A stretch of 53,623 nucleotides of DNA. Origin: Patescibacteria group bacterium. GTDB taxonomy: Bacteria > Patescibacteriota > Patescibacteriia > JACQRZ01. The position numbers and the translations under genes were made by a program. The DNA is taken from the NCBI GenBank assembly GCA_038065255.1, contig JBBTRI010000003.1:7048-60670 (forward strand), read 5' to 3'. The notes beneath the pieces were generated by a model. That model had not been told where the DNA came from. It saw only the letters and a program-made list of their open reading frames with translations, and ran no database searches. Positions 1 through 53,623 of this stretch are shown one piece after another. The stretch's first letter is position 1. The number at the start of each line of letters is the position of its first letter.

Positions 1-341
1 GCATCATTTTTTGCGCTTGGTACGCAACTGCGGACAGCATCAAAAAGCATAGAAAGATCTGCTTTGCCGTACTCACCTTCGGGAGTCGGAACGGCAAAAA
101 AAACAACATCCGCATTCTGTATTCCCCGAACAACATCCGTTGTGAAAAACAAGCGATTCTCTGCGCTATTTTTTTTCATCAGCTCTTCGAGCCCTGTTTC
201 AAACAACGGCGATGATCCGCTCTGAAGCTGCGCAATTTTTTCTGTGTCAATATCCACACAAGTAACGGTATGGCCGAAATCAGCCAAGCAGACACCTGTT
301 GTGAGCCCTACATACCCCGTTCCGACGATTGATATATACAT
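1..341 (-). CDS. ugd: UDP-glucose 6-dehydrogenase family, N-terminal part (runs off window)
   Basis: Only the first 113 residues are present; the gene continues beyond base 1. UDP-glucose dehydrogenase oxidises UDP-glucose to UDP-glucuronate with two NAD+, supplying uronic-acid sugars for surface polysaccharide. The N-terminus reads MYISIVGTGYVGLTTGVCLA, the glycine-rich Rossmann motif of this family, followed by VDIDTEKIAQL and a LFETGLEEL segment matching the usual (I)YEPGLEEL, then FFAVPTPEGE, the family's conserved FIAVPTP stretch. The ATG at 341 is preceded by an extended -10 promoter about 14 nt from its expected start site. The family is clear; the exact sugar (glucose versus N-acetylmannosamine type) is inferred from the N-terminus only. 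Confidence 0.88.
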   Translation of the reverse strand, partial: MYISIVGTGYVGLTTGVCLADFGHTVTCVDIDTEKIAQLQSGSSPLFETGLEELMKKNSAENRLFFTTDVVRGIQNADVVFFAVPTPEGEYGKADLSMLFDAVRSCVPSAKND

Positions 342-361
342 AGATTCTTATAAAGTATTTC

Positions 362-390
362 ATTGTATCATTACTGATTTTTTGAGACAA
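362..390 (-). promoter_or_regulatory. Promoter of the nucleotide-sugar dehydrogenase gene
   Basis: On the minus strand, -35 TTGTCT (385-390), 17-bp spacer, extended -10 TGA-TACAAT (362-370). The predicted start is near 355, leaving a leader of about 14 nt before the ATG at 341. Confidence 0.6.
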
Positions 391-408
391 GGGGCGGGGC
401 GCTTCCAT

Positions 409-436
409 TGCGCGATGAGAATATTTATGCTACAAT
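409..436 (+). promoter_or_regulatory. Promoter of the MBL-fold / DUF333 / gyrA cluster
   Basis: -35 TTGCGC (409-414), 16-bp spacer, extended -10 TGC-TACAAT (428-436). It is divergent from the promoter at 362-390 and lies about 42 nt (from predicted start) upstream of the ATG at 485. Confidence 0.55.
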
Positions 437-484
437 CAGTGTGAAATGGGTGCTTGCTCAAAGTTTTAATTTTGCAAAAGATTT

Positions 485-1114
485 ATGATTATCCATTGGT
501 ACGGACATAGTTGTTTTAAGATTCAAAGCTCATTAAACGATAGTATTCTTGCTATTGATCCCTATGATACCTCTCTTGGCTGGCGGTCGCCGAGGATTGC
601 TGCGGATATTGGCATTATCAGCACTCAACGCGGAGAGTACAACAATAGTGAAAGCTTTAAACCAACGCATGATACACAACCGTTTATCATTCAATACCCT
701 GGCGAATACGAGATTGGCGGCGTATTTGTCCATACCCTTCCCATTGACCAAAAGACGCTTGTTAGTGCGTTGCGCATTGATGAATGCTCTCTTGTTCACC
801 TGGGGGCTGTCAATCGGGCACTCACCGAACAAGAACTGGAAGAGCTTGGCAATGTCGATGTACTCATGATTCCTGTCGGTGGGCATATTGTGCTTGATGC
901 CAAAAAAGCCGTTGCGCTTATCAATGAAATAGAGCCCCGAATCGTCATCCCCATGCAGTATAAAACAGCTAATAGTAAATCTGAAATGGATAGTATTGAA
1001 GTATTTCTCAAAGAATATGGCGTGAAGGATGTCGAAGCGATTGACAAGCTGAAACTTGCAAAAAAAGATTTACCGGCAGATAAAACAGAAATCGTTCTTC
1101 TTAATCTCGCATAG
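485..1114 (+). CDS. Metallo-beta-lactamase-fold protein lacking the metal-binding histidines
   Basis: 209 aa resembling the UPF0173-type small MBL-fold hydrolases: it opens with IIHWYGHSCFKI and keeps the strand after it (ILAIDPYD). The usual metal motif (T-H-x-H-G-D-H-N) aligns with STQRGEYN at residues 46-53, so all three histidines and the aspartate are replaced while the flanking glycine and asparagine remain. The late conserved IPxH position reads IPMQYKT. The fold is therefore recognisable but zinc-dependent hydrolysis looks impossible. It starts a run of three same-strand genes ending in gyrA, with 10 bp to the next gene. The role is unknown; a structural or binding function is an inference. 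Confidence 0.75.
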   Translation: MIIHWYGHSCFKIQSSLNDSILAIDPYDTSLGWRSPRIAADIGIISTQRGEYNNSESFKPTHDTQPFIIQYPGEYEIGGVFVHTLPIDQKTLVSALRIDECSLVHLGAVNRALTEQELEELGNVDVLMIPVGGHIVLDAKKAVALINEIEPRIVIPMQYKTANSKSEMDSIEVFLKEYGVKDVEAIDKLKLAKKDLPADKTEIVLLNLA

Positions 1115-1124
1115 CTAAACAGCC

Positions 1125-1985
1125 ATGATTCCCGACAATAATAAGAATATGCTGATGTGGCTGCTTGTGATTCTCTGTATGGCTGGAATTGTATTGATAT
1201 GGCTTCCAAGTTTTTTTGATACAATCTGGGGATTCTCGGAAGCAGTCGGAAAAAAGGGGGACAGCACCGGAGGAGCATTTATGCAAAACTTGAAAGAAAT
1301 ACAAAAAGAATTCGAGACCGCGCTTGATAAGCAACAACAACGCGAGGAAAAACCTCAGGACGCGCAAATTCCGCAGCCACTGCCACTCAGCAACAAGGGC
1401 TTTGAGGATATTTCAAAGCAACTGGAACAATTTACGGCAGATGTCAACGGTTTGCAGCAAAAACCGCTTACATCGAAAGCATACTGTACGCGCAAGGGGG
1501 GCATCTATGCGGAGAGATCAGGGATTAATAATTCTCTCTACGGCGTGTGCTCGTTCACTGATGGAAGCGAGTGCCATGCCCTGTTGTTTAGTAAAGAGAA
1601 GTGCCATATTGGCCAATACACAAAAGCTGAAGACGGCATACCCAGGTGGCCCGATCTCATGATTGATGTCGGTTCGATGGAATATTGCCGTAGGCTCGAT
1701 GGTGTACTCACTACTGTTCCTCGTGAACAGGCGCGTGGCATATGTATCAAAGATATTACTGTCTCAAATGGCGGGATTGCTTCAAGTACGCCGACACAGC
1801 TTGATGTTGACGGTAAACGGTATGCTTTGCGCGCATTGAAACCCCAAGAAACAATGACTCTTTCACAAACCATTATACTTCAAAAAACGTCGGATCTTTC
1901 GCAAATTGTTATTCGCGCCGATGCGAATAATGTCCTTCAAGAGCTCGATAAAAAAAATAATACCTACCAGTATGTCAAAAAATAA
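1125..1985 (+). CDS. Membrane-anchored protein with DUF333-like Cys-rich domain
   Basis: 286 aa. Residues about 8-30 form one hydrophobic segment ([19 protein letters not shown]), so the rest is probably outside the membrane. A charged coiled stretch (residues 45-110) leads to a compact cysteine region at about 117-165: AYCTRKGG, then [13 protein letters not shown], then SKEKC. This matches the YC-x-GG / YGxCxFxDGSxC / C layout of DUF333, a small disulphide-type domain of unknown function found in exported proteins. Two further cysteines lie in the C-terminal part. The 3' end overlaps the start of gyrA by 14 bp, which suggests translational coupling. No function is assigned. Confidence 0.65.
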
Positions 1986-4455
1986 ACAACAACAACAGCT
2001 TCTGGATCTGAATCCCATCGGCACCATCGTTAATCGCAATATTGTTGATGAAATGCAAGAGGCGTATCTCGATTACGCCATGTCTGTTATTATTTCACGT
2101 GCATTACCTGATGTGCGTGATGGCCTCAAGCCGGTTCATCGGCGTATTTTGTATGTCATGTGGAAACTTGGGTTGAAGGCTGGAGGGAAGTTTCGCAAAT
2201 CGGCAGCGGTTGTCGGTGAGGTATTGGGTAACTTTCACCCCCATGGCGATACGCCTGTCTATGATGCGATGGTGCGCATGGCGCAGGATTTTGCAATGCG
2301 CTACCAGCTTGTCGCCGGTCAGGGCAATTTTGGCTCAATGGACGGGGATTCAGCAGCAGCAATGCGTTATACTGAGGCAAAACTTGCAAAGATTGCAGAA
2401 GAAATGCTTACGGATATTGAGAAACAGACAGTTCAGTTTGCTCCCAATTACGATGCAACACAAACAGAGCCACTTGTGCTGCCATCCCGCATTCCAAACC
2501 TTCTGTTGAACGGCACGGTTGGCATTGCCGTTGGCATGGCAACAAGCATTCCGCCCCATAATCTTGGGGAATTGTGCGATGCGCTTACCCATCTTATTGA
2601 TTGTAAACAATGTTCCGTTGATGATCTTACTGAATTTGTCAAAGGCCCTGATTTTCCCACCGGCGGCATTATCTATGACATCAAAGCAATTAAGCAAGCA
2701 TACGCCACTGGGCGCGGCGGCGTTGTGATACGCGCAAAAACAGACATTACCGAAACAAAAAATGGCATGAGTCAGATTATTATTAGTGAAGTCCCCTTTC
2801 AGGTAAATAAAGCAAGCGTTTTGGAAAAAATAGCTGATCTTGTGCGCGAGAAAAAAATAGAGGGCATCAGAGATCTGCGCGACGAATCGAGCAAGGGCGA
2901 AGTTCGCGTAGTCATAGAACTAAAAAAAGATACCTACCCTAAGAAAATTCTCAACCAATTATTTAAGTACACCCAACTGCAAGATACGTTCCATTTTAAT
3001 GTTTTAGCGCTTGTCGATGGTATTCAGCCGCGCACGTTGAACCTCAAGGCGGTTCTTGATGAGTTTCTTAAGCATCGCCGCGATGTCGTTGTAAAACGCA
3101 CGCAGTTCGATCTTGATCGGGCACAAGAACGCGCACATATTTTGGAGGGATTGCATATTGCGCTTGAACAGATTGACAAGATTATCAAAACAATCAAGCA
3201 ATCGCGCGATAAAGATGCCGCCAAGGTAAATCTCATGAAGCAATTCAGGCTCAGTGAGCGTCAGACGATTGCAATTCTCGAAATGCGACTCTCACAGCTT
3301 GCCAACTTAGAGCGCATGAAAATAGAGCAAGAGCTCAAAGAAAAGAAAGCGTTGATTAAAGAACTTGAATCGATTCTCGCCTCACCAAAAAAAGTGATGT
3401 CAGTGATAAAAGATGAGATCAAAGAAATACGGGATTCTTACGCAGACGAACGCAAAACGCGTATTGTAAAATCCGGCGTGGATATGATTAGCACCGAAGA
3501 CCTTATTCCCAATGAACAGGCGCTCATCGTCCTTACCCAAGATGGATATATTAAACGTCTCCCTCCTGATACATTCAAGCTGCAAGCTCGTGGCGGCAAA
3601 GGTGTCGTAGGGCTTACCACAAAAGAAGAAGATATTGTAGAAAATTTATTCCGCTGCATGACACATAACGATCTTTTGTTTTTTACCACTCGGGGCCGCG
3701 TGTTCCAGCTCAAAGCCTATGATGTGCCCGTTACATCACGCACATCCAAGGGGCAGGCGCTCGTTAACTTTCTCCAGCTTGGAACAGGAGAAAAAGTATC
3801 AGCCGTTATCTCGCTTGCAGATATCAAAAAATACAAATACCTTGTGATGGCGACCAAGCATGGATTGATCAAAAAAACAGACATTACAGATTTTACTCAA
3901 GTACGCCGATCGGGTCTTATTGCCTTAAAATTGAAAGAAGAAGATTTCTTGGAATGGGTTAAGCCCACAACAGGAACTGATGAGATTATTCTTGTATCCG
4001 CCGCCGGTCAGTCGATTCATTTCAAAGAATCAACCGTCCGTCCGATGGGGCGCACGGCGGCTGGCGTACGCGGCATGAAGCTTAAACGCAATGATGTTGT
4101 TGTTGGTATGGATGTTGTGGCAGCTGGAGAAAAAGGGGCGCATGTAATGGTGGTGATGGAAAATGGTTTTGGCAAGCAATCGCCATTGAAAGAGTATAAA
4201 ATACAAAATCGCGGAGGGTCCGGTATTAAAACCGCCCACATTACCGGTAAGACCGGTGCTATTGTGATGGCATCGGTTATCCCTGCTGTGTTGCCAGAAA
4301 ATACCGCCGGCGACCTATTGAGCATTTCTTCCAATGGGCAAGTGATCCGCTTTAAGCTCAACACTGTTCCAAAATTAGGACGCGATACGCAAGGGGTGCG
4401 CCTTATGCGCTTCAAAGAAAGCGGAGATAAAATTGCGTCCGTAACAATCATGTAA
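1972..4455 (+). CDS. gyrA: DNA gyrase subunit A
   Basis: 827 aa from the ATG at 1972. An upstream in-frame start exists at 1906 but lies inside the previous gene, and the family N-terminus ([20 protein letters not shown]) begins only after 1972. GyrA forms the breakage-reunion half of gyrase with GyrB and introduces negative supercoils. The catalytic tyrosine is in [10 protein letters not shown] at about residue 133. The quinolone region reads [15 protein letters not shown], with Thr at the E. coli Ser83 position. A QARGGKG stretch near residue 537 fits the GyrA box needed for DNA wrapping, which favours gyrase A over ParC. The six-blade C-terminal domain is full length. No gyrB is in the window. 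Confidence 0.97.
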
Positions 4456-4460
4456 AAGAA

Positions 4461-4479
4461 AAACCCTCTAGTGGGGTTT
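4461..4479 (-). terminator. Hairpin between gyrA and the convergent small gene
   Basis: AAACCC (4461-4466), 7-nt loop, GGGTTT (4474-4479). Read on the minus strand it is followed by TTCTTTTAC, a weak U-tract; on the plus strand no U-tract follows. The stem contains the minus-strand stop codon at 4468-4470. Confidence 0.5.
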
Positions 4480-4761
4480 GCAGTGCAGGCTGCTCATGAA
4501 GTTAAAAAGATCTTTGAGAAAGCGGTCTACTCTTGCGCTCTGTTCATAGCGTTTGGTAAGGGAGGAATCTACCCTGCCTTTCTTTTGATTTTCTTGCAGT
4601 CGATCTAATTCTTCTTTTTCGTTATGATTCCGCGCTGTGAGTATCCTATGAATGGCATTGTATTCGCCATTTTGGAAGAGCGTATGATAGAGGTCTTCAT
4701 TCGGATAGAGCGTGCGTAAGTCTTGGTTGAGCAATTCCTGATCTGATAATCTTTTGGTCAT
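4468..4761 (-). CDS. Small charged hypothetical protein
   Basis: 97 aa from the ATG at 4761 (a GTG two codons upstream is less likely). I do not recognise the family. The sequence is soluble, helical and highly charged, with DQELLNQDLRTLYPNEDLY near the start and a central EKEELDRLQENQKKGR stretch that looks like a short coiled coil. A good promoter (TTGACG-N17-TACACT) lies about 17 nt from predicted transcript start to the ATG, and a hairpin closes the gene, so it is probably a real monocistronic gene. It diverges from the 107-aa gene at 4864. Confidence 0.55.
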   Translation of the reverse strand: MTKRLSDQELLNQDLRTLYPNEDLYHTLFQNGEYNAIHRILTARNHNEKEELDRLQENQKKGRVDSSLTKRYEQSARVDRFLKDLFNFMSSLHCKPH

Positions 4762-4784
4762 GAGCACTTAAGGTACATGGCGTT

Positions 4785-4813
4785 AGTGTATGTGCGAAAT
4801 TGTGTCCCGTCAA
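4785..4813 (-). promoter_or_regulatory. Promoter for the 97-aa gene
   Basis: Minus strand: -35 TTGACG (4808-4813), 17-bp spacer, -10 TACACT (4785-4790). Its -35 is separated by 3 bp from the -35 of the divergent promoter at 4817. Confidence 0.65.
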
Positions 4814-4816
4814 GAC

Positions 4817-4844
4817 TTGACAGGAGTCGCGGGTGTGGTAGAGT
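4817..4844 (+). promoter_or_regulatory. Promoter for the 107-aa gene
   Basis: -35 TTGACA (4817-4822), 16-bp spacer, -10 TAGAGT (4839-4844). The predicted start near 4851 leaves about 13 nt before the ATG at 4864 and decides that start over the upstream in-frame ATG at 4777. Confidence 0.6.
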
Positions 4845-4863
4845 TGGCGCGTGTACATTCACC

Positions 4864-5187
4864 ATGAGTAGTGATACTGGAACTAAGACATATCGCATTG
4901 TGCATTTTTTTACCATCACAGAGATTAAAAATGCCCTTTTCCCCTTCCCAACAGCAGGCGGAAAAATCATTCGCGAACCCCTCACGCTCTCATACTCCGA
5001 TAACGGCAGTATTAAGGGCATTGAATTTTCTTGTAACGGATGCCGCTGGGAACACGATCCGCATGGTGGTGATAGAGCCGAAGAAATGCTCATTCTGGTT
5101 GGAAAAGATGATGACAAACAATCATGTGAGATACAAATAAGTTTTCGGGAAAGCTCTGCCCGACTCGCCTATTACAGCCCTGCTTAG
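4864..5187 (+). CDS. Hypothetical protein with CNGC motif
   Basis: 107 aa from the ATG at 4864, chosen because the predicted transcript begins after the more upstream in-frame ATG (4777). I do not recognise the family. It is a small, probably cytoplasmic alpha/beta protein: FTITEIKNALFPFPTAGGK near the start, a central FSCNGCRWEHDP segment with two closely spaced cysteines and two histidines that could hold a metal, and a short C-terminal strand-rich part. Its stop codon sits inside a strong terminator hairpin, so it is monocistronic. Function is unknown. Confidence 0.55.
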   Translation: MSSDTGTKTYRIVHFFTITEIKNALFPFPTAGGKIIREPLTLSYSDNGSIKGIEFSCNGCRWEHDPHGGDRAEEMLILVGKDDDKQSCEIQISFRESSARLAYYSPA

Positions 5188-5201
5188 TGGGCTCTTTTTT
5201 T
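5176..5201 (+). terminator. Rho-independent terminator overlapping the stop codon
   Basis: AGCCC (5176-5180), 8-nt loop, GGGCT (5189-5193), then C and seven T (5195-5201). The TAG stop of the 107-aa gene (5185-5187) lies in the loop. Confidence 0.8.
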
Positions 5202-5220
5202 CTCTCCAATACCCCAGCAC

Positions 5221-5248
5221 TTGCAAAGTATAAGAAAAGTGCTATAAT
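5221..5248 (+). promoter_or_regulatory. Promoter of rpmF
   Basis: -35 TTGCAA (5221-5226), 16-bp spacer, extended -10 TGC-TATAAT (5240-5248) continuing TAT. One of four sites in the window with the identical 12-mer TGCTATAATTAT. Confidence 0.75.
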
Positions 5249-5308
5249 TATAAGGAGTATGAAAAATGCTCTAGTTGGTTTTTACTATTACTAAACGTTT
5301 ATAACAGT

Positions 5309-5569
5309 ATGGGATTACCCGGTAAACGCTTGTCACGATCGTCAAAACGCCGCCGAGCGGCACACTTTGCTCTAAAACCAAAGACATTGAAAGAATGTCC
5401 GCAATGCAAAAAACCTATTTTACCACATCGCGTATGCCCCTATTGCGGTTCCTATAAGGGTCGCGACATTATTCCAATGAAGACAAAGGGCGTCAAAACG
5501 AAAAGCGAAAATACCTCAGCTACAAAAGAAAAGAAATCTGCCGCAAAAGAAAGTCCAAAGGCTTCATAA
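5309..5569 (+). CDS. rpmF: 50S ribosomal protein L32
   Basis: 86 aa. L32 is a small zinc-ribbon protein of the large ribosomal subunit. The N-terminus carries the family's Arg/Ser-rich lead (GKRLSRSSKRRRAAH) and the ribbon is CPQCKKPILPHRVCPYCG, a C-x2-C...C-x2-C zinc site, followed by YKGRDI. The C-terminal 30 residues are a lysine-rich tail (KSENTSATKEKKSAAK), which makes the protein longer than the usual ~60 aa. The gene has its own promoter about 54 nt (from predicted start) upstream and is followed 31 bp later by nusB. Confidence 0.93.
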   Translation: MGLPGKRLSRSSKRRRAAHFALKPKTLKECPQCKKPILPHRVCPYCGSYKGRDIIPMKTKGVKTKSENTSATKEKKSAAKESPKAS

Positions 5570-5600
5570 CAGTTCACCCTAAGACTATTTGTTCCTTCTT

Positions 5601-6161
5601 ATGTCTAATCGGTACACATCTCGAACACTGGCGGTCCAATCCCTCTATGAATGGGATTTTCGAGGAAAGGACCCGGTAATGCTCCCTGAAGTCCTGGAGT
5701 ATAATTTTTCCGAATTTGCACCCGATTTTGACGACGAAGGTTTTGCAAAAAAAATTGTAAATGGTGTTGTTGATCACATTGATGCTATCGACGAGCTGAT
5801 TATCCACTATGCTCCGGAGTGGCCCATCGATCAAATCACGACCATTGATAGAAATATTTTACGCATGGGCATTTATGAAATGGTATACGACCAAGATATT
5901 CCTGCGCGTGTTGCTATCAATGAATCCATCGAACTCGCAAAAGCTTATGGAGGTGCGTCATCATCAAAGTTTGTAAATGGCGTTCTTGGTTCGATTTACA
6001 AACATGTTGCCGATGATATTGCTGCAAAAGAAGAACGCCTCGCAGCCGTGTACGAAGAAAAGAAAAAACAAAAAGAAGCAGCAAAAGAAGCTGCACAAGA
6101 CGAAAAAAAGGATGAAACAGAAACAGAACAAGAGGGAGATGAAGTTGATGGGGAAGAATAG
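5601..6161 (+). CDS. nusB: Transcription antitermination factor NusB
   Basis: 186 aa. NusB with NusE (S10) binds boxA RNA and supports antitermination, chiefly on rRNA operons. The start at 5601 ([20 protein letters not shown]) gives the standard NusB opening; an in-frame start at 5589 adds four residues. Later family signatures are [20 protein letters not shown] and the [18 protein letters not shown] / [12 protein letters not shown] end of the helical domain. After the domain (about residue 145) comes a 40-residue lysine/glutamate tail that is not part of the usual fold. One base separates its stop from the ATG of rnc, so the two are probably translationally coupled. Confidence 0.95.
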
Positions 6162-6162
6162 T

Positions 6163-6870
6163 ATGCAAGATAATGATTTTGTCCAGTTACAAAAACGCAT
6201 CGGCGTAAAGTTCAAAAACCAAGACTTATTACGACAAGCTCTTGTACACCGATCGTATTTGAATGAGAATCCTTCATTTCATCTTGGACACAATGAGCGG
6301 CTGGAGTATCTTGGCGATGCAGTGCTCGAATTGGTCGTTACTGATTTTTTGTTTGTAAACTTTCCCCATGCAACCGAAGGCGATATGACGAGCTGGCGCG
6401 CAAGCCTTGTGAATAGCAAAATGCTTGCAAAGATTTCACGCGAGCTGAACGTGGAACCCCTGCTCTACTTGAGCAAAGGAGAATCAAAAGATACGTCAAG
6501 TAAAGCGAGGAGCTATATCCTTACCAATGCACTTGAGGCGCTTATTGGTGCCATGTATCTTGATCGTGGCTACAAAACAGCAGAAAAATTTATTAAAAAA
6601 TTCGTACTTGTTCAGCTGCCGAATATTTTGGCGCAGCGGCTCGATGTGGATCCTAAGAGTAAATTCCAAGAACTTGCACAAGAAAGAATGCGCGTGACGC
6701 CACGCTATGATGTGCTCGAAGAAAAAGGTCCTGACCATGCAAAATGGTTTCGAGTCGGTGTGTTTTTGGGCGACGAGCTTGTAGCAAGCGGGCAGGGGTC
6801 GAGTAAGCAAGAAGCGCAAATGGATGCAGCGCGCGCCGGCCTTGAAGCAAAAAATTGGCAAGATGAATAA
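6163..6870 (+). CDS. rnc: Ribonuclease III
   Basis: 235 aa from the ATG at 6163; an in-frame ATG at 6148 lies inside nusB and would add five residues. RNase III cleaves double-stranded RNA in rRNA and mRNA processing. The signature NERLEYLGDAVLELVV is at about residues 40-55, and the second acidic motif reads ILTNALEALIGAMYLD, where the metal-binding Asp (E. coli Asp114) appears as Asn while the key Glu is kept. A double-stranded RNA-binding domain follows (KSKFQELAQERMRVTPRYDV ... GSSKQEAQMDAARAGLEA). It is the last gene of an rpmF-nusB-rnc run and converges on the PH-domain gene. Confidence 0.95.
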   Translation: MQDNDFVQLQKRIGVKFKNQDLLRQALVHRSYLNENPSFHLGHNERLEYLGDAVLELVVTDFLFVNFPHATEGDMTSWRASLVNSKMLAKISRELNVEPLLYLSKGESKDTSSKARSYILTNALEALIGAMYLDRGYKTAEKFIKKFVLVQLPNILAQRLDVDPKSKFQELAQERMRVTPRYDVLEEKGPDHAKWFRVGVFLGDELVASGQGSSKQEAQMDAARAGLEAKNWQDE

Positions 6871-6888
6871 ATCCGTAGCGTAGCGTAC

Positions 6889-7455
6889 CTACAGCCCTTG
6901 CCGAGTATTTGCGCTTGCTTCTGTTCCAAGATGTTCAATAAGTTCTTGTTTGCGGCTGTTTACGCTCCGCAAAATGACATCAACAATTGTCTGTGGTGCA
7001 GGTACATTTTCAAATACAAAATGTTCTTGTGCGCCGGCTGTTTGGACTATGACATTGCCATAGTTAAAAATCGTACCGAATAATCCTTTGATTTCCGATG
7101 TAACATCCTGTATGCGATCGAGTTCTTCTTTGGATACTGTTCGCATAAACATGGATTGTTGTTCGACGTTAATGATGTGATGGTCGGTAATGATCCACAA
7201 ATCAAGGAAATAATCAAACAGCGTATAGAAAATAAAGAGTGTGATATAGAGGTAGTAGAGGCTGCCGATGAGTGCTGTAATAAGCTGTGTGTATTCCGTT
7301 TCCGGCAGCTGAATACTGATGCCGAACAATCCCATAAGAAATATGGCGACGGGGGGAGCAATCAGGAGAATGATATGTGGCAGCACTGCAAAAAAAAGCA
7401 CAATGGGATGTGACCGCACTTTTAGAATTGTTTTTTCAAATAGGAGGGGGAGCAT
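6889..7455 (-). CDS. Membrane protein with bacterial PH-like domain
   Basis: 188 aa. Two hydrophobic segments at about residues 18-42 (PIVLFFAVLPHIILLIAPPV) and 55-85 (ALIGSLYYLYITLFIFYTLF) form a hairpin that is followed by the bPH2/DUF304-type sequence: LWIITDHHIINVEQQSMF, then SKEELDRIQDVTSEIKGL and a FNYGNVIVQTAG strand. This two-TM plus PH layout matches the YdbS/YdbT-like family, whose role in membranes is poorly known. It is the last of four minus-strand genes (valS-tyrS-80 aa-this) with 6 bp to the gene before it. Confidence 0.75.
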   Translation of the reverse strand: MLPLLFEKTILKVRSHPIVLFFAVLPHIILLIAPPVAIFLMGLFGISIQLPETEYTQLITALIGSLYYLYITLFIFYTLFDYFLDLWIITDHHIINVEQQSMFMRTVSKEELDRIQDVTSEIKGLFGTIFNYGNVIVQTAGAQEHFVFENVPAPQTIVDVILRSVNSRKQELIEHLGTEASANTRQGL

Positions 7456-7461
7456 AGAGGG

Positions 7462-7704
7462 TTAAAAAGATTGGGGAGTAGAAAAGACAGGAAAGGAAAA
7501 CTCATTGAAATCAATAAGTGGAGCTACCGCGCCCCATGTCCACCCAAGGATGCTTGTAGCTGCTAAGAAATAAATGATAATCATAAGCCACCCCGTTAGT
7601 GAAATAGGAATATATTTCAGTATATGGAAAATGATGATGAGGCTGAACAGAGCCCATACCGCGAGCAGTAGGGCGTAGGTGCTTACTATAATGATCAGAA
7701 GCAT
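7462..7704 (-). CDS. Small membrane protein
   Basis: 80 aa, unrecognised. It is nearly all hydrophobic, with two predicted transmembrane helices at about residues 3-28 (IIIVSTYALLLAVWALFSLI) and 37-62 (LTGWLMIIIYFLAATSIL) and a short polar C-terminus (DFNEFSFPVFSTPQSF). It begins 5 bp after tyrS and ends 6 bp before the PH-domain gene, so it is very probably cotranscribed with both; the pairing with another small membrane protein suggests they may act together. Confidence 0.65.
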   Translation of the reverse strand: MLLIIIVSTYALLLAVWALFSLIIIFHILKYIPISLTGWLMIIIYFLAATSILGWTWGAVAPLIDFNEFSFPVFSTPQSF

Positions 7705-7709
7705 AATGG

Positions 7710-8903
7710 TTATTTGGTAACGACTTTTACAAAGTGCCGCTTCCCCTTTTTTAGTATGATACCATCTTGCGGAATTATGGTCTCGTGGTGGACATCGTCA
7801 ATCAACACATCATTAATACTCACCGAGCGCTGACCGATAAGGCGGCGCGCCTCTGTTTTGCTTGATGCTAATCTTGCTTCAATGAGAAGATCAGCAAGGG
7901 GTATGTGAGCATGGCTGATGCGTAGTGTTGGCAGCGATTCAGGGATTTGTTTTTTCTGAAAAAGCTGCACAAAAGATTCTTCCGCACGTAGGGCCTTGCT
8001 TGTTCCGTGATAGAGCGTTACGATTTCGCGCGCCAAGATCATCTTAATATCGCGCGGGTTGGCGGCGTTGGATTGCATATTTTTTTCAAAAGCGCTTACG
8101 TCATTCAATGGTACACGCGTGCAATGAATGAGATAGGGAATAATGAGTTCATCGGGAATACTCATGACTTTGCCATACATGTCATCGGGAGTGTCGGTGA
8201 GATTGATGGTATTACCCCAACTTGAACTCATCTTTCGTCCATCGGTGCCGGTAATAAGATTCACAGTTACTACACTCTGTGCTCCTTGGCCGTAGTGGCG
8301 TTGCAGATCGCGGCCCGCAAGCATATTAAATCGCTGGTCGGTACCACCTACTTCGACGTCGCTTTTGACAACAACACTGTCGTATCCTTGCATAAGCGGA
8401 TAGAGCACTTCACGCAGAGAAATTCTCGTCCCATTATTAAGGCGTTTCGCAACGTTTTCGCGAGCGATAAATTCAGCCAAGGAAAATACATCCGCCTGTT
8501 CGCAAATTTCCCAGAACCCAAGTTTTTTCAGCCACTTCGAATTAAACTGAAATTCAACCTTGCTCATATCAAGGATCTTTGATGCCTGTTCTCTATAGGT
8601 TGCGAGATTTTTTTTCACCACTGCAGGCGAAAGCATGGGACGCTCACTATCTTTATCTGATGTGTCGCCGATCACACCCGTAAAATCTCCAATGATCAGT
8701 ACAATCGTATGTCCAAGCTGCTGAAAGTCACGGAGTTTAAGAAGTGCAACTGCGCGTCCGATATGCAGATTGGGGCTCGTGGGATCTATGCCAAGCTTTA
8801 TGCGAAGTTTTTTACTCTTGAGTTTTTTTTCGAGCTCTTCACGTCCGATAACTTCAGCAACGCCACGCGAGAGGAGTTCATTGATTTGATCTTGTTTTTT
8901 CAT
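7710..8903 (-). CDS. tyrS: Tyrosyl-tRNA synthetase
   Basis: 397 aa from the ATG at 8903 (MKKQDQINELLSRGVAEVIG). A longer in-frame reading to 8936 would overlap valS by 29 bp and is not needed. Class I synthetase charging tRNA-Tyr. The HIGH motif is PNLHIGR, preceded by LGIDPTSP; the KMSKS loop reads DGRKMSSSWGN. The middle carries YPLMQGYDSV and VGGTDQRFNMLAGRDLQ, typical of the tyrosine-binding half. The last ~65 residues are an S4 RNA-binding domain (ADLLIEARLASSKTEARRLI ... VSINDV). It lies 4 bp after the valS stop. Confidence 0.96.
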   Translation of the reverse strand: MKKQDQINELLSRGVAEVIGREELEKKLKSKKLRIKLGIDPTSPNLHIGRAVALLKLRDFQQLGHTIVLIIGDFTGVIGDTSDKDSERPMLSPAVVKKNLATYREQASKILDMSKVEFQFNSKWLKKLGFWEICEQADVFSLAEFIARENVAKRLNNGTRISLREVLYPLMQGYDSVVVKSDVEVGGTDQRFNMLAGRDLQRHYGQGAQSVVTVNLITGTDGRKMSSSWGNTINLTDTPDDMYGKVMSIPDELIIPYLIHCTRVPLNDVSAFEKNMQSNAANPRDIKMILAREIVTLYHGTSKALRAEESFVQLFQKKQIPESLPTLRISHAHIPLADLLIEARLASSKTEARRLIGQRSVSINDVLIDDVHHETIIPQDGIILKKGKRHFVKVVTK

Positions 8904-8907
8904 ATAT

Positions 8908-11670
8908 TTATGCAAACGTGCGAAGTTGTTCTTCAATCTTGCCGCGTTTTGTCTTATATTCCTCGAGTTTCACCTGTTCGTGTTTCACGATATGTTCTGG
9001 CGCGCGGACGAGGAAATCCTTGTTCGAAAGCTGTTGTTCAAGTCTTTCAATTGCGGGATTAAGTGAAGCGATGTCTTTTTCGAGCCGTTCCCGCTCTTCT
9101 TCACGCTTTAAGAGTCCAAGTGGTAAGTAGATATCAATATCACCCTCTTTTATGTAAATAGCATTTGTTGGGCGATCCCCTTCACTAAGTATAGTAACAA
9201 TATCGAGTCGTGCAAGATACTTGATTATGGTAATATTCGACTCAATAAAGTTCGTCAGTGGCGTAAAAAAGACTGCCTGAATTTTTTGTGCAGGAGCTAT
9301 GGTGTTTTCTGCTCGAGCATTCCGGATTGCTTGGACAATCGCCATTAGTACAGAAAACGCAGCCTCGCTTTTGGTGTCAATATGTTTTGTGTCCACGCTT
9401 GGCCATGGATGGATCATGAGAAGAGTTGACTTGAGTTCTCGTTTGATATGAAAGCGCGATCTACTTTCTATTTCAATGATTGCAGGCGTGAGATGCTGAT
9501 AGATATGCTCAGTAACATAGGGCATAAACGGATGCCAGAGGGAAAGAAGTGTTTCAAGGAGATGCACAAGGAGATCATGTTTTCCTTGTTCGATTTTAGA
9601 TATCTCAATATACCAATCGGCAAGCTCATTCCATGTGAAATCGGTAAGGCGCTGTGCAGCCTGTGCAAAACGATACTGGTCGATATCTGCCGTAACGTCA
9701 GCTATGGTGCGGTTGAGTCTGCTGATAATCCAGCGATCAGCAAGCGTCAAAGCAATGTTTGTATGGTCGTGCTTTTTATGTTCTCCCTGCTGTATTGGCG
9801 TAAGAATGAAGCGGCTCACATTCCAGAGCTTGTTAACAAGGTTCCGATTCCGTTCAATTTTTTCCTTTCCTAGCTTAAGATTGTTTCCCGGAGTGGTACC
9901 AATCAGAAGAGCCATGCGCAGTGCGTCAGTGCCATGGGATACTATGAATTTCAAAGGGTCGATGCTCTGCTCTTCTTTTGATTTACTCATCTTTTTCCCT
10001 TCCGCATCCAACACAAGTCCATGAAGATAGACGGTATCAAAGGGCTGCTCTCCAAGGGCATAGCGCGTGAGGATAATCATGCGAGCAACCCAGAAAAAGA
10101 TAATATCATATGCTGTTTCAAGCACTGACGTCGGGTGGAATGTGGCCAGGTCGCCGGTTTTTTTTGATATTCCATGTTTATCAGTATGTATTGCATTCGG
10201 CCAGCCAAGCGTCGCGAAAGTCCACTGTCCTGCCGAAAACCACGTATCAAGTGTGTCTTCATCGCGAATAAGCACTTCTTTTTTACATGCTGTACATGCT
10301 TGAGTTGGCGTTACTGAGACGATTGTTTCTCCACAACCACCTTTCTGCTTGGTGCAATACCACACGGGGAGTTGGTGTCCAAACCAGATTTGTCGTGAGA
10401 TACACCAGTCCTTCAGGTTGGTAATCCACGCATTGTAAGTTTTTTCGAAGCGCTTTGGCACGATCTGAGTTTTCTTGGAAGCAACCGTATCGAGAGCAAG
10501 CTCTTTGAGCGAGGCATTGTATCGTTGGATTTTTTTATCAACAGCAACAAACCATTGGTGGGAAATCAACGGTTCTATGACAGTGTCACATCGGTAGCAG
10601 ATGGCTACAGCATGGTGGTACTCCTCCTTTTTTTCGAGTAAACCCTGTGCCTCAAGTTCGGTCACAATACGCTCGCGCGCATCAAACCGATCCATACCCT
10701 TAAACTGGTTGATTTGCGACGTATCAAGACCCTCTTTGAGAATGTCCACAAGAGTAATAGCCCCATGTTCATCGAGAATCTTAACAAACTCCAGATGGTA
10801 CTTTTTACCAAGTTCAAAGTCATTGAGGTCGTGGCTTGGTGTCACTTTGAGCGCACCACTCCCAAAATCCTTATCAACATAAGGATCTGCAATGACTACA
10901 ATTTCACGGCCTACAAGGGGTAGGCGCACTGTTCTTCCGGCAAATTGCGACCATCGGGTATCAGTAGGATTCACAGCAACAGCAGTATCGCCAAGCATTG
11001 TTTCCGGCCTGGTGGTCGCAATAGTGATTGCATCACCGCCATCATGCATGGGATACTTGATAAAATAAAGCATTCCCTGGACATCGCGGTGCTTTACCTC
11101 GTCATCTGCGAGTGTTGATGTGCATCGAGGGCACCAATTGACTATCCTAAATCCACGGTAAATAAGGCCATCGTTATACATTCGAACAAAGAGCTCATTT
11201 ACTGCATGCGAAAGGCCTTCATCAAGGGTATAGCGCTCCCTACTCCAGTCGCAACTAGCTCCCATCTTACGTATCTGATTTCTTATGGTTGAACGGGATT
11301 GTTCCACATAAGCAGTTACTCTTTTGATAAATTCCTCCCTTCCTAAGTCATGCCGGGTTATGCCTTCTACGGCGAGTAGTTTTTCCACTTTATTTTGAGT
11401 GGCAATTGATGCATGATCAGTGCCGGGAAGCCAGAGCGTTCTATCGCCAATCATTCTATGGTAACGAATCATTAAGTCCTGAAGAACAAGGCCAAGCGAA
11501 TGCCCAGTATGGAGTACACCCGTGGCATTAGGCGGAGGCATCATAATACTAAACGGGGTCTCTCGGTCTGGTAATGCATCAGGATTAAAAAAACCAGACT
11601 CTTCCCACCGCTTATAGATAGTATCCTCTATGTCTTGTGGAGAATATGTTTTTTGCAGTTCATCAGGCAT
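8908..11670 (-). CDS. valS: Valyl-tRNA synthetase
   Basis: 920 aa, normal length. Class I synthetase for valine. The N-terminal Rossmann half has PPPNATGVLHTGHSLG (HIGH region) and WLPGTDHASIATQNKVEK. The editing domain follows (TTRPETMLGDTAVAVNP). The KMSKS signature is GKKMSKSKEEQSIDP, after DILFFWVARM-like YDIIFFWVARMI. A helical anticodon-binding region and a C-terminal coiled-coil arm (EERERLEKDIASLNPAIERL) complete the bacterial ValRS plan. It heads a minus-strand operon with tyrS. The promoter is at 11716-11743, leaving a leader of about 39 nt. Confidence 0.97.
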   Translation of the reverse strand: MPDELQKTYSPQDIEDTIYKRWEESGFFNPDALPDRETPFSIMMPPPNATGVLHTGHSLGLVLQDLMIRYHRMIGDRTLWLPGTDHASIATQNKVEKLLAVEGITRHDLGREEFIKRVTAYVEQSRSTIRNQIRKMGASCDWSRERYTLDEGLSHAVNELFVRMYNDGLIYRGFRIVNWCPRCTSTLADDEVKHRDVQGMLYFIKYPMHDGGDAITIATTRPETMLGDTAVAVNPTDTRWSQFAGRTVRLPLVGREIVVIADPYVDKDFGSGALKVTPSHDLNDFELGKKYHLEFVKILDEHGAITLVDILKEGLDTSQINQFKGMDRFDARERIVTELEAQGLLEKKEEYHHAVAICYRCDTVIEPLISHQWFVAVDKKIQRYNASLKELALDTVASKKTQIVPKRFEKTYNAWITNLKDWCISRQIWFGHQLPVWYCTKQKGGCGETIVSVTPTQACTACKKEVLIRDEDTLDTWFSAGQWTFATLGWPNAIHTDKHGISKKTGDLATFHPTSVLETAYDIIFFWVARMIILTRYALGEQPFDTVYLHGLVLDAEGKKMSKSKEEQSIDPLKFIVSHGTDALRMALLIGTTPGNNLKLGKEKIERNRNLVNKLWNVSRFILTPIQQGEHKKHDHTNIALTLADRWIISRLNRTIADVTADIDQYRFAQAAQRLTDFTWNELADWYIEISKIEQGKHDLLVHLLETLLSLWHPFMPYVTEHIYQHLTPAIIEIESRSRFHIKRELKSTLLMIHPWPSVDTKHIDTKSEAAFSVLMAIVQAIRNARAENTIAPAQKIQAVFFTPLTNFIESNITIIKYLARLDIVTILSEGDRPTNAIYIKEGDIDIYLPLGLLKREEERERLEKDIASLNPAIERLEQQLSNKDFLVRAPEHIVKHEQVKLEEYKTKRGKIEEQLRTFA

Positions 11671-11715
11671 AGTAAATAAAACTTAACCTCTACTTTTTAA
11701 GGCTACTTTATCTTC

Positions 11716-11743
11716 ATTTTATCATATTGGAGCAAACGCACAA
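11716..11743 (-). promoter_or_regulatory. Promoter of the valS operon
   Basis: Minus strand: -35 TTGTGC (11738-11743), 16-bp spacer, extended -10 TGA-TAAAAT (11716-11724). Back to back with the tRNA-Ile promoter. Confidence 0.5.
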
Positions 11744-11746
11744 TAT

Positions 11747-11775
11747 TTGACCCAATCCATTATACTGAATATACT
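11747..11775 (+). promoter_or_regulatory. Promoter of tRNA-Ile(UAU)
   Basis: -35 TTGACC (11747-11752), 17-bp spacer, -10 TATACT (11770-11775). The predicted start is near 11782, 17 nt before the mature tRNA 5' end. Confidence 0.65.
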
Positions 11776-11798
11776 AATGATAATACATTTAGTCTAAC

Positions 11799-11872
11799 GG
11801 GCCAGTAGCTCAGCTGGTTAGAGCATTCGGCTTATATCCGAACGGTCGAAGGTTCGAATCCTTCCTGGCCCA
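11799..11872 (+). tRNA. tRNA-Ile, anticodon UAU
   Basis: Full cloverleaf: acceptor GGGCCAG (11799-11805) pairs with CTGGCCC (11865-11871), discriminator A. The D-arm is GCTC...GAGC, and the anticodon stem TTCGG/CCGAA encloses the loop CTTATAT. The T-arm GAAGG-TTCGAAT-CCTTC follows. The anticodon is therefore TAT, reading AUA (Ile). Most bacteria read AUA with a CAU anticodon modified to lysidine by TilS; a UAU anticodon is rare. No CCA is encoded. Confidence 0.93.
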
Positions 11873-11873
11873 T
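11855..11873 (+). repeat. 19-bp direct repeat, copy 1 (inside tRNA-Ile 3' end)
   Basis: CGAATCCTTCCTGGCCCAT, covering the end of the T-loop, the T-stem 3' strand, the acceptor 3' strand, the discriminator A and one T. An identical copy is at 12017-12035, 162 bp away. The layout resembles the att-type duplication left by elements that integrate at tRNA 3' ends. Confidence 0.9.
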
Positions 11874-12035
11874 GAGTAATTCGAGTGGACAGAGCAGTCC
11901 GAACTGCTTCGGACTGCGTGAGGATTCGAAGACCGCAGCGATGTTTGGCGAGCACGCCAAACCGCGAGGGGCGTCCTGCGAGCTCGCCGAAGCGACGGCG
12001 AGGCGAGACTTGTAGGCGAATCCTTCCTGGCCCAT
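11874..12035 (+). repeat. Palindrome-rich 162-bp unit bounded by tRNA 3'-end copies
   Basis: GC-rich against its AT-richer surroundings. It holds three consecutive hairpins: 11894-11903/11908-11917 (10-bp perfect stem, loop CTGC), 11943-11950/11955-11962 (8-bp perfect stem, loop AGCA), and 11983-11989/11996-12002 (7-bp perfect stem, 6-nt loop). It ends in a second copy of the tRNA 3' end (12017-12035). No integrase or other credible gene lies inside. It could be a tiny non-autonomous element, a processed RNA tail or a relic; the sequence alone cannot say. Confidence 0.7.
12017..12035 (+). repeat. 19-bp direct repeat, copy 2
   Basis: Identical to 11855-11873. The 5' half of a tRNA is missing here, so this is a fragment and not a second tRNA gene. 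Confidence 0.9.
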
Positions 12036-12072
12036 TTGAAAAAATGTCTTATTAGTCATAACCATTAGTTCT

Positions 12073-12828
12073 ATGGCAAGCTTCATTTTTTGGGGAATAC
12101 TGGCCGTTATAGCCCTTATAATTATGGGTTTTAGGGTTCTTAATCAGTATGAAAAGGGCATTATTTTAACGCTTGGACGATATTCAGGCACGCGAAATGC
12201 CGGCCTTACCTGGATATTTCCGGGCATTCAGACCATGCTAGTTGTTGATCTACGTCTTACGACAATAGATATACCTAAGCAAGAGGTTATAACCAAGGAT
12301 AATGTACCGGCATATATTAATGGCGTTGTTTACTTTAGCGTCTTGCAGCCGGAAAAAGCCGTCTTAGAAGTTAAAAATTATACATATGCAATTTCTCAGT
12401 ATGCTCAGGCAGCGCTTCGTGATGTGATCGGTGGCGTTGAGCTTGATGTATTGCTTTCAGAGCGGGATAAGATCTCAGATGCAATTGAACAGATTGTGGA
12501 GAAGGAAATATCCGGTTGGGGGATCAAGGTGAGTTCCATAAAAATTCAAGACATAGAACTCCCATCAGATATGAAGCGTTTGATGGCACAGCAGGCAGAG
12601 GCCGAACGAGAACGCAGGGCGGTAATTATTCGAGCAGAAGGTGAACTTACAGCATCAGAAAATATGAAAAAAGCGGCGGAAAATCTCACATCAGTTCGTG
12701 GTGGATTATCGCTTCGTACACTTACAACAATAGAAGCTTCAGAAAAATCAACGATATTTGTACTACCAATCGAATTTGTTGATGGTTTCAAGGCAATTAC
12801 TGATAAACTATCTCATAAGGAACACTAA
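12073..12828 (+). CDS. SPFH/band 7 family protein (slipin-like)
   Basis: 251 aa. Stomatin/slipin-type proteins scaffold membrane microdomains and often work with NfeD-like proteases, none of which is seen here. One N-terminal membrane segment (FIFWGILAVIALIIMGFRV, residues 4-22) is followed by the band 7 domain: YEKGIILTLGRYSGTRNAGL, then VDLRLTTIDIPKQEVITKDN and YAQAALRDVIGGVELDVLLS. A helical stretch rich in Ala/Glu/Arg (QQAEAERERRAVIIRAEGEL) is typical of the family's coiled coil. It is the first gene after the palindromic unit, 34 bp upstream of rnhB. Confidence 0.9.
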   Translation: MASFIFWGILAVIALIIMGFRVLNQYEKGIILTLGRYSGTRNAGLTWIFPGIQTMLVVDLRLTTIDIPKQEVITKDNVPAYINGVVYFSVLQPEKAVLEVKNYTYAISQYAQAALRDVIGGVELDVLLSERDKISDAIEQIVEKEISGWGIKVSSIKIQDIELPSDMKRLMAQQAEAERERRAVIIRAEGELTASENMKKAAENLTSVRGGLSLRTLTTIEASEKSTIFVLPIEFVDGFKAITDKLSHKEH

Positions 12829-12862
12829 AATTTAGTCGTTCGTTATAGAACTGTATACAAAA

Positions 12863-13447
12863 ATGATTCAGATAGGAATTGATGAAGTTGGAAGGGGTTC
12901 TTGGGCTGGGCCAATTGTTTTTGCAGCCGTTGGTTTTCCATCATCTGTAGATAGGAAGGACTTCAAAAAAATCGTCATCAGAGATTCTAAACTCATGACT
13001 GCTGACCAGCGAAAGCGAGCAGAAGCAGTTATACGAGAAAACGCAATCATTCATGTCGAGTATCTTTCATCTGATGATATTGATTCGCTTGGGTTATCAA
13101 GGGGATTTGCAAGAACCATTCAGCGTCTTGTAAAAAAAGTGCTGCGAGATTTGCCCATAGGAGAGTCCTCTAAATTTTGGATTGATGGTCGGCGTATGTG
13201 CACGTTAGGGGTAGAACATGAATATATCATCAAGGGTGACCGCATCATGCCGATTATTTCAGCTGCATCTATTGTTGCTAAAGTTGAGAGAGATGCATAT
13301 ATGACAGAGCTGGGTCAGAGGTATCAAGAGTACGGTTTTGATCTCCATAAGGGGTATGGGACCGCACGCCACGTCAAAGCCCTAGCAGAATATGGAATTT
13401 CCCCTGTGCATAGGCGATCGTACCGACCTATTAAAGCATTTCTTTAG
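12863..13447 (+). CDS. rnhB: Ribonuclease HII
   Basis: 194 aa, normal length. RNase HII nicks the RNA strand of RNA/DNA hybrids and removes misincorporated ribonucleotides. The first motif IGIDEVGRGSWAGP (residues 4-17) supplies the catalytic Asp-Glu pair and the GRG tract; RDSKLMTADQR is the second family block; SAASIVAKVERD, then a YGFDLHKGYGTARHVKAL end, complete the standard pattern. The Ala normally after GRG (GRGPLAGP) is replaced by Ser-Trp (GRGSWAGP), a variant seen in some family members. Confidence 0.93.
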   Translation: MIQIGIDEVGRGSWAGPIVFAAVGFPSSVDRKDFKKIVIRDSKLMTADQRKRAEAVIRENAIIHVEYLSSDDIDSLGLSRGFARTIQRLVKKVLRDLPIGESSKFWIDGRRMCTLGVEHEYIIKGDRIMPIISAASIVAKVERDAYMTELGQRYQEYGFDLHKGYGTARHVKALAEYGISPVHRRSYRPIKAFL

Positions 13448-13467
13448 TGATAATTGCATTTTAACTG

Positions 13468-13476
13468 TGCTATAAT
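13468..13476 (+). promoter_or_regulatory. Extended -10 promoter for the methyltransferase operon
   Basis: TGC-TATAAT followed by TAT, within the shared 12-mer. No convincing -35 is seen 16-18 bp upstream, as expected for an extended -10 promoter. The ATG is at 13524. Confidence 0.65.
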
Positions 13477-13523
13477 TATCCGAGACTAAGTAGATTTTAT
13501 AATAACAACTAATTACAGTATAT

Positions 13524-14084
13524 ATGTTTGAACCCATGCTCAAAGGAGGTACCTCAGTGCTGGATGCACAGGGTATCGTATCAAAGCTTTCAATTCATGA
13601 GGGTTGGACAGTGGCGGACCTTGGTTGTGGCGGTTCCGGACTATTTATTGCCCCTCTTGCTCGTGCAGTTGGGAAGAATGGCAGGGTATTTGCCGTAGAT
13701 ATACAGAAAAACGTGCTTCAGGTAGTAGAATCAAACATGAAATTTCAAAATATAGATAATGTTACGCTTGTTTGGTCGGATCTTGAAAAAGTAGGGAAGG
13801 CTGATATATCAGACGCATCATGCGATTTTGCTATGCTCATTAACGTGTTGTTTCAAAACACTAATCATGAATCGATTTTGAAAGAATCAGCGCGCATACT
13901 CAAATCCGGAGCATCGTTTATTGTTATCGATTGGAAAATGATTGCAACCCCCTTTGGACCACCATTGACGCACCGCGTTTCCCAAGATACAGTGATGACA
14001 CTTGCAATACCGCTCGGCTTACAATTTGTAAATGGTTTTGAAGCGGGACCCTACCACTATGCCCTTATATTCAAAAAAGTATGA
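13524..14084 (+). CDS. SAM-dependent class I methyltransferase
   Basis: 186 aa. The SAM-binding motif VADLGCGGSGLFIAPLA (residues about 30-46) is followed by GRVFAVDIQKNVLQVVES, whose Asp binds the ribose of SAM, and by a DFAMLINVLFQ motif IV region. A short insertion then a PGPYHYALIFKK-type end strand complete the Rossmann core. It is close to UbiE/COQ5-like and Methyltransf_11/31-type proteins; the substrate cannot be told. Its stop overlaps the start of the next gene by 4 bp (ATGA), so the two are translationally coupled. Confidence 0.8.
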   Translation: MFEPMLKGGTSVLDAQGIVSKLSIHEGWTVADLGCGGSGLFIAPLARAVGKNGRVFAVDIQKNVLQVVESNMKFQNIDNVTLVWSDLEKVGKADISDASCDFAMLINVLFQNTNHESILKESARILKSGASFIVIDWKMIATPFGPPLTHRVSQDTVMTLAIPLGLQFVNGFEAGPYHYALIFKKV

Positions 14085-14506
14085 TTAATGTTACTAAACT
14101 TACAGATATTGGTTTTTGGCTGTCGATACGCCCAACACCCCTCAGCAAGGCCTTTGCTCTAGGGTTTCTGCTGTTTTTTCTCCTTTTGATTGCTTCTAAA
14201 ATAGCCCTACGCGTGTATGCAGCTCAGAATAAGCGCCAACTCACAAAGGCTGATAAAAAGCTCTATGATCTTATTCAAAGCCTCCTCTTAACAATGGGAT
14301 CACTGGGTATCATATGGACATTCTTTGCACTTGAAGGTATCCCTATTCTTGCGGCTCGCGGGTGGGTTCTCCTCTGGCTATTGGGTTTGATCATCTGGAT
14401 ATACGTTATAGTTCGGTTCTATATGATCGAATATACCGATTTTAAGGTGAAACTTGCAGAAAGACAACGCTTGGAGAAATATTTGCCCAAAAAAAGCGGC
14501 GCATAA
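14081..14506 (+). CDS. Three-TM membrane protein of unknown function
   Basis: 141 aa, not recognised. Hydrophobic segments lie at about residues 24-44 (AFALGFLLFFLLLIASKIAL), 66-88 (IQSLLLTMGSLGIIWTFFAL) and 92-112 (ILAARGWVLLWLLGLIIWIY), with a charged loop between the first two (QNKRQLTKADKKLYD) and a basic C-terminus (ERQRLEKYLPKKSG). It starts inside the end of the methyltransferase gene and precedes the YraN-like gene by 12 bp. A link to the methyltransferase is suggested only by the 4-bp overlap. Confidence 0.7.
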   Translation: MINVTKLTDIGFWLSIRPTPLSKAFALGFLLFFLLLIASKIALRVYAAQNKRQLTKADKKLYDLIQSLLLTMGSLGIIWTFFALEGIPILAARGWVLLWLLGLIIWIYVIVRFYMIEYTDFKVKLAERQRLEKYLPKKSGA

Positions 14507-14518
14507 TGTGACGCCTAT

Positions 14519-14893
14519 ATGGTCGCAACAGCCTATGCACTGGGTGCTTTCGGAGAGCAGCTTGCATGTGAGTTTTTGAAACAAAAGAATTATTCAATTC
14601 TAGAAAAGAACTACAGGATTCGTGGAGGCGAAATAGATATCATTGCACAGGATGGTAATGATATTGTTTTTGTTGAGGTAAAGTTACGCACCGCGAAGAG
14701 ATTCGGCTATCCCGAAGAAGCGGTGAGTTGTGAAAAACTGCGAAGAATTGCGAAAGCAATTAAGTCTTATTTACATCATAGACATAGGCATTCCCCCTAT
14801 ATACGTTTCGATATTATTGCTATCGAATACCGGGATACTGCTTCAACCATACGACATATTGAAAATATTGAACTGCCATACGATGTGTGTTGA
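14519..14893 (+). CDS. YraN/UPF0102 family endonuclease-like protein
   Basis: 124 aa, the usual length. The family has a restriction-endonuclease-type fold: GAFGEQLACEFLKQKNY at the start, then RIRGGEIDIIAQDGNDIVF and VEVKLRTAKRFGYPEEAV, in which the Asp of GEIDII and the Glu-x-Lys of VEVK form the expected PD-(D/E)xK site, and RFDIIAIEY later. It commonly sits near rnhB, as here (1 kb away). The biological role of the family is poorly established. Confidence 0.9.
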   Translation: MVATAYALGAFGEQLACEFLKQKNYSILEKNYRIRGGEIDIIAQDGNDIVFVEVKLRTAKRFGYPEEAVSCEKLRRIAKAIKSYLHHRHRHSPYIRFDIIAIEYRDTASTIRHIENIELPYDVC

Positions 14894-14947
14894 TCCTATG
14901 ATTTTACTACTAATCAACAACCTCTACTTTTATTCCTTTTAATTATG

Positions 14948-14956
14948 TGCTATAAT
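14948..14956 (+). promoter_or_regulatory. Extended -10 promoter for surface protein copy 1
   Basis: TGC-TATAAT plus TAT (shared 12-mer). The predicted start near 14963 gives an AT-rich leader of about 90 nt before the ATG at 15052. Confidence 0.7.
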
Positions 14957-14981
14957 TATATTGTTATGTGGAAAAAGCATT

Positions 14982-15012
14982 GAGAAGTTTTTTAAAAACT
15001 CATATTTTTTAA
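14982..15012 (+). terminator. Terminator-like hairpin in the leader of surface protein copy 1
   Basis: GAGAAGTTT...AAACTC (14982-15001), a short AT-rich stem, followed by ATATTTTTT and more T-rich sequence. It lies between the promoter and the start codon, so it could act as an attenuator; alternatively it is only AT-rich leader. Confidence 0.35.
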
Positions 15013-15034
15013 TATTTTTAATTTAGTTATTTAA

Positions 15035-16245
15035 TTTTAGTCAACCAAAATATGAAACAAAAATTCCTCCGGTTTGTTTCAAAAGCAGCGATGTTCACAG
15101 CATCGACTGGCTTAGTGTTTTCCTCGCTTGCCCCTATGGCAGCGCATGCGGCCGTCATTACATCAATGAAGGATCAGATGTCACGCATTCAGGAAACCGT
15201 TACCTCTGACCATACGTTTACCATAACAACTGCAACCGCATGGAATGAAGCAGCTGCAAATACGATTATTTTTAAGTTCGAAGCAGGCTTTTTAGCAGGT
15301 GGCGCAACATCAACTTGGTCAACTGATGATTTTAGGTATGATGGTTTTACTACGGCCGATTCTGCCGTCACGGCTGTTAATGCAGTTGTCGATACGGCAT
15401 TGGAAACTGGCGATTTTCCAACATGCGGATCTGGTGTCATTGTGGCAGTAGCCCAAACTGTGAACGACAGTACTGGTAGCGTCAGAGAAATCGGTTTTAG
15501 AAAGTGTACAGGCGCTACAACCGATGCGGTAGGTGCTCAAATATTCTATATCTACGGAGGCACCGCAGCTCATATGGGCAGTGGTACGGGTACTGCTGGT
15601 ACTATCACAAATCCATCAGCGGGATCTAAAACGATCACTATTACCCAAGGTGCTGCTGTAGCAGCCACAGATTCCGGCAGTATGGTTCTTACTACTGTTA
15701 GTGATGATACTGCCGGAGCTTCAGGAACTGTGAGTCCCTATCTCACTGCTACTATATCCGCGCCCAGCGCTTCACTTACACTTACTCAAGATACAGTCGG
15801 CACTGCAAGTGGTGGGTCGGTGACAATTGATACGAATGCGCCAACCGGCTATGTATTCCGCATCCATGGAACAGGCAATGGCACGGGTGTTCCAGGCAAT
15901 GGCACAGGAGGTCTTTATGCATCGTCGCTTACCGGAACCGGTGGTACGGGTATTGTTACATCAGCTACCGTGGCAGATGGCAGTGTTGCAGGTACTGCAA
16001 CAGGCTATGGGCTGTCCGCAACAAGAACAGGAGAAGCGACAACCGTAGAAACAAACTATAGTCATACTAATGCAACCACCACTGGCTGGGGGGCTGTTTC
16101 AACATCGTGGACCGACGTTGTAACACAAACAGCAGAGGCGACAAATGATGTTGTTACAATTACATTCAAAGCAAAAGTTGATTATTCCGTGAGTCCTGGA
16201 ACCTATAGCGATACTGTGTATTACAACGTGTACGCTACGTTTTAA
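15035..16245 (+). repeat. 1,211-bp perfect direct repeat, copy 1
   Basis: From TTTTAGTCAACCAAAAT upstream of the ATG to the TAA of the 397-aa gene. It is identical to 17284-18494 (offset 2,249). Flanks differ immediately on both sides. No inverted ends or transposase are present. Confidence 0.97.
15052..16245 (+). CDS. Secreted surface protein, WxL/SipW-like C-terminal beta domain (copy 1)
   Basis: 397 aa. A signal peptide ends around residue 34 (LVFSSLAPMAAHAA). The mature protein opens with SMKDQMSRIQETVTSDHTFT, a module that recurs in the next two large surface proteins (LSDALSRL...PSDH and ASIPSDHTITF). Residues ~35-210 form this N-terminal module, with two cysteines. The C-terminal half is a Thr/Ser/Gly-rich beta region: ATISAPSASLTLTQDTVG, APTGYVFRIHGTGNG, then FKAKVDYSVSPGTYSDTVYY. 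This ending resembles the last strands of WxL, spore-coat-U or pilin-like domains. Lysine is nearly absent after the signal. No membrane anchor is seen, so it is secreted or held by other proteins. A structural surface role is an inference. Confidence 0.7.
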   Translation: MKQKFLRFVSKAAMFTASTGLVFSSLAPMAAHAAVITSMKDQMSRIQETVTSDHTFTITTATAWNEAAANTIIFKFEAGFLAGGATSTWSTDDFRYDGFTTADSAVTAVNAVVDTALETGDFPTCGSGVIVAVAQTVNDSTGSVREIGFRKCTGATTDAVGAQIFYIYGGTAAHMGSGTGTAGTITNPSAGSKTITITQGAAVAATDSGSMVLTTVSDDTAGASGTVSPYLTATISAPSASLTLTQDTVGTASGGSVTIDTNAPTGYVFRIHGTGNGTGVPGNGTGGLYASSLTGTGGTGIVTSATVADGSVAGTATGYGLSATRTGEATTVETNYSHTNATTTGWGAVSTSWTDVVTQTAEATNDVVTITFKAKVDYSVSPGTYSDTVYYNVYATF

Positions 16246-16272
16246 AGCATTAAAGCACCTTAGACCATAACC

Positions 16273-16278
16273 TATAAT
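16273..16278 (+). promoter_or_regulatory. Candidate -10 element for the DUF916-like gene
   Basis: TATAAT at 16273-16278. The predicted start near 16285 lies after the in-frame ATG at 16282, which favours the ATG at 16291 as the real start. The -35 is weak (TTAAAG at 16250). Confidence 0.5.
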
Positions 16279-16290
16279 CCCATGCTTAAT

Positions 16291-17211
16291 ATGAAACTAA
16301 CTCGATTGCTTTGTCTCGCTTTTGTTTCAATGTTGTTTAGTTTTCTCTTTGCTACTCAAGCTCTTGCTCTAAGAATAGCCCCTACTGTTGTTGAACTTTC
16401 AACTCTTCCCGGGGAGCCGGTTGCAGGTTTCTTTCAGGTCGTCAATAATGAACAGTCACCTCTGACTCTTACACCAACAATCTATGAAGCCGTTCCAAGT
16501 GTTAGTGATGAAAAAGGTTTTGCCAGTATTGTTGCACCTACACAAAATTCTACATTAGCAAATTGGATAAAGCTCGATGAAACCATTTTGCTTCAACCGG
16601 GTGAAAAAAAAGATATACGGTTTATTGTCACTGTTCCTCAAAATGCGCCGCCCGGCGGGCACTATGCTGCGATTTCATTGAGTCAGCCAGCAACAACACC
16701 ATCGGGTTCCGGTGCGGCAATTGTTCCTCAGTTGACGGTGAATGTCGCGCTTGATATTGCAGGTGAATCTATTGAAAAAGCAGATATTGTAAGTTTTAAG
16801 ACCGAGAGTGGAAAAACAAATTTCGATAAGTTGCCGGTGAAATTTTTTGCACGATTGCATAACGGTGGCAATAGACACTTTAGGCCTACGGGTGCTGTGG
16901 TAATCAAAAATATGTTTGGCAGTACCGTTGCGGAATTGCCAATTAAAACTCAAGATGCAGGTGGTAATATTTTACCGGGCAGTACGCGTCAGTATGATTT
17001 TGACTGGGTAGGAGAATTTGCATTTGGGAAATATACGGCAATGTTCAGTGCAGATCTTGGTGGTGCAGGTACAAAAGCAGCAAGTATTGAACTATGGGTT
17101 ATGCCCGCAGGACTTCTTGTTCTCTGGCTTATTATTGCCTTAATTATCATTGTTATACTTGTACTGCTTATTAAACGTGCAGTTTCATCGTCTAGTGCAC
17201 TGAAAAAATAG
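16291..17211 (+). CDS. Membrane-anchored DUF916/WxLIP-like protein
   Basis: 306 aa from the ATG at 16291 (MKLTRLLCLAFVS), preferred because the -10 element predicts a transcript starting after the ATG at 16282. A signal peptide ends near ATQALA. Residues ~28-140 are an Ig-like domain: RIAPTVVELSTLPGEPVAGF and VVNNEQSPLTLTPTI, then LLQPGEKKDIRFIVTVP and APPGGHYAAISLSQP. This is close to the DUF916 (WxL-interacting protein) pattern of V-N...L-P-G-E-x...P-x-G-x-Y. A second beta domain (~150-270) precedes one TM helix (AGLLVLWLIIALIIIVILVL) and a short basic tail. It lies exactly between the two identical copies of the 397-aa secreted protein, which suggests a membrane partner for them. The family call is by eye. 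Confidence 0.7.
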   Translation: MKLTRLLCLAFVSMLFSFLFATQALALRIAPTVVELSTLPGEPVAGFFQVVNNEQSPLTLTPTIYEAVPSVSDEKGFASIVAPTQNSTLANWIKLDETILLQPGEKKDIRFIVTVPQNAPPGGHYAAISLSQPATTPSGSGAAIVPQLTVNVALDIAGESIEKADIVSFKTESGKTNFDKLPVKFFARLHNGGNRHFRPTGAVVIKNMFGSTVAELPIKTQDAGGNILPGSTRQYDFDWVGEFAFGKYTAMFSADLGGAGTKAASIELWVMPAGLLVLWLIIALIIIVILVLLIKRAVSSSSALKK

Positions 17212-17245
17212 AAACTTGTCTACTGGTGTTTTATTAGAAAAGGAG

Positions 17246-17275
17246 GAGTTCTTAAATTATAGGAACTCTTCTTTG
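17246..17275 (+). terminator. Terminator between the DUF916-like gene and surface protein copy 2
   Basis: GAGTTC (17246-17251), AT-rich loop, GAACTC (17263-17268), then TTCTTTG. The U-tract is short. The sequence lies just upstream of the second repeat copy, where no strong promoter is visible. Confidence 0.5.
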
Positions 17276-17283
17276 ATTAAGAG

Positions 17284-18494
17284 TTTTAGTCAACCAAAAT
17301 ATGAAACAAAAATTCCTCCGGTTTGTTTCAAAAGCAGCGATGTTCACAGCATCGACTGGCTTAGTGTTTTCCTCGCTTGCCCCTATGGCAGCGCATGCGG
17401 CCGTCATTACATCAATGAAGGATCAGATGTCACGCATTCAGGAAACCGTTACCTCTGACCATACGTTTACCATAACAACTGCAACCGCATGGAATGAAGC
17501 AGCTGCAAATACGATTATTTTTAAGTTCGAAGCAGGCTTTTTAGCAGGTGGCGCAACATCAACTTGGTCAACTGATGATTTTAGGTATGATGGTTTTACT
17601 ACGGCCGATTCTGCCGTCACGGCTGTTAATGCAGTTGTCGATACGGCATTGGAAACTGGCGATTTTCCAACATGCGGATCTGGTGTCATTGTGGCAGTAG
17701 CCCAAACTGTGAACGACAGTACTGGTAGCGTCAGAGAAATCGGTTTTAGAAAGTGTACAGGCGCTACAACCGATGCGGTAGGTGCTCAAATATTCTATAT
17801 CTACGGAGGCACCGCAGCTCATATGGGCAGTGGTACGGGTACTGCTGGTACTATCACAAATCCATCAGCGGGATCTAAAACGATCACTATTACCCAAGGT
17901 GCTGCTGTAGCAGCCACAGATTCCGGCAGTATGGTTCTTACTACTGTTAGTGATGATACTGCCGGAGCTTCAGGAACTGTGAGTCCCTATCTCACTGCTA
18001 CTATATCCGCGCCCAGCGCTTCACTTACACTTACTCAAGATACAGTCGGCACTGCAAGTGGTGGGTCGGTGACAATTGATACGAATGCGCCAACCGGCTA
18101 TGTATTCCGCATCCATGGAACAGGCAATGGCACGGGTGTTCCAGGCAATGGCACAGGAGGTCTTTATGCATCGTCGCTTACCGGAACCGGTGGTACGGGT
18201 ATTGTTACATCAGCTACCGTGGCAGATGGCAGTGTTGCAGGTACTGCAACAGGCTATGGGCTGTCCGCAACAAGAACAGGAGAAGCGACAACCGTAGAAA
18301 CAAACTATAGTCATACTAATGCAACCACCACTGGCTGGGGGGCTGTTTCAACATCGTGGACCGACGTTGTAACACAAACAGCAGAGGCGACAAATGATGT
18401 TGTTACAATTACATTCAAAGCAAAAGTTGATTATTCCGTGAGTCCTGGAACCTATAGCGATACTGTGTATTACAACGTGTACGCTACGTTTTAA
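17284..18494 (+). repeat. 1,211-bp perfect direct repeat, copy 2
   Basis: Identical to 15035-16245. The gap between copies is 1,038 bp and holds the DUF916-like gene. Confidence 0.97.
17301..18494 (+). CDS. Secreted surface protein, WxL/SipW-like C-terminal beta domain (copy 2)
   Basis: 397 aa, identical to copy 1 in nucleotide and protein sequence, including 17 bp before the start codon. Domain plan as in copy 1: signal peptide to about residue 34, SDHT module, then a Thr/Gly-rich beta domain ending DTVYYNVYATF. Unlike copy 1, it has no obvious promoter of its own: only a hairpin-T tract (17246-17275) lies between it and the preceding gene. The perfect identity implies very recent duplication, ongoing gene conversion, or an assembly error. 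It ends 62 bp before the 881-aa surface protein. Confidence 0.7.
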   Translation: MKQKFLRFVSKAAMFTASTGLVFSSLAPMAAHAAVITSMKDQMSRIQETVTSDHTFTITTATAWNEAAANTIIFKFEAGFLAGGATSTWSTDDFRYDGFTTADSAVTAVNAVVDTALETGDFPTCGSGVIVAVAQTVNDSTGSVREIGFRKCTGATTDAVGAQIFYIYGGTAAHMGSGTGTAGTITNPSAGSKTITITQGAAVAATDSGSMVLTTVSDDTAGASGTVSPYLTATISAPSASLTLTQDTVGTASGGSVTIDTNAPTGYVFRIHGTGNGTGVPGNGTGGLYASSLTGTGGTGIVTSATVADGSVAGTATGYGLSATRTGEATTVETNYSHTNATTTGWGAVSTSWTDVVTQTAEATNDVVTITFKAKVDYSVSPGTYSDTVYYNVYATF

Positions 18495-18523
18495 GGAAAA
18501 AAAGATACAATTCGTAGTTACTA

Positions 18524-18532
18524 TGGTAAAAT
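18524..18532 (+). promoter_or_regulatory. Extended -10 promoter for the 881-aa surface protein
   Basis: TGG-TAAAAT at 18524-18532. No good -35. The predicted start near 18539 is about 18 nt before the ATG at 18557. Confidence 0.45.
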
Positions 18533-18556
18533 GTTATCAGCTACGTATTGTTGTCT

Positions 18557-21202
18557 ATGTCTTTTAATACAATAAAAAGACTCCTTTTATATGTTGGATT
18601 GGTATTGGGAATAATAATTTTCATGCCAGTCAGTGTTTTTGCATCTGGCCTTACAAATTTGAGCGATGCGCTTTCACGACTTAAAACACTGGAACCATCG
18701 GATCATGTTGTACAATTTATTACTTCAGTTGGTGTTACTTCGGGCGTGATTCAAATTTCATTTAATGATGCAATTTCTAATACCAATGCCGTTGATTATA
18801 CCGACATTGATTTGCTCTACGGCCCAATTGGAAGAGAGGTCCAACAAGGTGTATATAGTGCACCTGGCACAAATACATGGGGAGCTGCTATTAGCAGCGT
18901 ACAAAAAACAGTGACATTTTCATATCCACTTGCCAATGCAACCCCTATTTTACCCGGAGAGCGTGTAATTGTGATCATAGGAAAACAAGCACTCCATGAT
19001 ATTCCAATATCCAAACAAGTATGGAAGCAGCCGCTAAACGGCATGCCGGTATCGAGAGGGCATGTAATTGATATCATTGCAGGCTCAGCATCAAGCTCAG
19101 TCGTTGTACCGATTGTATCGAATGATGTGGTAAGTTTAGTATGTCAAAGCACACTTTCTACTCCCACTACTCTAAAAGCGGAAAACAGTGCTGGTATTGT
19201 GAAGCTTACATGGGAAGATGCAGCTGACAATGAGAATGGCTTCACTATCGAGAGAAATCAAGAAATTACCGTAGCTGTCGGAGACACCACTGCAACGCGA
19301 TACTCTTCCTTTGACCAAATCCTTGATCTGCGGGCGCAGAACGCTATCCAGGCCGCAGATAATAAAATTCAAGCAGGCATAGCCTATCAGTATCGTGTAC
19401 GGGCATACAACACCTGCGGGTTGAGCGGATATTCGAATGTTGCGACAGTCAAAACACCGCCAGGCACGGTTATGTCATTAGCGCCCGCGATAGCTCCAGT
19501 TGCACCTATTGCAGAGGCAAAACCTTTCGCCCCTACGCCAACACAACCGAAAACACCGATAGAAATTCCAAAAGAAACGCCAAAAGAGAAAGTTTCGGCT
19601 ACAGCAAGTGAGAAAAAACCTCCTGCGCCAGCCGAAGTGCAAAAACCGCTACAGCCGGTCCCTAATATCAGCGGCATCCGCAGCAGTTCAACGGTGAATT
19701 CCATTACGTTGCAATGGCAAAATCCTCCCGTCACTGATTTTGCTTCTGTCAAAATTCAACGAAGCACCGCGTTATTTCCACAGTCAGTCACAGATGGACA
19801 AAACGTCTTTAACGGCAGAGCAGAGACATTTACCGATAGTGGGCTTGCTGCCGGACAAGTGTATTACTATACATTTTTTACGCTCACAAAATCTGGAGGC
19901 GTATCTTCTGGTTCATTCATTGCAGTAACAGTAAAAGAATTACCACAAGTCCCGGTATCTTTACCACCAAGCTCACCCACCACTCAAGCGGCTGCTCCGC
20001 AGGTACCGATCGTACAGGAAATTATTCCTGTTTCCCCTGCTTCATCAGGGATGCTCCCCGCGGCTTCGGCTGCGTTTGGCAGTTATTCAGCGCCTGTGGC
20101 AGTGGGTGGAGTGCCCGTGGCGCCGGCGGTTATTGTTTCGATTCCTGCCGAGGAGTCAAAAGTTGTTGTCAAACAGGATGAGGCGCAGCGCACATCAGCA
20201 GTCATGCAGGATTCATCGGGGGGCACATCTGCATTTACTGTGGATATTCCATCGAACACATTTACCGAAGAGGCTGAAGTTGCTGTTACGCCTATCACTG
20301 CTGCGCAAACAGCGATTATAGACGAGGATGCGCGAACTCCAACCGGATACGAATCTGTAGGGGGTATTGTCTATAAAATACAGGTGAAGAATGCCAAAGG
20401 CGAACGGGTAAAGAAATTTGAAAAGCCGGTCAAGCTGACATTTCGCTATAATGATTCACTTATTCAAACTATCAATGAAGAGAGTCTCAAAGTATACTAT
20501 TGGGAAAGCTCACTCAAAAGCTGGATAGCATTGAAGTCTAGTATTGATACTTCAAGTAATGTGATTATTGCAGAAGTGTCACACGCCACACTCTTTTCTG
20601 TATTTGGACAACAGCGCAGGGATATTTCTTCAGAAAAACGCAGAGATCTTATTGTTGTGTCGCAATCAACAAAAATATTCAAGCGACCGGAGAGCTATTT
20701 GTTCAGAACAGATGATTTGCATTTGACTTTTTTTGATCAGGTTCGAGGCGGTTGGAAACAGCTTGCGTCGGCAGGGCAGACATTTTATGCCGTGACCTCA
20801 TCCGTTCTTGATATTTGCATTCCGGTCTCTTTTTTCGATAAAAACACGGATACTGTTACACTTGCTCTTGCCGATGCCTTGCAGTCAGACCAATATTTTT
20901 TGGCCAAAGATTCTTCACGGCAGTGCTATGCAACATCGTTTGTAGTCCCGAAATTCCCCGGTGTATTTAACCTAGCTATTAAATCGAAAAATGCCGATGA
21001 TAGTGTTCGCACCAATTCATTTTCTTTGATGGCTGCTTCTTGGCACGAGGTGGCAATCGTGCCGCCATTGCTGCGCATCAGCGAATATGCGGGAACTCCG
21101 CGTATTGCGGGGCTCATTGCTCTCCTGATAGTCATTATTGGATTTTTTGTTTTCTTTGATGTGTACCAAAAGGTATTGAAAGGAAAAAGAAAAAAGAGTT
21201 GA
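18557..21202 (+). CDS. Multidomain surface protein with FnIII repeats and C-terminal membrane anchor
   Basis: 881 aa from the ATG at 18557; a TTG in frame at 18548 would add three residues. The signal peptide ends near SVFASG. Residues ~32-190 carry the module shared with the 397-aa proteins (LSDALSRLKTLEPSDH; then DYTDIDLLYGP, PGERVIVIIGKQAL). Two FnIII domains follow (~200-305: TTLKAENSAGIVKLTWEDA, YQYRVRAYNTCGLSGYSN; ~370-470: ISGIRSSSTVNSITLQWQNP), separated by a Pro/Lys/Glu linker. A ZU5-like region (~550-695: FTVDIPSNTFTEEAEVAVTP, ending VSHATLFSVFG) leads to a final domain and one TM helix (GLIALLIVIIGFFVFFDVYQ) with a basic tail. It is probably a cell-envelope adhesin or scaffold. Confidence 0.75.
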   Translation: MSFNTIKRLLLYVGLVLGIIIFMPVSVFASGLTNLSDALSRLKTLEPSDHVVQFITSVGVTSGVIQISFNDAISNTNAVDYTDIDLLYGPIGREVQQGVYSAPGTNTWGAAISSVQKTVTFSYPLANATPILPGERVIVIIGKQALHDIPISKQVWKQPLNGMPVSRGHVIDIIAGSASSSVVVPIVSNDVVSLVCQSTLSTPTTLKAENSAGIVKLTWEDAADNENGFTIERNQEITVAVGDTTATRYSSFDQILDLRAQNAIQAADNKIQAGIAYQYRVRAYNTCGLSGYSNVATVKTPPGTVMSLAPAIAPVAPIAEAKPFAPTPTQPKTPIEIPKETPKEKVSATASEKKPPAPAEVQKPLQPVPNISGIRSSSTVNSITLQWQNPPVTDFASVKIQRSTALFPQSVTDGQNVFNGRAETFTDSGLAAGQVYYYTFFTLTKSGGVSSGSFIAVTVKELPQVPVSLPPSSPTTQAAAPQVPIVQEIIPVSPASSGMLPAASAAFGSYSAPVAVGGVPVAPAVIVSIPAEESKVVVKQDEAQRTSAVMQDSSGGTSAFTVDIPSNTFTEEAEVAVTPITAAQTAIIDEDARTPTGYESVGGIVYKIQVKNAKGERVKKFEKPVKLTFRYNDSLIQTINEESLKVYYWESSLKSWIALKSSIDTSSNVIIAEVSHATLFSVFGQQRRDISSEKRRDLIVVSQSTKIFKRPESYLFRTDDLHLTFFDQVRGGWKQLASAGQTFYAVTSSVLDICIPVSFFDKNTDTVTLALADALQSDQYFLAKDSSRQCYATSFVVPKFPGVFNLAIKSKNADDSVRTNSFSLMAASWHEVAIVPPLLRISEYAGTPRIAGLIALLIVIIGFFVFFDVYQKVLKGKRKKS

Positions 21203-21226
21203 ACTATCAGAATGTTGTTGTATACT
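21199..21226 (+). promoter_or_regulatory. Promoter of the 1,887-aa surface protein
   Basis: -35 TTGAAC (21199-21204, overlapping the upstream TGA stop), 16-bp spacer, -10 TATACT (21221-21226). The predicted start near 21232 is two bases before the ATG at 21234, so the mRNA is likely leaderless. Confidence 0.6.
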
Positions 21227-21233
21227 ACTATGT

Positions 21234-24200
21234 ATGAGAATGCTTAAGATAGCAGGATTTTTTCTCGTCCTTGGAAGCCTTGCGCTTGCGGGTCGTTTTG
21301 CGTCTGCTGCTGAACTGATAAATGTCACCTATACTCTCCAGCCTTCTACGGCAAGTATTCCATCAGACCACACCATTACGTTCAAAACGCCATCCACGAT
21401 TTCAAACGGCACACTTACGCTCTATTTGCGGAATGTTGTTGCGGCAACAGGTATGGACGCACTTGTCGTAGGAGATATTGATCTTTCACATGGCGCAACA
21501 CTTGCAAGCCAAACTGACTATACACTCGCTGCCGCCGCTGGAAACAACCAATGGGGAGTTGCTATCAACACAACAACAAAAACCATCCAATTTACCTACC
21601 CGACAGGCGGGGCTACACAGATTGCCGCACAAGAGTATGTCATGGTAAAAATCGGAAAAAATGCCACAGGGGGAAACAGCAATAATCAAATGGTAAATAG
21701 CTCAAATATCGCCACGCGTACATTTTCGATCGTTGCTCAACCGACAGGTGGCGCAGCAGCACACGTGGGTATTGGGTATGCGCGAGGCGGCGCCCTGTCC
21801 TATGCTACTTCATCGTTTCCGCCGAAAAATGTCAGTGCGACAGCGGGGAGTTCATCGCAAGTAAGTATTGCATGGGATGTAGTAACGGGGGCTAGTGGAT
21901 ACAATGTGTACCGCAGCTCATCGACGGATGGTACGTATACACGCATTGGCAGCGATCCAAGCGTATCGAGCGGCACCACGACGGGATATTCGGATACTGC
22001 TCTTACAGCATCGACCACATACTTCTATAGAGTTACGGCTATTATCGCAAGTGTTGAGACGGGACAATCTTCCACGTCGTCGGCTACGACCCAAGCAGCC
22101 GTAACGGGAGGAACGCCCTCTGTCGGCGGTATTACAGGCGGATCAACAGGCGCGAGCTCTAGTGGAGCAACAAGTAGTGGAACAGGGACTGCATCGAGCA
22201 CAGGCACAAGCGGAACTGGCACAAGCACGTCTGGCACCACATCGACCGCAACAACAGGCACACAATCAACTCAAACAGCATCCACGGCACCAGCTCCGGC
22301 AGCACAGCAGCCAGCAGCATCTCCGCCACCTCCTCCTGCTGAATTATCAGCAACGGCAAGCGGGGAAGTTACAAACTTATCCGTTAAATTTTCTTGCACC
22401 GGCTCCGGTGGAGCATCGCCGTATAGCTCTCATGTGTGGTCATTTGGTGATAAATCAACCGGTACGGGTATAGTGGTTACCCATATTTATGCTGCACCGG
22501 GAAGCTATACGTCTACCTGTACACTTAAGGATTCTACAGGAAAGTCAGTAAGCGGTTCGGTAACAGTTCAACCGGTGCAGGAATTATCGGTCACCGCGAC
22601 TGCAAAAACTACAAATCTTTTAGCGTCATTTACATGTAGCGCATCAGGCGGCACAACGTCTTACGTTTCGTATGCATGGGATTTTGGCGATGGCGCAACA
22701 GGTACAGAATCAAGCACAACTCATAATTATAAATCTGCCGGCAGCTACTCAGCTCTGTGTACAGTGAAAGATTCGGTTGGTAAAACTGCAAGTGGATCGG
22801 TGCCGGTGCAGGCGAGCGAGCTGCTAAGCGCAAGTGCAACGGCAAGTGGCATTGAACTTGATGCGTCATTCATCTGCACAGCCGGTGGAGGCAATCCCCC
22901 CTACGCATTCGTATGGGATTTTGGCGATGGAGCAACCGGTAAAGATGCAACCGTAAAGCACACATATACAAAAGCTGGTCTTTACAGTGCTCTATGTACC
23001 GTGGCAGACGCCAAAGCGAACAAAACAACTGCGTCAGCTAAAGTGGGTATTGTTGAACCGCTTTCATTTCTTGATGCAGGCATTAAATTAAGCGGCGACG
23101 CAGGTACTCCACTTGTAAGAGCGATTGCCGATTACCCTGTTGAGGGGAAGGGATTGGATATTTATGGCAGTTGTACATCCAAAGGTGGTGTTGCTCCCTA
23201 TTCGTATCTGTGGAATTTTGGAGACACGAGCTCTTCTACTGTCAATAATCCAATCCATACCTATCGTGATGAAGGAAAGCTCTACACAAAAGAAGCATCC
23301 TGTACTATTTCTGATGCGCGAGGGAAATCTATCACAAGTCCGATCTTTACCATTACGCTTAAAGAATTATTGCGAGTGAAAGCGGCTGTCATTCCACCTA
23401 AAGACCGCACAACAATCACCACCGACCTGCCGGCAAGCCTCTCCTGTGCTGCAAGCGGCGGCGTTACGCCTTATACATATAGCTGGAAGGCAGTGCAACT
23501 TGATGAAACCGGTAGACAGATTAAGGAATTATCAGGCATGGCTTCAAGCGCGTCGCAAGAGTATCTCTTCAGCGAAGCCGGAACATATAGTATTACATGC
23601 ACTGTCCAAGATAAGGATAAACGGCAGAGTTCTAATACGGCCACTATTGGGGTCGCTAAAGTAGAGCTTGCACAGGAATTGAAACAATCCGTAGAAGAGG
23701 TGAAAAAAGAAATTGATACGGCGGTTAATACTGCCGCAGCAAAAGCCATTGATGAGATTAAAGCAGCGGCACCGCCGCCGGCACCGCCTGTTAAGTCGGG
23801 AAACCAAATTTCCGAAACAGTAACTCCTGTGAGCGGAGGCACTAGTGGAGGATCAAGTGCAGTAGCTGGAAGCGCTCAAGGCCCGCAGCCTGCAGCGCCT
23901 GCCGCCTACCAAGCCCAATCCTCACTTTTTGTTGGAACTTCAAGTGGCTCCACACCGGAAATAGCACCTATAGTACCCGCTCCTCCGGCCGGCGCTTCAG
24001 AGGCTGCTCCGAATGTTTCTCAAAATTCAGTAAGATTGACCATTTCCACGTCTGCTCCCGTGACGGGGTCTCTCTGTCAGCAAGTAGCAATAAAAAATGC
24101 AGAACATGCTCCGGAAATGTTTGTGTGGTTCTGTCCGAGTGCTGATCGGCAGACACAGAGTCAGCCACTTGGTTTGTTTGACCACATAAAGCTTGCGGCC

Positions 24201-26897
24201 CGCGATGCATGGTATGGCCTCAAGAGGCTTGCTCTTGGAACCGACCAGTCAAAAGTGAGCCTTACCTCAACTAAAAAGAAATCACTTTCTCAAGTGCAGG
24301 CAATTTCTTTGGACATCGATCAAGGGCTTATGGGTACACTTAGTTCATCATTGGAAAAACAGCTCGCAGCAGAATCGAAAAAATTGTTAGCTGCAAAAGT
24401 AAAACGCGCAACCCCTCAACAGCTTGTAAAATTATCTGCCGCAATCAAGCTCGTTGTTCAATCAGGATTGCAAAAAATAGAACTCTATTCCTTTGATGGT
24501 GCTCGGTTGGGGGATGTGACTGGAGCAACGGATTTCAGTAGCGTCTTGGTTGTCAAAAAAAGTTTGGGCGGACGCATTATTGAAATCATAGCTCCCCAAC
24601 AGATAGCGCCCGGTGCAGTTGCGGAAACAATCAGTAAGAGCGATATATTTTTTGCAAGCAATCTTCGAGAACGGAGCAATGAGCAAATAACAACCATTCA
24701 AAAAGAATTCAATAAACTTGCCCAAAAAGCATATGCTGAAGGATTGATTGCATTGCGTAAGCGGTACGCTAAAGAAATTGCTCTTTCCTCGGATGTTGAT
24801 GATGCGTTGCAAAAGACCATCATTCAGCGCCTCAAAGATCCGAGTGTTCAAAAGCAGCTCATTGATCTTGCGCGAAGCACCGTAGTGCAACAAGTGGTGA
24901 CAGGCGCAGCGGCAGAAGCTGTGCAAGACGAGGAACCGGTTGTTCCCGGCCAACAACCCACCCTCTCTCAACTTCTCCATACCCCTGATAGTATTACCAT
25001 TGCGCCGCTTAATCAGGGTCAGGCAGAGAAGCTTCTTAAGCAAGAACTTGTTGTTCCCGGTTTTCCCGGAGCAAAACCGCTACCGAATCAAATTAAAGAA
25101 GTGAGCGTTCTGGATGAGAATAGTAACGGTCTTATCAAACTACCTTCACCCATGAAGCTGACCATGTGCTGGGATGATACCATTCTGAATGCGATGAATA
25201 TTTCTATTGATCCGATGAATCCCTCGAGAAGTATGTGTATTGCCCACTTTGACCCCTTAACAGGAACGGGAACATGTGAGAAGGCCGTCTTTGATATGGC
25301 AGCAAAATGTGCGACAACAGAAGTAGACAGCGTTTCAATTTTTGCACTTTTCGGTAAAAGCGGTACTGCAAAACAGGAAGAATCTCTCGATCAAAAACCG
25401 CAAGTGGATATCACTGTCATGCCGTCTGTCCGCTTGCGTCTCGTAGAGTCTCTTATTGATAGCGACGATTTGGGTATTCACCAGCAAGAAGAAGCGGTAA
25501 ACCCTTCTGAGCTGGCGGGCAATATTTATATTGCACCATCAACACAGTTATCGCTCTGTATTTCACCTAATGCGTTTCTGAAAAAAGTAAAAGGAATCAA
25601 TGTTTCCATCGGGTCAAAAACATATCCACTGGCGTATGAACAATCGCGTTTGTGTTTTTCAGGAAAACTGACCGTGCCGAGCGATCAGGGTGCAAAAAAA
25701 GTACAGATGCGAATTGTATATATCGATGATCAAGTGCAGATCATTACACTTAATACTGTTGTTACAAATAAACTTCAAGCAATTATCCTTAATCAAATAG
25801 CATTGCCCGTGAGCGAAGTTTCAAAAATCATTGCAGCAGTAAATGAACAAGTCAAAGAAACGGTTGAAGTGGCGCAGTCGGCGCTTCAAACGACAGCTGT
25901 AGCCGCCGCTCCGGTTGTTGCCGTAGCAAATCCGGCTGTTTTGACAAACACAGTCAATTGGTACCACTATCTTAATCACCTCTTTTCATGGCTATTTTCA
26001 ATACTCGGTTTCCGTAAGCGCCGAAAGCCATGGGGAGTGGTGTATGATGCCGCAGCAAAAGAACCGATTGACCTTGCAGTCGTCCGCCTGTTCGATAAAA
26101 AAACCAATAAACTTGTGGAAACGCAAGTCACGGATAAGCATGGGCGTTTTAGTTTTCTTACAACACCGGGCACGTATTCGCTTTCCATTGCAAAACCGCC
26201 CTATACATTTCCATCAACCATTGTTACCAAAACGGTTGATGGCGAATATGCAAATATCTATCGCCAACAGGATATTACCATCTCCAACCCCGACCAAGTG
26301 ATGAGTATGAGTATTCCGCTCGATCCGCCAAGCCGCGAACGAGTCAAGGGGCTAACACCCGTTCAACAAGTCAATCAGTTTTTGAAACAGCATTCGTCCG
26401 GATCGCTTATTGTTGGACTTGTGATAAGCGCAGCGCTTGCATTTTACACGCCGGGCGTAGTGAATGGGACGCTTTTTGTACTGAACGGCATCTATGTGTT
26501 TTTTCAGCTCACGATTATGGGCCGTACAGAAAAACCATGGGGTATTGTATTTAGTGCAGCAACACTTGAACCGGTACCGCTTGCGGCGATTAGCATTATC
26601 GATGCAAAAGAAAATAAAGTATTACGTACGCGACTTACTGATTATTACGGACGTTTCAATTTTCTTACGCCACCCGGCATGTACTCCGTTCTTGTGTCAA
26701 AAGATGCCTATCAATTCCCCATTCCCGAATCAATGAATATTCCAAAATACCACCATATCTATCGTGGCGGGACAATGCGAATTAAGAAAGAAAAGGGATA
26801 TATAAAAATTAATGTTCCTCTTATACCCAAAAGCAGCTCATCTGCATCACCAAAAAAATCACCCCCTTCATCAACGCCGCAATCCGCAGCAGCTTGA
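21234..26897 (+). CDS. Giant PKD-repeat surface protein with carboxypeptidase-regulatory-like domains
   Basis: 1,887 aa. Signal peptide to about residue 25 (ALAGRFASA). Order: SDHT module (26-190: SIPSDHTITFKTPSTISNGT), FnIII (~195-289), Ser/Thr/Gly linker (290-365), five PKD-like domains (~370-810: e.g. AWDFGDGATG and VWDFGDGATGKD), a short coiled coil (811-846) and a Pro-rich linker. A long unassigned region with several cysteines ends in VDSVSIFALFG (~1375). After TM 1 (~1576-1595) and RKRRK come a CarboxypepD_reg-like domain (1599-1690: KPWGVVYDAAAKEPIDLA; HGRFSFLTTPGTYSL), a TM hairpin (1723-1763) and a second such domain (1767-1860: YGRFNFLTPPGMYSVLVS). Probably an envelope-spanning structural protein or adhesin. 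Confidence 0.8.
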   Translation: MRMLKIAGFFLVLGSLALAGRFASAAELINVTYTLQPSTASIPSDHTITFKTPSTISNGTLTLYLRNVVAATGMDALVVGDIDLSHGATLASQTDYTLAAAAGNNQWGVAINTTTKTIQFTYPTGGATQIAAQEYVMVKIGKNATGGNSNNQMVNSSNIATRTFSIVAQPTGGAAAHVGIGYARGGALSYATSSFPPKNVSATAGSSSQVSIAWDVVTGASGYNVYRSSSTDGTYTRIGSDPSVSSGTTTGYSDTALTASTTYFYRVTAIIASVETGQSSTSSATTQAAVTGGTPSVGGITGGSTGASSSGATSSGTGTASSTGTSGTGTSTSGTTSTATTGTQSTQTASTAPAPAAQQPAASPPPPPAELSATASGEVTNLSVKFSCTGSGGASPYSSHVWSFGDKSTGTGIVVTHIYAAPGSYTSTCTLKDSTGKSVSGSVTVQPVQELSVTATAKTTNLLASFTCSASGGTTSYVSYAWDFGDGATGTESSTTHNYKSAGSYSALCTVKDSVGKTASGSVPVQASELLSASATASGIELDASFICTAGGGNPPYAFVWDFGDGATGKDATVKHTYTKAGLYSALCTVADAKANKTTASAKVGIVEPLSFLDAGIKLSGDAGTPLVRAIADYPVEGKGLDIYGSCTSKGGVAPYSYLWNFGDTSSSTVNNPIHTYRDEGKLYTKEASCTISDARGKSITSPIFTITLKELLRVKAAVIPPKDRTTITTDLPASLSCAASGGVTPYTYSWKAVQLDETGRQIKELSGMASSASQEYLFSEAGTYSITCTVQDKDKRQSSNTATIGVAKVELAQELKQSVEEVKKEIDTAVNTAAAKAIDEIKAAAPPPAPPVKSGNQISETVTPVSGGTSGGSSAVAGSAQGPQPAAPAAYQAQSSLFVGTSSGSTPEIAPIVPAPPAGASEAAPNVSQNSVRLTISTSAPVTGSLCQQVAIKNAEHAPEMFVWFCPSADRQTQSQPLGLFDHIKLAARDAWYGLKRLALGTDQSKVSLTSTKKKSLSQVQAISLDIDQGLMGTLSSSLEKQLAAESKKLLAAKVKRATPQQLVKLSAAIKLVVQSGLQKIELYSFDGARLGDVTGATDFSSVLVVKKSLGGRIIEIIAPQQIAPGAVAETISKSDIFFASNLRERSNEQITTIQKEFNKLAQKAYAEGLIALRKRYAKEIALSSDVDDALQKTIIQRLKDPSVQKQLIDLARSTVVQQVVTGAAAEAVQDEEPVVPGQQPTLSQLLHTPDSITIAPLNQGQAEKLLKQELVVPGFPGAKPLPNQIKEVSVLDENSNGLIKLPSPMKLTMCWDDTILNAMNISIDPMNPSRSMCIAHFDPLTGTGTCEKAVFDMAAKCATTEVDSVSIFALFGKSGTAKQEESLDQKPQVDITVMPSVRLRLVESLIDSDDLGIHQQEEAVNPSELAGNIYIAPSTQLSLCISPNAFLKKVKGINVSIGSKTYPLAYEQSRLCFSGKLTVPSDQGAKKVQMRIVYIDDQVQIITLNTVVTNKLQAIILNQIALPVSEVSKIIAAVNEQVKETVEVAQSALQTTAVAAAPVVAVANPAVLTNTVNWYHYLNHLFSWLFSILGFRKRRKPWGVVYDAAAKEPIDLAVVRLFDKKTNKLVETQVTDKHGRFSFLTTPGTYSLSIAKPPYTFPSTIVTKTVDGEYANIYRQQDITISNPDQVMSMSIPLDPPSRERVKGLTPVQQVNQFLKQHSSGSLIVGLVISAALAFYTPGVVNGTLFVLNGIYVFFQLTIMGRTEKPWGIVFSAATLEPVPLAAISIIDAKENKVLRTRLTDYYGRFNFLTPPGMYSVLVSKDAYQFPIPESMNIPKYHHIYRGGTMRIKKEKGYIKINVPLIPKSSSSASPKKSPPSSTPQSAAA

Positions 26898-26922
26898 CGT
26901 TACAAAACCACTGTTGTATAAT
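26894..26922 (+). promoter_or_regulatory. Promoter of nusA
   Basis: -35 TTGACG (26894-26899), 17-bp spacer, -10 TATAAT (26917-26922). The -35 contains the TGA stop (26895-26897) of the giant surface gene. The predicted start is near 26929. Confidence 0.8.
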
Positions 26923-26931
26923 TACAATATT

Positions 26932-26957
26932 AAGGATGGTTATACTATCCTTTTTTG
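26932..26957 (+). terminator. Hairpin-U tract just inside the nusA transcript
   Basis: AAGGAT (26932-26937), 9-nt loop, ATCCTT (26947-26952), running into TTTTTT. It lies downstream of the nusA promoter, so every nusA transcript should cross it: either the terminator of the upstream gene overlapping the new promoter, or an attenuator. Confidence 0.65.
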
Positions 26958-26981
26958 TTTTATTACTTTTTATTTTTTATT

Positions 26982-28178
26982 ATGAATAACCCAATAGCTT
27001 CGGCAATCAAAGAAATCTGTGATAAGAGGGGCTTGCCCCAGGAAGATGTCATTGAAGCGGTAGAGTCCATGCTTGCGTCTGCGTACCGCAAAGATTTTGC
27101 AGAACCCCTGCAAAATGTCAAAGTAGAATTCGACATCAAAAACGGCGAATGGAATATCTATGATGTGAAAACGGTCGTTGAAGATCCGACCGAAGAAGAG
27201 CTAAATCCCCAGCCAATCGAAAAAGATGAAGCACCCCAGGAACCTGCGGAAGGTGAAGAGCTAAAGCCTCGTTTTAATCCAAAAACAGATATTGGCATTA
27301 CATCTGCTCGAGAGTCGTTGAAGTCGGATGCCGAGATAGGAGATGAAATCAAAACAAAACTCGAAACATCAGCCGAGTTTGGCCGTATGGCGGCACAAAC
27401 GGCAAAGCAGGTGCTCATTCAAAAAATTCTAGAATCTGAGAGAAGTAATTTATTTCAAAGTTTTAAAGATAAGGAAGGCACTATTATTATTGGTACGGTG
27501 CAGCGAAAAGAGGAGCATAGAGTCCTTGTGGATATGGGGAAGGTTACTGCTATCTTGCCGAATGTGGAGCAAAATCCTCGTGAGCGATATTATCAAGGAG
27601 ATCGTATTAAGGTGTATGTTGTATCCGTAGAAAAAACCTCAAAAGGTCCTGAAATTATTCTTTCTCGCACCCATCCAGGCATGGTACGGTCGGTGTTTGA
27701 ATCGGAAATACCGGAGATTAGCAATGGAGCAATTGAAATCAAGGGCATTAGCCGTGAGGCAGGGCAGCGATCAAAGGTGGCTGTGCATTCTCATCAAGAA
27801 ACTATCGATCCAATCGGCTCATGCATTGGCCAGAGAGGCAGCCGCATTCAGACGATCATCTCGGAACTCGGCGGCGAGAAAGTAGATGTCATTCTCTATG
27901 ATGAAGACCCTTCGCTCTATATTTCCAACGCGCTTTCACCAGCAAAAGTATCATCCATTACCCTTAATGAAGCAGGAAATGTTGCTCGCGTATTGGTAAA
28001 AGATGACCAGCTTTCACTTGCAATTGGCAAGGGCGGACAGAATGTTCGCTTGGCATCGCAGTTGACCGGTTGGAATATTGAAGTGAGAGGAGAGACGGAT
28101 CGGGGAGAAGTTATTGAGTCAGAAGAGAGCGCACCTCAGGCAGAAGAGCAAATACCGGAAGAATCCAACAAAGAATAA
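26982..28178 (+). CDS. nusA: Transcription elongation/termination factor NusA
   Basis: 398 aa from the ATG at 26982 (an in-frame start at 26955 lies in the leader hairpin). NusA binds RNA polymerase and modulates pausing, termination and antitermination with NusB, which is also in the window. The N-terminal domain (to ~155) holds an acidic insertion (EEELNPQPIEKDEAPQEPAE). The S1 domain follows (~170-235: TIIIGTVQRKEEHRVLVDMG), then KH1 (GSCIGQRGSRIQTIISELGG) and KH2 (LAIGKGGQNVRLASQLTGW). The C-terminus is an acidic tail. It lies 16 bp upstream of hppA. Confidence 0.95.
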   Translation: MNNPIASAIKEICDKRGLPQEDVIEAVESMLASAYRKDFAEPLQNVKVEFDIKNGEWNIYDVKTVVEDPTEEELNPQPIEKDEAPQEPAEGEELKPRFNPKTDIGITSARESLKSDAEIGDEIKTKLETSAEFGRMAAQTAKQVLIQKILESERSNLFQSFKDKEGTIIIGTVQRKEEHRVLVDMGKVTAILPNVEQNPRERYYQGDRIKVYVVSVEKTSKGPEIILSRTHPGMVRSVFESEIPEISNGAIEIKGISREAGQRSKVAVHSHQETIDPIGSCIGQRGSRIQTIISELGGEKVDVILYDEDPSLYISNALSPAKVSSITLNEAGNVARVLVKDDQLSLAIGKGGQNVRLASQLTGWNIEVRGETDRGEVIESEESAPQAEEQIPEESNKE

Positions 28179-28194
28179 TTCATAAAAATTACAT

Positions 28195-30183
28195 ATGCAA
28201 CAAGCATTATATTTTTCAATTGGCATGGGTGTCCTTGCCATTGTTTATGGAGCATTTCTCATTTCATGGGTGTTAAAACGTCCGGCAGGAGATGAAAAAA
28301 TGCAATCAATTGCTCGCGCCATTCAGCAGGGCGCTTCAGCTTATTTAAATCGGCAATACCGTACTATTGCCATTGTAGCATGTATTGTTGGCCTTTTGTT
28401 ATGGTTTACACTTGGCTCTACGCTTGCTATTGGTTTTTTGGTTGGGGCGTTGTTGTCTGGTGCCGCAGGATATATCGGCATGACTATTTCTGTACAGGCG
28501 AATGTCCGCACGGCAGAAGCTGCCAAAAAAGGTTTGGCTGCAGCACTTGATGTAGCTGTCAAAGGGGGCATGGTAACAGGAATGCTTGTTGCAGGCTTGG
28601 GACTTATTGGTGTTGCGGCATTCTATGCTGTAACAAAAGATATTAGTGCGCTTATCGGGCTTGGTTTTGGTGGCAGTCTTATCTCGGTCTTCGCTCGCTT
28701 AGGCGGAGGTATTTTTACCAAGGCCGCTGATGTGGGAGCTGATCTTGTCGGTAAAGTAGAAGCCGGCATTCCAGAAGACGATCCACGAAACCCGGCAGTG
28801 ATTGCTGATAACGTCGGTGATAACGTCGGCGACTGCGCGGGTATGGCAGCTGATTTGTTTGAAACCTATGCCGTGACTGCTGTTGCGACTATGCTATTAG
28901 GCTCGTATATTTTTTATCGGTTTGATAACGCAATTGTATTTCCGCTTGTTATTGGCGGTATAGCAATTATTGCTTCGTTCGTCGGCAGTTTTTTTATCAA
29001 ACTTGGATCGTCAAAGAATATTATGGGAGCCCTCTACAAGGGCTTGATTGTGACCGGATTACTCGCAGCAGTGCTGCTGTATCCCGTAACACTCAAACTT
29101 CTTGAAGGGAATGGCATTTATTCACCGCTGAATATTTATTTCTGCGCACTGATTGGACTTGTTGTTACCGGGCTTTTTGTCGCGATCACCGAATATTATA
29201 CATCACAAAGCTTTGCCCCGGTCAAACTGATTGCACAAAGCTCTCAAGCAGGGCATGCAACAAATATTATTGCCGGACTTGCAGTTTCCATGAAAGCGAC
29301 TGCTGCACCGGTTATTGTGATATGTGTAGCAATCTATGCGGCATTTACACTTGGAGGGCTTTACGGTATTGCTATTGCGGCAATGGCGATGCTTTCCATG
29401 GCAGGTATTATTGTAGCAATTGATTCGTATGGTCCAATCACCGATAATGCAGGCGGTATTGCCGAAATGGCCGGCTTACCAAAAGAGGTGCGTGAAGTTA
29501 CCGATCCGCTTGATGCTGTAGGCAATACAACGAAGGCGGTTACTAAGGGGTATGCGATCGGATCAGCTGCTCTGGCAGCACTTGTGCTTTTTGCTGATTA
29601 TACGCATAGTCTTGGCGGGGCTACACAATTCTTGATTGACGATCATAGGGTGCTTATCGGTTTATTTATCGGAGGTTTGCTGCCCTATTATTTTGCAGCG
29701 CTTTCAATGGAAGCAGTAGGTGCTGCAGCTCAAAAAGTAGTGGAAGAGGTGCGCCGGCAATTCCGCACGATCAAAGGAATTATGGAAGGCACTGCTTTGC
29801 CGGACTACAGCCGCGCCGTAGATATCGTCACAAAAACGGCATTACAGAAAATGATCGCACCCGCACTTATTCCCATACTCGCACCATTGGCTGTATGGTT
29901 TCTTATTGGCGCCGAGGGGCTTGGAGGCATGCTGGTGGGCTCAATCGTAACAGGAGTATTTGTTGCTCTTTCTATGACATCGGGTGGGGGTGCATGGGAC
30001 AATGCAAAAAAATATATTGAAGATGGCGCCTATGGCGGCAAAGGTTCCTTTGCTCATCAGGCAGCTGTTACCGGCGATACTGTTGGTGACCCCTATAAGG
30101 ACACGGCTGGCCCGGCAATTAACCCAATGATTAAGATACTTAATATTGTCGCCTTGCTTATTGTCATGTTTACGACGAAATAG
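28195..30183 (+). CDS. hppA: Membrane-bound proton-translocating pyrophosphatase, K+-independent type
   Basis: 662 aa, about 15 TM helices. The enzyme uses pyrophosphate hydrolysis to pump H+ across the membrane. Substrate-site motifs are present: [39 protein letters not shown], and near the end [14 protein letters not shown] with [18 protein letters not shown]. The K+-selectivity segment reads [16 protein letters not shown]: Lys and Thr occupy the positions that distinguish the K+-independent family (the K+-dependent family has Ala there). It is 16 bp after nusA and has no promoter of its own in view. In a small fermentative cell this would recover energy from biosynthetic pyrophosphate (inference). 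Confidence 0.95.
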
Positions 30184-30185
30184 GC

Positions 30186-30212
30186 TTGACTTTGAGATTG
30201 GATTAGTATATC
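30186..30212 (+). promoter_or_regulatory. Weak candidate promoter of rpsA
   Basis: -35 TTGACT (30186-30191), -10 TATATC (30207-30212), spacer only 15 bp. Placed just after the hppA stop; it would give a leader of about 90 nt containing two hairpins. Confidence 0.35.
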
Positions 30213-30239
30213 GTAAGAGGAACTAACTTTTACTCGTTT

Positions 30240-30293
30240 TTTTCTTCTCTTTAACGAAGAAAAGAACTGCATGCGAAGAGTTCGCAGGCAGTT
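30240..30293 (+). promoter_or_regulatory. Structured rpsA 5' leader (two hairpins)
   Basis: Hairpin 1: TTTTCTTC (30240-30247) with GAAGAAAA (30256-30263), 8-nt loop. Hairpin 2: AACTGC-A-TGCGAA (30265-30277), loop GAG, TTCGCA-G-GCAGTT (30281-30293), 12 pairs with one A/G mismatch. Hairpin 2 ends 17 nt before the ATG at 30311. Ribosomal protein S1 is autoregulated through its leader in E. coli; a similar role here is an inference. Confidence 0.6.
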
Positions 30294-30310
30294 AATTTCA
30301 TTCATAATAT

Positions 30311-31537
30311 ATGGATATTCAACTTCCAGTACGGGACGTACAGGTTCAAACAGCAACTACAGCAACTAAAGAAGCAGGTGGTTTTAAAGAGCTTCTCGAG
30401 ACTCATAGTGCAAAACTCCCCAAAGAAGGCGATCTTGTCACAGGTACTGTTTTAAGTGTTGCCAAAAATGAGGTACTTGTAGATTTACAGGGCGTTGCAA
30501 CGGGTGTTGCACGCGGATTTGAACTTGTTGATGAATCGGGTGAGTATTCTTCACTCAGATCCGGTGACGAAGTATCGGCAACAGTCATTGATCTTGAAAA
30601 TGAAAAGGGGTTAATTGAATTATCATTTCGTTCAGCAGGACATAAGAAGGCATGGGATAAGCTTCGCGTGCTCATGGATGCTGGTACGATTACTCAAGTA
30701 AAAATTATTGAAGCAAATAAAGGAGGATTGCTCGTTGCATGCGGCAATGTATCAGGATTCATGCCTGTTTCGCAGCTTTCTCCAGAACATTATCCCCGCA
30801 TACAGGGTGGCGATAAAAATAAAATTCTTGATCGGCTTAAATCATATATCGGAGAGTTATTTGATGCAAAAATTATAGATGTAGGCGAAGAAGAAGATAA
30901 GCTCATTGTTTCAGAAAAAGCAGCATGGGAAGAACAGCAGAAAGATTTATTGGGAAGTTATAATGTTGGCGATGTTATCGAAGGAACAGTGTCGGTTATC
31001 ACAGAATTCGGCGCATTTGTGCAATTCGGTCAGGGACTGGAGGGGTTGATCCATATCTCAGAGCTTGCATGGCAGCGCATTGATGACCCGAGAGATATTG
31101 TGCACTCGGGACAAAAGATCAAAGCGCAGATTATTAAAATTGAACGATCAAAGATTTTTCTTTCCATGAAGCGCCTTATCGAAGATCCTTGGATGCGCGT
31201 AAAAGATCGCTATGCAATCGGCCAGAAAGTAATGGGTAAAGTTCTTAAAGTAAATCCATTCGGTTTATTTGTCGAGCTTGATCCGCAAATTCATGGACTC
31301 GCACATTCATCTGAACTCTCTGCAAAAGGCCCCGTTGACCCAATGAGTATTGCAAAGCCTGGTGATAATATAGAATTTACTATTATTTCAATCGATCCTC
31401 AGGAGCACCGCCTTGGGTTAAGTCTTAAGCCTGTACAGGAGAAGGTTGCCAAAAAAGAAGCATCCGAAATCGAACAAGCTGATCCCCAACCATCAGAGGC
31501 GGCACAGGAAGATGCTACAAGTGCTCCCGCTGAATAA
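30311..31537 (+). CDS. rpsA: Ribosomal protein S1-like (four S1 domains)
   Basis: 408 aa. S1 binds mRNA on the small subunit and helps initiation, mainly on structured or Shine-Dalgarno-poor messages, which fits the SD-poor genes here. Four S1 RNA-binding domains: ~38-105 (GDLVTGTVLSVAKNEVLVDL), ~120-200 (VKIIEANKGGLLVACGNVSG), ~212-285 (GDVIEGTVSVITEFGAFVQF; LEGLIHISELAW), ~295-370 (GQKVMGKVLKVNPFGLFVEL). An Ala/Glu-rich tail ends the protein. E. coli S1 has six domains; four is common in other lineages. The leader holds two strong hairpins. ftsH follows after 23 bp. Confidence 0.9.
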   Translation: MDIQLPVRDVQVQTATTATKEAGGFKELLETHSAKLPKEGDLVTGTVLSVAKNEVLVDLQGVATGVARGFELVDESGEYSSLRSGDEVSATVIDLENEKGLIELSFRSAGHKKAWDKLRVLMDAGTITQVKIIEANKGGLLVACGNVSGFMPVSQLSPEHYPRIQGGDKNKILDRLKSYIGELFDAKIIDVGEEEDKLIVSEKAAWEEQQKDLLGSYNVGDVIEGTVSVITEFGAFVQFGQGLEGLIHISELAWQRIDDPRDIVHSGQKIKAQIIKIERSKIFLSMKRLIEDPWMRVKDRYAIGQKVMGKVLKVNPFGLFVELDPQIHGLAHSSELSAKGPVDPMSIAKPGDNIEFTIISIDPQEHRLGLSLKPVQEKVAKKEASEIEQADPQPSEAAQEDATSAPAE

Positions 31538-31560
31538 TTTGGTAAAAAGGATTACGAGTT

Positions 31561-33402
31561 ATGAAGGGAATTGTAAAAAATATTGTTGTATTTCTTCTTG
31601 CTATCTTTGTAGTAGGGAGTTTTTTGAGCTTGTACTCATCGCGCTCGATCAAAAAAGAAGAAAAAATCGGTATCGAAACGATGGTTCGGCAAATTCAACA
31701 AGAAGAGATAAAAGAAATTATCATTGAAGGCGACACAATCCATATCACCCTCAATAAGGATGCCAAGCGGGAAATTCTCCACAAAGAGCCGAGCGAATCA
31801 CTTAGCACGCTTCTCAAAAATTATAATGTCGATACCGAGAAGTTAAAAAAAGTAACAGTCGAAGTGAAGGATCAGGCAAGTCTCTTTTGGTTCAATGCAT
31901 TTGTTACATTTGTGCTCCCATTTGCAATACTCGCATTTTTCATCTATATAATGGTGCGCCAAGTGCAGGGCGCAAATAATCGCGCGATGACGTTTGGATC
32001 GAGTAGGGCGCGGCGGTTTGACACGAAAAACCAAAAAAATACCATCACATTCAAGGACTTTGCCGGCGCGAAAGAATCAAAAGAAGAGCTGCAGGAAATC
32101 ATTGAATTTCTGAAGGATCCAAAAAAGTTCACAGATCTTGGTGCGCGAATTCCAAAAGGGGTTATGCTTGTGGGTGCGCCGGGAACCGGCAAAACATTGC
32201 TTGCAAAAGCAGTTGCCGGTGAAGCTGAAGCCCCCTTCTTTCATGTTTCCGGCTCTGAATTTATAGAAATGTTCGTTGGTGTGGGTGCAAGCCGCGTGAG
32301 AGACTTGTTTGCTCAGGCAAAAAAAGCTGCGCCAAGTATTATTTTCATCGATGAAATAGATGCCGTCGGCCGACAACGCGGTTCCGGCTTGGGAGGGTCT
32401 CATGATGAACGCGAGCAGACACTCAATCAAATTCTTGTAGAGCTAGATGGATTTGAGCCGAACGCAAATGTTATCGTGATTGCGGCAACAAACAGGCCGG
32501 ACGTTCTCGATCCTGCATTGCTACGCCCCGGACGCTTTGATAGGCGTGTGGTTATTGACTTGCCTAATATTAGCGAGCGCGAGGAAATATTAGTAGTGCA
32601 CGCGAGCAATAAGCCTTTGGCGGAAGGTGTTTCACTTCGCAGGGTCGCTGAGCGAACACCGGGATTTTCCGGAGCAGATCTGTCGAATCTTCTGAATGAA
32701 GCAGCCATTCTCGTAGCGCGCCAAAACAGGAAGGAATTAACGCTTGAGGATATTCTTATCAGTATTGAAAAGGTACTTCTGGGTCCCGAGCGCAAAAGCC
32801 ATATGATGTCTGAAAAGGAAAAAAAGATTACCGCCTATCATGAGGCGGGGCATGCGCTTGTTTCCCATACATTGCCAAGTGCGCCGCCAGTACAAAAGGT
32901 ATCGATTATTTCTCGCGGGCAAGCGGCCGGTTATACGCTTAATATGCCTACTGAAGACAAGCACTTTAAGACAAAAACAGAATTTACCAGCGAATTGGCA
33001 GTACTTCTTGGCGGATACATGGCAGAGCATATCTTCTTTGGCGACGTAACTACGGGAGCAAGTAGTGATTTGAAGAAAGCAACTCGATTGGCACGAAAGC
33101 TTGTGACGGAATATGGCATGAGTGAGCAGCTGGGACAGCGCACATTTGGCGAACGGGATGACCTTATTTTCCTTGGCAAGGAACTTACAGAGCACAGGGA
33201 TTATAGCGATAAAACAGCAGAGCTTATTGACCAAGAAATATCGAGATTTATTGAAGCCGCCAGAAAACAAGCCGAAGATATAATTAGCTCCTCTAGAGAA
33301 AAAATGGAAAATATAGTAGTATTACTATTAGAAAAGGAGACTCTTGAACGAGAGGAATTTGAGCAAGCTGTCGGATCTGATAAAGCGCCGATAGTAGAAT
33401 AA
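31561..33402 (+). CDS. ftsH: ATP-dependent zinc metalloprotease FtsH
   Basis: 613 aa, normal length. Membrane-bound AAA+ protease that degrades misassembled membrane proteins and regulators. Two N-terminal TM helices (NIVVFLLAIFVVGSFLSLY; FVTFVLPFAILAFFIYIMV) flank a small outer domain. The AAA+ module has Walker A GAPGTGKT, Walker B IIFIDEIDAVG, the pore motif FVGVG and SRH residues in ATNRPDVLDPALLRPGRFDR. The protease half has HEAGH (zinc site) and later SSDLKKATRLARKLVTEYGM with the third ligand Asp. The C-terminus is short and helical. A terminator follows at 33411. Confidence 0.97.
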   Translation: MKGIVKNIVVFLLAIFVVGSFLSLYSSRSIKKEEKIGIETMVRQIQQEEIKEIIIEGDTIHITLNKDAKREILHKEPSESLSTLLKNYNVDTEKLKKVTVEVKDQASLFWFNAFVTFVLPFAILAFFIYIMVRQVQGANNRAMTFGSSRARRFDTKNQKNTITFKDFAGAKESKEELQEIIEFLKDPKKFTDLGARIPKGVMLVGAPGTGKTLLAKAVAGEAEAPFFHVSGSEFIEMFVGVGASRVRDLFAQAKKAAPSIIFIDEIDAVGRQRGSGLGGSHDEREQTLNQILVELDGFEPNANVIVIAATNRPDVLDPALLRPGRFDRRVVIDLPNISEREEILVVHASNKPLAEGVSLRRVAERTPGFSGADLSNLLNEAAILVARQNRKELTLEDILISIEKVLLGPERKSHMMSEKEKKITAYHEAGHALVSHTLPSAPPVQKVSIISRGQAAGYTLNMPTEDKHFKTKTEFTSELAVLLGGYMAEHIFFGDVTTGASSDLKKATRLARKLVTEYGMSEQLGQRTFGERDDLIFLGKELTEHRDYSDKTAELIDQEISRFIEAARKQAEDIISSSREKMENIVVLLLEKETLEREEFEQAVGSDKAPIVE

Positions 33403-33410
33403 CGTATTTA

Positions 33411-33441
33411 AACAAGCCACTCCTTTACCGGGGTGGTTTTT
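33411..33441 (+). terminator. Terminator after ftsH, abutting the pilB start
   Basis: CCACTCC (33417-33423), loop TTTACC, GGGGTGG (33430-33436; one T-G pair), then TTTTT (33437-33441). It ends 7 bp before the ATG of the next gene at 33449, so it may also hide that start. Confidence 0.75.
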
Positions 33442-33448
33442 GTTCAGT

Positions 33449-35140
33449 ATGACAGACGATTCACACAAGAACGATCTTACGATTACATCAAAAAAATCTG
33501 GTGAGTCTTTCACGCAGAAAATGGGAGAAATAGCGCTCAAGGAGAAAGAACGCCAAGTACAGATGCAGGCATTCGCACTTGGCGTGCCATATATTAATTT
33601 ATATGGCAAGCCCGTGCCGCCAAGCAGCATGGAATTAATCTCAGAAGAAGACGCAAAAAAGTTTTTTCTGGTATGTTTTTTGGAATCTGCAGATGGTGTA
33701 AAACTTGCAACAATCGACCCTGCCGCAGAAGGCCTTAAGGAGTTTATTCAGACATTCAGCGAAGTGCAGCATCGTAAGGTCGAACTTTTTCTTATGTCGC
33801 AGGCAAGTTTTGATTCTGTTATGAAGCTCTATGCGCAGATTCCTAAAATCAAACCCCATGTTGCCGGTGTGCAGATTACCCAGGAAGACCTCAGTAAATA
33901 CGCCGGAGATGAATATTCGGATATTCGCAAGCTTAACGATCTTCTTGCAAAAGCAAGCATGTCGGAAATTATAACAATTGTTGTAGCTGTAGCATTTCAT
34001 ACCAAATCATCAGACATCCATATTGAAGCAGAAGAAAAAGACGTCAAAGCGCGATTGCGCATTGATGGTATTCTGCACGATATCGCACTTCTTCCCCATG
34101 GTGTATGGGCCAAGCTTATTGCGCGAGTGAAGCTGCTTTCAGGCTTAAAGATTAATGTTAGTGATAGGCCTCAAGATGGGCGATTTACCATTTTTTTGAA
34201 GGATGACAAGGTTGATGTTCGTGTTTCAACGCTTCCTACGAGTTATGGCGAAAGTGTTGTCATGCGCTTACTTCGATCATCTTCCGCAGGCCTTGGTTTT
34301 GAACAGCTTGGCCTATCCGAATATGCGCATAAGCAGCTCAAAAAAGAAATCGATAAGCCGAACGGTATGGTTATTACGACCGGCCCCACAGGTTCCGGCA
34401 AAACAACAACGCTGTATGCTATTTTGAACTATCTTAATTCGCCGGAATTGAAAATTATTACTCTTGAAGACCCCGTTGAATACAAGCTTGGCGGCATCAG
34501 TCAAAGCCAAATTGATACGGAGAAGGGATACACATTTGCTGGCGGCTTGCGGGCTATTTTGCGCCAAGACCCCGACATTGTCATGGTTGGCGAAATTCGT
34601 GATTTGGAAACTGCAGAAATAGCCATTAATGCCGCGCTTACGGGACACATGGTGCTTTCAACCATTCATACTAATAGCGCTGCCGGCGCTATACCACGGT
34701 TTATAGCCATGGGAGCGAAAGGTTTTCTTCTTGCTCCCGCCCTGAATGCAATGATCGGGCAACGCCTTATCAGAAAGCTCTGCCAGGCATGCAAAATTGA
34801 ACAACAACCGGACACCGAAACGCTTGATCGAATTAAGCAGCTACTTGGCGCCATTTCGCCAACAAGCGGTATTGTAGCGGATCTTTCGAACGCTAAGTTT
34901 TATGCGTCCAAGGGCTGTAATGACTGCCATGGCATTGGGTATAAGGGGCGCTTAGGTATTTACGAAGTATTGCCGATGACAAAAGAAATCGAAGAAATTA
35001 TTCTTTCGGGTTCAGTCTCAGAATATAAACTTCAAGAGGTAGCGGTTGCAAATGGAATGATCACGATGGTCCAAGATGGATTGCTAAGAGTGTTGGCAGG
35101 TACTACTTCTATTGAAGAGGTTTTCTCCGTTGCAGATTAA
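33449..35140 (+). CDS. pilB: Type IV pilus/type II secretion assembly ATPase (PilB/GspE family)
   Basis: 563 aa from the ATG at 33449 (a TTG in frame at 33440 lies in the terminator). The family powers pilus extension or secretion; CPR genomes often carry type IV pili used for attachment and DNA uptake (family knowledge). The N-terminal part is MshEN-like (VPYINLYGKPVPPSSMELIS). The ATPase core has SSDIHIEAEEKDVKARLRID, Walker A GPTGSGKTTTLYAIL, the Asp box LEDPVEYKL, Walker B RQDPDIVMVGEIRDLETAE and the His box STIHTNSA. A C-terminal zinc site is CQAC...CNDCHG. No other pilus gene is in the window. Confidence 0.92.
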   Translation: MTDDSHKNDLTITSKKSGESFTQKMGEIALKEKERQVQMQAFALGVPYINLYGKPVPPSSMELISEEDAKKFFLVCFLESADGVKLATIDPAAEGLKEFIQTFSEVQHRKVELFLMSQASFDSVMKLYAQIPKIKPHVAGVQITQEDLSKYAGDEYSDIRKLNDLLAKASMSEIITIVVAVAFHTKSSDIHIEAEEKDVKARLRIDGILHDIALLPHGVWAKLIARVKLLSGLKINVSDRPQDGRFTIFLKDDKVDVRVSTLPTSYGESVVMRLLRSSSAGLGFEQLGLSEYAHKQLKKEIDKPNGMVITTGPTGSGKTTTLYAILNYLNSPELKIITLEDPVEYKLGGISQSQIDTEKGYTFAGGLRAILRQDPDIVMVGEIRDLETAEIAINAALTGHMVLSTIHTNSAAGAIPRFIAMGAKGFLLAPALNAMIGQRLIRKLCQACKIEQQPDTETLDRIKQLLGAISPTSGIVADLSNAKFYASKGCNDCHGIGYKGRLGIYEVLPMTKEIEEIILSGSVSEYKLQEVAVANGMITMVQDGLLRVLAGTTSIEEVFSVAD

Positions 35141-35150
35141 AAAAATGCGT

Positions 35151-35190
35151 ATATAAAAGAATGCCCTTTTAACAAGGCATTCTTTTATAT
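35151..35190. terminator. Bidirectional terminator between convergent genes
   Basis: 15-bp perfect stem ATATAAAAGAATGCC (35151-35165) with GGCATTCTTTTATAT (35176-35190), loop CTTTTAACAA. U-rich on both strands. It serves pilB (+) and the ICMT-like gene (-). Confidence 0.85.
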
Positions 35191-35207
35191 GGCGCTGGTA
35201 TGTGGTT

Positions 35208-35708
35208 TTATTTTTGTGAAATGCGTGGGATAATAAACGGTGTTTTTTGTTTGTATTCGGAATATTCTTTGCCAAAACGTTCTTCAAGTTCTTTTTCTTC
35301 ACCAAACTTCATGACATACAGAATGAGAGCAAATAGTACAAAGGTTGTAAGCATGAAACCAACAGAGCTGAAAAAAAGTGAAAATCCAAAAAGCCATATA
35401 CCAATGGCAAGCGCATGAGGGTTGCGCACAAAGTGAAAGGGTCCTGTGACAACCAGTTTCGGTGCAGGATTATCCGAAGAGGGAATATGATGCCCTGCCA
35501 TGAAAAGACTTCGGAGTGTCCACATAAAGAGCACCGCGCCACTGATAATAATCACTACCGTCAATATTCGGAAGAGGAGTGGTGTGTCCATGTCCCAACC
35601 GAAGGCTCGATCAAAATTAAGCCCCGTAGCATAGAGCACGGGAACAAGGAGGATAAAGAGAACCATCTGCAGAGTAAGAGAAAGCGTATCTTTGGTCGTA
35701 TTGGTCAT
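35208..35708 (-). CDS. Isoprenylcysteine carboxyl methyltransferase-like membrane protein
   Basis: 166 aa from the ATG at 35708 (MTNTTKDTLSL), preferred over an in-frame start at 35750 because an extended -10 lies at 35741-35749. Four to five TM helices (LTLQMVLFILLVPVLYATGL; LLFRILTVVIIISGAVLFMW; IGIWLFGFSLFFSSVGFMLT). The ICMT/PEMT signature is GPFHFVRNPHALAIGIWLFG, followed by EEKELEERFGKEYSEYKQKT, the conserved E-E-x2-L-x3-F-G-x2-Y pattern. Bacterial members methylate membrane or lipid-like substrates; the substrate here is unknown. Confidence 0.85.
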   Translation of the reverse strand: MTNTTKDTLSLTLQMVLFILLVPVLYATGLNFDRAFGWDMDTPLLFRILTVVIIISGAVLFMWTLRSLFMAGHHIPSSDNPAPKLVVTGPFHFVRNPHALAIGIWLFGFSLFFSSVGFMLTTFVLFALILYVMKFGEEKELEERFGKEYSEYKQKTPFIIPRISQK

Positions 35709-35740
35709 AGAAGAGTGGTTGCTAATAACTAGCTTTTGTA

Positions 35741-35749
35741 AGTATACCA
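35741..35749 (-). promoter_or_regulatory. Extended -10 promoter of the ICMT-like gene
   Basis: Minus strand TGG-TATACT (-10 at 35741-35746, TGG at 35747-35749). The predicted start near 35734 is about 26 nt before the ATG at 35708. Confidence 0.55.
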
Positions 35750-35795
35750 CTTTTTTGCGGTCATTCCTAGTATTCTTGACAACTTTAATTTGGTA

Positions 35796-35823
35796 TTGAA
35801 AACTTCAAATTTTAATATAAAAT
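35796..35823 (+). promoter_or_regulatory. Promoter of the transglycosylase-like gene
   Basis: -35 TTGAAA (35796-35801), 16-bp spacer, -10 TAAAAT (35818-35823). The predicted leader to the ATG at 35896 is about 66 nt. Confidence 0.5.
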
Positions 35824-35895
35824 AGAGGTATTGATATTCACCTATTCCCCGCTGAACTTTTTTAAACAGTGGCATTTCTTTTTTGAAAAAGAGCG

Positions 35896-38103
35896 ATGAT
35901 TATGAGAGCGATTTATCAAAAAAAAATAAACGATATCGTCACTCCATCAATGGAGGAACATTTCACCGTTGATCATGAGGGTCTTTATGTGATTGAAATA
36001 ACGGCATCCGCAAAGAGTTGGTGGCAGAATACGTTTGATCTGCGCAAGTTTTTTAAAAAAGACAGTCTGACTATCCGTATTGATGATCAAGAAGTAGCCC
36101 CACAAAAGAAAAAATTGCGAGCTGACGATCTTTGGAACGGCAACGTGCTGAAGGGAAATACGCTTACTGTATATGTCGTCATGTACTTTGAAGCGATCGC
36201 GCATTCATTATCTTTTACTACCCATAGCAAGCCGCTACTTGATCATATTACCATCTTTTCCCTTGATCAGCAGTTTTTTGAACTTACAACATTGAAGGCA
36301 GAGAAGCGAGATCGTACACCCTGGCTTCTTTTTCTTGGGCATACGACAGCGGCATTTTCATCACTTTCAATAGCTGCCAGAGCCGAAAAAGCAAATGATG
36401 ATGATGACGATCTAAAACTTGTGATTGACGGTACTCTAGAAAAAAACACGGATCGCACGGCGCACAAGGATTGGTATTGGTGCGGAAAGATACTGAAAGG
36501 TGCCGAAAAGATTTTTCAAAAGGAGTTTTCTGATCATGCGCTCGTATCGCGCATTGATATTCATGCTGACGGCGCACCGAAGATCACCGCTTTGCGGATT
36601 GGTATAAAAAAACAAATGATTATTTACAGCAAAAAAGATGTCCAAAGATATACCTATCGCGGACCAGACGGCACGCACGATTATAATCGTTTCGATAGCG
36701 ACATTCTTGATGCGGTCAATACATGGAACAAGGAATTCAACGATGCGTATCCCCCTCCCGAATTCCTCCATCCAAACCTTGTGAAAGCGATGGTCTATGT
36801 AGAAAGCAAGATGGGGTATTACGAAGCAGCGGACTATCCATCATATCCCGACGTGATGCAAGTCGCCGACCCAAGAAATCCGGCAATTCACACATTAAAT
36901 AATGACGGGTGGCTCAGTAAAAAAGGTATTTTAGCGCAAGAGAAAGAGTGGAAGAAGGGAAAGTTCGCAGTTGTCAACTATGGAGGAAAGGCAAACGGCG
37001 CTTCGCCAGCAGAAAGTATCCGGTGGGGTATCCGATGGCTCTATCATATTGCTCAAGGCATTACCCATGAAAAGACACGTTTTTGGAGACCATGGAAAGA
37101 GGCAATAGCGCGTTACAACGGCGGCGGAGACCCAGCGTACAGTGAAAAGGTATACGACACATATCAGCGAAGTGTTGACCGGCAGAGTACGAAACATCCG
37201 ATTCAGCTTTTTTTATTTCTTACGTTGTTCCTTCCCCTGGTAGCCATTGCGGCGTTCAGCGCTGGCGCTGTTTTACGACAGCCCGGCGATGCTGCGCTAC
37301 GAAAGGAGGTCGGCAATCTGCAGGAATCAAACGATATGCGTTCTGTCGATATTGAGAATATCGTCAACGGCATGATAAAAGACATGCTCGTAAGTTACGA
37401 GCGGCAAGATCATTATTATTACAGCGATTTTTTTCAGGAACCGTACACCCTCTGCAAAAAATACGAACAAGAATGCTTTTGGGATCTTATTTTTCCTTCT
37501 TATCTCACGGATATTATTTCAGCATCGAAGAATATGAAGAATTTTTTGTCAGCGATGAGTCAATTTGATATCGTAACCCCCGCTACCTCCATTCTCGGAG
37601 ATTTTGATAACGATCGGGTTAATGAATTGATCGTTATGCTTGACGATCCCTTAAACCACGCATATCTTAGAATCATGATCGTTGATCAAGGCGGATCGAT
37701 GTTGAAGTATAGTGAGCAAAAAATTGATCGACCCTATATCGGCGGCACTCCGCACGCAGTTGATCTGACCGGCGACACAATTCCGGAGATTATTGTGTAC
37801 GCGACCGGAGGAAGGCAAGATATTCAGGCATATATATTTCAATATGATAGAGACGCGCTTCACTTACTTTACGCATTCGAGCGCAACTATCTTCGGGCAG
37901 ATGTTATTTTTTCCGATCAGAACGGAAATCATATCCCCGAGATTATTGTACGCGGGGAGCAGTACGGCGATGAATGTATGGCATGCGAACATGCGTATAT
38001 TGAGGAGGTGTTTGAATATGATCAGCGATCAAAGACGTTTGTTCTTCTTTCTTCAAAGCTCGATAAAAAAGACGAGACAGGATATACTAATCTCAATGAA
38101 TAA
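35896..38103 (+). CDS. Membrane protein with lytic-transglycosylase-like and FG-GAP-like domains
   Basis: 735 aa; an internal Met two codons on is an equal start. No N-terminal signal peptide. Residues ~1-135 are beta-rich and unassigned. Residues ~280-425 look like a lysozyme-fold SLT domain: HPNLVKAMVYVESKMGYYEA has the expected catalytic Glu (~302), and AIARYNGGGDPAYSEKVYDT resembles the family's A-x-A-x-Y-N-x-G...Y-x2-V end motif. One TM helix follows (~438-460: FLFLTLFLPLVAIAAFSAGA). The C-terminal part has three Asp-rich repeats typical of FG-GAP/VCBS blades (GDFDNDRVNELIVML, DLTGDTIPEIIVYA, DQNGNHIPEIIVRG) and four cysteines. Likely envelope-associated peptidoglycan cleavage; the odd domain order leaves topology uncertain. 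Confidence 0.65.
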   Translation: MIMRAIYQKKINDIVTPSMEEHFTVDHEGLYVIEITASAKSWWQNTFDLRKFFKKDSLTIRIDDQEVAPQKKKLRADDLWNGNVLKGNTLTVYVVMYFEAIAHSLSFTTHSKPLLDHITIFSLDQQFFELTTLKAEKRDRTPWLLFLGHTTAAFSSLSIAARAEKANDDDDDLKLVIDGTLEKNTDRTAHKDWYWCGKILKGAEKIFQKEFSDHALVSRIDIHADGAPKITALRIGIKKQMIIYSKKDVQRYTYRGPDGTHDYNRFDSDILDAVNTWNKEFNDAYPPPEFLHPNLVKAMVYVESKMGYYEAADYPSYPDVMQVADPRNPAIHTLNNDGWLSKKGILAQEKEWKKGKFAVVNYGGKANGASPAESIRWGIRWLYHIAQGITHEKTRFWRPWKEAIARYNGGGDPAYSEKVYDTYQRSVDRQSTKHPIQLFLFLTLFLPLVAIAAFSAGAVLRQPGDAALRKEVGNLQESNDMRSVDIENIVNGMIKDMLVSYERQDHYYYSDFFQEPYTLCKKYEQECFWDLIFPSYLTDIISASKNMKNFLSAMSQFDIVTPATSILGDFDNDRVNELIVMLDDPLNHAYLRIMIVDQGGSMLKYSEQKIDRPYIGGTPHAVDLTGDTIPEIIVYATGGRQDIQAYIFQYDRDALHLLYAFERNYLRADVIFSDQNGNHIPEIIVRGEQYGDECMACEHAYIEEVFEYDQRSKTFVLLSSKLDKKDETGYTNLNE

Positions 38104-38232
38104 AGAAGAGGAGATATCAAGTACCCATTTTTTAGACAATCAGTACCTTCCGGTCTGCCTTAGCTAATTGGTTACATTTAAAACGTTGTCCGAATATATT
38201 TGGGGCGCATTTCAGGGCTGTATGCCGCACAC

Positions 38233-38358
38233 TTACGGTCCAGCCGCGTATCTGTCTTGTGGAACCATATAATCATAGGGCATTTTTTCGCTGATTTTTG
38301 GCGCGAGCCAAATGTAAATCAAAAGCGCGATAATGCTTGGAAAAGTAAACCCAAACAT
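38233..38358 (-). CDS. Small single-TM membrane protein (41 aa)
   Basis: Read from the sequence directly: ATG at 38358 to TAA at 38233-38235. The product starts MFGFTFPSIIALLIYIWLAP, one convincing TM helix, and continues KISEKMPYDYMVPQDRYAAG. The abrupt hydrophobic-to-charged pattern and sensible codons argue for a real gene, but the frame is closed by a stop 8 codons before the ATG and no clear promoter or SD is seen. It lies just downstream of tRNA-Leu on the same strand. Unknown function. Confidence 0.45.
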   Translation of the reverse strand: MFGFTFPSIIALLIYIWLAPKISEKMPYDYMVPQDRYAAGP

Positions 38359-38442
38359 CACGACCCGCGACCAGAATCCTTAAATCGAACGATAGCGCGC
38401 GGGGAACGCTAGTGATTACGATTTTGAAAAAAAGTTCGTTTG

Positions 38443-38527
38443 TGGTGCTCGGGGCGGGACTCGAACCCGCAAGCCTTGCGGCGCAACATTTTAAGTGTTG
38501 TGAGTTTACCAATTTCTCCACCCGAGC
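38443..38527 (-). tRNA. tRNA-Leu, anticodon UAA, CCA encoded
   Basis: Minus strand, 5' end at 38527. Acceptor GCTCGGG pairs with CCCGAGC, discriminator A, CCA encoded. The anticodon stem CAACA/TGTTG encloses CTTAAAA, anticodon TAA. A long variable arm (CGCCGCAAGGCTT region) is the class II feature of leucine tRNAs. The T-arm is GCGGG-TTCGAGT-CCCGC. No intron. Confidence 0.95.
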
Positions 38528-38534
38528 TCATCTA

Positions 38535-39017
38535 TTAATTTGACGTGTATTTTTTACAATTTCTTCCTCTGTGAGTTGGCTTAAGACTGTGGCAATTTGG
38601 ACACAAAATCCTTAAATTCTCGAACCTGTTATCAATTCTATTTCCATTGATGTGGTCTAATTCTAGAGGAACCCTCCCATCTTTAGAAATATTAGCCCAG
38701 CCACATTCTTCGCATTTAGGCACTTTAAGACCCTCTTTAAAGAGGCGTTTTTTTAGTTTAAAGCTCTGATATAGACTACCTTTTACTAAAATTTGTTCAA
38801 GTGGTATTTGAGGTCTATTTATTCCATGAAGGCCTTTGCTCCATAACTTCCCAGTAAAATGCTTAATATTAATACCGTATTCACTTATATATTTTTTAAC
38901 TTGAGAATAGTTACCTCCTGCCTCTCTCAATTCAAGCGCTGTTAGTACTTGACGATAGCTACGAGATCGAATAACTGCATCATAAAGCTGTTCTTTTGTC
39001 CATTTCCTTTTCCTCAT
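38535..39017 (-). CDS. HNH endonuclease
   Basis: 160 aa. The C-terminal ~60 residues form an HNH nuclease domain with two zinc-type Cys pairs: VPKCEECGW and LCPNCHS, around the core PLELDHINGNRIDNRFENL (His-Asn-His positions). The N-terminal ~90 residues are basic and resemble a helix-turn-helix-like DNA-binding region (WTKEQLYDAVIRSRSYRQVL). Such stand-alone HNH proteins are often homing enzymes of phage or mobile introns. The gene ends 7 bp before the tRNA-Leu 5' end, on the same strand, and its promoter predicts a leaderless transcript. Confidence 0.85.
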   Translation of the reverse strand: MRKRKWTKEQLYDAVIRSRSYRQVLTALELREAGGNYSQVKKYISEYGINIKHFTGKLWSKGLHGINRPQIPLEQILVKGSLYQSFKLKKRLFKEGLKVPKCEECGWANISKDGRVPLELDHINGNRIDNRFENLRILCPNCHSLKPTHRGRNCKKYTSN

Positions 39018-39023
39018 CTAACA

Positions 39024-39032
39024 ATAATAGCA
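39024..39032 (-). promoter_or_regulatory. Extended -10 promoter of the HNH gene
   Basis: Minus strand TGC-TATTAT (-10 39024-39029). The predicted start is at about 39017, the first base of the ATG, so leaderless. The -35 (TTTTCA) is weak. Confidence 0.45.
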
Positions 39033-39086
39033 TATGGTAGACGAAATGAAAATAGTGACATTTACGTCAACCATTATCTTTTTATT

Positions 39087-40079
39087 TTATACCATTTTCT
39101 CTCGTCTTAGCACCTTCCTTACTGCCGCTTTGATTGCTTTGACCGACATCCCATATTTCTCAAGCAGTTCATGTGGCTGTCCTGATTCGCCAAATGTGTT
39201 TGGCATGCCAATCATTTCTATAGGAATAGGATACTTTTGAGAGAATAGCTCACACGCGGCACTTCCTGCGCCGGCAACCGTTTGATGTTCTTCGACGGTG
39301 ACGGCACATTGTGTTTTGCGCACGGAAGCCATTAGCGTCTTTTCATCAAGCGGTTTAATGGTGTGGTTATTGATGACTTCGCAATCGATACCTTGCAGAG
39401 ATAATTCTTGAGCAGCCACAAGTGATTGATACACCAGCGGTCCGCAGGCAATAATACTCACATCCCTTCCTTTGCGAAATAGTTCCGCTTTTCCGATTGT
39501 AAAAGGAGTTTTTGTTGTTGTGATAACAGGAGTTTTTTCTCGCGCAAATCGGAAATAGACAGGCCCTTGAAATGCCGCCGCCGCAAGCGTTGCTTTTCGA
39601 GTTTCTTCATAATCGCACGGAACAATAACAATCATATTTGGTAGGACGCGCATAATGGCGATGTCTTCTAATGCTTGGTGAGTTGCGCCATCCGGACCCA
39701 CCGAAATGCCCGAGTGAGCTCCGGCGATTTTAACATTTGCTCTATTGATTGCAACGCTCACGCGCACCTGATCCCAGCTTCTACCAGGCGAAAAGACCGC
39801 ATAGCTTGAGATAAAGGGGATTTTCCCTGATAAAGCCAATCCAGCCGCAATACCTGTCATATTTTGTTCTGCAACACCACATTCAACAAAACGTTCTGGA
39901 TAGCGTTTTGCAAACTCCAGCACACGCGTTGATTCTGCCAGATCGCCTGTGAGCACTACCACATTAGGATTTGTTTTCCCAAGCTCAAGAAGAGTATCCC
40001 CATAGCCATTGCGCGTTGGAATCTGTTCGACATCTTTAGAGAAAAGATTGGTATTTAATAATAGAGCCTTGTTGACCAT
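39087..40079 (-). CDS. Transketolase, C-terminal subunit
   Basis: 330 aa. With the next gene upstream it makes a split transketolase, which moves two-carbon units between sugar phosphates in the non-oxidative pentose phosphate pathway. The pyrimidine-binding domain is at the start: PTRNGYGDTLLELGKTNPNV, VVLTGDLAES, RFVECGVAEQNMTGIAAGLA, in which the Glu of GVAEQ activates thiamine diphosphate. Then FISSYAVFSPGRSWDQVRVS, then the transketolase C-terminal domain (VEEHQTVAGAGSAACELF). It starts 5 bp after the N-terminal subunit gene. Confidence 0.92.
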   Translation of the reverse strand: MVNKALLLNTNLFSKDVEQIPTRNGYGDTLLELGKTNPNVVVLTGDLAESTRVLEFAKRYPERFVECGVAEQNMTGIAAGLALSGKIPFISSYAVFSPGRSWDQVRVSVAINRANVKIAGAHSGISVGPDGATHQALEDIAIMRVLPNMIVIVPCDYEETRKATLAAAAFQGPVYFRFAREKTPVITTTKTPFTIGKAELFRKGRDVSIIACGPLVYQSLVAAQELSLQGIDCEVINNHTIKPLDEKTLMASVRKTQCAVTVEEHQTVAGAGSAACELFSQKYPIPIEMIGMPNTFGESGQPHELLEKYGMSVKAIKAAVRKVLRREKMV

Positions 40080-40084
40080 ATATA

Positions 40085-40942
40085 TTACTCATGTTCACTG
40101 ATAATCCTTCCGCGCAATGACCGCAGTTCTTTGAGGGCGACCGTCGCCTGTTCTTTGTTTGGCGGTATGCCATGCCAGCGGTAATCCTTTTCCATAAAAT
40201 CAACACCGCGTCCGGGAATGGTATGCGCGATGATGACTGTCGGTTTTTCTGTAATGCGCTTTGCTTGTTCACATGCATCAACTATTTCTCGAATATTATT
40301 GCCATCAATTTCAAGTACATGCCAATTGAATGCTTTGTATTTGTCTGCCAGTGGTTCAAGCGGCATAATATCTTCTGTTACGCCATCTATTTGAATGTTA
40401 TTTCTGTCGACAATAGCAGTGAAATTGGATAATTTGTTTTTGCCGGCAAACAACACTGCTTCCCATGTTTGGCCTTCATCATGTTCCCCGTCGGAAAATA
40501 TCCCGTACACTCTATACGCCTTTTTGTCCATGCGTGCTGCAAGTGCCATGCCAACAGCAAGTGACGTCCCCTGTCCCAGGGGGCCACTGGTGCTTTCGAC
40601 ACCGGGAAGTTTGGTGAGTTCAGGATGTCCTTGGAGGGGAGAACCAAGTTTACGCAGTGTTTGTAGTGTTTTGATGGAAAAATAGCCAGCACGCGCCATT
40701 GCAGCATAACGTACGGGACAAATGTGTCCGCATGAAAGCACAAGTCGATCGCGCTTGGGCCAATCAGGTTGTTTTGGTCTATGATGAAGGATATGAAAAT
40801 AGAGCGCAGTGAATACGTCCGCCATCCCTAAAGGTCCTGCAGAGTGTCCCGATCCTGCTTCAAGAAGCATTAAAATAATATCCTGCCGGATCGTATTCGC
40901 AATCTTCTCAAGGCGTTTTACTTTTGAATCGTGGATGAGCAC
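40085..40942 (-). CDS. Transketolase, N-terminal subunit
   Basis: 285 aa from a GTG start at 40942, one base after the stop of the glycosyltransferase gene; the nearby ATG (40944) is out of frame. It is the thiamine-diphosphate-binding half: EAGSGHSAGPLGMADVFTAL, RDRLVLSCGHICPVRYA, TSGPLGQGTSLAVGMALA, and the ThDP/metal motif SDGEHDEGQTWEAVLFAGKN...NFTAIVDRNNIQ (usually GDGE; here Ser first). HTIPGRGVDFMEKDYRWHG is the usual late motif. The split into two ORFs is common in archaea and CPR bacteria. Confidence 0.92.
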   Translation of the reverse strand: MLIHDSKVKRLEKIANTIRQDIILMLLEAGSGHSAGPLGMADVFTALYFHILHHRPKQPDWPKRDRLVLSCGHICPVRYAAMARAGYFSIKTLQTLRKLGSPLQGHPELTKLPGVESTSGPLGQGTSLAVGMALAARMDKKAYRVYGIFSDGEHDEGQTWEAVLFAGKNKLSNFTAIVDRNNIQIDGVTEDIMPLEPLADKYKAFNWHVLEIDGNNIREIVDACEQAKRITEKPTVIIAHTIPGRGVDFMEKDYRWHGIPPNKEQATVALKELRSLRGRIISEHE

Positions 40943-40943
40943 A

Positions 40944-41651
40944 TCAACTCAACATGACTTTGAAATAGTTTTTCGCGTATTCCCAATTTGTTTTGACAAG
41001 CCCTTCGCGTTCAAAACGCCGTGCGGATGTGGTGACATAGAGCGTTGGATCAAAGTTTACCAGACCAAGCGTTCCCAGATTTTTTGCAATACTTGCATCA
41101 TCGCCAAAAAACGTAAATGACGTATCGATACCATTTATTTTATTAAATGTCTCACGGAATGCCGCAAAGTTGCCGCCGATAATCACCCCGCCTTTTTTAA
41201 ATACTTTGCCCATGAGGGAATTAAGCGTTGGAAGCACCAGCCACGTATAGATTTGTTCATAGATATAGAGCGGCTCAGTGATATCCTCGGCAAATTTGTA
41301 CGTGCCGGCGAGTGCTACGAATGAATCACGGTTCTGATGTAGTTTTTCGTAGATTTTTTCGAGCCACCATTGGGGAGGAATGCAATCCGCATCAAGAAAT
41401 GCAATCACATCTCCACTTGCATGCTCGAGCCCTGTTTGACGTGCGCGGTTTGTTCCTTTTGTTGGTTCAGCTACGACAATGTCAGCCCCTCCCATGCGGG
41501 CAAATTCTTCCGTTCGATCAGTACTCACATTATTGACTACGATAATTTCTACGAATTCGCGAGGAAATGTTTGTTGTTGAAGCGCGGAAAGCGTTTTTTG
41601 AATGTACCGTTCTTCATTGAATGCAGGGATAATAACTGAAATTTTTTTCAT
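40944..41651 (-). CDS. Glycosyltransferase family 2
   Basis: 235 aa. GT-A fold enzyme transferring a sugar from a nucleotide-sugar. It opens with KISVIIPAFNEERYIQKTLS, the standard family start, then VNNVSTDRTEEFA and the metal-binding DxD region AFLDADCIPPQWW. IIGGNFAAFRETFNKINGID with GDDASIAKNL forms the acceptor-side part. No TM helix is evident except a weakly hydrophobic stretch (YTWLVLPTLNSLMGK). Its start overlaps the end of the rpe gene by 4 bp. Substrate unknown. Confidence 0.9.
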   Translation of the reverse strand: MKKISVIIPAFNEERYIQKTLSALQQQTFPREFVEIIVVNNVSTDRTEEFARMGGADIVVAEPTKGTNRARQTGLEHASGDVIAFLDADCIPPQWWLEKIYEKLHQNRDSFVALAGTYKFAEDITEPLYIYEQIYTWLVLPTLNSLMGKVFKKGGVIIGGNFAAFRETFNKINGIDTSFTFFGDDASIAKNLGTLGLVNFDPTLYVTTSARRFEREGLVKTNWEYAKNYFKVMLS

Positions 41652-42286
41652 AGTTTTTCAAATGGAGAGAGTGCCGTATGCCCCGATGCAAGTTGGTTTG
41701 CTCCTGCCTTCAAGAGAAGGGAGGCACTTTGGGAGGTGACGCCGCCGTCTATAATAAGAGGGATCTTTGGAGCTAGCTTTCTTACGTGTTTAATCTTGCC
41801 TAAGATGCTTTTGCGGAATGGTTGACCGCCATAGCCGGGATGTTCTCCCATGAGAAGTATAGCATCAAGAAGGGGTATAAGCAATGGTAGTATATCGGGT
41901 GGTGTTTCCGGATTCAGTGCAATCCCCGCTTTGATGCGAAGTCTTTTTAACTCCATCAGAACCGGTAGTGGATTTGATACGGCTTCATAGTGAAAAAAGA
42001 TTCTATCCGCGCCAGCGTTTTTCCATTTTTTGAACGATCGTTGGGGATGTGCAATCATCAGATGTGCATCAAAGCCTTTCAGATTCATTTTTTTAATTTC
42101 AGACAGAGAACACCATGCCTCATAGGGAATAAATTTTCCATCAAGAACATCAAGCTGAAACCTGTTTGCCGGGTAGTATTTTTGAATTAAAAAAAGCTTA
42201 TGTAAAAATTCTTTTTTTGAATGCGCCAAAATTGCAGGAATGATTTTTTTTCGTATGTGTGGAGGGAATGGATGGCGAACAAGCAT
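41648..42286 (-). CDS. rpe: Ribulose-phosphate 3-epimerase
   Basis: 212 aa. Interconverts ribulose-5-P and xylulose-5-P, the xylulose-5-P being a transketolase substrate, which fits the operon. The TIM-barrel motifs are IIPAILAHSKKEF (start), FQLDVLDGKFIPYE (catalytic Asp), GFDAHLMIAHPQ (His), GEHPGYGGQPFRKS (phosphate/substrate loop; usually VNPGFGGQ) and IIDGGVTSQSA (second catalytic Asp). The N-terminal ten residues are longer than usual. The gene heads the minus-strand run rpe-GT2-tktN-tktC, and its promoter suggests a nearly leaderless transcript. Confidence 0.92.
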   Translation of the reverse strand: MLVRHPFPPHIRKKIIPAILAHSKKEFLHKLFLIQKYYPANRFQLDVLDGKFIPYEAWCSLSEIKKMNLKGFDAHLMIAHPQRSFKKWKNAGADRIFFHYEAVSNPLPVLMELKRLRIKAGIALNPETPPDILPLLIPLLDAILLMGEHPGYGGQPFRKSILGKIKHVRKLAPKIPLIIDGGVTSQSASLLLKAGANQLASGHTALSPFEKL

Positions 42287-42296
42287 AGTGTATCTC

Positions 42297-42302
42297 AGTA
42301 TA
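42297..42302 (-). promoter_or_regulatory. -10 element of the rpe operon
   Basis: Minus strand TATACT at 42297-42302; predicted start near 42290, four bases before the ATG. The -35 is T-rich and weak. Divergent from 42310-42338. Confidence 0.45.
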
Positions 42303-42309
42303 CCCTGAT

Positions 42310-42338
42310 TTGCAGAAGATAAAAAATTATGCTATAAT
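42310..42338 (+). promoter_or_regulatory. Promoter of the 240-aa gene
   Basis: -35 TTGCAG (42310-42315), 17-bp spacer, extended -10 TGC-TATAAT (42330-42338) within the shared 12-mer TGCTATAATTAT. Confidence 0.75.
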
Positions 42339-42367
42339 TATTCAATAATCAAAGTAACTAATACTCT

Positions 42368-43090
42368 ATGCCGAAACCTTCTATTGAACTCAAAGAGCCC
42401 GCAGAGCTTCTTACTATTGAGGAAACATGCAGACCCGAGCTTGATAGGATGGGTGTTGCTGAAGTGAAGACACTTCGTTCATTGAAGGACCCTATACAGC
42501 GCATTGCTAAGGGCATTGAACAAGACCACGAAAGCGTTGAGGATGCTCTTGACCGGGCGGCAGGGGCTAAGGGTGGCCCAAAGCGGCGTGCGGCGCGCAT
42601 GGAGCGGGCAATACAAGAGATTGCTAATATTTATAACTCAGATGAATCATTAAGGCTTTTCAGCGATACTATTCGGGAGGTAGAAGCGAAATTGCGTCAG
42701 GTTGCGCAACTCCGAATGGAACGGATGCAGAAATTGCAACAATGGATTTCTGAATTATCCGGAAAACAAGAAAAGCTTGGCGTTCAACTTGGTACAACTC
42801 GCCAAGAAGCGAGAAGGGGTGATGTTGCGGCTACATTTGAACTCAAGGCAATTGAACAGGAGCTTGCCGGACTTGGAGAAAGCGTTTTGAACCAAATATA
42901 CCCTGAATTGCAGGCAGAGAGATCAAGCGAGGTTATTTCACAAGAAGAGCTTAAAACTCTAGAGACTCGCGTTGAGGGTATTTTAGCGAGGATTCACTCT
43001 CTTCTTGCGCCTCCGGTTGCTCCAAAGCGTGTTACTGGGCCGCTAGGTAAGAAACAGGAACGTTGGGCGGAAGGAGCGTACCGGCAATAA
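42368..43090 (+). CDS. Hypothetical coiled-coil protein
   Basis: 240 aa, not recognised. It is soluble, strongly charged and helical. An Arg/Ala-rich stretch (DRAAGAKGGPKRRAARMERA) leads to two long helices (LFSDTIREVEAKLRQVAQLR; MERMQKLQQWISELSGKQEK) and a C-terminal helix (EELKTLETRVEGILARIHSL), then a Pro-rich end. No signal peptide or TM. It has its own strong promoter and is bounded by a terminator for the convergent gene, so it is probably a real stand-alone gene. Confidence 0.6.
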   Translation: MPKPSIELKEPAELLTIEETCRPELDRMGVAEVKTLRSLKDPIQRIAKGIEQDHESVEDALDRAAGAKGGPKRRAARMERAIQEIANIYNSDESLRLFSDTIREVEAKLRQVAQLRMERMQKLQQWISELSGKQEKLGVQLGTTRQEARRGDVAATFELKAIEQELAGLGESVLNQIYPELQAERSSEVISQEELKTLETRVEGILARIHSLLAPPVAPKRVTGPLGKKQERWAEGAYRQ

Positions 43091-43095
43091 AAAAA

Positions 43096-43111
43096 GACCT
43101 CATGCGAGGTC
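43096..43111 (-). terminator. Terminator of the 148-aa minus-strand gene
   Basis: GACCTC-ATGC-GAGGTC (43096-43111), followed on the minus strand by seven T. The stem overlaps the TGA stop at 43110-43112. Confidence 0.75.
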
Positions 43112-43556
43112 ATGCGAGCTTAATGATTGCTTCTTCCAATAGCTCAAAAAAAGCAAGAAGCTCACGATCGGTCGAATTGCAATGCGATCCGATGATTTTG
43201 AGGTAGCGCATCGAAACAATTTGGAGATGTCCCAGTAGGCCCTCTAGTGTAGGAGAGTTCGCTCGACATGTTTGCGGCACGATGGCAACATTGAAGTACT
43301 TACGCCGCAATTCTATGGTATCTTTCCACTCAAAAAAGAGTGATGCAAAATCCACGCCCAAGCGTTCGCGATGAAAAACAAAGTGAACGAGATCGGTTGC
43401 GTCGCTAGGCGTAAGTAATGATGTTAGTGCCACACCTGAATGCTCTTCAGGTAATTCAATGAATTGAATGTGGATTGTATCGCCGTCTACTTCAAGGCGG
43501 AGCTTGCAAAACGATAATGTACAAATATGCGTTGTGAAGGTACTCATGTCTGGCAT
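43110..43556 (-). CDS. Hypothetical protein
   Basis: 148 aa from the ATG at 43556 (MPDMSTFTTHICTLSFCKLR); a second ATG three codons later is equally possible, and longer in-frame starts lie upstream of the predicted transcript start (~43560). Not recognised. It appears as a small beta-rich N-terminal half (VDGDTIHIQFIELPEEHSGV) and a helical C-terminal half (MRYLKIIGSHCNSTDRELLA). No membrane segment or known motif. It is divergent from the 146-aa gene and convergent with the 240-aa gene. Confidence 0.5.
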   Translation of the reverse strand: MPDMSTFTTHICTLSFCKLRLEVDGDTIHIQFIELPEEHSGVALTSLLTPSDATDLVHFVFHRERLGVDFASLFFEWKDTIELRRKYFNVAIVPQTCRANSPTLEGLLGHLQIVSMRYLKIIGSHCNSTDRELLAFFELLEEAIIKLA

Positions 43557-43566
43557 TACGTATAGA

Positions 43567-43595
43567 AACCTAGCAGAAAAGAGGGTTTTTGTCAA
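43567..43595 (-). promoter_or_regulatory. Candidate promoter of the 148-aa gene
   Basis: Minus strand: -35 TTGACA (43590-43595), 17-bp spacer, -10 TAGGTT (43567-43572, weak). Predicted start ~43560, four bases before the ATG. Confidence 0.45.
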
Positions 43596-43621
43596 TGAGG
43601 TTGATTTCGTCATCTTACCAC

Positions 43622-43650
43622 TTGACAAAACCATTCTTTTGTGCTATACT
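43622..43650 (+). promoter_or_regulatory. Promoter of the 146-aa gene
   Basis: -35 TTGACA (43622-43627), 17-bp spacer, extended -10 TGC-TATACT (43642-43650). Near-consensus. Back to back with the promoter at 43567-43595. Confidence 0.75.
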
Positions 43651-43724
43651 TGCAAGCAATAAGCGTAGTATAACCATATGCTTATACATGGGAATAGGAG
43701 GCCTTATCCTTCAATGATATTGTT

Positions 43725-44165
43725 ATGGAACAAGCATTTGAACTCACATTTGATCCGGGGAAACGGGCTGAAAAGCGCGTATTTGCACATGTCGTTGAGA
43801 CCCCTGAGTTTGTCAGGTCTCAAGAAAACATTCAGGCAACAGAGCGTTCAGAACGCACAGATAAGATCGAACAGGCACGCGAGTCACTACGATCTCGCAG
43901 CGCAGAAGCAGTTGAACAAGCTTCCGAAACTGGCGTCGCATCTGAAGCCGCAACCATTACTGACCGCATCAAAGAGTTGAAAGTATCGCTTGGCGGCCCG
44001 GTAAGCTATGCATATCTTGCCAGCGCACGCGCAGGTTTTCTGGCATTACTGCCATGGACTAAGACGCATGCCCATACCAAGCTCTATGTAGCGGAACACC
44101 TCATATCTGAGGGTGATCTTTCACAAGCTGAGCAACTCTTAACAAACCTTGAACAGTCTCGTTAA
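43725..44165 (+). CDS. Hypothetical protein
   Basis: 146 aa from the ATG at 43725. Not recognised. An acidic/basic helical N-terminal half (ERTDKIEQARESLRSRSAEA) precedes VSLGGPVSYAYLASARAGFL and a C-terminal TPR-like pair of helices (KLYVAEHLISEGDLSQAEQL). The strong promoter at 43622 supports expression. A good AGGAGG (43696-43701) sits 23 nt upstream of this ATG, too far for a normal ribosome site; the ATG nearest to it (43714) opens an unconvincing frame. It is followed by the 44.2-44.6 kb gap. Confidence 0.5.
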   Translation: MEQAFELTFDPGKRAEKRVFAHVVETPEFVRSQENIQATERSERTDKIEQARESLRSRSAEAVEQASETGVASEAATITDRIKELKVSLGGPVSYAYLASARAGFLALLPWTKTHAHTKLYVAEHLISEGDLSQAEQLLTNLEQSR

Positions 44166-44613
44166 TCTTCGCCACAGTCAAAACGGCGAGGAATATGTAG
44201 AGGAGGGAGATGAATCGCATCTCTTCGCGCCATAGAGGCTACGGCCTTATAAGGAGCGAGGAACCAACACGATTCGCATCGGACTCGAAAGCGATGCAAA
44301 AAGCATAACGCATATTCTGTATCGCGCTATTCGAACCCCTCTACAGATTTCTCGTCGTTTTATTGTTACATTGAAGCAGAAACTTGAACGTGATAGTATT
44401 GTTAGGTTGCAGCTTTTGCATGCAGCTGCGGCAGTCTTCTCTTTCCACAAGAAAGAATCTAAATCAAAGAGTAGGACGGTATTACTGATACTGCCTCCGG
44501 GTAGTATCACAAATCTCTCTCCTCAGTACCATACCGCTCTTTGTATCAGTTTAGAGATCTGTTGTGCTAGCAATAGCGCAACGAACCGAGGACTGCCACA
44601 ATTGAATGCAAAT
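44166..44613. other. Gene-free stretch with strong RNA-type stems
   Basis: No credible gene. Just after the 146-aa stop is CTTCGCC...GGCGAGG (from 44167), possibly a terminator. At 44477-44536 a nested structure stands out: CGGTAT-TAC (44477-44485) pairs with GTA-CC-ATACCG (44526-44536), enclosing a 10-bp stem (44486-44495 with 44500-44509) capped by a TCCG loop closed by C-G, the UNCG tetraloop class. A 6-bp stem GAGATG/CATCTC lies near 44208. I looked for signatures of RNase P RNA, tmRNA and SRP RNA on both strands and saw none. One plus frame is open from about 44238 to 44937 but its second half is antisense to rpiB and its composition is unconvincing. Confidence 0.5.
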
Positions 44614-44650
44614 AAACGCCTCTCTTGGTGGAATGCCAAGGGAGGCGTTT
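44614..44650. terminator. Strong hairpin after rpiB
   Basis: AAACGCCTC-T-CTTGG (44614-44628) with CCAAG-G-GAGGCGTTT (44636-44650), 15 pairs including one T-G. On the minus strand TTTATTT overlaps and follows, so it terminates the rpiB operon; it could also act on the plus strand. Confidence 0.75.
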
Positions 44651-44669
44651 GTTGTCAAGGATTCTACTT

Positions 44670-45125
44670 TTATCGCGCTGGAAAGGTATCAATGAGGCGG
44701 ATACGGCGCTTGTGGCGGGAGAGTTTTGAAAAAGGAGTCTTCAGCCAGCAAAGTATTATAGTGAGTAATTGTGTAGAAGTGAAAAACCGCGCTCCCAAGC
44801 AAAGGATATTCGCATCATCGTCGTTGCGCGATGCGGCTGCGCTTTGCGGATTCCACGCTACTGCCGCACGGATGCCTTTTATTCTATTTGCTGCAATGCA
44901 GACTCCCTGTCCGCTTCCACAGAGAAGGATGCCTTGAGCGCCTTTGCTTTTTTTCATTGCCAATGCAACTTTTTTTGCAATAATCGGATAATCATCCGAG
45001 TCGTTTTTTTCTTTTGCGCCCATGTCAACTACGCTGTAATGCAGCTTTTCCAAAGCGGCTTTAAGCTTTTCTTTTTTTTCAAATCCCGCATGGTCCGCAC
45101 CGATGTAAATCAACATTTTTTTCAT
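44670..45125 (-). CDS. rpiB: Ribose 5-phosphate isomerase B
   Basis: 151 aa, usual length. Interconverts ribose-5-P and ribulose-5-P, joining the rpe/transketolase genes 3 kb away in the non-oxidative pentose phosphate pathway. Motifs: MLIYIGADHAGFEKKEKLK (phosphate/substrate start), DDYPIIAKKVA, LLCGSGQGVCIAANRIKGIR (active-site Cys region) and RNDDDANILCLGARFFTS. The C-terminus (SRHKRRIRLIDTF) is the usual R-H-x-R-R-I end. Last gene of a minus-strand run of three, 11 bp after the SLOG-like gene. Confidence 0.94.
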   Translation of the reverse strand: MKKMLIYIGADHAGFEKKEKLKAALEKLHYSVVDMGAKEKNDSDDYPIIAKKVALAMKKSKGAQGILLCGSGQGVCIAANRIKGIRAAVAWNPQSAAASRNDDDANILCLGARFFTSTQLLTIILCWLKTPFSKLSRHKRRIRLIDTFPAR

Positions 45126-45136
45126 ACTTATAGCTC

Positions 45137-45805
45137 CTACCCCTTCCTTTTCGTTATTCTTTTCGCTGCTTTATTCGCCAGGGCATAGTCTTCTTTTGAA
45201 ATGGGAACCACTTTGTCTTTGTCGATAAGCTCAATGAGGCGCTCGACAAGGGCGATCGGATCCGTATCGTAGACGATTTTCCCTGAACCGCGATGTCCTT
45301 GTTTGATGATTTCATGGATCATTTCCGATGTGCCTCCGCAGCCTTCGAGTACGCCAATCGGTTTCTGATCCTCGAATGCGATAGTGAATTCATTAAGCGT
45401 ACCGATGCGGCCGCAGATTTCAATCACAGCATCCGTGGTACGTACCAAAAGAAGATTGCGTCCCGAATACTCAAACCCGGTGTACATGATCAGATCGAAA
45501 TAATCTACGGGAAGTTTATATTTTTTCACATGCTCAAGTTCAGACCCGGCAGGTGAGATGCCAATGCTAATACCTCCCGCTTCTTTTGCGCCGATGGCTG
45601 CCCAGTAGGGTATGCCCGTTGTTGCGCCTGTGACAAGTACACCGTTGCGTTTCACAATTTCAGTGCCGATGACTTTAGCATATTCAAGGGCTTTTTCTCC
45701 GCAATAGGTCGTATCCGCCGAACCGGATACGCAAATTTTGTATTTTAAATACGTTTGTGCAAGCGGTTTGATGATATCTTCACTTGATAGTTGTTGATCG
45801 GGCAT
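45137..45805 (-). CDS. SLOG/LOG-family Rossmann protein
   Basis: 222 aa. It resembles the TIGR00725/LOG-like family (YvdD/lysine-decarboxylase-like fold) that binds nucleotides; some LOG proteins release cytokinin bases from AMP derivatives. The first strand-loop is YKICVSGSADTTYCGEKALE, then VKRNGVLVTGATTGIPYWAA, and the PGGxGTxxE-type motif appears as GRIGTLNEFTIAFEDQKPIG, with the GT and E kept but PGG altered to CGR. Around 25 extra N-terminal residues. Sits between the beta-CASP nuclease and rpiB in one run. The catalytic role is uncertain. Confidence 0.8.
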   Translation of the reverse strand: MPDQQLSSEDIIKPLAQTYLKYKICVSGSADTTYCGEKALEYAKVIGTEIVKRNGVLVTGATTGIPYWAAIGAKEAGGISIGISPAGSELEHVKKYKLPVDYFDLIMYTGFEYSGRNLLLVRTTDAVIEICGRIGTLNEFTIAFEDQKPIGVLEGCGGTSEMIHEIIKQGHRGSGKIVYDTDPIALVERLIELIDKDKVVPISKEDYALANKAAKRITKRKG

Positions 45806-45831
45806 AGACGTGCATGATGAGCGTAATAAAA

Positions 45832-47202
45832 TTATTGTTCTTCGTTAAGAATAACTGTGTCACCAAGAAGAGGTGCGCTTGCCTGTATACCCAGTTCATC
45901 GCGAATCACACGGCGCAAGCTTTCCGAGGACGCAGGCTCTCCCATGGTAACAAAAATATTTTTGATCGGCTTGTGAAACCGGCGGACAAATTCTTTGAGT
46001 TGTGATTGATCGGCATGCGCTGAATACCCGGCAATATTACGAATCTGCGCGCGCACCCGCATGCGTTTACCCATAATAGAGACCTCTCGCTGTCCATCCA
46101 CAAGCTGCCGGCCTAAACTACTGACACGCGCGTATCCCACGAATACAATAGCAGAGTTTGGATCATCAAGGTACCGTTGGAAATGGTAGAGAATGCGGCT
46201 GCCGTCGCCATGAGGGTTGCCTGCCATGATGATTTTGGGCCCTGTAACGTTATTAATCGAGCGTGATTCTTCACGGGAAGCCGTAAGCTTCAAGCCGGGA
46301 AAATCAAATAAATTGTGGTTATGGGAAAGTTCTTGGCGCGCTGTTTCGTTGAAATACGACATGTATTTTTCATACACTTTCGTCGCATTAATCGCAAGCG
46401 GACTGTCGAGGAAAATGGGTATGCGCGGAATTCGGTTGTGTTCGACCAGTTCATCAAGTTCAGACAGGATTTCCTGGGTTCGTTCAAGGGCGAATGATGG
46501 TATGATAACGGTTCCACCTCGGCTATACACGTCTTCAATTGTTCGTTCGAGGATTTTTTTCCGTTCTTCATGCGGTTCGTGGATTCGGTCACCATACACA
46601 GATTCCATGACCATGTAGTCGGTATGCTCGATAGGATAAATGGTTTTCAAAAGTGGTGACGGGGAATTGCCAAGATCGCCGGTAAAAACGATTTTGGTGC
46701 CGTCGCAGTCCATTTCAATCATTGCTGAACCCAGAACATGCGCTGAATCACGCAGTGTGGCAGTGCACCCGTGTGCAAAGGAAAAAGGCGCATTGTATTC
46801 ATGCGGTGTAAAAAGCTTCAGCATTCCCTCGACATCTTCTTTCCCGTATAGCAGTTCGCCACGCTGGTATTCCAATTCATGCCCCATGACTTTATACGCG
46901 TCATGAGACATGACTTCCGCCAGGTCCCGAGTAGGCGGAGTCGATATGATCGTTCCTCTAAAACCTTCTTTGTACAGCTTTGGCAGTCTGCCGATATGGT
47001 CCGCATGCGCATGAGTGATAAAGACCGTATTAATTTTTGAAGGATCAAATGGAAAAGGCTTATGGTTTTCTTCTTCCGCGAACCTTCCTCCTTGAAAAAG
47101 GCCGCAGTCTACAAGAACGCTTGCCGATCCAAGCTCGAGAAGGTAGCATGCGCCGGTTACCCCTCCGGCGCCGCCACAAAATTGTAATCGTGGGGACAAC
47201 AT
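45832..47202 (-). CDS. Beta-CASP MBL-fold ribonuclease (CPSF/YSH1-like)
   Basis: 456 aa. Metallo-beta-lactamase plus beta-CASP domains, a zinc-dependent RNA nuclease type related to the eukaryotic CPSF73 and archaeal/bacterial counterparts. It opens LQFCGGAGGVTGACYLLELG; the metal motif is THAHADHIGRLP at ~62; DSAHVLGSAMIEM and FTGDLGNSPSPLLK give the third and fourth motifs; the beta-CASP part has VIIPSFALERTQEILSELDE and IIMAGNPHGDGSRI; motif C is AGYSAHADQSQL. No KH domain. It likely acts in RNA decay or processing. First gene of the run ending in rpiB. Confidence 0.93.
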   Translation of the reverse strand: MLSPRLQFCGGAGGVTGACYLLELGSASVLVDCGLFQGGRFAEEENHKPFPFDPSKINTVFITHAHADHIGRLPKLYKEGFRGTIISTPPTRDLAEVMSHDAYKVMGHELEYQRGELLYGKEDVEGMLKLFTPHEYNAPFSFAHGCTATLRDSAHVLGSAMIEMDCDGTKIVFTGDLGNSPSPLLKTIYPIEHTDYMVMESVYGDRIHEPHEERKKILERTIEDVYSRGGTVIIPSFALERTQEILSELDELVEHNRIPRIPIFLDSPLAINATKVYEKYMSYFNETARQELSHNHNLFDFPGLKLTASREESRSINNVTGPKIIMAGNPHGDGSRILYHFQRYLDDPNSAIVFVGYARVSSLGRQLVDGQREVSIMGKRMRVRAQIRNIAGYSAHADQSQLKEFVRRFHKPIKNIFVTMGEPASSESLRRVIRDELGIQASAPLLGDTVILNEEQ

Positions 47203-47211
47203 AGTACTTCA

Positions 47212-47240
47212 AGTGTATCCATCTTTTATTCAAAAGACAA
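47212..47240 (-). promoter_or_regulatory. Promoter of the beta-CASP/SLOG/rpiB operon
   Basis: Minus strand: -35 TTGTCT (47235-47240), 17-bp spacer, -10 TACACT (47212-47217). Predicted start ~47205, three bases before the ATG, so probably leaderless. Confidence 0.6.
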
Positions 47241-47258
47241 CTCGAATATCCGACAACC

Positions 47259-47287
47259 TTGTGAAAATAATAAAAATATGATAAAAT
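47259..47287 (+). promoter_or_regulatory. Promoter of the DUF5663-like gene
   Basis: -35 TTGTGA (47259-47264), 17-bp spacer, extended -10 TGA-TAAAAT (47279-47287). Leader about 43 nt. Confidence 0.6.
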
Positions 47288-47336
47288 TAGTATAGATTCG
47301 CAACACCAAGCGAACATTATTCATCTTGATATCATT

Positions 47337-47726
47337 ATGGCAACCCAACAGAATGCCCAACAACAGTCTACTCAAGGGCAACAAACAACCTTTCAACTGC
47401 CGGCACAGCTACCCTTCGGACCTGAAATTATCGATAGGGATATTTTTGAACTCATCGGTTTGAAGGATATAGCGGACAAAGACCGCGCAGAAATGATGAC
47501 GGTCATCATGGATACCATTTACAATCGTGTCATTGCCCGCATTTTGGATAATTTTAACCCTCAGGAGCAAAAAGAGCTTGAAAAAGGACTCGAAAAGAAG
47601 GATTTGAAAAAAGTGAATGAAATGCTTGCCGGTAAGGAACTGCCGGATTATATGACGCTTCTCGCTGAAGAAACAGTGCTCTACAAAGTACAGCTTGCTA
47701 CCATGTTTGCGCCAAAGGCCGCGTAA
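47337..47726 (+). CDS. DUF5663-like small helical protein
   Basis: 129 aa. A Gln-rich lead (ATQQNAQQQSTQGQQTTFQL) precedes a helical domain: EIIDRDIFELIGLKDIADKD, then AEMMTVIMDTIYNRVIARIL and LEKGLEKKDLKKVNEMLAGK. The pattern of a short N-terminal helix ending L-G-L followed by paired helices matches DUF5663-type proteins frequent in CPR genomes (by eye). The role is unknown. It shares a promoter with the 755-aa gene 31 bp downstream, so the two may work together. Confidence 0.65.
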   Translation: MATQQNAQQQSTQGQQTTFQLPAQLPFGPEIIDRDIFELIGLKDIADKDRAEMMTVIMDTIYNRVIARILDNFNPQEQKELEKGLEKKDLKKVNEMLAGKELPDYMTLLAEETVLYKVQLATMFAPKAA

Positions 47727-47757
47727 AGGCTTCTAAATAACCCTATTTCAAAAATAT

Positions 47758-50025
47758 ATGGCAGGGAGAAATCCATTTGAACGAATATGGAACGCGATCA
47801 AAGGCGCACCGAATGAATATGAAACACCGCCTCCACCCCAAGCGCGGCCTGATGTGCGTGCACCTCGCGAAGTCGATCGAACCGCTACCGAGCGTTATCG
47901 TGTAGAAGAAGGTCGTATTACGCAGGAGCGTCCGGGAAGACTTGAAGCGCGCGCAGCTACTCCGCCGAGCACAGAACTTTCAGATGCGCAGAAGGCTGCA
48001 GAAACTAAGGAATACATGGATGCCGTAATGAGGGGGCTGCAAGAGATGCGCACCAAGGAACAGGAAGTGCTGGAAAACCGCTATGGCAGAGGAATGTTGA
48101 GTGCATTTCGAGGGTTTAATCAATGGCTCCATGAAACAGATTTGGGGCGAACAGTAAAAATTGCCGGAAAAGTAGTCGGAGGCCTTTCTATGGCGGCATG
48201 TGCAGGTATGCTGGCAGGAACTCCCGGTATTGCGTTTTCCCCGGCGCTTGCATTGATGGGTAAAAAAATGGCAATTAGCGGAGCGATCGAAGCGTTTCAG
48301 TATTTTGGAGGCATGAGAAGGGAGCGAGATCCTGATACGGGGCGCATCCAAACGCAGATTGGCGGCAAGGAACGCTTACGCCGCCTTGATATGGAAGCAG
48401 GGCGCAATATGCGCGGCAACCTCGAGGTGGTTGGGCAGGATTTGCGCGACCGTTTTGACCGGGGGGAGATTGATGCTGAAGAATTCCGGCAGCGCACCAT
48501 GACACTTGTTCATGACATGCAGGATAATGAAGAAGATATTTTACGCAACGATCGTGAATACGAAGATATTCGCAAAAGTAATCAGCGTGTTCGTGGATTC
48601 ATAAGTACCGGCGCGACACTTGGCATAGGCCTCTTGCAGGGTATTCCATTTGGCATTCAAGACTTAGATAAGAATGGTATAGCCCATTCTGTGATAGCGC
48701 GATTTGATGGTATTCGCTGGGCAGGCAATACCGTCATGAGCCCTCTACAAAGCCTGATGGGTAATTTTGGAGAAGTGCATGGGCTTGTGGCGGGAGTTGG
48801 CGAAGGCGCTTTTGTCGGCTCAGGTTTTCCGGGTAATTTAGCCGAATATTCACACCTACTTGGTGGGCTTGGTGTAGCGGCAGCTGGTATGGCAGCGCAG
48901 ACATTTCGAGAATTCGGTACGTTTGCTCAAGGTAGTCGCGCGCGCATCCGCGAATTGTTGAGCGAGAATGTGAGGATTGAGGATGGTGTTGTGGCACGCC
49001 CTGAGAACGAAGAACGAATACCTCGAGATGCTCGTCAGTATGAACATCCAATCGGCCCAGAGCCTGCGCCTACAGCACCTTCAGAACAAGCAAGAGATAT
49101 TTATGGGCAACGGCGCATTGCCGAGCGACCGGAAACACCTCCTACTGACAGCGAAGAACAGGGGGGTGCTCGAGGGATCTATGGCGGCAGGCGTGCTTTG
49201 GGTGAGGGAGGCGCTGGAGAAGGAGAACAAGAACCCCCTACTCCTGTTCCAACACAGCAATACGAGAGAGCTATCGGGCCACTTCAGGAAGGTGCACAAT
49301 ATCTAGAGCCAATCGGTCCCGAACCGGCGCCCTCTGGTCCAGAAGGAAATGAACGCTTTACGCCATTGACTCAAGCTGAAATCCGTGATGCGGCTAATTC
49401 AAGTGACTTAGCTCGGCTTATTCTTGAGCGCTTAGGAGCGGAAAATATTCCCCCCAAACTTACGTACAAAGATTTTTCAGAAAGATTTGGTGAAATGCTT
49501 CGCAATGCAGATGCGCAAACGCGCGATACAATGCGGCAATATATTCGTGATGCATATACTGCATATGAACCTGTGGCAAAACAGCCTCGCGATGTAAAGC
49601 TTGAATCACTGCGACGTATTTCTAGTATGCCAGAATTATTGCCACCACCACCTCCGCCAGAAAATGGTGGGACACCTGAGGCGGTAGAAGCAAAAACACA
49701 AAAAGCATTACGTCGCGAAGATCTCCTTGTTCAACCCAATAACCTTCGCGGAATCGTTCTTGAGCGCATTGGCGCCGGGGCTTTTGCGGCAAAAAACATT
49801 ACAGTATCGAAATTTGATACTGCACTTAATGAATGGTTAAAAACTCAAACTGATGCGAGTATCAGTCAAACGAATAAGTTTATTGAGCGCAGCAGGGAAC
49901 ATATTGCACGTATTGAAGGACTGCCTACTGATAATGACAAAAAGATAGTGCAGAAAAATCTAACCGCTGCGCGCGGCATTCTTGACGCACTCGAACAAAA
50001 AATTCTAACAGGAATAGTGGTATAG
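47758..50025 (+). CDS. Large hypothetical protein with Gly/Ala hydrophobic segments and Pro-rich repeats
   Basis: 755 aa, not recognised. Residues ~1-130 are charged and disordered-looking (Arg/Glu/Pro-rich). Hydrophobic, Gly/Ala-rich segments lie at ~140-168 (GGLSMAACAGMLAGTPGIAF), ~281-300 (FISTGATLGIGLLQGIPFGI) and ~368-384 (LLGGLGVAAAGMAAQTF); they could be membrane helices. A basic helical region separates the first two (GRNMRGNLEVVGQDLRDRFD). Then a Pro/Glu-rich part with imperfect repeats (YEHPIGPEPAPTAP and YLEPIGPEPAPSGP; IYGQRRIAERP and IYGGRRALGEG) and two C-terminal helical domains, each with LERLGAENIPPK- / LERIGAGAFAAK-like repeats. Bounded by a strong terminator. Confidence 0.65.
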   Translation: MAGRNPFERIWNAIKGAPNEYETPPPPQARPDVRAPREVDRTATERYRVEEGRITQERPGRLEARAATPPSTELSDAQKAAETKEYMDAVMRGLQEMRTKEQEVLENRYGRGMLSAFRGFNQWLHETDLGRTVKIAGKVVGGLSMAACAGMLAGTPGIAFSPALALMGKKMAISGAIEAFQYFGGMRRERDPDTGRIQTQIGGKERLRRLDMEAGRNMRGNLEVVGQDLRDRFDRGEIDAEEFRQRTMTLVHDMQDNEEDILRNDREYEDIRKSNQRVRGFISTGATLGIGLLQGIPFGIQDLDKNGIAHSVIARFDGIRWAGNTVMSPLQSLMGNFGEVHGLVAGVGEGAFVGSGFPGNLAEYSHLLGGLGVAAAGMAAQTFREFGTFAQGSRARIRELLSENVRIEDGVVARPENEERIPRDARQYEHPIGPEPAPTAPSEQARDIYGQRRIAERPETPPTDSEEQGGARGIYGGRRALGEGGAGEGEQEPPTPVPTQQYERAIGPLQEGAQYLEPIGPEPAPSGPEGNERFTPLTQAEIRDAANSSDLARLILERLGAENIPPKLTYKDFSERFGEMLRNADAQTRDTMRQYIRDAYTAYEPVAKQPRDVKLESLRRISSMPELLPPPPPPENGGTPEAVEAKTQKALRREDLLVQPNNLRGIVLERIGAGAFAAKNITVSKFDTALNEWLKTQTDASISQTNKFIERSREHIARIEGLPTDNDKKIVQKNLTAARGILDALEQKILTGIVV

Positions 50026-50047
50026 TTTTAGGCAATGTTGTTTTATT

Positions 50048-50079
50048 AAAACACCTCCGCCCGCTGCGGAGGTGTTTTT
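50048..50079 (+). terminator. Rho-independent terminator after the 755-aa gene
   Basis: 13-bp stem AAAACACCTCCGC (50048-50060), loop CCGCT, GCGGAGGTGTTTT (50066-50078), with five T. Textbook form. Confidence 0.92.
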
Positions 50080-50080
50080 G

Positions 50081-50089
50081 TGATATACT
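50081..50089 (+). promoter_or_regulatory. Extended -10 promoter of the lamin-tail surface protein
   Basis: TGA-TATACT directly after the terminator, with no -35 (that region is in the terminator stem). Predicted start ~50096, 20 nt before the ATG at 50116. Confidence 0.5.
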
Positions 50090-50115
50090 GTCTTTTATGT
50101 GCCTAATGCGTTTTT

Positions 50116-53055
50116 ATGAATATTGTTTTACAATTTTTTCTTTTCTTCTTTTTTCTTTCATCTTTTTTAATGCCCCATGTACTTTATGCAGCAGATTCGG
50201 ATATTGTGATTACAGAAATTTCTGCGTATGAATCTTCCGATCACGAATGGATTGAAATCTATAACAAAGGATCAAGCGCAGTCGATCTGACGGGTTGGAA
50301 ATTTTTTGAAGGCGACACAAATCATGGATTAGCGGCATTCCGTGGAGGACTTATCATACAGCCGCAAGTATATGCTGTTATTGCGGATGGTGCTGTAAAC
50401 ACAGCGGCAGATTACCCGCAGTACCAAGGCATACTTATCGATAGTTCATGGACAACGCTTAATGAAGGCGGAGAAATCATTGGATTAAAAAACGCCAGCG
50501 GTGCAACCATTGAGCAATTTACCTACATCAGCGCATCTGACCACTCTTTAGAGCGAGTTGATCCAACATTAGCAAACTATACAGCTTCAAATTGGAAGGA
50601 GCATCCAACAGGGAACACAATCGGAATGGCGTTCGCACAAGAAAATATACAGCAGCCACAACCATTGCAAAGCCAACAACCCTCGCAACCTCAGCAATCC
50701 TCAGTAAAGCCAAGCAAGGGATCAGTAGTTATCAATGAGCTTGTTTCTGATCCGTCTGATGAAGAAAAAGAGTGGATTGAACTGTACAACGTGACATCAC
50801 AGGCCATTGATCTTTCGGGATGGAGTATTACCAATGGTTCAGGAAAAACAATTTTACTTGCAGGCATTCTCCAGGGAAGCGGTAGTCAAAAATATCTTGC
50901 CATAGAAACATCGGGAGGAATGCAAAAAAATCTGGGTGATAAAATCTCCCTTCTTGATTCGCAGAAAGACGTGATCGATAGTGTTTCCTACGGAAGTTGG
51001 GATGATGGTATCCTGGGAGATAATGCTTTGCGCGCAGTGAACCCATACTCCTTGGCGCGAAAAACAGATGGGTACAATACTCACATGAACAGCAATGATT
51101 TTATTATAACAACCACACCGACTCGAGGAGCGGCAAATGTAATTACTCGAGAACCAAACACTCAATCCGAACAACCGGCATCAAAGGAAGTTCAATCAAG
51201 GCAAGAATTATCAGTGATCATTTCAGAGCTTCTGCCAAACCCATCTTCCCATGACCCCAAAGACGAATTTATTGAACTTTACAACAATAGTGCGACAGAC
51301 ATTAATCTAGTTGGCTGGCGTTTGGTAGATGAAGATGAACGAGAGTTTATATTTTCCAAAAATACATTAGGTAAGATTATCCTTAAGTCCAAAGAATACG
51401 GTGTTATCGGCAGAGATAGTTCTGGAATAGCATTAAACAATATCGGAGGAGAAACACTAAAACTCTATGAACCGGGTTCACAGAAGGCGCATTTTTCGGT
51501 GCGTTATTCAGACAATGCCAAAAACAACTTAAGCTATTCTCGCGATGTGCAGGGACGTTATGTGTGGACGCTTCGCGCGACACCGGGATCCACAAACGCT
51601 ATTGTCACGCCAAACCAACCACCCTCTCTCTCAATAGAGTGGCCAAAAAATATTATTGAGGGAGAAAAAGCAGTTTTTGATGCAACCGATACATTTGATC
51701 CTGATAATGATCCATTTCGCGTTGTATGGGATTTTGGTGATGGTACACAAGCAGAAGGCCTGTATGTTTCCCATGTTTTTTTGCAGAGCGGCTTAGTTAC
51801 GGTTATAGCTAAAGCTCTAGATGAGGAGCATGAAGAAATGATACAAAAACGCTTATCAATTACTGCATCAAAAAACATTACTGCTCTCAAACAAGAGCAA
51901 CCACAGCAGCTCATACAAGAAGATGGTGTCTACCCCATTGTTTTGAATGAACTTATGCCCAATCCCAAGGGTTCTGATAGCAGTGAATACATTGAACTCA
52001 AAAATATCGGCATGGTATCGGCAGATATTTCCGGTTGGATGCTCTTGTCGGAACAAAGCACAAAGCGCTATGTATTTGTACCGGGTACGAAGATTAATGC
52101 GCAGGCGCTGCTTGTGGTTTCGAAAAAAGAATTGCCCTTTAGCCAATCAAATGAGTATGACCGTATTGTCCTCCTCTCGCCTTCCGAGAAAGAAATTGAT
52201 ACGATTGATTTTGACGACGCGCCATCGGGCATGAGTTATGCGCGCACGACAAAAGGAGATTGGCTTTGGATAAAGCATGCAACTCCGGGAGTAGAAAATA
52301 ATGTTGATGGTATCTATGATGAGCGGAATGATGAATGGGATAATGAAGATGATATTTCGGGGCAGAAAAAAGTTCCTTCTAAAATAACAGATACAAAAAA
52401 ACAAACACAGCCGGGCATTGAATGTACTATTGCCGCTGTTCCCGGAATATTGGGCAAGAACACTGCATATTGCGCCCATCCGTTTGTACGCATACGGTTT
52501 GGGTTTCAAAACATCCAAAAATTGCAAGAAGGTGACCGTATCCGAGGCAATGGGAAGGTATCTCACTCAAATGGACAAACCCTCATAACACTCAAGAATG
52601 CTGCGGACATAAGCATTATAAGACATGGTGAGAAAGCACTCGCATCAGAGCTTGAGATAAATGATATTACGGATGGCAATTTGGGATCCCTTGCTCGTGT
52701 AGGTGGCAGTATTGTGCGAATGCAGTGGCCGTCAGTATGGATCGGGAGTGCCGAGCACGAACTTCGAGCATATGTATACAAAACAACACTGATAAAAAAA
52801 CCCGAAGCGATTGTTGGTGATACCATAGATATTACCGGTATACTCGATAAAACAGCATCAGGATATAGAATCCTGCCACGATCATCCGAAGATATACGCA
52901 TTACTCCTGCACAGCGCAAATCTGAGCTATTCGGCATAGTGCCAGAAAAATCAGAAAAACAAGAGAAAAAAGGCAATTATATACTTGCAACACTCGCAGC
53001 GCTTGCTATTGTTTCAGGAGGGCTTATTGTGCAGTATTTCGGAAAGAAAGGATAA
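50116..53055 (+). CDS. Surface protein with four lamin-tail domains, a PKD domain and an OB-like domain
   Basis: 979 aa. Signal peptide ends near VLYAAD (~27). Lamin-tail domains (LTD) at ~32-170 (ITEISAYESSDHEWIEIYNK), ~205-340 (VVINELVSDPSDEEKEWIEL), ~365-500 (VIISELLPNPSSHDPKDEFI) and ~606-730 (IVLNELMPNPKGSDSSEYIE), each with the D/E-W/F-I-E-L/I-Y/K-N and D-L-x-G-W signature. A PKD domain sits between the third and fourth (~501-590: VVWDFGDGTQAEG). A region with two OB-fold-like strands (GDRIRGNGKVSHSNGQTLIT; GDTIDITGILDKTASGYRIL) precedes one C-terminal TM helix (ILATLAALAIVSGGLIVQYF). LTDs often mediate adhesion or accompany nucleases. Role inferred: cell-surface binding. Confidence 0.8.
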   Translation: MNIVLQFFLFFFFLSSFLMPHVLYAADSDIVITEISAYESSDHEWIEIYNKGSSAVDLTGWKFFEGDTNHGLAAFRGGLIIQPQVYAVIADGAVNTAADYPQYQGILIDSSWTTLNEGGEIIGLKNASGATIEQFTYISASDHSLERVDPTLANYTASNWKEHPTGNTIGMAFAQENIQQPQPLQSQQPSQPQQSSVKPSKGSVVINELVSDPSDEEKEWIELYNVTSQAIDLSGWSITNGSGKTILLAGILQGSGSQKYLAIETSGGMQKNLGDKISLLDSQKDVIDSVSYGSWDDGILGDNALRAVNPYSLARKTDGYNTHMNSNDFIITTTPTRGAANVITREPNTQSEQPASKEVQSRQELSVIISELLPNPSSHDPKDEFIELYNNSATDINLVGWRLVDEDEREFIFSKNTLGKIILKSKEYGVIGRDSSGIALNNIGGETLKLYEPGSQKAHFSVRYSDNAKNNLSYSRDVQGRYVWTLRATPGSTNAIVTPNQPPSLSIEWPKNIIEGEKAVFDATDTFDPDNDPFRVVWDFGDGTQAEGLYVSHVFLQSGLVTVIAKALDEEHEEMIQKRLSITASKNITALKQEQPQQLIQEDGVYPIVLNELMPNPKGSDSSEYIELKNIGMVSADISGWMLLSEQSTKRYVFVPGTKINAQALLVVSKKELPFSQSNEYDRIVLLSPSEKEIDTIDFDDAPSGMSYARTTKGDWLWIKHATPGVENNVDGIYDERNDEWDNEDDISGQKKVPSKITDTKKQTQPGIECTIAAVPGILGKNTAYCAHPFVRIRFGFQNIQKLQEGDRIRGNGKVSHSNGQTLITLKNAADISIIRHGEKALASELEINDITDGNLGSLARVGGSIVRMQWPSVWIGSAEHELRAYVYKTTLIKKPEAIVGDTIDITGILDKTASGYRILPRSSEDIRITPAQRKSELFGIVPEKSEKQEKKGNYILATLAALAIVSGGLIVQYFGKKG

Positions 53056-53060
53056 AGAGT

Positions 53061-53531
53061 ATGTATAGCATTACGCTTATTGTCGTGGGAAAGCTCAAAG
53101 AGCAGCAATGGAAATCCGCATGCGAGGAATATAACAAGCGCATGCGGCCTTTCTCGCGTATGGAAATAATAGAATTAAAAGAAGAGTCATTTGCAAAACC
53201 TTCAGAGAAGAATCGTGTTCTTGGGCTTGAGGGGAGCCGTATTGCGGAAAGGATTCCGCGCGATTCATTTGTTGTCGCGCTCGACAGAGAAGGTACGCAA
53301 TACTCATCTGAGCGATTGGCACAAGCCATTAAGCAGGTTGGTGAAATGGGTGATAGGATAGTGTTTATTATCGGCGGTCCCCTGGGGCTTTCTCCAGCTA
53401 TTCTTGCAAAAGCTTCCCTGCGTTTGAGTTTATCCCAGTTGACGCTTCCTCATCAGCTTGCTAGAGTAGTGCTTGCAGAACAGCTCTATCGTGCGATGAC
53501 TATTCTGCACGGCAAGCAGTATCATTATTAA
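53061..53531 (+). CDS. rlmH: 23S rRNA (pseudouridine1915-N3)-methyltransferase RlmH
   Basis: 156 aa, the usual length. SPOUT-class methyltransferase acting on pseudouridine 1915 of helix 69. It opens YSITLIVVGKLKEQQWKSAC with EEYNKRMRPFSRMEIIELKE, as family members do; the SAM-knot motif is FIIGGPLGLSPAILAKASLR, and LSLSQLTLPHQLARVVLAEQ with LYRAMTILHGKQYHY forms the trefoil end (usually G-x-P-Y-H-K/H; here GKQYHY). It begins 5 bp after the surface protein and is followed 17 bp later by tRNA-Gly. Confidence 0.96.
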   Translation: MYSITLIVVGKLKEQQWKSACEEYNKRMRPFSRMEIIELKEESFAKPSEKNRVLGLEGSRIAERIPRDSFVVALDREGTQYSSERLAQAIKQVGEMGDRIVFIIGGPLGLSPAILAKASLRLSLSQLTLPHQLARVVLAEQLYRAMTILHGKQYHY

Positions 53532-53548
53532 AACTCATCACTTATATT

Positions 53549-53623
53549 GCGGGTATCGTATAGCGGCTATTATGGGTCCTTGCCAAGGACCAGATGAGGG
53601 TTCGACTCCCTCTACCCGCTCCA
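53549..53623 (+). tRNA. tRNA-Gly, anticodon GCC, CCA encoded
   Basis: Acceptor GCGGGTA (53549-53555) pairs with TACCCGC (53613-53619), discriminator T, CCA at 53621-53623. Anticodon stem GGTCC/GGACC encloses TTGCCAA, anticodon GCC. T-arm GAGGG-TTCGACT-CCCTC. The gene ends exactly at the last base of the window. No separate promoter is evident, so it may be processed from the rlmH transcript. Confidence 0.95.

Follow-up and report, generated by a model that had tools for sequence, protein, structure and literature searches.

The duplicated gene and its neighbours

The window, which is the whole 53,623-nt stretch of DNA analysed here, belongs to a Patescibacteria group genome (G000) of 1.09 Mb in 27 contigs that is 99% complete. 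The bacterium carrying it is probably small and host-dependent, and its genome size and gene content point to a Patescibacteria-type organism. A cluster of genes for presumed surface proteins was identified in the window, in which a gene related to WxLIP (DUF916) lies between two copies of a smaller gene. The features of this cluster are as follows.

15035..16245, + strand: repeat unit R, copy 1 (17-bp leader, gene and stop codon); exact repeat
15052..16245, + strand: slot-1 surface protein gene, 397 aa; signal-peptide-like start, N- and C-terminal regions common to the wider P1 family
16282..17211, + strand: WxLIP (DUF916)-like gene, 309 aa, with a C-terminal hydrophobic helix; present in 10 of 11 family genomes
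17240..17274, + strand: strong hairpin, 15-bp stem and 5-nt loop, between the WxLIP-like gene and copy 2
17284..18494, + strand: repeat unit R, copy 2; exact repeat
17301..18494, + strand: slot-2 surface protein gene, 397 aa, same as slot 1 in the assembly; exact repeat
18548..21202, + strand: large surface protein, 884 aa, with Fn3 domains; N-terminal region resembles the slot-1 and slot-2 proteins
21234..26897, + strand: very large surface protein, 1,887 aa, of the same cluster; homologues 3' of the WxLIP-like gene in most relatives

Positions 15035-16245 and 17284-18494 form an exact repeat of 1,211 bp, with a start-to-start spacing of 2,249 bp. The repeat starts 17 bp before the ATG (15052 and 17301) and ends on the stop codon, with 0 further identical bases past either end. 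Both ORFs encode 397 aa and have a signal-peptide-like start. No other same-strand repeat of at least 20 bp is found in the 53.6-kb window, so chance is ruled out for the 1,211-bp repeat. Only two matches for the repeat gene were retrieved from the genome, both by DNA and by protein search. The first-pass annotation had described two 397-aa proteins identical from 17 bp before the ATG to the stop codon, with differing flanks, and the exact-repeat comparison confirmed this. Its further statement that the unit is one whole gene with neither transposase nor terminal repeats is also supported: no transposase was recognised among the neighbouring ORFs examined, and the repeat ends without an inverted repeat. 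Duplication mediated by a transposon or IS element is thus not supported by these neighbouring ORFs and repeat ends.

The gene between the two copies had been annotated as DUF916-like, which matches to PF06030 bear out. The window protein itself matches PF06030 with an E value of 0.0066, which falls short of the curated cut-off, and all eight members of the WxLIP-like family alignment match it (best E 1.1e-9). The best PDB match of the WxLIP-like profile is EfmWxLIP1, a weak one with an E value of 0.055, and DUF3324 gave no match to the protein at E <= 0.1. A hydrophobic stretch can be seen at its C-terminus and is retained across the alignment. The WxLIP-like protein is probably the anchor of the surface protein encoded on either side of it.

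The hairpin at 17240-17274 has a z score of -2.8 for a 79-base stretch, and is unique in the genome, not a repeated element. It is a possible terminator or attenuator. Because this strong hairpin lies just before copy 2, the two copies are probably transcribed differently. Scans for promoters and terminators performed no better than those of shuffled sequences.

The 884-aa and 1,887-aa proteins encoded at 18548-26897 resemble the 397-aa protein in the N-terminal region, which suggests a module shared by the small and large partners of the cluster. A segment of the 884-aa protein (G000:C3:25652-25960) matches the partner-family model with an E value of 8e-7. Elsewhere in the window, an 84-aa ORF ending GQEGFEPSTVRI lies on the minus strand at 11832-12086; it is most likely spurious because of its 41-base overlap with the tRNA-Ile gene at 11799-11872.

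Assembly of the repeat

The first and last 300 bases of all G000 contigs were compared, with the ends of contigs C16 and C21 N-masked, and nine pairs of ends were found to share an overlap of exactly 55 bp. Such overlaps identify a de Bruijn assembly with k=55. We take this contig-end signature to be of the SPAdes type. Long reads may have contributed to the assembly besides short reads. At k=55, 77 and 127, the graph of the window contains just one node with an in-branch and one with an out-branch. The two branch nodes sit at the two ends of the repeat, forming a simple loop A-R-B-R-C, and this loop can be unrolled without any read or read pair across R. R is one graph edge printed twice, and its perfect identity is forced by the method. 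Near-identical copies, or more than two copies, would print alike in a k=55 graph, and the number of loop turns is not firmly fixed. metaSPAdes collapses most strain differences, with bulge settings more aggressive than those of SPAdes (review, PMC8021871). Since R is a single edge printed twice, the identity and the copy number of two are partly products of the method and were not independently measured.

All four repeat junctions are present within one 60-kb contig and must derive from real reads. For a single-copy origin there would have to be two strains, one carrying the gene before the WxLIP-like gene and the other after it. The duplicated pair is probably real and recent. Full identity had been taken in the first-pass annotation to imply a recent event or gene conversion. 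This holds for the likely class of cause, as conversion-like patches recur in the family, but not as a measured age, as a collapsed edge was printed twice. "Perfect" duplications in short-read metagenome assemblies should be treated as upper bounds set by the method, not as measurements of age.

Partner genes in related genomes

The 397-aa protein has no sequence match in Pfam, NCBIfam or the PDB, and no confirmed match among the genome contigs and viral contigs searched. A Pfam search with eight partner proteins gave no match, and a PDB search with the partner-protein profile returned nothing. The partner family is not described by any public model searched. An AlphaFold2 model of the 397-aa protein alone had a pLDDT of 35, and hence was not used. 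The partner-family model matches 93 of the 381 genomes of the class at E <= 1e-5, a count in which some matches cover one half of the model only, in large proteins. In a phylum-wide draw, the family was detected in 59 of 380 genomes at E <= 1e-10. The WxLIP-like gene adjoins the partner gene in most loci read, and clusters of two to four partner copies are common. The partner proteins are presumably located at the cell surface. Tandem copies number four in G059 and three in both G715 and G535, and are divergent (48-78% amino acid identity). For example, L116:340-4664 (G059:C38) contains four tandem partner genes with 58-78% amino acid identity, followed by one WxLIP-like gene.

G000 is the only genome of its genus among those compared, and ten others share the family. 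The syntenic order is valS, slipin, rnhB, methyltransferase, yraN-like gene, the 397-aa-like gene where present, WxLIP-like gene, large surface proteins, nusA and H+-pyrophosphatase. Where the first-slot gene is present in the family, it lies directly upstream of the WxLIP-like gene, and most relatives have a single copy just upstream of that gene. A first-slot gene with no similar second gene was found in G002, G007, G008 and one G009 locus. The layout of surface protein, WxLIP and surface protein also occurs in G001, in one G009 locus and in G213, the last from another, more distant family. Amino acid identity between slots 1 and 2 is 30-40% in G001, 37% in G009 and 45% in G213. G001 is the nearest relative by WxLIP-like protein and has a slot-2 gene. 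At L018:9462-10614 (G001:C14), a single frameshift breaks this gene into two ORFs that overlap, which may reflect decay or a sequencing error.

In the phylogenetic tree, slots 1 and 2 of G009 fall into different supported clades, and those of G001 fall into one group. As the slot-2 genes do not form one lineage, repeated refilling of slot 2 is suggested. The window gene is on the longest branch of the tree (2.02 changes per site), and its exact placement is unsure. Judged from the sequences compared, the identity of slots 1 and 2 is specific to the window lineage, and the two-slot layout also exists with different occupants. Clearly divergent copies in relatives had been named in advance as grounds for rejecting a recent event; such copies do occur in G001, G009 and G213, yet recent copying is not refuted by them.

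In pairs of paralogues, positions encoding the same amino acid in both were searched for uninterrupted runs of codon identity, with shuffled codon order as the reference. About 24 such tests were performed; three strong cases survive correction and the weaker ones are suggestive. The three are synonymous-identity runs of 195 codons in G200 (587 bp exact), 55 codons in G715 and 43 codons in G561, each with P <= 0.0002. Weaker runs were detected in G213 (15 codons, P 0.003) and in one G059 pair (P 0.012). No significant run was found in G152, G091, G535, G403, G503, G655, G009 or most G059 pairs, nor in a control pair of WxLIP-like genes. Synonymous tracts bounded by divergent sequence, which we used as the criterion for gene conversion, are found in the relatives G200, G715 and G561, and weakly in G213. 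The window pair has no divergent part left and its identity is forced by the assembler; the evidence for conversion rests on the relatives.

In G200, the 587-bp exact repeat (L127:5565-6151 and 8462-9048, contig C12) is the C-terminal domain of two adjacent large family genes, the remainder of which is ~45% identical. The run stops 10 bp before the stop-codon end, after which synonymous differences return. The repeat-spacer-repeat form of this pair could share the assembly caveat of the window, but its mosaic border is not explicable by edge copying alone. Two tandem partner genes in L141:4820-7277 (G715:C2) have a DNA identity of ~47-65% over the first half, which rises to 72-100% over the second. 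In the G213 pair, the first 20 codons are 80% and the last 20 codons 88% identical, with ~50% identity inside, and these conserved gene ends could serve as recombination handles.

Origin of the pair and comparison with known systems

Our main reading, to which we give a probability of about 0.5, is that this is a WxL-cluster-like surface locus in which the slot-1 gene was recently copied over or into slot 2, with RecA-type gene conversion between paralogues as the most likely means. A RecA gene is present in the window genome. The cluster would encode two small secreted proteins, in slots 1 and 2, on either side of a WxLIP-like partner anchored in the membrane, followed by very large surface proteins. 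The occupant of slot 2 would recently have been replaced by a copy of the slot-1 gene through homologous recombination. Conserved gene ends would let the conversion tract span the whole gene and halt where homology stopped, just ahead of the ATG on one side and at the stop codon on the other. The two genes would then encode the same protein in different transcriptional contexts. We infer the direction from slot 1 to slot 2, the recombination mechanism and an effect on dosage. The 1,211-bp direct repeat would be expected to promote loss or amplification of the WxLIP-like gene together with one copy.

The slot itself may have been newly created in G000, since most family members lack slot 2, which argues against overwriting. 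That most paralogue pairs gave no significant codon run also counts against the main reading. We consider it a tentative possibility that microhomology-mediated repair at TTTTA, for instance template switching, duplicated the slot-1 gene de novo into an empty gap 3' of the WxLIP-like gene. With TTTTAG as its first and TTTTAA as its last six bases, the repeat unit would fit at a single TTTTA site, and this 5-base microhomology fits non-homologous copying. TTTTAA is, however, a common Phe-stop end in the family, and the microhomology may be an AT-rich coincidence. Identity between slots 1 and 2 of G000 is zero outside the gene, which also fits simple insertion, and the absence of a second gene at G002, G007, G008 and one G009 locus agrees with an empty gap, but the slot-2 gene of G001, nearest by WxLIP-like protein, argues for an occupied one. 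It is unlikely that the pair is a product of the assembly, with one real copy, or two strains each with one copy on different sides of WxLIP, and the loop printed twice. The short-read k=55 assembly, a simple loop needing no spanning read, and the aggressive collapsing of variants by metaSPAdes (PMC8021871) are consistent with such a product. Yet the four junctions, including WxLIP-to-repeat and repeat-to-884-aa-gene, need real reads and thus two strains if the gene is single-copy, and relatives independently show the two-copy layout.

Selection for dosage appears more improbable still. Here continual recombination would keep the two copies, or those of an extended (WxLIP-repeat)n tandem array, identical to supply an abundant surface subunit. 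Multi-copy clusters are indeed common in the family (four tandem copies in G059, three in G715 and G535), and the assembly does not fix how often the loop is passed; the tandem genes of these relatives nevertheless diverge (48-78% amino acid identity), so dosage alone does not preserve identity. Antigenic variation of a programmed kind, in which silent donors supply an expression site, is very improbable. Surface proteins are involved, conversion-like patches occur in relatives, and the G213 pair has a divergent middle between conserved ends, but both G000 copies are complete and identical ORFs and the genome has no further divergent full-gene donors. No silent cassettes or recombination signals were found. 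The likeness to antigenic-variation loci drawn in the first-pass annotation is unsupported, given two intact, identical copies and no silent donors in the genome by protein search.

Of greater interest than the pair itself is that recombination recurs among the copies of an unnamed partner family. A wider proposal, which we regard as doubtful, is that this family, whose quickly evolving secreted proteins have WxLIP-like anchors as partners in Patescibacteria-type genomes, is continually rewritten across the phylum as adjacent copies recombine. Rewriting would be domain-wise in G200, G715 and G561 and gene-wise in the window, and would let reduced cells change or synchronise their host-contact proteins. 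In reduced bacteria of this kind, host cells are probably contacted through surface proteins, whose mode of change is poorly known.

In the WxL gene clusters of Gram-positive bacteria, WxLIP combines DUF916 and DUF3324, and the commonest cluster, with one WxLIP and two WxL partners, accounts for 98 of 179 clusters (PMC10599100). Like these clusters, the window has a WxLIP-like protein, presumably membrane-anchored, flanked by secreted partners. One WxLIP-like gene with at least two partners is found in the window, G001, G009 and G213, where P1-like proteins are counted as partners by analogy only. Unlike in WxL clusters, the WxLIP-like protein of the window gave no DUF3324 match at E <= 0.1, and the large proteins lack the W-x-L motif and contain Fn3 domains or other regions. 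The W-x-L motif is absent from the 397-aa, 884-aa and 1,887-aa proteins. As the partners have neither this motif nor a match to a WxL model, the locus is termed WxL-cluster-like and is not called a member.

Paralogous surface-gene pairs shaped by gene conversion are known from Plasmodium DBLMSP/DBLMSP2 (PMC10919680), and nearly identical hagB paralogues from Porphyromonas gingivalis W83 (PMC5266723). The window resembles both in having paired or neighbouring paralogues, with tracts common to otherwise divergent genes. It differs in that its identity spans the whole gene and in that it comes from one genome of an uncultured lineage. Antigenic variation of the TprK type occurs in Treponema pallidum (mentioned in PMC10013896). 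Surface protein genes, with intragenomic conversion as a possible process, are common to TprK and the window, but the window has no single expression site, no silent donor set and no variable regions between copies. The genes tufA and tufB are near-identical duplicates with unrelated flanks, homogenised by conversion and maintained by recombination. Unlike these housekeeping genes, the window gene encodes a fast-evolving surface protein, as its branch of 2.02 changes per site indicates. If the copy is real and recent, it would be an extreme case of the recombination that reshuffles or homogenises WxLIP-associated surface genes in several relatives.

Follow-up and report, generated by a model that had tools for sequence, protein, structure and literature searches.

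A DUF916/WxLIP-superfamily membrane protein paired with secreted proteins of a distinct C-terminal domain family in Patescibacteria

The window analysed here, the whole stretch of 53,623 nucleotides from a patescibacterial genome (1.09 Mb, 27 contigs, completeness 99.1%), encodes a membrane-anchored protein, B, between two copies of a second protein, A. The size and completeness of the genome fit the candidate phyla radiation. B is confirmed as a member of the DUF916/WxLIP superfamily, a secreted protein with two domains and a membrane anchor, and its pairing with genes that carry the C-terminal domain of A is strong across the phylum. The A–B pair is a real and widespread variant of the WxL/WxLIP surface pair. 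Our preferred reading, with a probability of about 0.6, is that A and B are the two parts of a surface system, with B using strand complementation to hold or chaperone A at the membrane. A first-pass annotation of the window had raised the possibility of a WxL-like envelope-display system new to this lineage. In the openly licensed literature searched, no description of WxL in the candidate phyla radiation, or of donor-strand systems in Patescibacteria, was found, and one review, from 2013, mentions both donor strands and WxL; a role in envelope display is proposed.

Gene organization

The features of the locus are listed in Table 1. A1 and A2 are identical genes inside an exact 1,211-bp repeat and flank B; outside the repeat the flanks are unrelated, with identity at background (11–18 of 50). 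The first-pass annotation had overlooked this identity and the exact repeat, and its interval (15052–17211) takes in the first A gene and B only. Own-genome searches recovered A1 and A2 as the only full copies of A, together with a third A-domain protein (240 aa, contig C12) that has the same C-terminal domain. The repeat may have arisen by gene conversion or by duplication in the recent past, or may be an artefact of assembly; the relatives sampled all lie outside the source genus.

Table 1. Features of the A–B locus (positions are those of the window)
Feature	Coordinates	Strand	Description
Repeat copy 1	15035..16245	+	1,211 bp; from 17 nt before the A1 ATG to the A1 stop codon
A1	15052..16245	+	397 aa, predicted secreted; signal peptide, N-terminal beta region, C-terminal A domain
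C-terminal A domain of A1 (same in A2)	15736..16242	+	predicted pilin-like beta sandwich, ending G-x-Y...F
B	16282..17211	+	309 aa, secreted and C-terminally membrane-anchored, DUF916/WxLIP-like
B first domain	16363..16761	+	aa 28–160; matches the WxLIP peptidoglycan-binding (DUF916) domain
B second Ig-like domain	16774..17100	+	aa 165–273; aligns with the second (HBD/DUF3324) half of WxLIP
B C-terminal transmembrane helix	17107..17190	+	aa 276–303; helix 686–713 of the read-through model
RNA hairpin 3' of B	17240..17274	+	15 bp; from folding of the stretch 17205–17290
Repeat copy 2	17284..18494	+	1,211 bp; base-for-base identical to 15035–16245
A2	17301..18494	+	second A gene, 397 aa, identical to A1
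fn3 protein	18548..21202	+	884 aa, secreted, C-terminal TM anchor; directly 3' of A2
Multi-domain secreted protein	21234..26897	+	1887 aa, five PKD stretches

The gap between A1 and B is 36 nt long and free of structure. The stretch that contains the hairpin 3' of B has a folding energy of −22.5 kcal/mol (z −2.8), matched by 2 of 200 shuffles. Because the gap is unstructured and the hairpin follows B, A1 and B may form one transcription unit with the hairpin possibly at its end. The hairpin was not among the sites called by the terminator scan, and promoter and terminator scans of the window gave site numbers close to those in shuffled sequence, with no excess.

Family and fold of protein B

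B carries LQPGEKKDIRFIVTVP and PPGGHYAAISLSQ; its N-terminal segment is signal-like, and a hydrophobic helix lies near its C terminus. All of the sequence strings previously quoted for A and B are present in the window. Against PF06030, the first domain of WxLIP, the window protein scores 16.9 bits, under the Pfam cut-off of 27.3, and the same model is found at E <= 0.1 in 29 of 41 B relatives (best E 1.1e-9). Using the B family profile, solved structures of EfmWxLIP1 (9i25, 9i1y) were matched with E 2.5e-6. Alignment of the B family with seven WxLIP/DUF916 sequences in hhalign gave a probability of 99.4% (E 1.7e-21) over 230 columns spanning both domains, against 3.7% for the reversed control. 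A tblastn search of plasmids with window B matched seven records, six of them annotated as DUF916, and a hydrophobic segment past residue 200 occurs in 61 of 63 B relatives.

The top structural match of the B model is 9i25_C, the Enterococcus WxLIP bound to a long WxL protein (Z 15.3, 224 residues aligned, r.m.s.d. 7.3). It is followed, among others, by the PapD-type chaperone CsuC (6fq0_C; Z 12.7, r.m.s.d. 4.5, 181 aligned), the chaperone CfaA (4ncd; Z 12.6, r.m.s.d. 5.7, 195 aligned) and Vibrio RbmA (Z 12.5). Profile and structure comparison thus bear out the DUF916-like, membrane-anchored protein that the first-pass annotation had recognized at this position.

B is nevertheless a superfamily member and not a canonical WxLIP, because PF11797 (DUF3324) was found by HMM in 0 of 95 related genomes (a Lactococcus lactis control was positive) and because the NQIDKxxxYFDLK motif is missing, the B family alignment having a gap at that place relative to canonical WxLIP. 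This motif is conserved in WxLIP according to the available text of PMC10599100. The B family has a conserved strand at aa 151–159 in which hydrophobic residues largely alternate, and this strand is a candidate donor strand.

The C-terminal domain of protein A

A1 and A2 both end FKAKVDYSVSPGTYSDTVYYNVYATF, which is the common C-terminal ending earlier reported for the two secreted proteins on either side of B. Signal-like N-termini suggest that A, like B, is exported. Pfam and NCBIfam gave no match to window A. The C-terminal part of A, about 170–200 aa, is a separate family that terminates 74 ORFs in the recovered loci. The A-domain alignment comprises 69 of these 74 rows (L064, L053:2-616, L038, L051:11482-12096 and L054:1581-2195 were omitted); the final residue is F or Y in 65 of the 69, and Y stands at position −13 in 66. 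The resulting profile recovers the window domain with E 1.7e-28 in both copies. By length, 76 distinct A-domain ORFs divide into 11 small, 55 medium and 10 large, the large proteins having about 600–1900 aa.

The earlier proposal of a WxL-like system stands for the family of B and for the coupling of A and B; for A as a WxL domain it is not supported. Window A contains no W-x-L, as had been remarked at the outset, and within the last 25 residues the motif occurs in 0 of the 69 aligned A domains against 10 of 12 reference WxL sequences. PF13731 (WxL) was found in none of the 69 at E <= 0.1. Comparison of the A domain with the 12 reference sequences in hhalign gave a probability of 5.4% and E 0.0072, over the last 23 columns only, and reversed controls run in parallel gave 0.3%; this profile similarity is suggestive, not proof. 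With the motif missing, no PF13731 match and a profile E of 0.007 over 23 columns, WxL identity of A is not demonstrable.

Among 37 full-length and 69 C-terminal A relatives Pfam gave isolated weak matches only, in one member each, and the C-terminal profile matched no PDB sequence. The full-length profile had three PDB matches with E 0.13–0.19, one of which is the CFA/I fimbrial subunit E. A model of the A domain (residues 37–205, from the identical copy at 17877–18491) was obtained with pLDDT 77 and pTM 0.71 and has a disordered stretch. Its best Foldseek match was the chaperone-usher pilin CfaB (E 4.1e-3), and a viral structure search returned no match better than E 7e-3. In VIA, chaperone-usher pilin or adhesin chains, as judged by entry titles, make up 42 of the top 50 rows, with Z 6.2–7.8, a range (Z 6–8) that VIA grades as possibly just a common arrangement. 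Of the remaining eight rows, TLP-1 accounts for two (Z 8.0 and 7.9) and cannula or tube entries for three; one is an archaeal pilus, and the last two are enzymes. Entries 6fqa, 6fq0, 6k73 and 6fjy hold both A-like pilins and B-like chaperones.

The WxL chain 9i25_A was not among the top 50 matches listed for the A-domain model in either Foldseek or VIA; as these lists are short, its absence does not exclude a WxL fold for A. On the predicted model, and with moderate scores, the C-terminal domain of A appears to resemble chaperone-usher pilins, a reading that is at least as well supported as WxL identity.

Pairing across genomes

Relatives of B were found in 55 of the 95 related genomes. Pairing was tested with profiles because a plain sequence search with window A reaches only two other genomes of the 95. 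For 50 of 63 B relatives the gene directly upstream, in the same orientation, carries the A domain (tandem B genes being skipped in this count), and 52 of 63 have an A-domain gene within four genes. At loci outside the set from which the A profile was built, the corresponding figures are 10 and 11 of 19. Of the 13 B relatives for which no A-domain gene was called directly upstream, four (L062, L089, L091 and L096) have a similar C-terminal ending upstream that lies beyond the reach of the profile, and one (L087) sits at a contig end. All counts refer to genes recovered: the B gene of L078 was missed by the ORF caller, probably through its overlap rule, and L048, L055 and L073 had no B called in the first pairing count. 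A first regular expression for the A ending had matched 30 of 44 upstream genes and 11 of 245 background ORFs; it did not match window A, and the profile count was used in its place.

In a search of 286 genomes of the phylum, B relatives were present in 127 and the A domain in 102. B was also present in 100 of these 102 genomes, with 45 expected (hypergeometric P 9e-49, calculated without correction for relatedness). The A domain is upstream of B in 26 of the best 30 phylum B loci, five of which come from profile-building genomes; one of the four misses has 223 nt upstream. This survey of genomic co-occurrence agrees with the partnership first suggested from the single locus. Neither unrelated folds nor a lack of co-occurrence was found, because B belongs to the superfamily and A and B are coupled phylum-wide.

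The genes that follow B vary. At five loci (L046, L061, L068, L071 and L074) a dockerin type I gene comes right after B and is followed by a cohesin gene, both over Pfam cut-offs; L062 has a dockerin gene after B, and at L049 the dockerin match is below cut-off. In the window, A2 and then the fn3 protein take the place of these genes.

True WxL proteins were found near a B relative in one genome of the class (G051), the only one of the 95 with PF13731. The B relative there has 580 aa and matches both PF06030 (41.6 bits, over cut-off) and LysM (41.7 bits). Two genes separate it from three small PF13731 proteins (25.1–28.7 bits, over cut-off) encoded in tandem upstream. Aligned with two plasmid proteins, from Arthrobacter and Clavibacter, these three match canonical WxL at 96.8%. 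After the DUF916 protein found with window B in Paenibacillus urinalis comes a protein annotated as WxL; it ends AGTYKSVFTYTATSGI, an ending of the same kind as that of A. Canonical Enterococcus mundtii clusters have the order WxL–WxLIP–WxL, like A–B–A in the window. In the available text of PMC10599100, WxL proteins are assigned almost entirely to Lactobacillales and Bacillales and occur in small and large forms.

Proposed mechanism and alternatives

In the two-part system that we favour, B would stay in the cytoplasmic membrane through its C-terminal helix and present two tandem Ig-like domains built like those of WxLIP and of PapD-type pilus chaperones. A would be exported, and the Ig-like domain at its C terminus is probably incomplete. 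By lending a strand to this domain, B would keep A folded, hold it and allow its display at the cell surface, with the variable N-terminal part of A facing outwards. B may serve as a permanent holder, as WxLIP would, or as a transient chaperone. Pilus chaperones complete pilins in the same manner as has been modelled for the WxLIP–WxL pair. In that modelling, as given in the available text of PMC10599100, a WxLIP strand becomes ordered and completes the WxL sandwich, running parallel to a WxL strand. A model of A and B as a single read-through chain had pTM 0.45, without PAE, with B folded well and A moderately. We infer the A–B contact, the strand complementation and the display role.

One alternative is ordinary WxL-type anchoring, in which the A domain would be a diverged peptidoglycan-binding WxL domain stabilized by B. 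The gene order shared with the canonical E. mundtii clusters, the A-like ending of the Paenibacillus WxL protein beside DUF916 and the PF13731 proteins near B in G051 all point this way, and the last strand is the sole stretch of A that aligns to WxL. Set against this are the 69 A domains, which have neither PF13731 nor a terminal W-x-L, and the fold matches listed, short as the lists are, among whose top 50 9i25_A does not appear. We regard this alternative as somewhat unlikely.

A usher-free pilus, with B as a membrane-tethered chaperone and A polymerizing into fibres by donor-strand exchange, would follow the models of chaperone-usher pili, TasA fibres and archaeal threads. The fold neighbours of the A domain are mainly donor-strand subunits, including archaeal filament and cannula proteins; B has a PapD-like fold; and tandem A copies surround B at several loci. 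The usher (PF00577) was found in 0 of the 95 genomes (an E. coli control was positive), and strand-donated fibres with no identified usher are described for TapA/TasA in the available text of PMC10151520 and for archaeal threads in that of PMC9715654. No donor strand was identified in A, however, its fold scores are moderate, and A-domain proteins of about 600–1900 aa look more like displayed adhesins than fibre subunits; we consider such a pilus doubtful.

A and B could also be neighbours without contact, A being an envelope protein, S-layer-like or of another kind, and B an independent Ig-domain membrane protein, with the gene order kept for co-expression only. This would suit a contact that is inferred and an N-terminus of A weakly similar to those of the 884-aa and 1887-aa proteins, but is improbable: the pair recurs in many genomes, A and B co-occur in 100 of 102, and B is homologous to a partner-binding protein of solved structure. 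The similarity in question has scores at the edge of those of shuffles. In its N-terminal region the 884-aa protein is related to the 1887-aa protein and perhaps also to A, and the locus may accordingly be a general surface cluster.

Strand complementation of A by B also admits a broader and more tentative formulation, which we hold with well under even confidence: a usher-free, membrane-tethered chaperone–subunit route to surface structures in which B, anchored in the single membrane, would be a chaperone of WxLIP/PapD type and the A-domain proteins its strand-complemented subunits. If this route is real, WxL/WxLIP and chaperone-usher pili would both branch from a single principle of strand donation, which would be present in more than 40% of the sampled genomes of the phylum and coupled in places to a cohesin–dockerin adaptor. 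Little is known about the means by which ultrasmall bacteria, most of them host-dependent, display surface proteins and attach to partners, and the A domain has no Pfam family. Should the proposed mechanism of A and B prove true, these bacteria would have a testable display or fibre system that links the WxL systems of Gram-positive bacteria with pilus chaperones.

Comparison with known systems

The nearest counterpart is the WxL/WxLIP system of Lactobacillales and Bacillales. B shares with it the two tandem Ig-like domains and the C-terminal transmembrane helix, matched by both sequence profile and structure; the order A–B–A recalls small WxL–WxLIP–large WxL; and in both systems small and large partners have a common C-terminal domain of similar size. 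The differences are that A is without W-x-L motifs and PF13731, that window B is under the PF06030 cut-off and has neither PF11797 nor NQIDKxxxYFDLK, that dockerin and cohesin genes follow the pair in some relatives, and that the lineage is another one. With the chaperone-usher pili (PapD, FimC, CsuC and CfaA) B has in common the two-Ig chaperone fold, in fold only, and pilins are the nearest folds of the A domain; unlike them, the 95 genomes contain no usher, B is membrane-anchored and the match of the A fold is moderate.

Two further systems are comparable as far as their available descriptions go. In the TasA/TapA system of Bacillus subtilis, a Gram-positive accessory protein likewise donates a strand to a secreted beta-sandwich protein, but TapA, a complete V-set Ig fold, provides its own N terminus for this purpose, in contrast to B with its two WxLIP-like domains. 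The archaeal threads are strand-complemented with no identified usher, and cannula and archaeal bundling-pilus proteins are among the fold matches of the A domain; the thread cluster as described has no definite chaperone gene, whereas B in the window is a candidate chaperone or holder.

A-gene copies and the N-terminal regions of the secreted proteins

The two identical A genes, which encode secreted proteins with a C-terminal A domain and flank the gene for B (a membrane-anchored DUF916/WxLIP-like protein), lie in an exact repeat spanning only the coding sequence and 17 nt (see table). This repeat may reflect recent duplication, gene conversion or an assembly artefact. At L063, L050, L071 and L040, several A copies are also found close to B, but these have diverged. 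The 240-residue A-domain protein of contig C12 is encoded away from B; it carries an N-terminal NY-repeat region resembling that of small A proteins at other loci. The N-terminal regions of the 884- and 1887-residue proteins encoded downstream are related (score 168; shuffles ≤59). Perhaps that of A is related to both, as judged from alignment scores at the edge of the shuffled range.

Coordinates of the features discussed
Feature	Location	Remarks
Exact repeat	Window 15035-16245 and 17284-18494	1,211 bp
884-residue protein	Window 18548-21202	fn3
1887-residue protein	Window 21234-26897	PKD
Third A-domain protein	L114:1498-2220	Contig C12, same genome; small type
LysM fused to WxLIP-like protein, with nearby small WxL proteins	L078:6263-8005 and 10324-12114	Member of same class
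B-like protein	L098:6001-6795	Sphingobacteriaceae bacterium DW12; 28% identity

Gene neighbourhoods and related systems

At L078, three tandem small WxL proteins (PF13731) are encoded close to the WxLIP-like/LysM fusion. Downstream of B in L046, L061, L068, L071 and L074, a dockerin type I gene is followed by a cohesin gene, with both matches above the Pfam cut-offs; these genes are a possible cellulosome-like adaptor adjoining the A-B pair. The Bacteroidota B-like protein at L098 is neighboured by a small pilin-like protein and a 936-residue protein, the latter a candidate usher that looks usher-like by eye. This neighbourhood hints at a relationship between DUF916-type proteins and Bacteroidota chaperones.
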